From a virus, in IMG/VR virus record IMGVR_UViG_3300021956_000007, positions 1 to 34,715 of that record: a stretch of DNA of 34,715 nucleotides. One strand, 5' to 3'. Both the position numbers and the translations under genes were made by a program. Below are positions 1 through 34,715 of this stretch, in pieces. The notes beneath the pieces are model-generated. The model did not search any database and had not been told where the DNA came from. It saw only the letters and a list, made by a program, of their open reading frames with translations. Numbering within the stretch: position 1 is the first letter of the stretch; each line of letters begins with the position of its first letter.

Positions 1-127
1 TTGTCAGCGCCCGTTGCATCTTCCATACCCATTGCCACGCCGCCAACCATCTTGCCCTTGCGCTCACCAGACATATCGCTGGAGGTTGCGCCCTTGGGAG
101 GGGTTGCGCCGGTGGTGCTCTTAACAC
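1..127. repeat. 127-bp exact direct terminal repeat (circular assembly overlap), left copy
   Basis: Bases 1-127 are identical to 34589-34715. An exact repeat of 127 bases at the two contig ends is the signature of a circular sequence cut open by a de Bruijn assembler using k=127, so I read it as an assembly overlap and not a biological terminal repeat. A real short terminal repeat of this length cannot be excluded from sequence alone. The repeat lies inside one small coding region, which becomes intact when the ends are joined. Confidence 0.93.
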
Positions 128-152
128 CTTTCATGCTGTCCATTTTGCCCAT
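1..152 (-). CDS. Small conserved-type phage protein, 5' part of junction-spanning gene
   Basis: The start is ATG at 152 reading leftward, preceded by AAGGA at a good distance. The frame runs off base 1 and continues at the other end of the window to a stop at 34525-34527, giving 71 residues in the joined circle. The protein is rich in Gly, Lys, Met and Thr and has no membrane segment. Its C-terminal half carries the segment VAMGMEDATGADKQFNTGR and ends in YTHTRSEYR. I do not recognise a named family. It sits between the leftward early genes and the Cys-rich/GroES group, co-oriented with both. Confidence 0.75.
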   Translation of the reverse strand, partial: MGKMDSMKGVKSTTGATPPKGATSSDMSGERKGKMVGGVAMGMEDATGAD

Positions 153-207
153 TTTGATTCCTTGCAAGGTTGTGGGAAATTCAATTTTCGACAAATCCAA
201 GGACTTG

Positions 208-525
208 TCAAGCACACATTGTAGCCGCCCACTCCCGTTCTTGGCGACCTGATTTGTTCTTTACGGTGCGCCCGGTTAACTCCACCAATCCCAAGGTTTG
301 GAGTTCTTTCATGCGTCTGGCGACCTGGTTTCCGTCCAGATAGGTCACCTCGGCAATCTGATCCTTGCCCATAGGCCCGTAAGCAACCAGAGCCTGGACA
401 ATGATTTCCCCATGCTGGATGGACAGGTTACCGGCCTTGTCAGCAGCCTCCGCGCTTGTATTAGGGTCGGTGTTGCGAACCCTGGGGAAGATGTTGGTTT
501 TCTTCAAAATGTCAAAAATGCTCAT
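208..525 (-). CDS. Winged-helix DNA-binding protein, putative
   Basis: A 105-residue protein. Residues 15-28 carry the motif RVRNTDPNTSAEAA, common at the front of small phage helix-turn-helix proteins. Residues about 36-90 fit a winged helix: a helical stretch, the segment KDQIAEVTYLDGNQVARRMK as a helix-turn-helix, then a short beta wing around LVELTGRTVKN. It probably binds DNA or modulates transcription late in the early operon. Its start overlaps the stop of the upstream 102-residue gene by ATGA, so the two are translationally coupled. The assignment rests on fold-level pattern only. Confidence 0.8.
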   Translation of the reverse strand: MSIFDILKKTNIFPRVRNTDPNTSAEAADKAGNLSIQHGEIIVQALVAYGPMGKDQIAEVTYLDGNQVARRMKELQTLGLVELTGRTVKNKSGRQEREWAATMCA

Positions 526-830
526 GCTTGTCCCCTTGCTCGGATAGCGGCGTCAACTTCATCGCCGTTTAGAACGCCCCACCGTTTTGCGTGAGCTTTT
601 CTGCACAGGCTGCGGTAAACAGCGTCATCAGCCTTTGCAATATCGTCAGCGGTATCAACGTCGTCCAGCAGCATCCAAAGCCGAAGTGATTTTTTGCGCT
701 CATGGGCGATGGCAAGATTTGCAAATCTTTCAATCTCTGCCACCCCCCAGCGATGCGGCTCTGTCCATCCATCACCGCTTCGCAGCATTCCAACCTCCCG
801 CGCCATGCGGATGATGTCATCTCTTGTCAT
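522..830 (-). CDS. Conserved-type phage protein of unknown function
   Basis: A 102-residue protein starting MTRDDIIRMAREVGM, a beginning seen in many small early phage proteins of unknown role. It is predicted mostly helical and charged, with no membrane segment. AAGGAG lies just upstream of the ATG. It is coupled by a 4-base overlap to the winged-helix gene downstream. No catalytic motif is visible. Confidence 0.8.
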   Translation of the reverse strand: MTRDDIIRMAREVGMLRSGDGWTEPHRWGVAEIERFANLAIAHERKKSLRLWMLLDDVDTADDIAKADDAVYRSLCRKAHAKRWGVLNGDEVDAAIRARGQA

Positions 831-940
831 ATTTGCTCCTTATAAGCTCAAATTGGTGGGCGGGTCGCATAAAGCAGCGTAGGCTTGAACAACACTTTAG
901 AAAAGTGACCACGGCGCTAACCCGTTTTCCCGCCCGTTAA
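831..940 (-). other. 110-bp intergenic gap in early operon with small inverted repeats
   Basis: The gap between the SSB-position gene and the 102-residue gene is long for this compact genome. It contains the hairpin CACTTT-AGA-AAAGTG at 892-906, without a following T-run, and the perfect palindrome CTTATAAG at 839-846 just upstream of the downstream gene's Shine-Dalgarno. The latter resembles the CTTA/TAAG half-sites near cro. No clear -35/-10 pair was found. Confidence 0.3.
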
Positions 941-1210
941 TCAGAAATCTTCGTTGTAATCGTTGGGAGGAAATCCTCCTTTGGGGTACATATTGCTTTC
1001 TTCCTTGGGGCGGTGGGCAAATGCCTTGAAATAACCTTCCCAATTGGCTGACTGAGGGATGCTGTCAATCTTGATGGTCAGGCTTTTAATGTCCAAAGGC
1101 TGGTCAGATTCAATCCATACCGTCCCATGAGGACTCCAGTACGTCTTTTCCTGCCCATTTTGGGTTGTGTACTTGCGTGCGGCGAATTTAATGTCGAATT
1201 GGTGTTTCAT
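941..1210 (-). CDS. Unknown protein next to phage exonuclease, possible ssDNA-binding role
   Basis: An 89-residue protein beginning MKHQFDIKFAARKY, with alternating hydrophobic strands up to about residue 50 and a flexible tail ending DYNEDF. An acidic tail ending in Phe resembles the partner-binding tip of single-stranded DNA-binding proteins. The gene overlaps the YqaJ exonuclease by 4 bases, in an operon that also has an ERF annealing protein, so an SSB-like job would be fitting. This is inference from tail and context; no OB-fold signature was confirmed. Confidence 0.7.
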   Translation of the reverse strand: MKHQFDIKFAARKYTTQNGQEKTYWSPHGTVWIESDQPLDIKSLTIKIDSIPQSANWEGYFKAFAHRPKEESNMYPKGGFPPNDYNEDF

Positions 1211-1818
1211 GCGATTAGTTTGTTAAGTTGCTCCACCTTGGCTGTGACTTCTGCCAAGAACTTTGTTATTTCCTGTTCCATCTCCTTTATAAAACCATCG
1301 TCCCGTTGCACCCTTTTAACAAAGAGTTGAGCCTTAGTCGGCATCCTGGGATCAAAAGAGACAAAATCACACCACTGACGCCCGGTACACGCCATTTGGA
1401 ATTGCATCTGCGTAATGTATTTCCCAGGCACAGTCTGCGTCAACAAGGTGTCTATATGGGTTGCCGTGTTGGGGCATTTAATCTCCACCAACCCATCTTC
1501 TCCCACCAGCCCATCCGGTGACGCGCCTGCCATCTCAATAGTTGGGTGATCGACTAGGCCGGTTTCGTCTACCAGGACGTTCTGCTGGACTTCGTAAGCT
1601 GCCCTTGCAAACGGTTCCTGATCCGTTCCCCATTGCATGGCAGCGTTGGTAAACGATTCAGCCTGGGTGTTGGTCATGCGCTCCACCACCAACTGAGCCA
1701 TGTAGTTCTCACGGCTGGCGCTGTAACCCGTCTTGGTCTTGGCGATTACGTCAGCAACACGGCTAGCGGTTACCTTGCCAAGACGGGCTTTGAACCATTC
1801 TTCTGATCTTTGATCCAT
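1207..1818 (-). CDS. YqaJ-family viral recombinase (exonuclease)
   Basis: A 203-residue PD-(D/E)XK nuclease of the YqaJ/lambda-exonuclease group, expected to degrade one strand of double-stranded DNA ends and feed an annealing protein. Visible motifs: RSEEWFKARLGKVTASR (4-20), E68 in GTDQEPFARAAYE, SPDG (100-103, catalytic Asp) and EIKCP (112-116, catalytic Glu and Lys), then Gln-rich QMQFQMA near 137-143. The length is typical of the family. It partners with the ERF-type gene a few hundred bases upstream in the same operon, a standard exonuclease-annealase pair for phage recombination and repair. Confidence 0.95.
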   Translation of the reverse strand: MDQRSEEWFKARLGKVTASRVADVIAKTKTGYSASRENYMAQLVVERMTNTQAESFTNAAMQWGTDQEPFARAAYEVQQNVLVDETGLVDHPTIEMAGASPDGLVGEDGLVEIKCPNTATHIDTLLTQTVPGKYITQMQFQMACTGRQWCDFVSFDPRMPTKAQLFVKRVQRDDGFIKEMEQEITKFLAEVTAKVEQLNKLIA

Positions 1819-2315
1819 TAAATTGCCTCCTTAATTATGATTTCAAACAGTTCTTTTGTTATTGCATATTGCTTTGGCAGTTGATGTTTTGCGTCTTTGT
1901 GCTGGCTAACTGCAACTAAATCATCTTTTAATGCGTAACAAACCGTGTTGTGAAATTCCCTTCTGTCATACACAGATTCGTATATGCCTAAAGCGTTTTC
2001 TGTTGACCATTGCCAATCGTCAAGCAACTTACAAACCTCGTCCATTTCTTTTTGGACACGCTTGCCTATGATGGTGTTTTTCTTTGGTTTAATTAACCAA
2101 TAACCTTCATAACTTGTTGGCAAAGTAAACCCGGATCGAATAGTTTTTTCTTTGTAAACCAATCCCAAACCTTGACGTTCAATCCTGACCACGGCATCTG
2201 CTTTTTCTTGTTCAAGAAATTCACGTTTTGCTTTTAATGCCGCATCTTTTGCCCTCTTAAATTTAGTCACTGCAAATCCAGCAAAGTCACTTGGTAGAAG
2301 GTAGTGCTTTCTCAT
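1818..2315 (-). CDS. Unknown early protein, 165 residues
   Basis: A basic protein, Lys/Glu-rich near residues 18-45 with a likely helix, then mixed strands including a YEGYWLIKPKKNTIIGK segment. No nuclease or HTH motif is recognised. The start overlaps the preceding gene by 4 bases and the stop overlaps the exonuclease start, so it is embedded in the recombination operon. GGGG lies about 7 bases upstream of the ATG. Its place between annealase and exonuclease suggests an accessory role, but that is context only. Its base composition is noticeably AT-richer than the late genes. Confidence 0.8.
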   Translation of the reverse strand: MRKHYLLPSDFAGFAVTKFKRAKDAALKAKREFLEQEKADAVVRIERQGLGLVYKEKTIRSGFTLPTSYEGYWLIKPKKNTIIGKRVQKEMDEVCKLLDDWQWSTENALGIYESVYDRREFHNTVCYALKDDLVAVSQHKDAKHQLPKQYAITKELFEIIIKEAI

Positions 2316-2536
2316 GTGTTTACCCCTAAATGTTTTGCCAGTCTTTCTATGCAGTCTTGAGGGCTTATGCTCAATGCTTTTTTAATCAGTTTTAAAGATT
2401 CATCAATAATTTCATCGTAAGTACCTGGGTCTGCTTTTTTGATTGATTCAAGAGTAATTTGAGCATCTTCCAACGCAGACAAATCAGCACTGTTTAATTC
2501 AAAAAGAAAATCTATGTCTTGTTGAATGTTATTCAT
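2312..2536 (-). CDS. Small acidic helical protein, unknown
   Basis: A 74-residue protein beginning MNNIQQDIDFLFELN, acidic and predicted all-helical. AAGGAG lies 9 bases upstream of the ATG, inside the end of the ERF gene, and the two overlap by 8 bases. No known motif. It could act as a small partner or regulator of the recombination proteins; nothing in the sequence proves this. Confidence 0.75.
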   Translation of the reverse strand: MNNIQQDIDFLFELNSADLSALEDAQITLESIKKADPGTYDEIIDESLKLIKKALSISPQDCIERLAKHLGVNT

Positions 2537-3128
2537 TTGACAACTCCTTTTTGCGCTTGTCTTTTGCTGCCATTACCTTTGCTTGCCATACCGCATCCCC
2601 GTCACATGACGCATAGGCAGCGTTGTAGGTAGTCTTGAGTGTTGCCATATCAATGCAAGCCTCGATTGCCGCTAGGTGATCTGCCATCATGCCCGGGTCA
2701 ACCTTGGTTGTGGGCTTGGGCTCTGGTTTGCCAGATGCCGCATTTCCATCATCATCTTCTGCCGATATGCCGCAAGTTGCCATCAGGCTGTATCTCCGAG
2801 CATAAGTCAGGGCAGAACCATATCCATGCGCGTCATGTTTGGTCGCCGGGACATGAAGCAACCCACCCTCTAATACTTCGCCAGATTCGTGCAAGAACAC
2901 AGTCTCCAACATTACCCCGTCTTTGCATTCGTAGGTGCGTTGCATCAATGCGATTCCGTTGTTGTTCAGCGCGTCCATGACTGCCTCTAGGCAAGAAGTC
3001 AAATCAGCGTATCTGCTGACCCTGCCGTTTTGCTTAAATGCCTGATTGCTTGACAGCTTGAGTGCAGGGCCAAACTCTTTCTGAGCCTTGACAAACGCCG
3101 CCGCTATTTTCATTCCAATTGCTTCCAT
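2529..3128 (-). CDS. erf: ERF-family single-strand annealing protein
   Basis: A 199-residue protein with the ERF core: an N-terminal helix (MKIAAAFVKAQKEF), the Tyr-Ala-Asp-Leu segment around 40-43, and the family hallmark GSALTYARRYSLMATCGI (104-121) followed by an acidic EDDDGN linker. ERF proteins of P22 and related phages anneal complementary single strands during recombination and circularisation. The C-terminal third is a more variable region. GGAG lies upstream of the ATG at 3128; an alternative ATG exists five codons in. It forms a recombination pair with the YqaJ exonuclease. Confidence 0.93.
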   Translation of the reverse strand: MEAIGMKIAAAFVKAQKEFGPALKLSSNQAFKQNGRVSRYADLTSCLEAVMDALNNNGIALMQRTYECKDGVMLETVFLHESGEVLEGGLLHVPATKHDAHGYGSALTYARRYSLMATCGISAEDDDGNAASGKPEPKPTTKVDPGMMADHLAAIEACIDMATLKTTYNAAYASCDGDAVWQAKVMAAKDKRKKELSNE

Positions 3129-3137
3129 GATGTCTCC

Positions 3138-3320
3138 TCAGTCGTTGATTTCGCGCTGAAGGTCTTTCAGGGCTTCAACCGTGTTGTTGTAGATAAAGCA
3201 GAGTTCCATGATCTTTGTCTCAAGGCATCCCACCTGGTACTCGTTACGCATAGGGTCATCAATTGCGAAATGGGCATCACGGTAAGAACGGATGCTCTCA
3301 ATGATTTGTTGTGCGTTCAT
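3138..3320 (-). CDS. Small helical early protein, unknown
   Basis: A 60-residue protein, MNAQQIIESIRSYRDAH..., predicted helical and acidic overall. A strong GGAGG lies 7 bases upstream of the ATG; this Shine-Dalgarno is formed by the last codons of the preceding membrane-protein gene. The role is unknown; no motif is recognised. Confidence 0.75.
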   Translation of the reverse strand: MNAQQIIESIRSYRDAHFAIDDPMRNEYQVGCLETKIMELCFIYNNTVEALKDLQREIND

Positions 3321-3322
3321 GT

Positions 3323-3466
3323 TTAGCCTCCAAAAACGATCATGGCAACCAGGAAACCTGCAGCGAATGCGTAGACATACCGCAAGACCTTTTCAGGTTG
3401 TTCGGTTCTGTGACCAACCGTGTAGGTGGCATCTGCAAGATTGCGGGGGGTTTTGTAGTTCTTCAT
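3323..3466 (-). CDS. Tiny single-pass membrane protein
   Basis: A 47-residue protein whose C-terminal third is one hydrophobic segment, VYAFAAGFLVAMIVFGG, so it is predicted to sit in the inner membrane with a soluble basic N-terminus. I chose ATG 3466 because TGGAGC lies just upstream; the longer frame to 3511 starts inside a GC hairpin and lacks a ribosome site. The role is unknown; small early membrane proteins in phages often act in superinfection exclusion or host takeover, which is only a possibility here. Confidence 0.7.
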   Translation of the reverse strand: MKNYKTPRNLADATYTVGHRTEQPEKVLRYVYAFAAGFLVAMIVFGG

Positions 3467-3490
3467 ATGTTTGCTCCAGTTAGTGCTCAA

Positions 3491-3510
3491 GAAAAGGGGC
3501 CGTGGCCCCA
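3491..3510 (-). terminator. Putative weak intrinsic terminator or attenuator
   Basis: Read leftward, GGGGCC-AC-GGCCCC (3496-3509) is followed directly by TTTTC. The stem is strong but the loop is tiny and the T-run is only four long. It lies between the first and second genes of the leftward operon, so it may attenuate transcription or require antitermination to pass. Confidence 0.45.
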
Positions 3511-3519
3511 TTGGTTATA

Positions 3520-3687
3520 TTAAATGACGGTGCGGGGATGAATGTCACGGATAGCCGCACGGATGATTAGCAAATGAATCGGGCGCATCCACGCGCTCGG
3601 GTCACGCAGACATCCATACAGGAATTCCATACCACGGCGGGTTTGCGCCATGTCGCGGCAGGTGTTGTAATACTCTCGTTTGGTCAT
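3520..3687 (-). CDS. First gene of leftward operon, 55-residue unknown protein
   Basis: This small frame begins MTKREYYNTCRDMAQTRRG and ends IRDIHPRTVI. AAGGAG lies 9 bases before the ATG. It is the promoter-proximal gene, about 40 bases after the predicted transcription start, and is followed by a hairpin with four Ts. It is basic, likely helical, and has one Trp and two Cys. No family is recognised. In lambdoid phages the promoter-proximal leftward gene is often an antiterminator; this protein has an Arg-rich patch but no clear N-type motif, so that idea is weak. Confidence 0.7.
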   Translation of the reverse strand: MTKREYYNTCRDMAQTRRGMEFLYGCLRDPSAWMRPIHLLIIRAAIRDIHPRTVI

Positions 3688-3736
3688 GTTGATGCTCCTT
3701 AAAAGACCCCGTGCGATTTGCTAGGGCATGGAATGA

Positions 3737-3764
3737 AGTATAAGCCAACTTATGGGAATGTCAA
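3737..3764 (-). promoter_or_regulatory. Leftward early promoter (PL-like)
   Basis: Read leftward: -35 TTGACA (3759-3764, perfect consensus), 16-base spacer, -10 TATACT (3737-3742). Transcription would start near 3730, about 40 bases before the first early gene. The inverted repeat ATAAG-CCAA-CTTAT fills most of the spacer, so a repressor bound there would block polymerase. Confidence 0.8.
3740..3753. promoter_or_regulatory. Candidate operator inside the leftward promoter
   Basis: Perfect inverted repeat ATAAG-CCAA-CTTAT, placed between the -35 and -10 elements. It shares CTTA/TAAG half-site letters with two more repeats around the cro promoter. The likely ligand is the adjacent Cro-like protein. 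Confidence 0.5.
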
Positions 3765-3775
3765 AGGTTTTTTTG

Positions 3776-3792
3776 TTAGGACTTACCCTAAG
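3776..3792. promoter_or_regulatory. Candidate operator upstream of cro
   Basis: The stretch TTAGGACTTACCCTAAG can be read as two overlapping inverted repeats: TTAGG-N6-CCTAA and CTTA-CCC-TAAG. It lies just upstream of where the -35 of the rightward promoter should be, between the two divergent promoters. Confidence 0.45.
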
Positions 3793-3814
3793 AGTGAAAA
3801 GTGTTGCTTTTATG

Positions 3815-3820
3815 TATAAT
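3815..3820 (+). promoter_or_regulatory. -10 element of rightward cro promoter
   Basis: A perfect TATAAT at 3815-3820, immediately preceded by TG. No good -35 is seen 16-18 bases upstream, so the promoter may lean on the TG extension or on an activator. The cro ATG is only 8 bases after the hexamer, so the transcript would be leaderless or nearly so. Confidence 0.55.
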
Positions 3821-3824
3821 CTGG

Positions 3825-3836
3825 CTTATGTCTAAG
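3825..3836. promoter_or_regulatory. Candidate operator over the cro start codon
   Basis: Inverted repeat CTTA-TGTC-TAAG overlapping the ATG of the Cro-like gene and the expected transcription start. It fits negative autoregulation by the Cro-like protein. Confidence 0.4.
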
Positions 3837-3989
3837 GAACATTTTATCCATCTTGCAGGCTCACAGCGTGCGCTTGCCGATTTGCTTGGCATCAGCCAAG
3901 CGGCGATTTCCCAATGGAAAGAAGTTCCCCAAGCTAGGATTTGGCAGTTGCGCGTTTTGCGCCCAGAATGGTTTGATGTAATTGAGTAG
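3828..3989 (+). CDS. cro: Cro-like transcriptional repressor
   Basis: A 53-residue helix-turn-helix protein. The segment SQRALADLLGISQAAISQWK (about 12-31) is a textbook HTH with the recognition helix SQAAISQWK, followed by a short tail containing the VPQARIWQLRVLRPEWF motif typical of enterobacterial Cro-family regulators. I chose ATG 3828 because the upstream frame would start before the -10 box. No Shine-Dalgarno is present, in line with a leaderless message. It lies divergent from the early leftward operon and probably represses both promoters. No CI-type partner was found. Confidence 0.88.
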   Translation: MSKEHFIHLAGSQRALADLLGISQAAISQWKEVPQARIWQLRVLRPEWFDVIE

Positions 3990-4001
3990 GGACTTTCCCT
4001 A
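3987..4001. promoter_or_regulatory. Inverted repeat at the cro stop codon
   Basis: Perfect repeat TAGGG-ACTTT-CCCTA beginning at the cro stop codon. There is no T-run after it, so it is a poor terminator. The sequence resembles the repeat upstream of cro (TTAGG...CCTAA) and a hairpin at 34491-34516. It may be an operator or an RNA hairpin stabilising the cro message. Confidence 0.4.
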
Positions 4002-4043
4002 ATAAATTGCAAAAAAACCACAACACAGGGAATATAAGTGTTG

Positions 4044-4049
4044 TATACT
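4044..4049 (+). promoter_or_regulatory. Possible -10 box for the structured region
   Basis: TATACT preceded by TG, as at the cro promoter. No convincing -35 is seen. Transcription would start near 4056, just before the first pairing segment of the structured region. Confidence 0.3.
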
Positions 4050-4055
4050 CTGAAC

Positions 4056-4216
4056 CGTCTGGAGTGGCATCTAGGCAATGAAAACATAGTGAGAACCCCG
4101 CAGGTTTCTGTGTGGTCTTGTCAGGTAGCAAGCGAGTCTTTTGACTATGTTTTCAAACGCCTTGCTGCTGCTCTTGCCAGGAGCCAAGACCACAGAGCAT
4201 CTTGCGGGGTTTTTGC
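4056..4216 (+). ncRNA. Putative structured RNA with pseudoknot-like pairing
   Basis: Pairing segments on the plus strand: A = TGAAAACATAGT (4079-4090) is exactly complementary to A' = ACTATGTTTTCA (4144-4155). B = AACCCCGCA (4094-4102) pairs with B' = TGCGGGGTT (4203-4211), and C = TGTGGTCTTG (4111-4120) pairs with C' = CAAGACCACA (4185-4194). GCAAGCG (4128-4134) pairs with CGCCTTGC (4158-4165) with one bulge. The order A-B-C-A'-C'-B' crosses, so A/A' and B/C form a pseudoknot or two alternative folds. B' runs into TTTTT, giving an intrinsic-terminator look. No protein family fits the open frame across it. The family is not recognised. Confidence 0.45.
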
Positions 4217-4224
4217 TTTTGGCT

Positions 4225-4400
4225 CAGACCGTCAGGGCGCGTTAGCAAATGGTCTGCATGGACTGAACCCAAGAAACACCGGCATTGCGATACACCCCGC
4301 AGTTTGCCGACCAGCGTTGATTGAGCGACTGGTAAAGGATTGGGTACAACGGTGGAACAAGGCCCGATCTATAAGCGAATCAATCCCTCATGGGCACTTG
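4225..4400 (+). other. Second structured, apparently non-coding stretch before the replication gene
   Basis: Pairings seen: CAGACC (4225-4230) with GGTCTG (4251-4256); ACCCAA (4267-4272) with TTGGGT (4340-4345), enclosing the hairpins CGGCA (4280-4284)/TGCCG (4305-4309) and ACCAG (4310-4314)/CTGGT (4329-4333), a three-way-junction layout; and CAAGGCCC (4358-4365) with GGGC-A-CTTG (4392-4400). It could be the long leader of the replication gene, a second part of the RNA at 4056-4216, or an origin. An open frame spans 4038-4412 but lacks a ribosome site and any recognisable domain. Confidence 0.3.
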
Positions 4401-4429
4401 GGCTTTTGTTGAGTTTTAAAGGAGCATAT

Positions 4430-4855
4430 ATGGAGCATGAATCAAAAGTCGGAGAGGGCAGGATAGTTGATCTATCCACCCTTGGAGAACCTATGTTTAA
4501 AACAGGATTTGATAGATTCTGGGATGCATGGCCTAAGTCCACACGCAAAGGGGCAAAGGCTGAATGCAAGAAAAAATGGGTCAAGAACTATTGCGAGACT
4601 TGCGCTGACCAAATCATCAAGCACGTTGAGTGGATGAAAACCACAGACCAATGGCGCAAGAATGAAGGGGCATTCATACCCGCTCCGCTTGTCTACCTTA
4701 ACCAACAGCGTTGGGATGGCGCAGAAATCCCCGAAATCAAGCCTACAAACGCAAAAGACCCGGCGTTGATCAAACTGGATGAGGACAACAAAAAAGCCGC
4801 CCCTATGCCCGAATCTGTGCGTCAGCGGTTGGCTGAACTGAGGTGTATTAAATGA
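4430..4855 (+). CDS. Putative phage replication protein (C-terminal O/DnaD-like module)
   Basis: A 141-residue protein. Residues about 27-97 match the module found at the C-terminus of many phage replication initiators: FDRFWDAWPK, a helical Lys-rich stretch (GAKAECKKKW), then GAFIPAPLVYLNQQRWDG. That module usually follows an N-terminal winged helix, which is absent here, so this is a short form that may recruit host helicase or loader. ATG 4430 was chosen for the AAAGGAG just upstream; the frame extends further without one. It opens the rightward operon and overlaps the next gene by ATGA. Confidence 0.75.
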   Translation: MEHESKVGEGRIVDLSTLGEPMFKTGFDRFWDAWPKSTRKGAKAECKKKWVKNYCETCADQIIKHVEWMKTTDQWRKNEGAFIPAPLVYLNQQRWDGAEIPEIKPTNAKDPALIKLDEDNKKAAPMPESVRQRLAELRCIK

Positions 4856-5134
4856 CCAACACAGAAGCACACCAGATTCTTGACGGAATTAAAAATGGTA
4901 TCCCGACCCCGCAATACAAAGTCACGCTCGCCTTACTCGTCACCGGCGACCTTGGAATTTCTACGCGACACGGAAGCGCGGGAATGGGTCAGGAGATACC
5001 GGGAGAAAGCCAAAGAGGTTGGCCCCAACGAAGCCAGGAGGTGGTGGGACAGAATCATCAGTCACATCACCAGGCTGCGCGGTGAAGATGCAGCTTTTGA
5101 TTTACGCCAACGAATGAACAGGTTTAACAAATGA
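4852..5134 (+). pseudogene. Small replication-region gene with apparent +1 frameshift
   Basis: Two frames together look like one protein. Frame one starts at the ATGA overlap (4852, with GAGGTG upstream) and reads MTNTEAHQILDGIKNG... up to LLVTGD (ending 4950), then becomes nonsense-like. Frame two has no good start (only TTG 4880 or ATG 4895) and becomes protein-like at LEFLRDTEAREWVRRYREK, through ARRWWDRIISHITRLRG to a stop at 5134 that overlaps the RusA start. Skipping C4951 joins them into about 93 residues. It could be a real mutation, an assembly error, programmed frameshifting, or two overlapping genes. Function unknown; similar small proteins often sit beside phage replication genes. 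Confidence 0.6.
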
Positions 5135-5559
5135 CTTTTATGGTTCACTTCCACGTTGAGGGCACACCAGTCCCCAAAAAGCGCCCCAGATTCCGTCAGT
5201 TCAACGGCATTGTCCAGTCCTACACCGACAAAGGAACCCGGACGTATGAGGATCATGTGCGTCTGACCTCCCAAAACGCCATGGGATCAAACGAACCGCT
5301 AGAAACCCCTGTGGGCGTTTATTTGTACATCAGGCTAGGTATCCCTAAGTCGCACTCCAAAAAGCGCACAGAGGACTGTTTAACGGGCTTGGAGAAGCCA
5401 ATTAAGAAGCCTGACATCGACAACCTTGCCAAATCCCTGTTGGATGGCATGAATGGGATTGTTTTTAAGGACGATTCACAGATTGTTTCGTTGCACTGCA
5501 CAAAGGTGTATTCGAGTGAGCCTGGCGTTGACATCATGGTAAAGGAGGAATTGGAATGA
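5131..5559 (+). CDS. rusA: RusA-family Holliday junction resolvase
   Basis: A 142-residue homologue of RusA, a magnesium-dependent dimeric nuclease that cuts Holliday junctions and branched DNA before packaging. Motifs: GTPVPKKRPRFR (11-22), KKPDIDNLAKSLLDGMNG (92-109) with the catalytic Asp95 and Asp97, and FKDDSQI (112-118) with Asp114/115. The full family length is present. It overlaps its neighbours by ATGA on both sides. Together with the ERF and YqaJ genes it completes a phage recombination set. Confidence 0.95.
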   Translation: MTFMVHFHVEGTPVPKKRPRFRQFNGIVQSYTDKGTRTYEDHVRLTSQNAMGSNEPLETPVGVYLYIRLGIPKSHSKKRTEDCLTGLEKPIKKPDIDNLAKSLLDGMNGIVFKDDSQIVSLHCTKVYSSEPGVDIMVKEELE

Positions 5560-5708
5560 GCGAAAAGATTGATCTAAACCCGTATGAGACTGAAGTACGG
5601 AATAGAACCATTGAGGAGATTGCCCGAGCAATTGAGCAATTTAAGGCTTTTGGGCCAAATACATTGGCTAGTTTTGCTGTGTTTATAAGGAGCATGAAAC
5701 GTGAGTGA
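5556..5708 (+). CDS. 50-residue small protein, unknown
   Basis: A short frame starting MSEKIDLNPYETEVRNRTIEE, predicted helical, ending in a basic FIRSMKRE tail. A strong AAAGGAGG lies upstream of the ATG, which overlaps the RusA stop (ATGA). The AAGGAG needed by the next gene is inside its last codons. No family is recognised. Confidence 0.7.
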   Translation: MSEKIDLNPYETEVRNRTIEEIARAIEQFKAFGPNTLASFAVFIRSMKRE

Positions 5709-5796
5709 TTGGCCTTTTCCACCATTTCCCCGACCCGCTGAACCAGCACAAGACATTCCGTTTGGTCTTGATGACTTTGAGGACGCGCCGCTATGA
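5701..5796 (+). CDS. 31-residue GTG-start mini-protein
   Basis: The start is GTG 5701, preceded by AAGGAG at 8 bases. The protein is Pro-rich at the front (WPFPPFPRPAEPA) and acidic at the end (FGLDDFEDAPL). It overlaps the upstream gene by 8 bases and the downstream start by ATGA, so ribosomes would pass straight through. The short Pro-rich plus acidic-hydrophobic design suggests a binding peptide rather than an enzyme. No known family. A non-coding spacer is the alternative, but the perfect start and stop coupling argues for translation. Confidence 0.55.
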   Translation: MSDWPFPPFPRPAEPAQDIPFGLDDFEDAPL

Positions 5797-6185
5797 ACGA
5801 ACAACAATCAGCAATGCTGGACTATCTAGCGCGTGAAGCAATGAAGTCTTTGCTTGCTTCTCCTGTGCCGCTTCCCATTTGGCAAGTTCCAAAAAAATCG
5901 TATGAAATTGCGGCATCCATGTTGGAAGAACGAAAACAAATGCTTGAACATTTTGCTAAAAAAGAAGAATGCAAAACATTGTTGTATGACTGGATGATTA
6001 AAGATGGGTTGCTGACAATTAGATCGTTGAATTGTTTGCGTGCTGAAGGAATTGAATACGCTGAAGAACTTGCAAAATGCACAGAACGACAACTTCTTAA
6101 ATTCCCAAATCTTGGTCGCAAATCAATCAATGAAATTAAAGAAGCCATGCGGGTAAAAGGCTTTAGTCTGAAGGAGCCAACATGA
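5793..6185 (+). CDS. Protein with RNA polymerase alpha-subunit C-terminal-like domain
   Basis: A 130-residue protein. Residues about 73-126 align closely with the bacterial RpoA C-terminal domain: LTIRSLNCLRAEGI (74-87), a helical ELAKCTERQLLKFPNLG stretch, and GRKSINEIKEAM (108-119). The residues that touch DNA in E. coli alpha-CTD are all present: Arg265, Asn268, Cys269, Gly296, Lys298, Ser299 and Glu302 correspond to R77, N80, C81, G108, K110, S111 and E114. The first 70 residues are helical and unlike the alpha N-terminal domain, so it is not a polymerase subunit. It may bind UP-element DNA or contact sigma or activators to redirect host transcription. ATGA overlaps at both ends place it mid-operon. 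Confidence 0.85.
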   Translation: MNEQQSAMLDYLAREAMKSLLASPVPLPIWQVPKKSYEIAASMLEERKQMLEHFAKKEECKTLLYDWMIKDGLLTIRSLNCLRAEGIEYAEELAKCTERQLLKFPNLGRKSINEIKEAMRVKGFSLKEPT

Positions 6186-6319
6186 ATGACGAAATTGAAG
6201 AATTGAAAGCATTGGTTTGGTGGGAAAAGAAACGCCTTTATCGTTTAATTGGTGCTCCTGATTGCCGCGACCCAGACCATCCTGGTTGCGAAAGATGTAA
6301 TGAGGAGGATGACGAATGA
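6182..6319 (+). CDS. 45-residue protein with Cys/His cluster
   Basis: A short frame, MNDEIEELKALVWWEKKRL..., with C28, H33, C36 and C39 in CRDPDHPGCERC, a plausible single zinc-binding knuckle, and an acidic end NEEDDE. It begins at the ATGA overlap with the alpha-CTD-like gene and ends at an ATGA overlap with the next gene. A GAGGAGGA stretch in its tail serves as ribosome site for the downstream gene. Function unknown; being adjacent to the alpha-CTD-like protein could hint at a shared role. Confidence 0.65.
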   Translation: MNDEIEELKALVWWEKKRLYRLIGAPDCRDPDHPGCERCNEEDDE

Positions 6320-6909
6320 GCATAGAAGCAATGAAACAGGCGCTGGAGGCGTTGGAAATATTAGCCCGTTACGAAAATCCTGAAACCAGGATTCAAGTCA
6401 GAAAGCCTAAAGACGGTGGCCCAATAGTGACCATGTATCCCCATAAAGTTGCGTCAGATGCGGCTCAATCCCTACGCCAAGCCATAGAGCAGGCTGAGAA
6501 GCAAAAGCCGTTTGGGTATTTTCAATACTCCATGCACATTGATGCGTGGGTTCAAAACCGCGACAGTAACAAAGGCGTTGCCTTCTACACCACCCCACAA
6601 TCACAGCAGGCTGAAAAGCGGGAGCCGGTGGCGCATCAAGATTGGTGTATCGGTGGGGATAAAGGGCCGTGTAATTGCCAGCCACAACCACAGCGTGAAT
6701 GGGTTGATGTTGAATGCCCGTTGTGCGGAGAGATGGCAGTTGCACACACGCACCCTGTGTTGAACAAACGTAAATGGGTTGGGTTGACGGATGAGGAGAT
6801 TGCTTTGGTGTGCGCTGAATGCGCGGCATCTGCCCACAATTGGAATGACATTAGTTTTGCCCGCGCCATCGAAGCCAAGCTGCGCGAGAAGAACGGGGGT
6901 GCGGCATGA
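6316..6909 (+). CDS. Phage accessory protein with two zinc-like Cys pairs
   Basis: A 197-residue protein of a mosaic type common in early accessory regions. It starts MSIEAMKQALEALEILARY, has AAQSLRQAIEQAEKQ in the middle and ends with SFARAIEAKLREKNG. In the centre, DWCIGGDKGPCNC and VECPLCGEMAVAHTH, with a later VCAEC pair, could bind metal. GLTDEEIALVCAECAAS resembles the closing module of many such proteins. The function of the type is unknown. It is coupled to both neighbours by ATGA overlaps. Confidence 0.8.
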   Translation: MSIEAMKQALEALEILARYENPETRIQVRKPKDGGPIVTMYPHKVASDAAQSLRQAIEQAEKQKPFGYFQYSMHIDAWVQNRDSNKGVAFYTTPQSQQAEKREPVAHQDWCIGGDKGPCNCQPQPQREWVDVECPLCGEMAVAHTHPVLNKRKWVGLTDEEIALVCAECAASAHNWNDISFARAIEAKLREKNGGAA

Positions 6910-7235
6910 CTCCCGAAAAAGCCGCAGAATCCATCCGAGAGAAAGCGCCTAGGTTTGGTCAAGCAAAGGGGCGTAGGACGTACCTAGAGGAGTACAGGCG
7001 CGTTCAGAAAGCCATTTTGATGAAGGATGCGCTTACCAAAGGCATCGAGGCAGCAAACGCCCAGGAGCGTGAAGCCTTGTGCGACCCTGAATACAAAAAG
7101 TTATTGGATGAAATCAAGGAGGCTGTTGAGGTTGAGGAAACGCTTAAATGGGAACTAGAAAGCCACCGGCTAGACATTGAGATTTGGCGCACCCGTCAAG
7201 CAAGCGCAAGGCTACAGATAAAGTCCCACGAATGA
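6906..7235 (+). CDS. Coiled-coil phage protein, unknown
   Basis: A 109-residue Lys/Glu-rich protein, MTPEKAAESIREKAPRFGQAKGRR..., with long predicted helices from about residue 25 (YLEEYRRVQKAILMK) to 105, probably a coiled coil. Proteins with the same run (CDPEYKKLLD, then AVEVEETLKWELESHRLDIEIWRT) occur in phage early regions and have no known job. It shares ATGA overlaps with both neighbours. Confidence 0.8.
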   Translation: MTPEKAAESIREKAPRFGQAKGRRTYLEEYRRVQKAILMKDALTKGIEAANAQEREALCDPEYKKLLDEIKEAVEVEETLKWELESHRLDIEIWRTRQASARLQIKSHE

Positions 7236-7591
7236 AATTCCCCAAAACCCAATACGTCAGGAGCAAGAAACTCCTTAAATTGGTGGCAAGTCTGGATTGC
7301 CAATGGTGCGGGTCAGGCCAGCAAGTCCAGGCGGCACACAGCAATTGGGGTGGTGGGAAGGGGCGGGGCATAAAGGCAAGCGACAACGAAATAGCCGCGC
7401 TTTGCTTCTGGTGTCACTACCAAATTGACCAGGGTAAAGAGTTGTCCAAAGAGGAGCGAAAAAACAGGTGGGAACAGGCCCACCTAAAAACTCTCCAGAG
7501 TTTGGCAACTGCCGGGTTGTGGCCCGAGGAGATTCCGTTTACGGATCAATACTTACGCATATTGGGCAACGGGGCTGCTGCTTGCGATTGA
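7232..7591 (+). CDS. HNH-type nuclease-like protein
   Basis: A 119-residue protein. C23-x2-C26 (DCQWC), H36 in QAAHSN, then GKGRGIKASDNEIAALCFWCH with C58-x2-C61 and H62 form the pattern of a zinc-stabilised HNH/treble-clef nuclease, like the phage recombination nucleases with an AHSN motif. It likely nicks or processes DNA. The ATG at 7232 overlaps the previous stop; a TTG at 7184 in frame is less likely. Its last 46 bases overlap a convergent minus-strand gene, marking the end of the rightward operon. No terminator is obvious. Confidence 0.75.
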   Translation: MKFPKTQYVRSKKLLKLVASLDCQWCGSGQQVQAAHSNWGGGKGRGIKASDNEIAALCFWCHYQIDQGKELSKEERKNRWEQAHLKTLQSLATAGLWPEEIPFTDQYLRILGNGAAACD

Positions 7592-7770
7592 GCCTCGTGC
7601 GAACGGTGCATGGGGTGAGCGTGCGCCATGTCAGTTTTTTCGTGCTCTTTCAGTTCTTTTTCCAGAGCAGCAATTTTACGGGCTTCCTTGCGATAATCGC
7701 GCTCAATTACATACTCTTTGGGCTCGTCATTACGGGCCTTGGCGCGTGCAATAGTCATTTTGGTTGCCAT
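7546..7770 (-). CDS. Small charged protein at the end of the late operon
   Basis: A 74-residue protein, MATKMTIARAKARNDEPKE..., rich in Lys, Glu and Ala with a helical segment KEARKIAALEKELKEHEK, and a His/Met-rich tail. It follows the endolysin by a 2-base gap and runs into the end of the convergent HNH-like gene. AAGGAG lies upstream. Function unknown. Confidence 0.65.
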   Translation of the reverse strand: MATKMTIARAKARNDEPKEYVIERDYRKEARKIAALEKELKEHEKTDMAHAHPMHRSHEAQSQAAAPLPNMRKY

Positions 7771-7772
7771 GA

Positions 7773-8204
7773 TTACTCCTTGTAAATACGGGTTCCGGTT
7801 TTGTCAATGATAAGGGCTTGTCGGCGTGGAGTGTCAGTAATTGTGTTGGGAACAGAAATATGTGTCCAACGGTCAAATTCCCGAATGATTTGGTCGTAAG
7901 CAATCCCAGAGGCAATTACAGCCTTGACCACCTCATCTGGGGTCATGCCGGGAACCCGAATGTCAGCAGCGCAGCCGATACGATGCTGAGAAGTATCTTT
8001 AGACCCCACAGCATCATTGACTTGCTTACAGCGGAATGCTGAATTGACCATGATGGGTTTTCCATCAAGTACGGTTTTGACCTGCTCAAGAAACTCTGCC
8101 AGCCGTTTAAGGTTATTTTTCTCTGCGTCATTAGGGGTGTTGTCAAACTCACGGTGATCCGTATGCGTCAGTTCTTCTAGGGTGAAATGAGGAGAAAGGT
8201 TCAC
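7773..8204 (-). CDS. Endolysin, M15-family peptidase
   Basis: A 143-residue zinc peptidase of the M15A type that cuts peptidoglycan stem peptides at lysis. Motifs: FTLEELTHTDHR near the start, MVNSAFRCKQVNDAVGS (52-68), SQHRIGCAADI (72-82) giving zinc ligands His74 and Asp81, and DRWTHIS (111-117) giving His115; Glu109 is a likely catalytic base. There is no signal peptide, so export depends on the holin. It overlaps the holin gene by 4 bases. Confidence 0.93.
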   Translation of the reverse strand: MNLSPHFTLEELTHTDHREFDNTPNDAEKNNLKRLAEFLEQVKTVLDGKPIMVNSAFRCKQVNDAVGSKDTSQHRIGCAADIRVPGMTPDEVVKAVIASGIAYDQIIREFDRWTHISVPNTITDTPRRQALIIDKTGTRIYKE

Positions 8205-8608
8205 TTTTTGCCCTTCATATCAATGATTTTCTCAAGCGTGCGCCCACCAAAGTAAAACGACATGATGAGCATCCCCCATTGTCCCAGAAGCTGGACATAG
8301 GATTCATTGGTATCCATCCCAAAAGCAGACATCAGGGCAAAAGTGAAATACCCCGCCAGAATCGCTATAAGGGTCATAGGACGGATATTTTTGGACAGCC
8401 AAGAGTCACTGCCCATGTCGGCTTTGAGGCGTTCTGTGAGGTTGTTTTGCTCAATCTCAAATAGCTTAGAGTCGTTTGCCATCCGAGCCAACTCACCATC
8501 CTGGGCTAGTTTGGCAAGTTCTAATTGCGCTTTTGCTTTTGCTTCTGGGTCAGGAATTAGCTTGTCAATTAACTTGCCACCAACGTTTAGCAAAGCATCT
8601 AACATCAT
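8201..8608 (-). CDS. Holin, 3TM/GTA-type, putative
   Basis: A 135-residue protein. The N-terminal amphipathic part includes IPDPEAKAKAQLELAKLAQ, typical of the phage/gene-transfer-agent holin family; it is followed by two clear membrane segments, MTLIAILAGYFTFALMSAFG (about 78-97) and LLGQWGMLIMSFYFGGRT (about 106-123), and a basic end. It should form membrane lesions that release the endolysin. Overlaps of 4 bases on both sides. Two adjacent Met codons make the start uncertain by one. Confidence 0.85.
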   Translation of the reverse strand: MMLDALLNVGGKLIDKLIPDPEAKAKAQLELAKLAQDGELARMANDSKLFEIEQNNLTERLKADMGSDSWLSKNIRPMTLIAILAGYFTFALMSAFGMDTNESYVQLLGQWGMLIMSFYFGGRTLEKIIDMKGKK

Positions 8609-8874
8609 TTTTTCCCCATCTTTTCACGTTCTTCAAGCAACTGAACTTTGACTTGTAGCTGGTGAATGTCTCGGTAGATTTCTTCCTTTAGCGAATGACG
8701 CCTTTCAGCAGAGATAGGGCTATCTGTTGGCACACCTTCTTTGGTAATCAAAGCAGGCATACTTCCCTCGATCTTGGTTAACCGCAAGGAAAAGTCAGAT
8801 ACCTGGCCTAAAAGCCAGGCAAGAGAAGCCACAATGACCGGGATAACTGCTTTTAGAACATCTGACCAATTCAT
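8605..8874 (-). CDS. Small membrane-anchored coiled-coil protein, lysis region
   Basis: An 89-residue protein with one N-terminal membrane segment (VLKAVIPVIVASLAWLLG, 6-23) and a C-terminal helical region LKEEIYRDIHQLQVKVQLLEE. This shape fits an inner-membrane spanin-like or holin-partner protein, but no matching outer-membrane lipoprotein is visible. It is coupled to both neighbours. Confidence 0.75.
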   Translation of the reverse strand: MNWSDVLKAVIPVIVASLAWLLGQVSDFSLRLTKIEGSMPALITKEGVPTDSPISAERRHSLKEEIYRDIHQLQVKVQLLEEREKMGKK

Positions 8875-9026
8875 TTCTCTGCCTTTTTGTTGATAAGTTC
8901 AAACAGGGTTTTGACCTTCTCCTCCAAAACAGCAACACGCAAATCAAGTTTTGATAGAACAATGATGAGCGTAATGATTGCCAGCAACATAGGCCAGCCT
9001 TTGGCAAGAATGTCAAATAAGTCCAT
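8871..9026 (-). CDS. 51-residue membrane protein, lysis region
   Basis: A short frame: MDLFDILAKGWPMLLAIITL then LIIVLSKLD forms one membrane segment, followed by a heptad-like helix VAVLEEKVKTLFELINKK. It starts at a TGATG overlap with the upstream gene and ends in an ATGA overlap with the next. It is a likely member of the lysis cassette; the precise role is unknown. Confidence 0.7.
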   Translation of the reverse strand: MDLFDILAKGWPMLLAIITLIIVLSKLDLRVAVLEEKVKTLFELINKKAEK

Positions 9027-9247
9027 CACTTATCTGCCTTGTGGTCTAGCTTGGCAAAGATTTGTTTACAGATGTCTTTTAACTCATCTATGTCCCGATG
9101 GTAATCTTCCTTGGTGACATAAACATGAGGCATGGCACGAACATCCGTGTCTAGCCGTTCAATAGCCTTGGTGATACTGTTGAGCATCCACCCGCCAAAG
9201 AAAGCCGCAATCCCAACAATAATATTGAAGATGTATTGCGTTTCCAT
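9026..9247 (-). CDS. Small membrane-anchored helical protein, lysis region
   Basis: A 73-residue protein: N-terminal membrane segment IIVGIAAFFGGWMLNSI (9-25), then a soluble charged region with YVTKEDYHRDIDELKDICKQ. It is similar in plan to the next two genes (anchor plus helix), so the cassette holds three one-pass proteins before the holin. Role unknown; possibly an antiholin or spanin function. Confidence 0.75.
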   Translation of the reverse strand: METQYIFNIIVGIAAFFGGWMLNSITKAIERLDTDVRAMPHVYVTKEDYHRDIDELKDICKQIFAKLDHKADK

Positions 9248-9248
9248 T

Positions 9249-9791
9249 TTAGGTTTTCATTATGTAGGCGAGGGAATAGTACAAAGGCAGGTTCGTACCG
9301 CCAGAACCAGCCACAGAGGACGTAAATCCACCCGTATTGCCAACAGCATAAGTATTACCCGCCCCAACCACAAACCGATCACGCAGATCAGGAGTGCCGT
9401 TGCTGCCGTTACAGATCACATAACCCGCCGGGATTGAGCCGATAGACCCAGACCACATGATGATTGCCCCTGACGGAACAGTCGTGCCGGCGGCAGAGTT
9501 TGACGGGATTGGGTAAATGTTGTCCAGCGTCTGGATGGTTACAAACGTAGAAGTCTGAAGCACAAACTTATACGAATACCCAGACGTTAACCATATCTCC
9601 TGGGGAGGTCGTCCATCCGTCCCCAGAATGATTGGGTTGGTGTTGGCAATAGTTCCAGATGAGTCCGTGTAGGTGGTAATCGGAGTCGTAGAACCGGCTT
9701 GGTAGGTGTATAACAAACCACCCGCCAAAGGTAGTCCAGTAGTGGTGAAGAATTGGAATCCGTTACCAATTGGGGAAAGGAGGTATGCCAT
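9249..9791 (-). CDS. Tail fibre protein with phage collar domain
   Basis: A 180-residue protein. The N-terminal region (GSTTPITTYTDSSGTIANT, TDGRPPQEIWL; residues 33-68) matches the base domain of many short phage fibres. Residues about 106-150 form a collar-type domain, GAIIMWSGSIGSIPAGYVIC and TPDLRDRFVVGAG. It likely sits at the receptor-facing part of the tail. GGAG lies upstream. It is followed by the lysis genes and preceded by the ejection proteins. Confidence 0.85.
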   Translation of the reverse strand: MAYLLSPIGNGFQFFTTTGLPLAGGLLYTYQAGSTTPITTYTDSSGTIANTNPIILGTDGRPPQEIWLTSGYSYKFVLQTSTFVTIQTLDNIYPIPSNSAAGTTVPSGAIIMWSGSIGSIPAGYVICNGSNGTPDLRDRFVVGAGNTYAVGNTGGFTSSVAGSGGTNLPLYYSLAYIMKT

Positions 9792-9793
9792 TG

Positions 9794-12205
9794 TTAGTCC
9801 TTGTTAGCCATTCCGCGCAGATCAATTCTCACGGGGTTTGGGGTTGCGTTCAAATCTTTGGTTAGGCCACCATAAGGATTTACGGCTTCCCGAGCAAATC
9901 CTTCTTTGTTCATCTTCTGCATCCACTGTTTTCCAGCAGAAACGGGGATTAAAGATGCGCCACTTGTTGCCGCAGCTAATTTTGCTTCAGCCGCACTCAA
10001 AAGACCTTGTTTAGCCATTTCAGCAAGTTGAGAACTAAAGGTGTTTGAATAGTTAAACGTGCCCGATTTCGGCATTCCAACCTTGCTAGAAAGCGCAGCA
10101 ATCTCCATCAGGTCTTGCATAGCCTGTGGCCCTAACGCCTCCTGCAAGCGCCCCTTGTTGTCAACAATGTAGTTGGCCAGGGTCTTAGGATTGAGGTCTG
10201 GAATGTCCGTAGCAAGGCCAGCCTTACGCATTGCCTGGCGCAATTCACCAGCAATCATTGCTTGCATTGCCACCGGATCATCAGCAATCTCAGCCTTCAT
10301 TCTGCGGATTGCTTCAGGCGTTGCCTTTGTGACAAACTTGTCGTGGAACTTTTCTGCATTCAGGCTTTCACCCTGGGCGGCAACATCATCAAGACTTCCC
10401 GCCTCTTTGACAGCCGCGCGGTATGCAGGGTTAGCCTTTAATATTTCTTGGCGCTCACGGTTCAATGCCCTAGCGTTGTCAGCCAATGCCTTGAGTTGCA
10501 TAGCCTGGGGACTACCACCTTGTTCGCCAAAGATGGGGAGTTTTTCTAACTGGTCACGCACAATGTAAGCAGCCGCCCGAGCGTTGCCGTTTGCACTAGA
10601 CCGCATCTCATTGGCTAGGTTGGTACGCAGTGCCTCATACGCCTCAAACGTGGGATTAGCGTAAAAGTCTTTTAGGTCGCCAGCAATAGATGCAGACAGG
10701 TGATTGGTCTTGAGATTCTTAGTCAACTCTGATTTGATGCTGGAATCTAGCGTTTGCACATCAATCGGGAACTGACCGCCATTGGCATCTTGTAATGCTT
10801 TATAGGCATTAGAGATTGCGTCTGTGCGAACTTTATCTTTAGCTGCCAAAGCGTTGATCTGAGCCTGTCCGATTGCGCTTGGATCAGTCTCAAAAATCTC
10901 AGGAGCATTCTTGCGGATCGTGTTCTCAAATGCCGCTTTGAATTGTTTGGGTTGCTCGTTAAAGTGTTCGCCAAGCGTAGACGTTTCTCCACGCTTGTTC
11001 CACTCTTGAGAGTACAGGCTTGTGTCGCCAGTACGCTGACCACGCGACAAATTGATGCCGTGTTTTTCTTCAAGTGATCGAGTCTCAAGCGCAGGAAGAT
11101 CAACGGCTCTTGGATTGAGCGTTTTGACATGGGCTTGCAACTCGGGAGAAGCCTGAGAAACAGCGGCCTCTATGTTGCCTCTAAGCACGTTTTCAGGCAT
11201 AGCAGCAGCAGAACCCATGCTAGTCATGCCTGGGGCAGCACCGGGTTGCGCTCCCGCTTGTGCTTGACGTTGTGCAAATTGATTTTCTAATTGAGAGCGA
11301 ACATTTCGCATCTCTTTAATTTGACCTGGAATTTTTGCAAGAGTAGGACTGGCGGCAACCAATGCCGTACCCATCATGTTCTCAACGTCAGAAACAGGAA
11401 TGCCAAGTTTTTCAGAAATCCATGCCGCACCTTTACTAGCATTCTGCCCAACAAATTCCATAATTTGTCGTGATGCTTCTCCTTTGTAAGCAGGGCTTTC
11501 AGTAATGCCCAAAGCCTTACCAAACGGGCTTTCAGTTGCGCTGACAACCTTTTGTTGCAATGCAGCAGCTTCCTCTGGGCTTTTCTGCATAGCCCGAGCG
11601 CCAGCATAAGTTAGAGGGCCAGCAACGCCGGGGATGATTCCCCCAATCGTTACGTCTGCCAAACTAGCCAACCCTTGACCAAGTTGACCAAGCGTAGAAG
11701 GCTGTTCAGGTGCGCGTTGAATGGTTGGTTTCTTAGCAGACGGAAAGCCCACGAAAGGCTTGCTTAAATCTTCTGCCTTAACACCTTGCTGTTCTTCTGT
11801 TGGAGGTGCGCCAGAAAAGAAAGAGGACAAACTTCCACTCGTTTGCTCACCAGGCATGGCCACCGCATGAACTGGATCACGTTTGCCCAACGGACGATGG
11901 ATGCCAAACTGATTCAGGAATGATTCAGGAACAGATGCCGGTATGTCTGCCGCAGATTCATGAAACGTCTGTTTGCCAGGAAAGTCAGCAGGGTTAAGGG
12001 GCATATAAACACCCGGTTTGCCTTGCTTAAAAGCGTCATACAGGCGCTGTTGCTCATCTCGGGTGCGAGCCTGACTTGTGATGGGCAAATCCTTGCCAAA
12101 CTGTTCTTTGTAAGCAGTTTTAGCCTTTTCAAGTCGAGAACCAAAGTCGCTGGTCGGTTCTTTCTCTGTAGATGCGCCAACAAAGAAGTCAGAAAGAGCG
12201 CCCAT
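9794..12205 (-). CDS. Large internal/ejection protein with N-terminal M15-like peptidase domain
   Basis: An 803-residue protein. Residues about 24-116 resemble an M15 (VanY-type) peptidase: ITSQARTRDEQQRLYDAF (42-59), FHESAADI (81-88) and DPVHAVAM (110-117), offering His82, Asp87 and His113 as metal ligands. The rest is helical and Ala-rich with a Gln/Ala/Gly linker near 312-330, typical of virion proteins ejected with DNA. It may open the cell wall during genome entry. The usual HxxGxAxD spacing is shortened, so activity is uncertain. TAATG overlap with the upstream gene. Confidence 0.75.
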   Translation of the reverse strand: MGALSDFFVGASTEKEPTSDFGSRLEKAKTAYKEQFGKDLPITSQARTRDEQQRLYDAFKQGKPGVYMPLNPADFPGKQTFHESAADIPASVPESFLNQFGIHRPLGKRDPVHAVAMPGEQTSGSLSSFFSGAPPTEEQQGVKAEDLSKPFVGFPSAKKPTIQRAPEQPSTLGQLGQGLASLADVTIGGIIPGVAGPLTYAGARAMQKSPEEAAALQQKVVSATESPFGKALGITESPAYKGEASRQIMEFVGQNASKGAAWISEKLGIPVSDVENMMGTALVAASPTLAKIPGQIKEMRNVRSQLENQFAQRQAQAGAQPGAAPGMTSMGSAAAMPENVLRGNIEAAVSQASPELQAHVKTLNPRAVDLPALETRSLEEKHGINLSRGQRTGDTSLYSQEWNKRGETSTLGEHFNEQPKQFKAAFENTIRKNAPEIFETDPSAIGQAQINALAAKDKVRTDAISNAYKALQDANGGQFPIDVQTLDSSIKSELTKNLKTNHLSASIAGDLKDFYANPTFEAYEALRTNLANEMRSSANGNARAAAYIVRDQLEKLPIFGEQGGSPQAMQLKALADNARALNRERQEILKANPAYRAAVKEAGSLDDVAAQGESLNAEKFHDKFVTKATPEAIRRMKAEIADDPVAMQAMIAGELRQAMRKAGLATDIPDLNPKTLANYIVDNKGRLQEALGPQAMQDLMEIAALSSKVGMPKSGTFNYSNTFSSQLAEMAKQGLLSAAEAKLAAATSGASLIPVSAGKQWMQKMNKEGFAREAVNPYGGLTKDLNATPNPVRIDLRGMANKD

Positions 12206-13611
12206 TATTTGATCCCGCCTTTCATTAGATTTTCAATGTTGCTGGCTTTTTCCTGCAACTCTTTCATCTCTTTTTGGCTCATACCAGACAACAACTGAAT
12301 CCGAGCCCTTTTTTTCTCATCTTCGCTCATGTTGGAGTCTTGGATGTTCTTCGCCAAGAAGATACGAACATCGTAGTTATCAGCCCATGCCTGTTGGAAC
12401 TTGTTGGCGTGAATTGTGCCGTTTAAAGGGCCGCGATTGTCAACGTATTTCTTAAGTCCTGACCGGAACTCATCCACCGCCGTGTTCATGGCATCAGAAC
12501 GATCAATCACAGACTTCAACGCTTTGGGCGTAATGTCGGCAGAACCAGACGCTAAATCGCTAGTCTCACGCGCCATGTTGGTTGGCACACCCATCGCATT
12601 AGCCATGCGGAGTTGCTGATCTGCCAAGTTCTTCATCAGCATTTCAGTCTCAGAATCACCAAACAGCCACTTGCCAGCCTTACGCAATGCCTGACCAGGC
12701 GCAGAGCCAGCAGCCTTGTTGATGTACTCGTTGATCTTACGGATGGACTGTTTGCTCTCTTGTGCGTTTTGACCCGCCTGAACGCTTTGGTCAATCAGCT
12801 TCACACCTGAGTTATAACGGTCAGTCTGTTGAGCAGTCAACTGGGCAATGTTCCCTGCGGTGACAGGCATATCTTCCATCACCAATGACTTTCCAGGACT
12901 ACGCGCATCCTGCGTCAATGCAGGAGTTTGACCGGCTTGGCCTCCAGGAGCACCAGCGTCACCCAATCTCTCAAGCTGTCGAGTAGACGGATTGATGTGA
13001 TATTTGACGCCGTTAAGTTCAATCGTGCCGCCAGTTTGCAAGGTTTGCTGACCAGCAGGGCCAATACCAAACTGAATGGCGTTCTTGAACGCTTGCGGGA
13101 TGCCTTGCGGGTCTTTAATGCTTTTCTGAATCAGACGTTCAAAAACATTACTAACCTTTCTTTCGGCTTGGGGAACATCAGCAAATAGTCCAGCCGCCTC
13201 ATTCTTCATCTCAAGCAACTTTGCGCTAACCTTTTTGCTGTCACCGCTGTTGATTGCCGGGTCGTTTGCATATCCGCCAATCAAGTCATATAGCTTGGCA
13301 TTTTGAGCCATGTCCAAACTAAATCTGGCTTGCTCTGCTTCCGTTGTGGCTTTTTGCACAGCCAGCGGATTCATTGCGGCGGCTTGAGCAAGTTCTTGTT
13401 GCTTTTGTTGCAACAACAATGGATTCATTGCTTCGGCTTGTTGAACAGATAGTTTAGCTTGCTGAATCTGCAAAGGGTTGTACTCTGCCGCTTGCTGGTA
13501 AGACTGCATACCGCGAGCAAGGTTAAGCATATCCGAAAGTCCCGTCATGGGACTTTGGGTCTGCATGGGCTGAACCGTTAGGTTTGTATTAAAGGGAGCA
13601 GTTGCCATCAT
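12205..13611 (-). CDS. Internal virion (ejection) protein with 18-residue repeats
   Basis: A 468-residue, Gln/Ala-rich, mostly helical protein. Three tandem 18-residue units begin with NPL at residues 45, 63 and 81, each followed by a Gln-rich amphipathic run. It is flanked by the p32-like DNA transfer protein and the peptidase-like protein with start-stop overlaps on both sides; three consecutive large genes of this kind match the ejection-protein set of P22-like phages (gp7, gp20, gp16 position). No catalytic motif. Confidence 0.75.
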   Translation of the reverse strand: MMATAPFNTNLTVQPMQTQSPMTGLSDMLNLARGMQSYQQAAEYNPLQIQQAKLSVQQAEAMNPLLLQQKQQELAQAAAMNPLAVQKATTEAEQARFSLDMAQNAKLYDLIGGYANDPAINSGDSKKVSAKLLEMKNEAAGLFADVPQAERKVSNVFERLIQKSIKDPQGIPQAFKNAIQFGIGPAGQQTLQTGGTIELNGVKYHINPSTRQLERLGDAGAPGGQAGQTPALTQDARSPGKSLVMEDMPVTAGNIAQLTAQQTDRYNSGVKLIDQSVQAGQNAQESKQSIRKINEYINKAAGSAPGQALRKAGKWLFGDSETEMLMKNLADQQLRMANAMGVPTNMARETSDLASGSADITPKALKSVIDRSDAMNTAVDEFRSGLKKYVDNRGPLNGTIHANKFQQAWADNYDVRIFLAKNIQDSNMSEDEKKRARIQLLSGMSQKEMKELQEKASNIENLMKGGIK

Positions 13612-15998
13612 TGACCTTTCATAGCGGCTGCAATATCAGGCAATTGAGACAACAAAAGGGCTTGGTTGATTCCACCCAACGCGCCGCCGTATGCCCCTGC
13701 CTGACCGATCTGACCAGCAGCCTGTGCGCCAGCCGCCCCAACGCCCAAATTGGATTGAGCGTTTGCCAGATTTGTTCCCAAAGTATTAGCCTGTTGTTGA
13801 CTTGTTTGACCAATGCCTGCAATACCAGCCAGCGTGTTGTAGATGTTGGAGCGTTGAGTCTGGTAACGATTAAATGCGTTTTGATACTCTTGGCTTGCCT
13901 GACCCTGGGTGTAGTCCTGCAAACCTCTCATCACGTTGCCGCCAAGACCGCCGCCAGACACGTTACCCAAACGCTGGTTTGCCATTTGACCTTGTTGGAG
14001 TCTAAAAGCGTAACCAGGATCAATGCCCTGTTGGAACAGTTCAGGCGTGAATTGTTGGGTTAGGTAACCAGTCCCGGTAGCCATCCCCATCGGATTGCCT
14101 TGGGCGTCATATTGCGTATATTGACCCGGCAACATTCCCTGAATCTGGTTTAGAGCACCGTAACCAGCGCCTCGATACGGGGCTTGTTGTTGGTTCAGGG
14201 TGTTGAACATGGACTGCTGTTGAGCCAACGCCGCCCTTGCCGCATCTGCTTGGATTTGGGCCGCTTTGGTCGAGGCGTTAGCACCAATCAAACCTTGCAA
14301 AACACCACCAGCACCAGAGGCCAGAGCAGCTTTGCCAAGAGCAGTTGTAGGCATCAAGCCTTTAAGGAAAGCAGATAAAGCTGTACCGCCAGATGGGGTT
14401 GTCGCACCGCCGCCACCGCCGCCAGTTGGGAATCCCATTCCAACATCGCCCATGGCATTGATGTCGGCTCCTTCACCAATGTTCATTCCAACATCAGCCA
14501 TTGCGTTTATGTCATCTTGGCTGATTTGGTCGTAAGTATCTCCAGCAGGATTCCAGCCGCCGCCAATGTCAATGTTGTCAGGTGATGTGTCGCCACCAAA
14601 ATAGTCTAAGATGTCCATATCATTTCCTTGACCCGATGCGGTTAATTGATTATCTTGTAAATCAGACTGAGAGACAACGTTGTCGGCAACCTGCTGCGTC
14701 TCTGAGGCCAGGGGTTGCTCGGGAGTAGCAATCTCTGCGTTTTGAGGCTGAGTTTGTTGATCCGTGTACTCATTTGTGCCCAAGTTTTCAGGCAACAAAT
14801 TAGCCAACGGGGTTGATTCGCCGCTTGATTGGTAATTGTCAATAATGTTGGCATTGACAGAATTGTCAGACTGACCCATGTCTGCCAACGATGTGCTCTG
14901 AGCAGCCTGTTTTCCAGCCAATAAAGCCTGGGTAATCAAGGCATTTGTTGGGTCTTTTCCGGTTAATTCCGCAGAAACCACCGCATTGACCGAATTCTGT
15001 ACAGAAGTGGGCAGACTTGCAAAGTTGGGTATTTGATCCGTAATCAACGGAACAGCAGCAGATACCCCGGCAGTTGTTAAAGTGGTTAAAGGGTCGGTTG
15101 GTCTACCTGTTATTGCAGATGCAGCCGTAGAAACCGCAGTCTTACCAGCCAAGTTGCCAGCAATGTCTGCAAGCGAGTTCATGCCCGATTCTTGAGCCGC
15201 CAACATAGCGGTTTGTACTGAATTTAAGTCAGTACCATATTGCGCCGCAGTAGCCGCCTGATCCCCTAAAACACCCGCTTGCTGACCAATTTGACCAAGG
15301 GCGTAAGACGTACCAGCAGACTTTAAAACATCGCCAAGATCGCCGCCTTGAATAGCTGTTTGAGCACCTGCTACTAAAGGAAGGAACTGAGGCGCAAAGA
15401 TAGCAGTGGCTATTGTGGGTAACGGGCCAAGATCGGAAATAAACTTTTGGAACGTTGTTTGTGTTGGTTTACTCCACTGATAGGACTGACCATTTGGAAG
15501 GGTGTAATTTAAGTCCTTGCCTTGCGTGTCAGTTCTTAAATAGGCAATTCCATCTGGAGTGTTGCCAACACCAACAATGCCACTTTCACCGTTTGGGCCT
15601 AAATTGGCTCTTTGCCAGTTTTCAACAGCATTAGTGGTTACTTGTGTTGCTGGTACTAAATAACCCTGGGTAGAACGTCCGATAAAGGTTAAATATTTTC
15701 CAAAAGTATTTTCGCCGCCAGGAATTGGCACATTAGACAAATCAACATAAGTGCCTTTGTCTTTTAACTCTTGTTGAAATTCTGTAGATAGAAATTGAGG
15801 GCTGAAATAAGTTCCAGGCGATCTACCAAAATCACCAGATGCAGTTACACCTTTTTGGATATAGTCTTGTGGAAGATAATAGTAATCCTGCCCGTTAATT
15901 TTTGTTTTTAGTCCAGCAATATCAGTTAACTTAGGGCCAAAGTTAATATCCCCCGTTAACTTAATATCAGGCATGGAAGTGAATTGGTATGAACTCAT
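13608..15998 (-). CDS. DNA transfer protein, p32-like
   Basis: A 796-residue protein. The N-terminal part carries INGQDYYYLPQDYIQKG; the middle is low-complexity with a Gly-run (TGGGGGGATTP, about 530); the C-terminal 250 residues carry the features of p32-type DNA transfer proteins: GVLQGLIGANASTKAAQIQ, AARAALAQQQSMFNTLNQQQ, DPGYAFRLQQGQMANQRLG and ASQEYQNAFNRYQTQRSN. It is thought to enter the cell with the DNA and help it cross the envelope. It is the first of the ejection-protein trio. Confidence 0.82.
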   Translation of the reverse strand: MSSYQFTSMPDIKLTGDINFGPKLTDIAGLKTKINGQDYYYLPQDYIQKGVTASGDFGRSPGTYFSPQFLSTEFQQELKDKGTYVDLSNVPIPGGENTFGKYLTFIGRSTQGYLVPATQVTTNAVENWQRANLGPNGESGIVGVGNTPDGIAYLRTDTQGKDLNYTLPNGQSYQWSKPTQTTFQKFISDLGPLPTIATAIFAPQFLPLVAGAQTAIQGGDLGDVLKSAGTSYALGQIGQQAGVLGDQAATAAQYGTDLNSVQTAMLAAQESGMNSLADIAGNLAGKTAVSTAASAITGRPTDPLTTLTTAGVSAAVPLITDQIPNFASLPTSVQNSVNAVVSAELTGKDPTNALITQALLAGKQAAQSTSLADMGQSDNSVNANIIDNYQSSGESTPLANLLPENLGTNEYTDQQTQPQNAEIATPEQPLASETQQVADNVVSQSDLQDNQLTASGQGNDMDILDYFGGDTSPDNIDIGGGWNPAGDTYDQISQDDINAMADVGMNIGEGADINAMGDVGMGFPTGGGGGGATTPSGGTALSAFLKGLMPTTALGKAALASGAGGVLQGLIGANASTKAAQIQADAARAALAQQQSMFNTLNQQQAPYRGAGYGALNQIQGMLPGQYTQYDAQGNPMGMATGTGYLTQQFTPELFQQGIDPGYAFRLQQGQMANQRLGNVSGGGLGGNVMRGLQDYTQGQASQEYQNAFNRYQTQRSNIYNTLAGIAGIGQTSQQQANTLGTNLANAQSNLGVGAAGAQAAGQIGQAGAYGGALGGINQALLLSQLPDIAAAMKGQ

Positions 15999-16582
15999 GG
16001 AGTCACCTGATTAACAGTCGCAATGACAGAGGCTGTTGCGGGTCTGGTCGGGGTGGTTGCCGCTGCATAGTATTTAATGGTTGTTGTTGCAGCAACAGTT
16101 GACCAGACAAGTTGAACGTAATCATTAGCGTTTAACTGAACAAAATAGTTCCATCCATTGACGCTATGACCAGGCGTCCCGCCATGAGAGTTAGGAACAC
16201 TGATGTAGCCAGTTGATCCCGCGACATCTACCCCGTTCACCCTAAGCCAAATGGAAACGTCATCCAATTGTGTGTCGGTGTTTTCTAACTGCACGCTGAA
16301 CTGAATATTGTATGTTCCAGCATAAGCAACCACCAACTTACTTCCGCTACTGACCGTCACCCCGTTAGAGTAGTCAGTCGTGTTAAACGTAATCAAAGTC
16401 GCCGTGTTAGCCGTAGCGGTTTGGGTGGTGGTGTCTGAGAAAGCGCCGTATTTCAGATAACCAGAAAACAGGCTACCCAACTTCAATAGATACATCAACC
16501 ACTCTCGTGCGGGACGGTTAGTGGTTACATCCAAGAATGGACTTCTCGGGATGTTGATGTCACCAATGTTGTTGGTTGCCAT
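15995..16582 (-). CDS. Virion protein with jelly-roll-like domain, putative
   Basis: A 195-residue protein. The N-terminal segment RSPFLDVTTNRPAREWLMYL is a probable particle-attachment peptide. From about 60 on, strands such as GTYNIQFSVQLENTD, DVSIWLRVNGVDV and NDYVQLVWSTVAATTTI recall the C1q/TNF-like jelly-roll fold used by phage fibres and head decorations. It is coupled to the gp10-like gene upstream. The exact particle position is unknown. Confidence 0.7.
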   Translation of the reverse strand: MATNNIGDINIPRSPFLDVTTNRPAREWLMYLLKLGSLFSGYLKYGAFSDTTTQTATANTATLITFNTTDYSNGVTVSSGSKLVVAYAGTYNIQFSVQLENTDTQLDDVSIWLRVNGVDVAGSTGYISVPNSHGGTPGHSVNGWNYFVQLNANDYVQLVWSTVAATTTIKYYAAATTPTRPATASVIATVNQVTP

Positions 16583-18564
16583 CAGTTTTCCCCGACAGAG
16601 GCTTTGAGGTTGGCAGAAACGATGACAGCGTTGACCGGATCAGTCACCACGACTTCAAAAATACGATCCCGCGCCATACCTAAACGCCGCCAGATTGCTC
16701 GGTTTTTATACTTGCCCATCGCACCAATACTGACCCAATATTCGTGCGACCAGGTAGAACCTCCGTCATTAGACCAGCGCAGCATAGCCTTGGGATTGGT
16801 TGTTACATCCTGCGTATTGATTGCGTTTTGGTTGGCAATGTACAGAGTCACGTTTGGTGGAACGTTTAGAGTCGCACCGGGATAAATGTAGTACGGATCG
16901 CCAATGTAGTTTGAGGTGTTCTGAGTAGACAGGCCAGTAGTCCCAACGCCAGGCTGGAATTGAATCTGGAACTCATCAAAGTATTGACGCTGAAGATCGG
17001 CGACTAGGTGAGGAGCCCGGCGCACACGGCGAATCTCGTTACCATCATCTGTGTAGACTTCTTTGCTCAGTTCATACAATTTCCCGTTGGAATGGTCGCC
17101 AACGATAATGATGTTTTGGAATAGCGCAGAGCAGTTACCACGGTGACGGTGATAGACGTTATCGCTATCCACCCATAGCCATTTGTGCCACATCTGGGTG
17201 GCTACGTCATAGGCCCAGGTCAGATCAAGAGTAGGGAAGCTGACAACGTAAATCTCGTGGCCTTCTAGCTGATAAGTCCAGGCAATTGCGTCATCAATGT
17301 ACTGATTCTGTAGCGTGTTCTCTACCGCATGGGTAGAGATGCGAACAGGCGTGTAGCCGTTCATCTGGACGATCTGGCCCTCACCGCGGATGTTTCTGGA
17401 GACATAGGCAAATGAGTTACCAAGACGCGCCACAGAAAAAACAGAGGCAATACCGTGTTGGGTAGAAGTTCCAGGGATTCTTTGGAAAGGAAAAGGGACT
17501 GCACCAACATCAACCCAAACCTCGGAAGAATTCTCACCAAGCAGGTAAACCTCTCGATGGTCAACAATCAAAGAAACCAGATTGTCAGGCGCTCCGTCTT
17601 TTAATCCGTAAGACAGATTAGGCGAGACAGGACTAAGGAAGTCAGAAGCGCCCCATTCCTGAGACTGAGGCTTGTTGTAAACGAAATAGTTGTCAACAAT
17701 GTCCACCGTGTTTCCACCCGAGAATGCGCCATCAGAGGACGGAATCTGGGTGAAATTAAGGGCGTATAAGGTCGTAGAGGAAACAGTCTGTGATGTGCTT
17801 ACTGTGTACGTTCCAAGGCCACCAGTACCCGATACAAGGGCAGTAATCATGGTGTTGGCAGTAACACCAGTGCCTTGAATGGTTTGGCCTACATAGAGAA
17901 CCCCAGAAGTCACCGCAGAAACCGTCAGGGTGGTTCCAGAGATAGACCCGGTGACAATCGCTCCAGCCGCAGCCGTAGACATATCCTCAGAAGCAACAGT
18001 CTGGGAAATGTTGACCGTATAAGTTCCCGTCCCGCCAGTACCCGTACCCAAAGCGGTAATAACAGTCTCATTTGCTATCCCAACCCCAAAAACCTCCTGC
18101 CCAACCGCCAAAGTGCCGCTAGAGAGACTTGTAACGGTTAAAGTAGTTCCAGACAGACTGCCCAAGAAAATCGCCGCTGCAGGGGTAGAAATGCGCCAGG
18201 TATACCGATACGCACCGTCAACAATGTAGACGTTAATCCCGTTGTCAGTAATGCCGACCCGCCCCGTGGATGTGTTCAGAAATCCAACAATTGTGGGCGT
18301 TAGATTTGATGACAGAACGTAGACGTAAGGCCCAGATACTGCAACTAATTGCTGACCACCAGAAACAGTCCTCAAGCCACGAATTTCACCGTGGTTAAGA
18401 ACTGCCTTGGTGACTAAGCCGGGAGTTGGGTAAAGCGCAACAACGCCACGCACACCAGGTTGCTTGAGGGGATCAATTTCAGGAAAGAAGTTGATACATT
18501 CCTGTGCATCTTGGTAAATGCTTGGTGCTTCGTAAGACGGGCCGACAAAACCAAAATCTGCCAT
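16582..18564 (-). CDS. Packaged-DNA stabilisation / tail hub protein, P22 gp10-like
   Basis: A 660-residue protein, longer than P22 gp10 (about 470). It begins FVGPSYEAPSIYQDAQECIN and FFPEIDPLKQPG, the family hallmark, and its second half has the beta-propeller-like features AVPFPFQRIPGTSTQHGIAS and WAYDVATQMWHKWLW. The extra length is a two-copy insert at about 135-263 (see the repeat entry). It plugs the portal channel and connects to the needle. Its start is a TAATG overlap with the stop of the GIY-YIG gene. Confidence 0.88.
   Translation of the reverse strand: MADFGFVGPSYEAPSIYQDAQECINFFPEIDPLKQPGVRGVVALYPTPGLVTKAVLNHGEIRGLRTVSGGQQLVAVSGPYVYVLSSNLTPTIVGFLNTSTGRVGITDNGINVYIVDGAYRYTWRISTPAAAIFLGSLSGTTLTVTSLSSGTLAVGQEVFGVGIANETVITALGTGTGGTGTYTVNISQTVASEDMSTAAAGAIVTGSISGTTLTVSAVTSGVLYVGQTIQGTGVTANTMITALVSGTGGLGTYTVSTSQTVSSTTLYALNFTQIPSSDGAFSGGNTVDIVDNYFVYNKPQSQEWGASDFLSPVSPNLSYGLKDGAPDNLVSLIVDHREVYLLGENSSEVWVDVGAVPFPFQRIPGTSTQHGIASVFSVARLGNSFAYVSRNIRGEGQIVQMNGYTPVRISTHAVENTLQNQYIDDAIAWTYQLEGHEIYVVSFPTLDLTWAYDVATQMWHKWLWVDSDNVYHRHRGNCSALFQNIIIVGDHSNGKLYELSKEVYTDDGNEIRRVRRAPHLVADLQRQYFDEFQIQFQPGVGTTGLSTQNTSNYIGDPYYIYPGATLNVPPNVTLYIANQNAINTQDVTTNPKAMLRWSNDGGSTWSHEYWVSIGAMGKYKNRAIWRRLGMARDRIFEVVVTDPVNAVIVSANLKASVGEN
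17776..18162 (-). repeat. Two-copy beta module inserted in the gp10-like protein
   Basis: Residues about 135-192 and 206-263 are two copies of the same module, each opening G(S/T)-(L/I)SGTTLTV and closing GTYTV..SQTV(A/S)S. A third, diverged copy sits in the gp4-like protein (19752-19943). It is probably a surface-exposed beta domain. Confidence 0.85.
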
Positions 18565-19199
18565 TATTTGACATCTCCGTATCGTTCACCATTACGAATT
18601 CTGCGAATTGTGGATTCGCCCACATTAAAGTGTCTGGACGTTGCCGCAATTGTTTGCGTTTGAAGCATAACTCGAACTTCAAGAACCTGCTCTGAAGTCA
18701 AAGCACGCTTTTTGACACATGGCTTGCCTTTTCTTGCCATGCTTATTTTTTGTCTTGTTTCATCCGACAACATTACGCCCTTACGGGGGCTCGTAACGCC
18801 TTTTCTGGATTCTTTCCACTTTGCTTTTTGTTCATCGGAATGGGTTTTACCTTTGAACCCATTGTTTTTTACCAACTTCCAATAAGTGTTTCCAAGCATT
18901 TGCTTTTTATGATCTTCAGAATGTTTGTATCCTGAAGCGCCTTCACCACCATCCGTGGCATTGACCAACTGATAGCCTAGCTTGCGATACTTATCAATGA
19001 CTTCAGCTTCAAGCAAAAAAGCAAGTTCTTCATCCAAATTATCTGCAATGATGGAATGAGTAAATCCGTGTTTATTTACTACGTTTTTCCAATATTGATT
19101 GCGACCACGAATTTTCATGCAACGCAAACCCTTACCTTTGCCGACATAAAAAATGTCGCCAGTATCGGCTTTGTGATGCTGATAAACGTAGTAAGACAT
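18564..19199 (-). CDS. Free-standing GIY-YIG homing endonuclease
   Basis: A 211-residue protein. Catalytic domain: YYVYQH (3-8), IFYVGKGKGLR (17-27) and Glu64/66 in FLLEAEVIDKY. The middle carries NUMOD3-like DNA-binding pieces (GYKHSEDHKKQM, GFKGKTHSDEQKAKW, GVMLSDETRQKIS), and the end has a helix-turn-helix (SEQVLEVRVM, TSRHFNVGESTIRRIRNG). It would cut a conserved site in related genomes and spread by repair. It lies between two vertex genes with no intron signs and ends in a TAATG overlap with the gp10-like start. Confidence 0.93.
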   Translation of the reverse strand: MSYYVYQHHKADTGDIFYVGKGKGLRCMKIRGRNQYWKNVVNKHGFTHSIIADNLDEELAFLLEAEVIDKYRKLGYQLVNATDGGEGASGYKHSEDHKKQMLGNTYWKLVKNNGFKGKTHSDEQKAKWKESRKGVTSPRKGVMLSDETRQKISMARKGKPCVKKRALTSEQVLEVRVMLQTQTIAATSRHFNVGESTIRRIRNGERYGDVK

Positions 19200-19211
19200 T
19201 TTAGTTTTTAC

Positions 19212-20195
19212 CTATCGGAAGAAGCCCCCGGATAAAATCCAGCCTGCGTCCTTTGCCCTCCCCACCAGCAACGAATCCGGATAACGCGCTGTCTGCATTG
19301 GCGTCATGTTGTTGCGCTTGATGGTTGATTTGGATTGTGCTGCGTATTGCTGAATCATTGCAATCTGCACTTGAGAGGCTTTGCCGTACATAGGCATTAG
19401 GCGCTCTGCCAAACACCATCTGAGGGCCATCTGATAGCCTTGCGGGAACAGAATGGTGTCATTAAGCGTTTCGTAGCGGCTGAAAATCGTGTTGGCAAAC
19501 AGGTGCATTTCGCCTTGTGATGGGTTAGGCCACACAAACAGATTGCCCGATTCTTCACCAGGATTGAAGTAAATCGCCTTGGGCCACGGGCCGTTCAGCG
19601 TCTTTAGTCCAATCATTTCGTAATCTTCTAGCGCCAACACCGCTACCGGATAGTCTAGGCCACCAGAGATGATCGGCTGACCGTTAGAAGTTGTATTGAT
19701 ACGCACAAACGCAGAGTTAATCTGCAAGGGTTTTTGGTAGTAAGCGGTGATCGTAGTCGAGGCAACCGATTGGTTGATGTTGACCTGATACGTTCCCTGC
19801 TCGTTGACGTTACCACCTGCGCCGGTCAGGAATTGGGTGATCTTTGTCCCTGCCTGGATACCCGTACCGCTTAGAGTCTGACCTTGGGCAACCGCGCCAG
19901 AGTTGATGCCGGTAACCGTCAGGACGTTTCCAGAGATTGAGCCGGTAAACGATGCGCCAATAAAGTTCTGGGTGCTGGGATCAGGGCCGATTGTGTATTG
20001 AACCTGACCAGCAATGACCGGGAATATGATCTCGGTCACGTTGAACACCATCATGTTCTCATTGCTCCACTGATCGATCATGTCGTTCAGCATATCAAAC
20101 GCATCCTGCGCTGCGTCAGGGGTCGGTGTCTCTCCTGCTTCCAATGCGCCGATGTCTTTTAGGGCTCTGCTAATAATGTCTATCGGCTGAGTCAT
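19212..20195 (-). CDS. Tail accessory / head completion protein, P22 gp4-like
   Basis: A 327-residue protein, about twice P22 gp4. It opens [19 protein letters not shown] and [20 protein letters not shown], the family signature; the second half has [19 protein letters not shown]. Residues about 85-148 are an inserted module like those in the gp10-like protein. gp4 binds the portal after packaging and starts tail assembly. Following the endonuclease gene in transcription order comes gp10-like, keeping the P22 order gp4 then gp10. Confidence 0.88.
19752..19943 (-). repeat. Third copy of the beta module, in the gp4-like protein
   Basis: The module opens [20 protein letters not shown] and ends [16 protein letters not shown], matching the two copies in the gp10-like protein with a small insertion ([10 protein letters not shown]). 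It shows module sharing between neighbouring vertex proteins. Confidence 0.8.
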
Positions 20196-20204
20196 TTTGT
20201 GTCC

Positions 20205-20519
20205 TTATAGGTCAGGAGTGAACACCTGCGGAAGCCAGGGAGCAATCACCGCTTTACGGCTTGCTAATGCTTGGAGTTGCTCGTCTAGACGGGATTTTAT
20301 GACGCATTTCCCGTCACGCATAGACGATCCTTCAATCCAGCCAATCACCATTTCTTCTGTTACCTGGTCAAAAGGAACAGATGCAGGACTATCAAAAAAC
20401 CAATTACCCTCTGTGTCTACAGATAAGTCATCAGCTTCTGCAATAACGTGATATTTGGCAGAAGTGATGCGCCCATCCTCTGCCTGAATATCCTTGATCG
20501 TCCACTTGTATGTTGGCAT
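20205..20519 (-). CDS. Small unknown late protein, paralogue 1
   Basis: A 104-residue protein: MPTYKWTIKDIQAEDGRITS, VPFDQVTEEMVIGWIEGSS, IKSRLDEQLQAL and APWLPQVF. It shares its plan with the next gene upstream: N-terminal beta sandwich-like strands, the motif (D/N)Q(V/L)TE..V(I/L)GWI, a helix, then a Pro-Trp end. This type is common beside phage tail genes; its role is unknown. Confidence 0.8.
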   Translation of the reverse strand: MPTYKWTIKDIQAEDGRITSAKYHVIAEADDLSVDTEGNWFFDSPASVPFDQVTEEMVIGWIEGSSMRDGKCVIKSRLDEQLQALASRKAVIAPWLPQVFTPDL

Positions 20520-20521
20520 TT

Positions 20522-20869
20522 TTAGGCCCAGGGCAGGGGCGGCGTAACCACCGGAGGATTGATCTGGTTGGCAATCTGCTGTTGTACGGCAGCTTCCGTT
20601 GCAGCTTTATCTACGCCATTAGCCCAAATCCAGCCAAGCACCTGTTGCTCGGTAAGTTGGTTGTAGGGCGTGAAAGCGCCACCTGTCGGGGCAGGAACGG
20701 CACAAGTGCTATACACAGAGCCGGTATAGGTGTTTCCGCCTGATACTTGCTGTCCAGAGCAGCTCCAATGCACCACGAATACAACGTCAGTTTCCCCGTC
20801 AGCTTGCGGGTAGCAGTCCATAGCGGTTACGTCCCAAGTCATGGTAATAGAGGTTAGGGTGTCGGTCAT
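20522..20869 (-). CDS. Small unknown late protein, paralogue 2
   Basis: A 115-residue protein with the same layout as its downstream neighbour: strands SITMTWDVTAMDCYPQADG and DVVFVVHWSCSG, then PYNQLTEQQVLGWIWANG, a helix AATEAAVQQQIANQI and a PPLPWA end. Tandem duplication followed by divergence is likely. It lies between fibre genes and vertex genes; a virion or assembly role is possible. Confidence 0.8.
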   Translation of the reverse strand: MTDTLTSITMTWDVTAMDCYPQADGETDVVFVVHWSCSGQQVSGGNTYTGSVYSTCAVPAPTGGAFTPYNQLTEQQVLGWIWANGVDKAATEAAVQQQIANQINPPVVTPPLPWA

Positions 20870-20887
20870 GGTTTTTCCTTTCAGGGA

Positions 20888-22522
20888 TTATTTGGCCTCA
20901 AGTGCGGCAATCCGAGCCGCTTGGTCATCAATGATTGCTTTCATCTCTTGTAAGGCTTTGATCAAACGAGCTTCTGTCTTGCCCCATCCGGTTAAGGTTT
21001 TCATTCCATCTGCACGTTCACCAACAGAATCTGGATAAATTTTTTCCATATCTTGAGCAATAAACCCTGTTTGATGTCCACCGCCTTCAGACGCAATGTA
21101 ATCAAACTCAACAGGTCTCAACGCCATAATGTTGGAAAGTTGTGAAGGTAGATCAACAATGTTTTCTTTTAAACGTGCATCAGAAAAAGAACCAAAAGCA
21201 GCTTGTGATGCGCCATTAGCATTTATTTGCCCGCAGCCTGTTGCTTGACTGTTAATTGTGAAAGCTACAAAAGTTTGACTTGTTGTATTGGTTGTACTTG
21301 GTTTGTCAAAATAAACAGTTGTATTGCTATCTGACAATCCAGGGCCATAAAAACGAGCAACAATTGTGTTACCTGAACTTTTGGCATAAAGTCTTGGTGT
21401 TCCACTTGCGTTGCTGGTATCGCCCACCAACAAATTCCCACTCGCATCCAGCGTCATTACATCGCTAGTTCCGTTATAGAACTGCAAATTACCCGCAGTT
21501 GAGTAAAGCGTATATGCGCTTGCGCTGGTATCACGTCTGTCAATTTGTAAACCAGCAGCAGAACTTGAAGTACGGATCAGTCCTTGAACTTGCAGCTTTG
21601 AATTAGGAGAACTCGTCCCAATACCCAGGTTACCGGAGGAGTCGAGGGTGGCTCTTGTTGTGCTTCCAGTTCTAAATTGAAGGTCAGAGCCATCTAAAAA
21701 AAGTGAACCAAGACCAGGTGAAAAAGTGTTGTATGCGGCAACTAACGCATTGCCATCTGCATTAACACCAAGAGCAACAGCCCTTCTTGATGCACTAGAT
21801 GTGTTACCTACCAGAGCGTAATAATTGTTACCAGCAGAAAGCGATGTCGCAGAATCAACTTGAAGTTTTGCGCTAGGCGAACTCGTCCCAATACCCAGCC
21901 CTGTGCTGGTTAGGCGCATTCCTTCTGTGCCGTTGTTAACCGCAAAAACTAATGGTGTTGTAGTGTCATTAGAATCAGGGCCAATTTGCATAAATACGCC
22001 GGGGGCATACTTAATAGCTGCAACACCGTTTGCACCACTTGAGCCAATATTAAACAGAATGCGTGAATATCCTGTTGATGATGTGTTGTTAACATTTAGT
22101 GTGTTGTATCCACCGGCATTTGAATCGCCATAAGAAAAACTGTTTGACCCGTTAAAAGTCAGCGCAGAACCAGTGGTGACTACCTTGGAGCCGTTGAGAT
22201 ACGCTACTCCGTTGGCTGTGCCCGCTGAAAGCGTAGTGGCATTTGTGACCGTCAAAGCATTTGAAGTCAGCGTAGTGCCATTAAACGTCAGGTTAGCCGA
22301 TCCAGCAAACGCCCCAGAACTGTTGAACTGAACCTGTGTATTTGACCCGGCAGCGCCAGAGGTAAACGTAGAAAACGACAGCGTTCCAGAGCCGTTAGTG
22401 ACCAATGCCTGACCGCTTGTACCGTCTGCGCTTGGGAGCGTGAAATTGACAGTAGATGCGGTGTTTGGGCCGATCAGGTTAACAGCACCACCCAAATTTG
22501 CCTGAAAAACTAGAGTTCCCAT
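20888..22522 (-). CDS. Tail fibre/spike with self-cleaving S74 chaperone domain
   Basis: A 544-residue protein. The fibre part holds repeats such as LGIGTSSPSAKLQV and LGIGTSSPNSKLQVQ. The C-terminal 98 residues are an intramolecular chaperone of the endosialidase type (Peptidase S74): SDARLKENI with Ser447 and Lys452 as the cleavage pair, MALRPVEFDYI, TGFIAQDMEKIYPDSV, then the helix LIKALQEMKAIIDDQAARIA. The chaperone trimerises the fibre and cuts itself off. It is probably the receptor-binding fibre, acting with the next, longer fibre. Confidence 0.9.
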   Translation of the reverse strand: MGTLVFQANLGGAVNLIGPNTASTVNFTLPSADGTSGQALVTNGSGTLSFSTFTSGAAGSNTQVQFNSSGAFAGSANLTFNGTTLTSNALTVTNATTLSAGTANGVAYLNGSKVVTTGSALTFNGSNSFSYGDSNAGGYNTLNVNNTSSTGYSRILFNIGSSGANGVAAIKYAPGVFMQIGPDSNDTTTPLVFAVNNGTEGMRLTSTGLGIGTSSPSAKLQVDSATSLSAGNNYYALVGNTSSASRRAVALGVNADGNALVAAYNTFSPGLGSLFLDGSDLQFRTGSTTRATLDSSGNLGIGTSSPNSKLQVQGLIRTSSSAAGLQIDRRDTSASAYTLYSTAGNLQFYNGTSDVMTLDASGNLLVGDTSNASGTPRLYAKSSGNTIVARFYGPGLSDSNTTVYFDKPSTTNTTSQTFVAFTINSQATGCGQINANGASQAAFGSFSDARLKENIVDLPSQLSNIMALRPVEFDYIASEGGGHQTGFIAQDMEKIYPDSVGERADGMKTLTGWGKTEARLIKALQEMKAIIDDQAARIAALEAK

Positions 22523-22531
22523 ATCGTTTCC

Positions 22532-25105
22532 TTATGGAGCAATGATTATTTTGTTGCTAACAGACAATGCCCCGGTTGAGGGATTGAATGAGAGTTTAGT
22601 TGAGGAAGTTTTAAGCGGCAAATTGCCAGTAGTTGACGTTACCCAAGTCGGGTAAACCGTTGCATTTGTCGTTGTGTCGTCAGTAATCGCAGTGTTTGTT
22701 GCGTTGGTCGCATTGGTCACCGCAGTCGAACCAATCACAGACACTACCTGGGCGGCAGTTGCGGCAGTAAACGCAGACGTTCCATTGCCGTAAGCCAATC
22801 CGGTCAGAGTCGTTACACCCGTCCCGCCGTTCCCTGCCGCAACCGTTCCGGTCACGTTCAGGGCAGTCCCGCCAATCGAGAGGCCAGAAGCAGTCCCGGT
22901 CAGGCCAGTACCCGCCCCGGAGAACGATGTAGCGGTCAAAACGCCCGTAGAAGGCACAAATTGCAGTTTGGTAGAACTAACGTATTCAGTCGTCAGATTT
23001 CCTGCCGTAACAGCCGCAAACAGCGGATACCGGGTGGCGTTTGTGGTCGTGTCGTCCGTCACCGTGGCGTAAGCCGTGGGCGTTGTCCAGGTCGGGGCGC
23101 TTGATCCGTTAGAGGTTAAGACCTGTCCTGAAGTGCCAGCAGAGACAAAAGATGTAGCACCAGCACCAGACTGATAGGGAACATAACCAGCGCCGCCACC
23201 AGCAAGATTGGTTGCAGTTCCAACCGAAACCGTACTGGAGGCAACGTTTTTCCAGTATTGAAGGGCTGAATCGTATTGGAGAAGCGACCCGTCTGACGGT
23301 GTTCCTGTGATCTGGACGTTTTGGTCTGTGCCGCCAAGCTGCGAACCCGGAAACAGGGAGACATACATCGACCCCGATCCTCCAGACCCGTTGTTGATGA
23401 CAATCCCAACCTCGGCCTTCAAGTTTGGCGCAGAGGGCTTAGTTGCGGTTAGCGCACCACCACCCGCCGGGTCGTACCAAAGCGTGTCGTTGTTGTTGTA
23501 GGCAGAAAGATTAAATCCGCGAACAACACCCTGAACCACAACTCGCCCAAAACTACCGGAGGCAATCGGCTCACAGGCAATCCCAACAATGGCATTCCCG
23601 TCCGTCAGACCTGCCGTTGATGGGCCAAACTGGATCACGCCAGACGCACCAACCACGCCGGTTTTAATGATGACTTGACCAATAGAGATGGCAGATGATG
23701 CCTTGCCGTAGGTATAGACAACCTCACCCACGGGCATGACAAGACTAGCGCCGCCATCTAACCCCACATTTAGCGTGCCGGTGGAACTCCAATACAGCTT
23801 TCCGTAGGCGTAAGTCGCACCCGCAGAAACGTTCAGTTGCAGGTAATCAGCGCCTAAATTGGTCAGCCCGGTTGCCGTTCCACCCGTAATCGCCACGCTA
23901 CTAGCGTTCTGGGTAGACATGGTTCCCAACCCGGTAATTGCGGTGTTAGGGATGGTCGTAGAGGCCGTTACAGCGTTTGTATCGTTGCCATACAGGTATC
24001 CGGTCAAACCAGTGGTTTTGAGCGTTCCTACAGCGATTGAACCGCCAGTAATGGCTACGTTGTTGGCGTCCTGCGTGGACATCGTGCCCAAGCCGGTTAT
24101 GTCCGTGTTCGGGATCGTGGCGACAGTCGAAAACGCCGTGGTTCCGTTGGCCTTCAGATAACCAGCCGTGAATGTCGTTGCCCCTGTACCGCCATAGCCA
24201 ACGCCAATCGTGCTGGCGTTCCAAGTCCCTGCGGTTAGCGTCCCAACACCAGTAATTCCGGTGTAAGAACCCGAAATCCGGGCAGTATCAATCGTCCCAG
24301 ACGTAATCTGGTTCGCCGCAATCGCAATCGAGGTGTTGGTTACAGAGGTCAGTTGACCCTGTGCATTGACCGCAAACACCGGAACAGATGATCCAGAACC
24401 ATAGGTTGCAGCGGTTACACCCGTATTTGTGATGCTGAACTGGTTTGCAAATAGCGTCAGTCCCGTTCCCGCCGTGTAGGTTGCAGAGCCAGAGAACTGC
24501 ACCCAAGGCATTGCCGTGACGTTAATCGTTCCCGCATCCGTTGCCGTACAAACCCATCCGGTGTCAGCCTGTCCACCGTTCAAAATGACCGTGTAAGCGC
24601 CCGGAACTTCAGACCAGACATCCATGTCGGCTGTGCGAGTCCAAGGGCCGCTAGAGGCAGAATAAATACCGTTCTCAGACGATGTTCCCTGGTTCTTGAC
24701 CAGCACCCGATCACCAGAAAGCGTAGTGTAGGTATCAATTGTCTGAAGGCCAGACAGCGTGATATTGCCGGTTGTGGCTACTTTACACGCCTGTTTTGGC
24801 CCTAAACCCTGCGCTACCGTGTCAACATAGAACTTATTGGCTATGTCAGAGGCAGATGCAGGAGTCGTTGAAATCGTGCCAGTTGTCGTGGCGATATTGG
24901 TAAAAACCCCAGTAGATGGGGTCGTTGCGCCGATTGTCGTGCTGTTAATCGTGCTATTTGTGATGTTTAACCCAGATTGGCTTGGGTTAACAGTCGCATA
25001 GAACGGCTGACCCTGCCCAATAAATGTCTGAAAAGTCCCATCTACAGCGAAATACGCCTGAACAGGAAGCAGATTCTGGTCACTTGATTGCGCGGGGTCA
25101 GCCAT
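22532..25105 (-). CDS. Large repetitive tail fibre protein
   Basis: An 857-residue Thr/Ser/Gly/Ala-rich protein. The region ATTGNITLSGLQTID, GDRVLVKNQGTSSENGIY is a known phage fibre module. Internal repeats: NT(D/A)ITGLGTMSTQ(D/N)A..VAITGG occurs twice, and a 40-residue unit starting DDTTTNAT occurs at about 684 and 809. It ends without a chaperone, just upstream of the S74 fibre. It may form the proximal shaft. High Gly/Ala/Thr repeats suggest rapid exchange of modules. Confidence 0.85.
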   Translation of the reverse strand: MADPAQSSDQNLLPVQAYFAVDGTFQTFIGQGQPFYATVNPSQSGLNITNSTINSTTIGATTPSTGVFTNIATTTGTISTTPASASDIANKFYVDTVAQGLGPKQACKVATTGNITLSGLQTIDTYTTLSGDRVLVKNQGTSSENGIYSASSGPWTRTADMDVWSEVPGAYTVILNGGQADTGWVCTATDAGTINVTAMPWVQFSGSATYTAGTGLTLFANQFSITNTGVTAATYGSGSSVPVFAVNAQGQLTSVTNTSIAIAANQITSGTIDTARISGSYTGITGVGTLTAGTWNASTIGVGYGGTGATTFTAGYLKANGTTAFSTVATIPNTDITGLGTMSTQDANNVAITGGSIAVGTLKTTGLTGYLYGNDTNAVTASTTIPNTAITGLGTMSTQNASSVAITGGTATGLTNLGADYLQLNVSAGATYAYGKLYWSSTGTLNVGLDGGASLVMPVGEVVYTYGKASSAISIGQVIIKTGVVGASGVIQFGPSTAGLTDGNAIVGIACEPIASGSFGRVVVQGVVRGFNLSAYNNNDTLWYDPAGGGALTATKPSAPNLKAEVGIVINNGSGGSGSMYVSLFPGSQLGGTDQNVQITGTPSDGSLLQYDSALQYWKNVASSTVSVGTATNLAGGGAGYVPYQSGAGATSFVSAGTSGQVLTSNGSSAPTWTTPTAYATVTDDTTTNATRYPLFAAVTAGNLTTEYVSSTKLQFVPSTGVLTATSFSGAGTGLTGTASGLSIGGTALNVTGTVAAGNGGTGVTTLTGLAYGNGTSAFTAATAAQVVSVIGSTAVTNATNATNTAITDDTTTNATVYPTWVTSTTGNLPLKTSSTKLSFNPSTGALSVSNKIIIAP

Positions 25106-25109
25106 ACTC

Positions 25110-25460
25110 TTACGATTGATCTGCTGCGGGAGTTACATACAGGGTAGTAGTGTCACTACCGCCACAAATCGCCGACAAATAATAAGGCGTTGTCGGGGTC
25201 GCAAGGATCAACGGCATAACCATGTTCCCAGGGAGAACAAAGTCACCGTTTGTGCCATCCGTAGGAAACACCGGGGTTCCGACATTGCTGTCAGTTGTAC
25301 CCCAACGAATCGCACACGGCTTGGTTCCAGCATTCAAAAAACTGGTGTAGTTCACCTGATCGTTGGTGCTGTCGTTAATCACAACGTTGGCGTGAGCCGA
25401 GGCCGTGACCGCAAGGGCTACTGTAACCCCTGCATTACGCTGGACTGTAGACGATGCCAT
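25110..25460 (-). CDS. Small virion protein, unknown
   Basis: A 116-residue protein starting MASSTVQRNAGVTVALAVTA, strand-rich, with KPCAIRWGTTDSNVGTPVFP and LPGNMVMPLILATPTTPYYL. I chose ATG 25460, one base after the upstream stop, because it gives a compact start by reinitiation; the frame is open further up without a ribosome site. Its position after the coat cluster and before the fibres suggests a minor structural protein. Confidence 0.7.
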   Translation of the reverse strand: MASSTVQRNAGVTVALAVTASAHANVVINDSTNDQVNYTSFLNAGTKPCAIRWGTTDSNVGTPVFPTDGTNGDFVLPGNMVMPLILATPTTPYYLSAICGGSDTTTLYVTPAADQS

Positions 25461-25461
25461 T

Positions 25462-25788
25462 TTAGACAGCGTTGGAGGCCAACGGCAACGATTCTGCGCG
25501 GTCAACCACAACGGTGTAAGTACCAGCGGCAGCGGAGGCCGAGGAACCCGTAGCGTTGATGAATTGGATCGTCAGAGTGTCAGCGGCAGAAACGTAAGCA
25601 TTGGCAATGCCAACACCCGTGGTTTGAGCAGCAGGTAAAGTTACATGAACGGCATCGCCAACTTGCAGACCGGGGACGGTCACGTTCTTGGATGCGCCAG
25701 AGGTGGCAACAGTCGTTGCGGTGACAGAAACACCCATAACAAACGAATTAAGGATGTTTCCACGCAAAACGGTGGTTTGCAGAGCCAT
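25462..25788 (-). CDS. Small beta-rich virion protein, putative decoration
   Basis: A 108-residue protein: MALQTTVLRGNILNSFVMG, VTVPGLQVGDAVHVTLP, AADTLTIQFINATGSSASA and GTYTVVVDRAESL. Alternating strands suggest a small beta sandwich. It begins the transcript unit right after the terminator at 25821-25863, with AGGAG upstream of the ATG. A decoration or minor capsid role is inferred from position and composition. Confidence 0.7.
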   Translation of the reverse strand: MALQTTVLRGNILNSFVMGVSVTATTVATSGASKNVTVPGLQVGDAVHVTLPAAQTTGVGIANAYVSAADTLTIQFINATGSSASAAAGTYTVVVDRAESLPLASNAV

Positions 25789-25820
25789 GATTTCTCCTTA
25801 GAGATGAATTGATTTTAACC

Positions 25821-25863
25821 AGAAAAAGAGAAAAAGCCACCCCTTTTTGAGAGGCGGCTTTTC
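25821..25863 (-). terminator. Intrinsic terminator after the coat-protein cluster
   Basis: Read leftward, AAAAGCCGCCTC, loop TCAAAAA, then GGGGTGGCTTTTT followed by CTCTTTTT. It is a strong GC stem with A-tract and T-tract on the two sides, placed between the small protein at 25881-26183 and the next gene. It would lower expression of fibre and ejection genes relative to coat protein. Confidence 0.8.
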
Positions 25864-25880
25864 TGCTTCATCGCGGCTGA

Positions 25881-26183
25881 TTAAGCAGCGATAAGACCCA
25901 AAGCCTTCAACGCTTTGACAATATCGCCAACCGTGTAAGCGGTCGAACCAGAGCCGCCAGTAAACGTGGTGTTCACATAGACAGCCGTGGTGGAACCAGC
26001 AGCAGAGGTGGTAACGTTACCAGTAGCGGTAGGTTGGGTCGAACCCGTAGCACCAAAGAAGGAAACCAAACCGCCGTTGGGGGCGATTGCGGTTCCGTCA
26101 GTGCTGTCACCATCAATCAGATAGTGCGGGCTGGTGGTAACGGCAGGGCCGTTGTTGGTGTAGGTAGTAGGAGACAAAGCCAT
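25881..26183 (-). CDS. Small virion-associated protein after coat gene
   Basis: A 100-residue protein, MALSPTTYTNNGPAVTTSPH..., ending VGDIVKALKALGLIAA. It is Gly/Thr/Ser-rich in the middle with a helical end. It directly follows the coat gene and precedes a strong terminator, so it should be made in high amounts, like a capsid fibre or decoration protein. No firm family. Confidence 0.7.
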   Translation of the reverse strand: MALSPTTYTNNGPAVTTSPHYLIDGDSTDGTAIAPNGGLVSFFGATGSTQPTATGNVTTSAAGSTTAVYVNTTFTGGSGSTAYTVGDIVKALKALGLIAA

Positions 26184-26200
26184 GATCTATTCCCTTTCAA

Positions 26201-27439
26201 TTAAGCTGCAACACGGCAAGCGAGTTCGGGGTACAACGGAGCCCAACCATACAACACGTCCAGACGGGTCGGGATCGAGTCGTTGTTGATCGTGTACTGG
26301 CGAACCACACGCATTGACAGGCCGATTTCCTTGTCGGAAGCGCGACCGGCGAAATGCACACCCTCGGGCAGTTCCAGATCAGCCACTGCCAGCGTAAACG
26401 CATTGCGGTGCATGATGATGTTCTGCGGAGAAACCGTACCCGTCTTGTTAAAGAAGTTAACGGTAGCCGTAGCAGATGTGCTCGGAATCGTCACGTTCTG
26501 GAATTGACCAGCGGTGATGACTGCGGGGCTGACGGTCACGTTGAAGGTTGCGCCAGTGCCAGAGGCAGCGGCTTTCACCACAAAGTTACGCAGCTTGTTC
26601 GAGCCGTAGGCTTGACGGTTCTGGGGGTTAACAGCGTATACGCCATCAATCGTAATCACATCGCCGGCGTTCAGGGAAACTGCGCCGGTAGAGGTGATGC
26701 TGATTGTGGAGGACGATGCCCAACCAGAGGTAAGGAAGCCCGTGGCAGCGGTCGTGGAGCACACAGCCGTACCAGCAAACGAACCGAACGTCTGGGAAAC
26801 CACGTTCTGATCCATCTTCCAGTTCATGCCAGCAGAGTCACGACCCATCAGACCTTTGCGGTACTGCTCGCCAATGGCTTCCTGGGGAACGAACAGACCT
26901 TTCAGGCTGTCAACAATGGTTGCGCTCGTGAACGGTTCAACGATACACGAACGGCGACCATCGCGGGGTGCGCCTTCAGCGTCCAGATACGCACCTGCGG
27001 TCAGGTAGGTAATCAGGCCGGTGGGGGGCGTGCCAGCAGTACCAACGATGTTGGCGGTCTGCAGGGTAGCCATCGACAGACCGTCACGGTCAATCTTGTT
27101 GGCGATTGCAGCGACAGCAGGCTTCAGCACGCGATCCGAGAACATATCCAGAGACAGAGCCAGGTCTTGAGTCGTGAACTGGGTGTCAACGTGGAATTGA
27201 GTGCTCAGGGTCACGGGCACGCTCGTCTCGTTGAAATCTTCAACGTTCAGGGCGGGGCCAGTCGTACCGATGAAACGACCCGGGCGGCGTACGTTGACCG
27301 TGTTACCGATCTTCGCACCGACCACCGCGAATTGGTCGTCATAGTTGCGGTCTACTTCACTGGTGAAGGTCAACTCGTTTTCCAAGACCATCAACGCTTC
27401 GTTGGTGATCTTGCTAATAGTTAGCAAGGTATTTGACAT
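26201..27439 (-). CDS. Major capsid protein, P22 coat-like
   Basis: A 412-residue protein with the P22 gp5 pattern: N-terminal ITNEALMVLENELTFTSEVD, IGNTVNVRRPGRF, VPVTLSTQFHVDTQFTTQDL, ALSLDMFSDRVLKPAVAAIA, GTAGTPPTGLITY, a beta insertion domain around 240-310 and the end NDSIPTRLDVLYGWAPLYPE. It uses the HK97 fold and builds the head around the scaffold encoded upstream. Length is near that of P22 gp5 (430). Codon use is more GC-rich and regular than in early genes, as expected for a highly made protein. Confidence 0.93.
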   Translation of the reverse strand: MSNTLLTISKITNEALMVLENELTFTSEVDRNYDDQFAVVGAKIGNTVNVRRPGRFIGTTGPALNVEDFNETSVPVTLSTQFHVDTQFTTQDLALSLDMFSDRVLKPAVAAIANKIDRDGLSMATLQTANIVGTAGTPPTGLITYLTAGAYLDAEGAPRDGRRSCIVEPFTSATIVDSLKGLFVPQEAIGEQYRKGLMGRDSAGMNWKMDQNVVSQTFGSFAGTAVCSTTAATGFLTSGWASSSTISITSTGAVSLNAGDVITIDGVYAVNPQNRQAYGSNKLRNFVVKAAASGTGATFNVTVSPAVITAGQFQNVTIPSTSATATVNFFNKTGTVSPQNIIMHRNAFTLAVADLELPEGVHFAGRASDKEIGLSMRVVRQYTINNDSIPTRLDVLYGWAPLYPELACRVAA

Positions 27440-27463
27440 TTGGTTTCCTTAAAAAGATTAGGT

Positions 27464-28360
27464 TTACCGAATCTTTCCTGCTCTCCTCGCTTGCTTCCAG
27501 GCTTGGTAACTGCCTTCCCACACGCCATCGCTGGTCATGGGAACATCTACTGCGCCTTTGCTTGCTCGGATTGGCTTGATAGGTTCGGGGGCTTTGCTTT
27601 TGACCACGGGAGCACTTGTTTCTTGGGGTTTAGCCTCAAAACGTGCCTCAAGTTTTCCAATTTCTCTTAATGCGCTAATCGGAGGCAAACCGGCGATCTT
27701 CTGGGCAATCTCAGGATTCTCAGCAAGGTGGTAAAGAAGTTTTGCACCATGGTCGCTGTCCATAATCGCATCGCGCACATGATTGGGTACAACCACATCG
27801 CTTGATGCCACCATGTCATCAAAGTCAGGCAACTCATCTTTAACCGCATTCACCTTCTCGGCCCAAGTTTTGACAAACTTTTCCCGTTCGGTTTCCTGCT
27901 TCATTTGCTGAATCTTCAAATTGGCTGTGTACTCGGCTAGAGCCTCAGCATATTTGAAGGCATCCTCAAATTGCTCTGGTTTTGGCTTACCGTCTTGAGC
28001 CTCTTGCACTTGTGGCGCAACTTTCTGCTCTAACTGCCTCAACCGATCTTCCAGTTGCATCCTCGCTTCACGTTCCCGTTGCGCTTCTTTACGCGCTTCT
28101 TCCCGTTGGCGAGTTATCTCTGAAAAACGCTTCTCAAGTTTTGGATTTTGCTTGCGTTCCTCCTGCGGTTTTGCGGCGTCTGCTTCAGTAGGTTCACTCC
28201 CTTCACCCTCTGCAACCGGCTCTGTTTCGGCTGGCGTTTCCACCTTTTCCTCAACAGCCACAGCCTCAGTTGGCTTTTCGGCTAAACCTAATCTCTCTGC
28301 ATAAAAATCCGCTGAGTTTTCGCTGGTCACTACTGATCCAGCACTTTTTTCGTTCGACAT
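27464..28360 (-). CDS. Scaffolding protein, P22-like
   Basis: A 298-residue acidic-then-helical protein: a Glu/Pro/Ala-rich N-terminus (about 25-70), a long charged coil with EREARMQLEDRLRQLEQKV, the segment DFDDMVASSDVVVPNHVRDA, ENPEIAQKIAGLPPISALRE, and a basic end SYQAWKQARRAGKIR as used to hold coat protein. It guides procapsid assembly and leaves before packaging. I chose ATG 28360 because AGGG lies 8 bases before it; starts at 28396 or 28387 lack a ribosome site. Confidence 0.85.
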   Translation of the reverse strand: MSNEKSAGSVVTSENSADFYAERLGLAEKPTEAVAVEEKVETPAETEPVAEGEGSEPTEADAAKPQEERKQNPKLEKRFSEITRQREEARKEAQREREARMQLEDRLRQLEQKVAPQVQEAQDGKPKPEQFEDAFKYAEALAEYTANLKIQQMKQETEREKFVKTWAEKVNAVKDELPDFDDMVASSDVVVPNHVRDAIMDSDHGAKLLYHLAENPEIAQKIAGLPPISALREIGKLEARFEAKPQETSAPVVKSKAPEPIKPIRASKGAVDVPMTSDGVWEGSYQAWKQARRAGKIR

Positions 28361-28427
28361 AGGTATTACCCTAAGAATTTGCCCCATGAAACCCATGGGT
28401 AGGTTTGGTCAATATAGACCGAATTGG

Positions 28428-30551
28428 TTACTGCGTCAACCCACCTGTAAACGGATTGGCTCCATGCTCAATGTCTTGGGCGGCAAGTTGGGCATATCCC
28501 ATCTGCTCGGCATTTCTGCGGTCAATCTCCGCATTCAGGCGTGACGTATCCATGTGATGCAACAGAAGCTGAACAATTGCGTCAATTTCCGTCTTATTCT
28601 GGGACGTAATCGAGCGAGTATTTTGGTCGTTGACCCGCACTTCTGCCATCGTTTCGGTATTGTGGGCGCGTGCCGTGACATCCATGAGTTTGCGCTTGGT
28701 TTCGGCATCCTGTCTGACCTGCTCAATGTCTTGGCGCTGTTTCATAGCCATCTGCATAGCTTGCATCTGTTGTTGCATCTGCTGAACTTGTGCCTGGGCT
28801 TGCTTGAGTTGCATCTGAACCTGGGGTGGCACATCAGACTTCTCGTCAATCTGGGCCAACGGATTCAGGGCAGCAAGTCGGTCAGCAATCATGTCTGCGC
28901 CGGGGAAGTCCATGTTACGGAACACCAAGTCAGAAGCGGCTTTGAACAGGTCGTTATTGCCCGTCAGAAGCGGCATCATGGCTTCTACAGCCTCTTGGCG
29001 CTTGGAGTTGTATCCAGGGCCGGTTTCCATGACCACATCGTAACGACCAACCGTAACGTCATTCAGAACCTTACCAACGGCGTCCTTTTCGTTGACCGTC
29101 ACTATCTCGGGTTTTCCGTCATCCCCTATGATTCGCAATACCCGTTGGGTGTCGTAAATTGTGGGCGTGATGTCCAGAATAATCCGGGCAACCTGGGCCA
29201 AAGACTTAGTGAAATTGTCGTAAAAGTCAAAGTTTGTCAGGTCAACCTGTTGTTGCTGACCATTGAGAGCCTTGCCAGAAATGTTGCCTTGCTTTAGTTG
29301 AGCAGGGTCAAATATGCCCATCAGGGTCTTGATGTCGTCATCAATCGCAACCGTGGCTTGCATGATGCCGTTTGCTGGCGGCTCTGGCTGGAGGCGTTGA
29401 GGCGCAGGCGCAGCGCGTCCGTCAATGTCCGTTTGCTTGTATCTCAGGACAGGGTAGGACTTGACGTTAGCCTGTGCCCAATCGTTCTCGTGGCCCTCGT
29501 CCTGGCCTTCTGCCATGATCCACTTGGCCTTGGGAGCCAGCGCCACAGATTCGGTCAGGCTGGTCTGCCAAAAATTGTACATTCGTTGGGCGTCTTTGCC
29601 GTGACGCACCATGCCGAACTTTTTACGCTTGTCGCCAATAACCACATGACGCCCATAAACCGGGATAACCGGGATGTAGCGACCAGGGAAAACCTTTTCC
29701 TCAAGCACCTCAATAGCAGTCAGCTTACACCAGCGGATTTCCTTCTTAACGGTGCGGCGTCTGTCAAGAATCTGTATTTTGGCAGCGGCTAACACCTCGT
29801 CTGAGGGCAGTTCGTCCTTGTAAACCGTAGTCCCATCAGACAACATCACCAGTTCGGTTTCCTTGCGAACCGTATAGAAGTACTCGGCAAGGCGAATATC
29901 CTCTTTAGTGATCCACTCGGATTGGGCATCGCCCGTACCGCGCTGCTGGAAGGAATCAACTTCTGCGTCCGGGTATTGGTCAGAGAAAGCCTTTTTGCTC
30001 ATCATGGTGGTGATAAGCACACGCTCGGCGTCCGATCCGTCAGGCAGGATACTGTTCGGGTCGTAATAGACGGTAAACGGGTTGTCTACCGGGTCAATGT
30101 AGATTTCCTGCTCAAATGAGTCGTCAGAGACGTAGTCTGTACGAATACGGATATAGCCCCAACCCATGCGAACGGCATAGTCAACGGCATTGTCGTAGGC
30201 GTTATCTGCGTTGGAATTGGCCTCGATATGGCGAATGATGCCTTGGAGGACTTGGGCAACCTTGGAGTCAGCCTGGGAGTTCATCCCATGAACCTTGGGA
30301 CGGGGGCGCTGTTGCCTGATCTGGTTGACCACCTGGCGGCAGTAACCGTCAAGTTTGTTAATGGTCAGAACGGGGCGGGATTCTAGGTTTCGGCTGTTTT
30401 GCAGTTCAACGGGCCATTGGTCACCGTTAACGAACTTCAAATCCTCTAATCCCTCTTGCCGATTCATGGTGTCTGAATCGTTGGCAAGTTTAAGGAATTG
30501 CTTTGCTTCCTCGATTAGAGGGTTGTAGTCGCTAACTTCTTTTTCAGCCAT
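28428..30551 (-). CDS. Portal protein, P22-like
   Basis: A 707-residue protein, close to P22 gp1 (725). Features: GLEDLKFVNGDQWP, RPVLTINKLDGYCRQVVNQI, GWGYIRIRTDY, DPFTVYYDPNSI-like strand region (VDNPFTVYYDPNS), and a Gln-rich coiled barrel near the end (QMQLKQAQAQVQQMQQQMQ) that would extend into the head. It forms the dodecameric gate for DNA. A 1-base gap separates it from terminase. Confidence 0.95.
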   Translation of the reverse strand: MAEKEVSDYNPLIEEAKQFLKLANDSDTMNRQEGLEDLKFVNGDQWPVELQNSRNLESRPVLTINKLDGYCRQVVNQIRQQRPRPKVHGMNSQADSKVAQVLQGIIRHIEANSNADNAYDNAVDYAVRMGWGYIRIRTDYVSDDSFEQEIYIDPVDNPFTVYYDPNSILPDGSDAERVLITTMMSKKAFSDQYPDAEVDSFQQRGTGDAQSEWITKEDIRLAEYFYTVRKETELVMLSDGTTVYKDELPSDEVLAAAKIQILDRRRTVKKEIRWCKLTAIEVLEEKVFPGRYIPVIPVYGRHVVIGDKRKKFGMVRHGKDAQRMYNFWQTSLTESVALAPKAKWIMAEGQDEGHENDWAQANVKSYPVLRYKQTDIDGRAAPAPQRLQPEPPANGIMQATVAIDDDIKTLMGIFDPAQLKQGNISGKALNGQQQQVDLTNFDFYDNFTKSLAQVARIILDITPTIYDTQRVLRIIGDDGKPEIVTVNEKDAVGKVLNDVTVGRYDVVMETGPGYNSKRQEAVEAMMPLLTGNNDLFKAASDLVFRNMDFPGADMIADRLAALNPLAQIDEKSDVPPQVQMQLKQAQAQVQQMQQQMQAMQMAMKQRQDIEQVRQDAETKRKLMDVTARAHNTETMAEVRVNDQNTRSITSQNKTEIDAIVQLLLHHMDTSRLNAEIDRRNAEQMGYAQLAAQDIEHGANPFTGGLTQ

Positions 30552-30552
30552 A

Positions 30553-31824
30553 TCAGCCCATCCATCCGTAAGAAAGCGGCGCGTTTTGCAATGGTCTGAC
30601 CCGCCTTGGTTGTTTGGGTTCGTTCACCATAAGCCCAATCATTCTGAATGCGTCTGCGCCGTGTGAGTAATGGTCATGCAACGGATTACGGCTGAATTGG
30701 CCCGTTTCTGGGTCAACTTCGTACCGATAATGCCTGAGACATTGTAGACCATCATGGCAATTTTCCCTATCAAACCAGCAATTTCGGAACATTGTCCTAG
30801 CAGCGTTGATTGAGTCAGCCACCGGAACCCTGTCCAGAATCCTCGTTTTGTAGCCAGCCGCCCTTACGATTTCCTCAATGCTTCTGCCGTTTGCTGCTAG
30901 CGTTTTATTCTGGGCATCGTGCGGTAACCACAAAGTATCGTAAACATAACCGAAAGTCTGCATCTGGGCAAGATACTCAGACATGGTTTTCTGATTGCCC
31001 TCAATGTACCGAATCAGCCTGGTTTCCATCCCAATAAACTGCAGGAACCAGATTGCCGTGGCGTCTGCCCATCCCAAGTCGAATATGGCATGAACAGGTT
31101 TCGTGGCTTCATATCCGACTTTTGTAATCCGTCCCTCAAGGTCAGCCATCTGCATCTCACGGGCAAAGATAGCCCCGTCTACAGTCTGGCGGCACAAACC
31201 CTCCCAGACCACATTGTAGGCAGCAGGGTCGCGGTTCTTGAGGCTATCTTTCTCCAACCGCAATGTTTCAGGAAACCACGGGTTGTCGTTCCAGTTGATC
31301 TTGACCGATACGCAATTCTCAGGCGGGTTGAGGACAAACCGCTGGTAAGTCTCGTCTGTCTCTAGTTCCGGGTTGAAGCTGACCCAGATTTCGGAGCCTT
31401 CTTTACGGATAGTCGGAATCAGGACGTTCCAAGAGTTACGACTTACTGTCTGGGCCTCCTCAACCCAACAGATGTCCACGCCCTCATAGGACTTGACGTT
31501 GGCTACGTTGTTCTTCAGGCCAACAAAGGAGAATTCCGTACCGTTCTTGCCCCGGATGCTATTTTGGGTGATTTCGTAAAAGTCCAGCAAGCCAATATCA
31601 ACGATCTGGTCGCACAGCAGCTTGTGGACAGAATCCTTGATTGAGGTCTGAAACTCACGGGCGCACAGGATTCGGAGGGGATTCTTGACCCCAAGTATTA
31701 GCAACGCCCTGGCAAATCCCCATGATTTAGCGCCGCCCCTACCGCCCCAAGCGCATTTGTACCGGCTTTTGCGGAACAAAAACTCCAGTTTTACTGGAAA
31801 CCGGACGTCTGCAAAGCTACTCAT
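30553..31824 (-). CDS. terL: Terminase large subunit
   Basis: A 423-residue PBSX/Terminase_3-type packaging motor. Walker A GGRGGAKS (27-34), Walker B VDICWVEEA (116-124), motif SFNPE (149-153), and RNase H-like nuclease acids Asp249 and Asp254 (IFDLGWADA), Asp303 (LPHDAQ) and Asp391 (SHGADAF). It cuts and pumps DNA into the head through the portal encoded directly downstream. It overlaps the small subunit by 8 bases. Such enzymes commonly give headful packaging, in line with a circularly permuted genome. Confidence 0.96.
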   Translation of the reverse strand: MSSFADVRFPVKLEFLFRKSRYKCAWGGRGGAKSWGFARALLILGVKNPLRILCAREFQTSIKDSVHKLLCDQIVDIGLLDFYEITQNSIRGKNGTEFSFVGLKNNVANVKSYEGVDICWVEEAQTVSRNSWNVLIPTIRKEGSEIWVSFNPELETDETYQRFVLNPPENCVSVKINWNDNPWFPETLRLEKDSLKNRDPAAYNVVWEGLCRQTVDGAIFAREMQMADLEGRITKVGYEATKPVHAIFDLGWADATAIWFLQFIGMETRLIRYIEGNQKTMSEYLAQMQTFGYVYDTLWLPHDAQNKTLAANGRSIEEIVRAAGYKTRILDRVPVADSINAARTMFRNCWFDRENCHDGLQCLRHYRYEVDPETGQFSRNPLHDHYSHGADAFRMIGLMVNEPKQPRRVRPLQNAPLSYGWMG

Positions 31825-32167
31825 TGGGCTTTACAAATGAGACTTGAATGCCCTGCAACGGCTCTCCATCAGCACCTGTAAGCTCATTCTTGACCGTTTC
31901 AGACCAACGCATTTGGCTTTTTGTCCACCAGATCAAGCTAGTGGTGTCACCCGCCACAGCCTTTTGATACAGCGTCTTGGCAATCTGGCTGTTGGCTTTG
32001 GCCTTGCCCGTGTCCAACTCTGCCCGGTAATACTTCCGCAGCGTCTTGTCATCAATGCCCACCAGGATGGCTATTTGCTCGTGCGGCAAGCCTAATCCGC
32101 TGGTGCTTTCGACCAGTTTACGGAATTCATCCGTTGGAATGTGAGGTTCTTGAGGTATGACAGGCAT
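31817..32167 (-). CDS. terS: Terminase small subunit, putative
   Basis: A 116-residue protein. Residues 13-52 form a helix-turn-helix, FRKLVESTSGLGLPHEQIAI and LVGIDDKTLRKYYRAEL, followed by KTLYQKAVAGDTTSLIWWTK, a segment common in small terminase-like proteins, and a C-terminal tail. It should recognise the packaging site. It lies immediately before the large subunit and overlaps it. Confidence 0.85.
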   Translation of the reverse strand: MPVIPQEPHIPTDEFRKLVESTSGLGLPHEQIAILVGIDDKTLRKYYRAELDTGKAKANSQIAKTLYQKAVAGDTTSLIWWTKSQMRWSETVKNELTGADGEPLQGIQVSFVKPNE

Positions 32168-32192
32168 TTTATAAAGGGGAACTCGCTAATAT

Positions 32193-33386
32193 TTAAGCAG
32201 TTTCGGTTAATTCCGTCAACAAAACAGCCTTTTTGCCGGTGAAGTCTTCCCACCGTTTTACGATTACATCGCAATACTTTGGGTCTAGTTCCATCAGCCG
32301 AGCAACACGCCCATTTTTTTCCGCGGCAATTAGCGTAGTTCCGCTTCCACCAAAACTATCCAGCACAATGTCGCCGCCTTTAGTGTTATTAAGCATTTGG
32401 TATTCAAATAGCGCAACAGGCTTCATTGTGGGGTGTTCGCCATTCCTAGACGGTTTGTCGAATTCCAGGATGGTTGTTTGCTTGCGGTCTGTGGCCCATA
32501 AATGCCCCGCACCTTCCTTCCATCCATACAAGCAGGGCTCGTGCTTCCAATGGTAATCTTGCCGCCCCATAACAAGGCTAGATTTTTTCCAAATTAAACA
32601 CTGCCTTACCGTCCAGTTTGCATCTCGCGCCGCCCCTCGGAAGTTATACCCTTCAGAATCAGCGTGCCAAATGTAAAAGACCGCCCCGGGTTTCATTACT
32701 AGGTCGGCAGTAACGTAAGCATCCCGCAAAAATTGACGGAATTGGTCGTCGCCCATATTGTCATTTTTAATTGTGAGCCCCGTTCCACCTTCGTAAGCAA
32801 CGTTATAAGGCGGGTCTGTCAGCCACATATCCACAAGTTGACCATCGCATAGCTTTTCCATGTCGTTAGTGCTACACGAATCACCGCACATCAGCCGGTG
32901 CTTGCCCAATTGGTATATATCGCCAGGCTTTGTCTTAGCCTCCGCGGGAACATCTGGGGCGGCGTCTTCGTCCGTTAGCCCTTCGGTCAGTTCTACGGGC
33001 TTCAGCGCATCTATTTCCTCAAGGCTAAAGCCGGTCAGTTCTAGATCAAAGCCTAATTGCTCGAGTTCCTGGAATTCTATGTTTAGCAGTTCATTGTCCC
33101 ACCCGGCATTCAGCGCCAGCTTGTTGTCGGCAATGATGTATGCCTTTACCTGGGCGGGGGTAAGATTTTTTACCTCAATGCAAGGAACTTTACTCATCCC
33201 AAGTTTTCGAGCAGCCATTAGCCGCCCGTGACCTGCAATGATGCTGTTGTCAGTTATCAGGATCGGGTTTGTCCAGCCAAATTCCTTGATGCTTGCCGCA
33301 ATCTGTGCCACTTGCTCATCGCTGTGGGTGCGGCTGTTGTTAGCATAAGGTATTAGTTCTGCGACATTCTTTTCCGTGATATTCAT
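32193..33386 (-). CDS. ParB-domain fused to beta-class DNA methyltransferase
   Basis: A 397-residue two-domain protein. Residues 1-90: ParB/sulfiredoxin-like domain with NSRTHSDEQVAQIAASIKEF and IIAGHGRLMAARKLG (GHGR at 52-55). Residues about 155-390: N4/N6 amino methyltransferase with DPPY (191-194) ahead of the AdoMet-binding DSFGGSGTT (343-351), the beta-class order, and HPTMKP (318-323). It probably modifies phage DNA against restriction. It begins in an ATGA overlap with a small upstream gene. Confidence 0.94.
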   Translation of the reverse strand: MNITEKNVAELIPYANNSRTHSDEQVAQIAASIKEFGWTNPILITDNSIIAGHGRLMAARKLGMSKVPCIEVKNLTPAQVKAYIIADNKLALNAGWDNELLNIEFQELEQLGFDLELTGFSLEEIDALKPVELTEGLTDEDAAPDVPAEAKTKPGDIYQLGKHRLMCGDSCSTNDMEKLCDGQLVDMWLTDPPYNVAYEGGTGLTIKNDNMGDDQFRQFLRDAYVTADLVMKPGAVFYIWHADSEGYNFRGAARDANWTVRQCLIWKKSSLVMGRQDYHWKHEPCLYGWKEGAGHLWATDRKQTTILEFDKPSRNGEHPTMKPVALFEYQMLNNTKGGDIVLDSFGGSGTTLIAAEKNGRVARLMELDPKYCDVIVKRWEDFTGKKAVLLTELTETA

Positions 33387-33544
33387 TTCTTTTTGGCAGT
33401 TTTTGCCGATTCTTTAAATGCTTTAGCAGTCGGCGCACCCTCTGAACCTGGCTTTCGCATCTTTTCCACAGGCTTTCCCTCTGCCTTTTGCCGTTCTATG
33501 CGTTCTTGCTTTCGGTGAATGTTGGCATAAAGTCCGTTTTTCAT
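33383..33544 (-). CDS. 53-residue basic protein, unknown
   Basis: A short frame, MKNGLYANIHRKQERIERQK..., with the segment KMRKPGSEGAPTAKAFKESA and a Lys-rich end. Proteins of this plan are commonly seen beside terminase or methyltransferase genes in phages; their role is unknown. It starts in a TGATG overlap with the upstream gene and ends in an ATGA overlap with the methyltransferase. Confidence 0.78.
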   Translation of the reverse strand: MKNGLYANIHRKQERIERQKAEGKPVEKMRKPGSEGAPTAKAFKESAKTAKKK

Positions 33545-33825
33545 CAGCAATTCCAGTTCTTTAGGGAGGCTTTGGCACGCTCTGCCGGGCCTTTGGCGTT
33601 CTTGACTACCCCTGACATTCTTGCGCAGAAAGAGGCTTTACGCCCCTCATCCTTCTTGGTCTTGGGGTTGGGAGCCGGTGGCTTCAGGTTGGCGTTGTTC
33701 TTGGCGTTGTATTCAGCACGACCTTTTGCCGTCATCCCCGCACCCTTTTCCGTTGGGTTGTAGGTCTTGTCCTTGCCCGTGGTTTTGTGAGGAATGGGCT
33801 TGTCGTGTTCAGCTTTCTTGGACAT
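33544..33825 (-). CDS. DUF6321-type small protein
   Basis: A 93-residue basic protein: DKPIPHKTTGKDKTYNPTEK, GAGMTAKGRAEYNAKNNANL, PPAPNPKTKKDEGRKASFCA and a Trp-Asn-Cys end. This matches my memory of the DUF6321 family, found in many phages and of unknown role. ATG 33825 is chosen because it matches the family start; the frame is open 17 codons further but inside the upstream gene. Confidence 0.82.
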   Translation of the reverse strand: MSKKAEHDKPIPHKTTGKDKTYNPTEKGAGMTAKGRAEYNAKNNANLKPPAPNPKTKKDEGRKASFCARMSGVVKNAKGPAERAKASLKNWNC

Positions 33826-33979
33826 TTTGTTTTTCCAGTTCAGACAGGAACCATTGGCATTGTTGCAGCGCACCATTGATCTGCTCTAGCTGCACCTGGT
33901 GCTGACGCAAAGTTTGCTCTATTTCACGCCCTTTGGCAATCAGGTCTTGAATACGGGTTTCAATCAATTCTTTAGTCAT
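33809..33979 (-). CDS. 56-residue coiled-coil protein
   Basis: A short frame, MTKELIETRIQDLIAKGREI..., with a heptad pattern over most of its length (EQTLRQHQVQLEQINGALQQ). Its C-terminus overlaps the DUF6321-type start by 17 bases and its own start overlaps the end of the GroES-like gene by 8 bases. A coiled coil of this kind could act as a small oligomerising partner; nothing more can be said. Confidence 0.7.
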   Translation of the reverse strand: MTKELIETRIQDLIAKGREIEQTLRQHQVQLEQINGALQQCQWFLSELEKQNVQES

Positions 33980-34232
33980 TTTCTACTACCGCACAAATGT
34001 CGGCTTCCTGGATAATTTGATAATCCTGCCCATTGATGCGCTGGACAGGCCAATTGAGATAATCGCCGTTTCCATACTTGATGAAATCGCCGACCTTGGT
34101 TTGATCCACTAACGGCCCAATCGCAACCACAGTACCCTCGTTAAAAGGTTCCGTGTTGTTCACATGGATAATTGTGGATAACTCTCTGACTGTGGGTTTG
34201 ACCACAACGCGATCACGCAGAGGTTTCAACAT
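33972..34232 (-). CDS. GroES-like co-chaperonin (Cpn10)
   Basis: An 86-residue protein with the Cpn10 layout: LKPLRDRVVVKP (2-13) at the start, a short mobile-loop region (about 18-31, shorter than bacterial GroES), then GTVVAIGP (33-40), TKVGDFIKYG (45-54) and the closing strand EADICAVVE (76-84). GroES lids the GroEL cage; a phage version would adapt host GroEL to fold capsid or fibre proteins. GGAGG lies just upstream of the ATG. No phage GroEL was seen, so host GroEL would be the partner. Confidence 0.88.
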   Translation of the reverse strand: MLKPLRDRVVVKPTVRELSTIIHVNNTEPFNEGTVVAIGPLVDQTKVGDFIKYGNGDYLNWPVQRINGQDYQIIQEADICAVVEND

Positions 34233-34458
34233 TTTTCCTCCGGGTGTACTTGCGTTTTTTGGGCTCTGTCATTGCATCAACAACAGGCAATATGACTGCG
34301 CTACCAGCAGATACCGTGACCGTCGTGTTTGGCAGCGGTTTGGGTGACAGTTCCCCGCACCAATCGTTTCGGTGCTTGTGGACAAATTGTGGATGGGCTC
34401 GGCACTGACCCATCACCTCGTGATCGACAAAGTGTCGGCAATCGCTACAATGATTCAC
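34213..34458 (-). CDS. Cys-rich zinc-binding protein with basic tail
   Basis: An 81-residue protein. The N-terminal motif C4-x2-C7-x11-C19-x14-C34 (CSDCRHF, GQCRAHP, DWCGE) fits a small zinc-binding fold seen in many unannotated phage and bacterial proteins. The middle is hydrophobic (TVTVSAGSAVILPVV) and the end is strongly basic (PKKRKYTRRKN), suiting nucleic-acid contact. AAGGAG lies upstream. It overlaps the GroES-like gene by 20 bases. Confidence 0.78.
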   Translation of the reverse strand: MNHCSDCRHFVDHEVMGQCRAHPQFVHKHRNDWCGELSPKPLPNTTVTVSAGSAVILPVVDAMTEPKKRKYTRRKNVETSA

Positions 34459-34490
34459 AGATTCAACTCCTTAACAGTTGAGTTTAGAGG

Positions 34491-34516
34491 ACGTTAGGGA
34501 GGGCATTCCCTAGCGT
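34491..34516. repeat. 10-bp inverted repeat between small late genes
   Basis: ACGTTAGGGA (34491-34500), loop GGGCAT, TCCCTAGCGT (34507-34516); nine of ten positions pair exactly and the tenth can wobble. It lies between the stop of the junction-spanning gene and the Cys-rich gene. There is no T-run, so an ordinary intrinsic terminator is unlikely. The TAGGGA/TCCCTA arms match the repeat at 3987-4001. Confidence 0.55.
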
Positions 34517-34524
34517 TCCTCGTT

Positions 34525-34715
34525 TTAGCGGTATTCGCTACGGGTGTGGGTGTAGCAAATGCCAGGGGTGCGACCAGTATTGAACTGCTTGTCAGCGCCC
34601 GTTGCATCTTCCATACCCATTGCCACGCCGCCAACCATCTTGCCCTTGCGCTCACCAGACATATCGCTGGAGGTTGCGCCCTTGGGAGGGGTTGCGCCGG
34701 TGGTGCTCTTAACAC
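34525..34715 (-). CDS. Small phage protein, 3' part of junction-spanning gene
   Basis: This is the C-terminal part of the 71-residue protein whose start codon is at 152. The stop codon TAA lies at 34525-34527. In this copy the first 25 bases of the gene are missing because the window ends. The circularised gene occupies 34525-34588 plus 1-152. No function is assigned; the low-complexity, Gly/Lys-rich N-terminus suggests a partly disordered small protein. Confidence 0.75.
   Translation of the reverse strand, partial: VKSTTGATPPKGATSSDMSGERKGKMVGGVAMGMEDATGADKQFNTGRTPGICYTHTRSEYR
34589..34715. repeat. 127-bp exact direct terminal repeat, right copy
   Basis: Identical to bases 1-127. Removing one copy gives a circle of 34,588 bp. 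The reading frame crossing the junction stays open, which supports circularity or circular permutation of the packaged DNA. Confidence 0.93.

Follow-up and report, generated by a model that had tools for sequence, protein, structure and literature searches.

The C-terminal domain of the RNA polymerase alpha subunit (alpha-CTD) is the main docking point of strong promoters and of activators, many of which bind it. Bacteriophages are known to act on this host subunit: through its Rac protein, LUZ19 causes the alpha linker to be cut, which releases the CTD, and alpha is ADP-ribosylated by enzymes of T4 (PMC7552054). Phage proteins containing an alpha-CTD are already present in sequence records, annotated but unstudied, in Bacillus phage vB_BmeM-Goe8 ("RNA polymerase subunit alpha", QDP42789), Ruegeria phage vB_RpoS-V16 (gp23, AWY09459) and Microbacterium phage Morrill. 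In a literature search that covered openly accessible journal papers, neither alpha-CTD modules encoded by phages nor the DYFA motif described below turned up as the subject of a paper. The protein analysed here is, as far as its sequence allows us to judge, a known domain placed in an undescribed and repeatedly formed phage architecture. Like the Goe8 and V16 proteins, it has an alpha-CTD without the alpha N-terminal domain (alpha-NTD), but those two have other partners and CTDs of other lineages, with an unassigned N-terminal part and, in one of them, a C-terminal pyrophosphatase annotation. With Rac and with Alt, ModA and ModB of T4 it would have in common the host alpha subunit as a target, and Rac also yields a free CTD; however, these proteins modify the host's own alpha, while the present protein supplies a CTD.

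The gene lies in a 34.7-kb virus record of podovirus type, which codes for portal, major head, terminase and DNA-ejection proteins; the whole stretch of 34,715 nucleotides is called the window. Its open reading frame (5793..6185, +) gives a 130-aa product, designated P0001, for which a preliminary description had claimed a near-complete alpha-CTD with all seven residues contacting UP-element DNA in the correct spacing. Profile search and alignment bear this out. Pfam RNA_pol_A_CTD (PF03118) matches residues 74-119 with E 1.5e-17 (63.5 bits, cut-off 23.8), and residues 257-314 of E. coli alpha align without gaps to residues 69-126 of P0001 (5997..6170, +). In this alignment all seven UP-contact positions (265, 268, 269, 296, 298, 299 and 302) are in register: R77, N80 and C81 correspond to the DNA-contact residues R265, N268 and C269 of alpha (codons in 6021..6035, +), and G108, K110, S111 and E114 to G296, K298, S299 and E302 (6114..6134, +). 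The general HhH profile HHH_5 (PF14520) stays below its cut-off (14.3 bits against 27, E 0.059), and no unrelated HhH family was returned. A sequence search of the PDB gave 51 alpha-subunit chains (best E 3.9e-13), and the sole non-alpha match is a chance one (E 0.88).

The fold predicted by AlphaFold2 from an alignment with 23 relatives (mean pLDDT 87, about 90 within the alpha-CTD) consists of two N-terminal helices, at residues 3-21 and 29-59, followed by an alpha-CTD-like bundle. Foldseek comparison of this model with the PDB returned alpha-CTD chains, among them 3gfk_B (rmsd 0.6 over 54 columns) and 1z3e_B (TM 0.84 by target), and the helix arrangement expected of an alpha-CTD is thus predicted. 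By sequence the domain is closest to betaproteobacterial RpoA (55-59% over 53-58 aa). Judged by these matches and by the model, P0001 carries a genuine alpha-CTD outside RpoA. The CTD of RpoA and that of P0001 share sequence, predicted fold and the seven UP-contact residues, but the whole protein does not belong to RpoA: NCBIfam rpoA profiles score 57-60 bits against cut-offs of at least 228, and a search for an alpha-NTD match in the N-terminal part of this 130-aa protein found none. P0001 would hence have no role in RNA polymerase assembly, and bears a helical hairpin at the N-terminus instead.

This N-terminal part had been described as bearing no likeness to alpha-NTD, which stands, but it is a recognisable phage domain. 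We named it DYFA after the motif RDYFAAKAMQ...AYxxADAMLxAR, common in small phage proteins. The hairpin occupies approximately residues 8-50 of P0001 (5814..5942, +), within the two predicted helices, and relatives of P0001 in viral contigs share EELLDxFAxEAMK...AYxIAExMLERR, a divergent form of the motif. Stand-alone DYFA copies match PHROGs 2201, 37111, 30599 and 20565, the last of which is also matched by 10 of the 23 relatives of P0001. The assignment of P0001 itself rests on profiles, since P0001 alone gave no direct PHROG match at E<=1: hhalign of the P0001-type N-terminus with stand-alone phage DYFA proteins gave E 9.2e-8 (probability 94), and an HMM built from 80 stand-alone copies matched a P0001-type protein at E 1.7e-7, whereas with alpha-CTD proteins having other N-termini it gave E>2. 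On these profile comparisons, P0001 begins with a diverged version of a small domain that is very common in phages. The stand-alone proteins of PHROGs 2201, 37111, 20565 and 30599 resemble P0001 in the helix-loop-helix motif (FAxxAM...AYxxADAML) and in their location in early phage operons; they differ in being about 60-90 aa long and in lacking an alpha-CTD (0 of 80 examined). One DYFA PHROG cluster is labelled "transcriptional regulator".

The alpha-CTD of P0001 is one of many in viral contigs. A single motif scan gave 215 relatives, and none of the 80 that were read contains alpha-NTD or is RpoA. The partners of the CTD among them are many and unrelated, and range from the DYFA hairpin and coiled coils to a sigma-70 region-4-like domain and a Mor-like HTH; the latter two point to promoters. 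Comparison with RpoA lineages placed individual phage CTDs with alphaproteobacteria (L083, L086 and L074, 77-81%), gammaproteobacteria (L042, 78%), a beta-type RpoA (L040, 76%) and Firmicutes (Goe8, 56%). A single phage origin was rejected (p-AU 0.010) in a tree of 72 CTDs, which has few columns and is poorly resolved. Taken at the level of sequence, the alpha-CTD is a mobile module that phages have taken up many times.

At least two modes of joining DYFA to alpha-CTD can be read from the order of their segments. In P0001-type proteins and in L234-L237 the CTD forms the C-terminal tail of DYFA, and in L040 and L043 it lies between the two DYFA helices as a loop insertion. Nearly "empty" forms exist for both: over 53 aa, L265 shares 79% identity with the DYFA part of L234, and a 40-aa stretch of L287 matches the first part of L040 with 70% identity. 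The independence of the L040 join is drawn from topology and from these near-empty forms, because rejection of one origin for the P0001-type CTDs and L040 did not reach significance in the AU test (p-AU 0.10). The AlphaFold2 model of L040 is of low confidence outside the CTD, with flanking helices at pLDDT of about 50-60, and does not confirm the loop insertion.

In order to compare the faces of the domain, retention of the bacterial consensus was calculated over a set of 63 distinct phage CTDs with similarity weighting, taking positions that the search pattern did not cover. The DNA contacts 265, 268 and 269 are retained at 85%, with R265 at 100%; the buried core is retained at 78% and other positions at 35%, while the sigma-contact (261) determinant falls to approximately 30% and the activator-contact (287) determinant to approximately 41%. 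Residues 293-302 lay inside the first search pattern, which biases retention there, and a second, independent scan was carried out with a pattern around R265: G296, K298, S299 and E302 were all kept in 29 of 39 loci and not in the other ten. K298, S299 or E302 is lost in L208, L225, L232 and L234-L237, so that DNA binding among the relatives may not be universal; N268 is replaced by H or R in many P0001-type relatives. Close pairs of relatives give dN/dS values of approximately 0.05-0.23 for the CTD, and the L061/L071 pair differs by 10 synonymous and no replacement changes, by which measure the CTD is under purifying selection in the relatives. As the DNA face is kept and the protein-contact faces have drifted, selection appears to keep a DNA-gripping domain with its protein-contact faces released.

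The explanation we prefer, to which we assign a probability of about 0.48, is that P0001 is an early two-domain protein whose alpha-CTD would dock the DYFA hairpin at UP-like A/T-rich DNA and there compete with, or replace, the host alpha-CTD. The CTD would grip the A/T-rich minor groove upstream of promoters, as at an UP element, and so bring the hairpin to these sites, where P0001 would displace or stand in for the tethered host alpha-CTD; early in infection this would alter the choice of host or phage promoters. In favour of this reading are the identity and predicted fold of the CTD, its retained DNA face and purifying selection, the likeness of phage CTDs to several RpoA lineages, the promoter-type fusions, the two DYFA joins with their near-empty forms, and the known phage attacks on alpha. 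Competition for UP elements, one of three actions suggested in the preliminary description, comes close to this reading and may hold. The second, bringing polymerase to phage promoters, finds no support in the sequence because P0001 has neither alpha-NTD nor any other polymerase-binding part.

Against a promoter role speaks the gene neighbourhood, in which the genes are those of recombination and replication and not regulatory ones. The placement of the gene in an early operon, as stated beforehand, was confirmed: the rightward operon contains a P22-Cro-like regulator, a replication-initiator-like protein, a RusA-type Holliday junction resolvase (5131..5559, +; Pfam RusA E 2.6e-35), the P0001 gene two frames after RusA, and an HNH protein. 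Start/stop overlaps of 4 bases (ATGA) tie the P0001 gene to the frames on either side. Upstream, the stop of a putative 31-aa gene (5701..5796, +) overlaps the P0001 ATG; this frame is a candidate gene, likely translationally coupled to P0001. Downstream, the start of a 45-aa frame (6182..6319, +) overlaps the P0001 stop. A leftward early operon carries the ERF single-strand annealing protein (2529..3128, -) and the YqaJ exonuclease (1207..1818, -). A scan for promoters and terminators revealed no excess of them.

From this context comes the main rival explanation, in which P0001 is an accessory of recombination or replication with a general HhH DNA-binding domain: the hairpin would bind ERF/YqaJ or RusA and the CTD would hold DNA, with no role at promoters. 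Its rank comes from the position of the gene in some relatives. The alpha-CTD gene is located directly between ERF and YqaJ in L022, L030-L032, L040 and L043 and directly before YqaJ in L015, L016 and L018, with frequent start/stop overlaps at such junctions; several phages have stand-alone DYFA genes in the vicinity of genes for exonuclease, RecT/Gam or SSB; and the HhH motif is common to alpha-CTD and repair proteins, as the weak HHH_5 score recalls. However, many other relatives have the gene beside neither ERF nor YqaJ, conservation singles out R265, a residue of the UP minor-groove contact that a general HhH domain does not need, and the sigma region-4-like and Mor-like fusions elsewhere point to transcription. 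We regard the accessory role as less likely than the preferred reading.

Considerably less probable is a decoy function, in which the contact surfaces of the alpha-CTD would bind and sequester activators of host or phage, or sigma region 4; activator capture was the third action suggested earlier. That alpha-CTD is bound by many activators and that T285, E286, L289 and L290 are retained in P0001 speak for it. P0001 nevertheless departs from RpoA at both determinants, with V287R, E288Q, G315K and R317P at the 287 one and D258K and E261L at the 261 one, so that its sigma and activator faces are altered, and the phage copies in general have let these surfaces drift; activator capture is disfavoured because the determinants were lost while the DNA face was kept. 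Very improbable is a decoy for enzymes modifying or cutting the alpha-CTD, for instance ADP-ribosyltransferases directed at R265 or Rac-like systems of competing phages, which would fit the invariance of R265 and the known phage attacks on alpha (PMC7552054), but we identified none in these phages, and the recurrent DYFA fusion would be left unexplained.

The segment itself moves easily. A 639-bp block including the P0001 gene (5598-6236) is identical in the viral contig IMGVR_UViG_3300002843_000008 (L002), and the flanking genes differ by approximately 10-25%, the upstream RusA gene at 60 of 429 bases; since the block is identical and its flanks are not, the segment must have been exchanged recently. 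That P0001 is a mere passenger, captured not long ago and without enduring function, would agree with such mobility but is hardly credible in view of the dN/dS values of its relatives and the large, old subfamily to which it belongs.

Docking of the DYFA hairpin at UP-like DNA by the alpha-CTD, our preferred reading, could be extended to the stand-alone DYFA proteins. As the two domains were joined more than once in phages, DYFA proteins might work at polymerase docking sites, and those without a CTD would then act at the same sites with the host alpha-CTD supplied in trans. That the DYFA family as a whole consists of phage factors at alpha-CTD/UP-element sites, using the host CTD in trans or a captured copy in cis, is a speculative generalisation which we rate as rather doubtful; on it, repeated gene fusion would have allowed a whole family of host-transcription modulators to be assigned. 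If the preferred reading is true, it would represent an undescribed route of host takeover, in which a large and varied set of phages took up the domain, kept the DNA grip, shed the sigma and activator contacts and attached other modules; it would also offer an entry point to the widespread DYFA family.

Several candidates were rejected in the course of the searches. The match named "Acinetobacter phage MD-2021a" sits in a ribosomal-protein operon and was discarded as bacterial DNA, as were MT835508, MT836419 and MT837142, which encode full RpoA. INPHARED records CAKLQH020000003.1, MT835508.1, MT836419.1 and MT837142.1 contain a full bacterial rpoA with ribosomal-protein genes and are likely bacterial DNA filed under phage. 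In a scan of bacterial genome contigs the matches listed were mostly the CTD of RpoA from beta- and gammaproteobacteria. Among 399 genomes from the order to which an Undibacterium isolate belongs, each of those matched at E<=1e-12 has exactly one match, and the listed matches lie in frames that are roughly as long as RpoA or exceed it; the P0001-type fusion is for these reasons not a common lysogenic gene in that order, with the reservation that divergent copies may escape such a search.

A few further observations concern the relatives and the window. L234-L237 combine a canonical DYFA with a diverged alpha-CTD in which K298, S299 and E302 are replaced by V, C and N and R265 is kept; their DNA binding may be lost or altered. 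In L042 (3497-4189) and L025 (3485-4192) a sigma-70 region-4-like or similar HTH is joined to an alpha-CTD closely resembling that of gammaproteobacterial RpoA (78% in L042). An HTH followed by alpha-CTD, a second activator-type fusion, is found in L076 (20-637) and L078 (3809-4426), and this HTH is probably the source of two matches to Mor transcription activator (E about 0.001). In the V16 protein (L003, 3989-4855), which is 288 aa long and named pyrophosphatase in RefSeq, the alpha-CTD is N-terminal. In the window, a ParB-like nuclease domain is joined to a DNA methyltransferase at 32193-33386 (-; phrog_498, E 1e-177), and two large frames of 803 and 468 aa at 9794-13611 (-), with no PHROG match, stand beside a DNA-ejection-like protein and are probably ejection proteins themselves.
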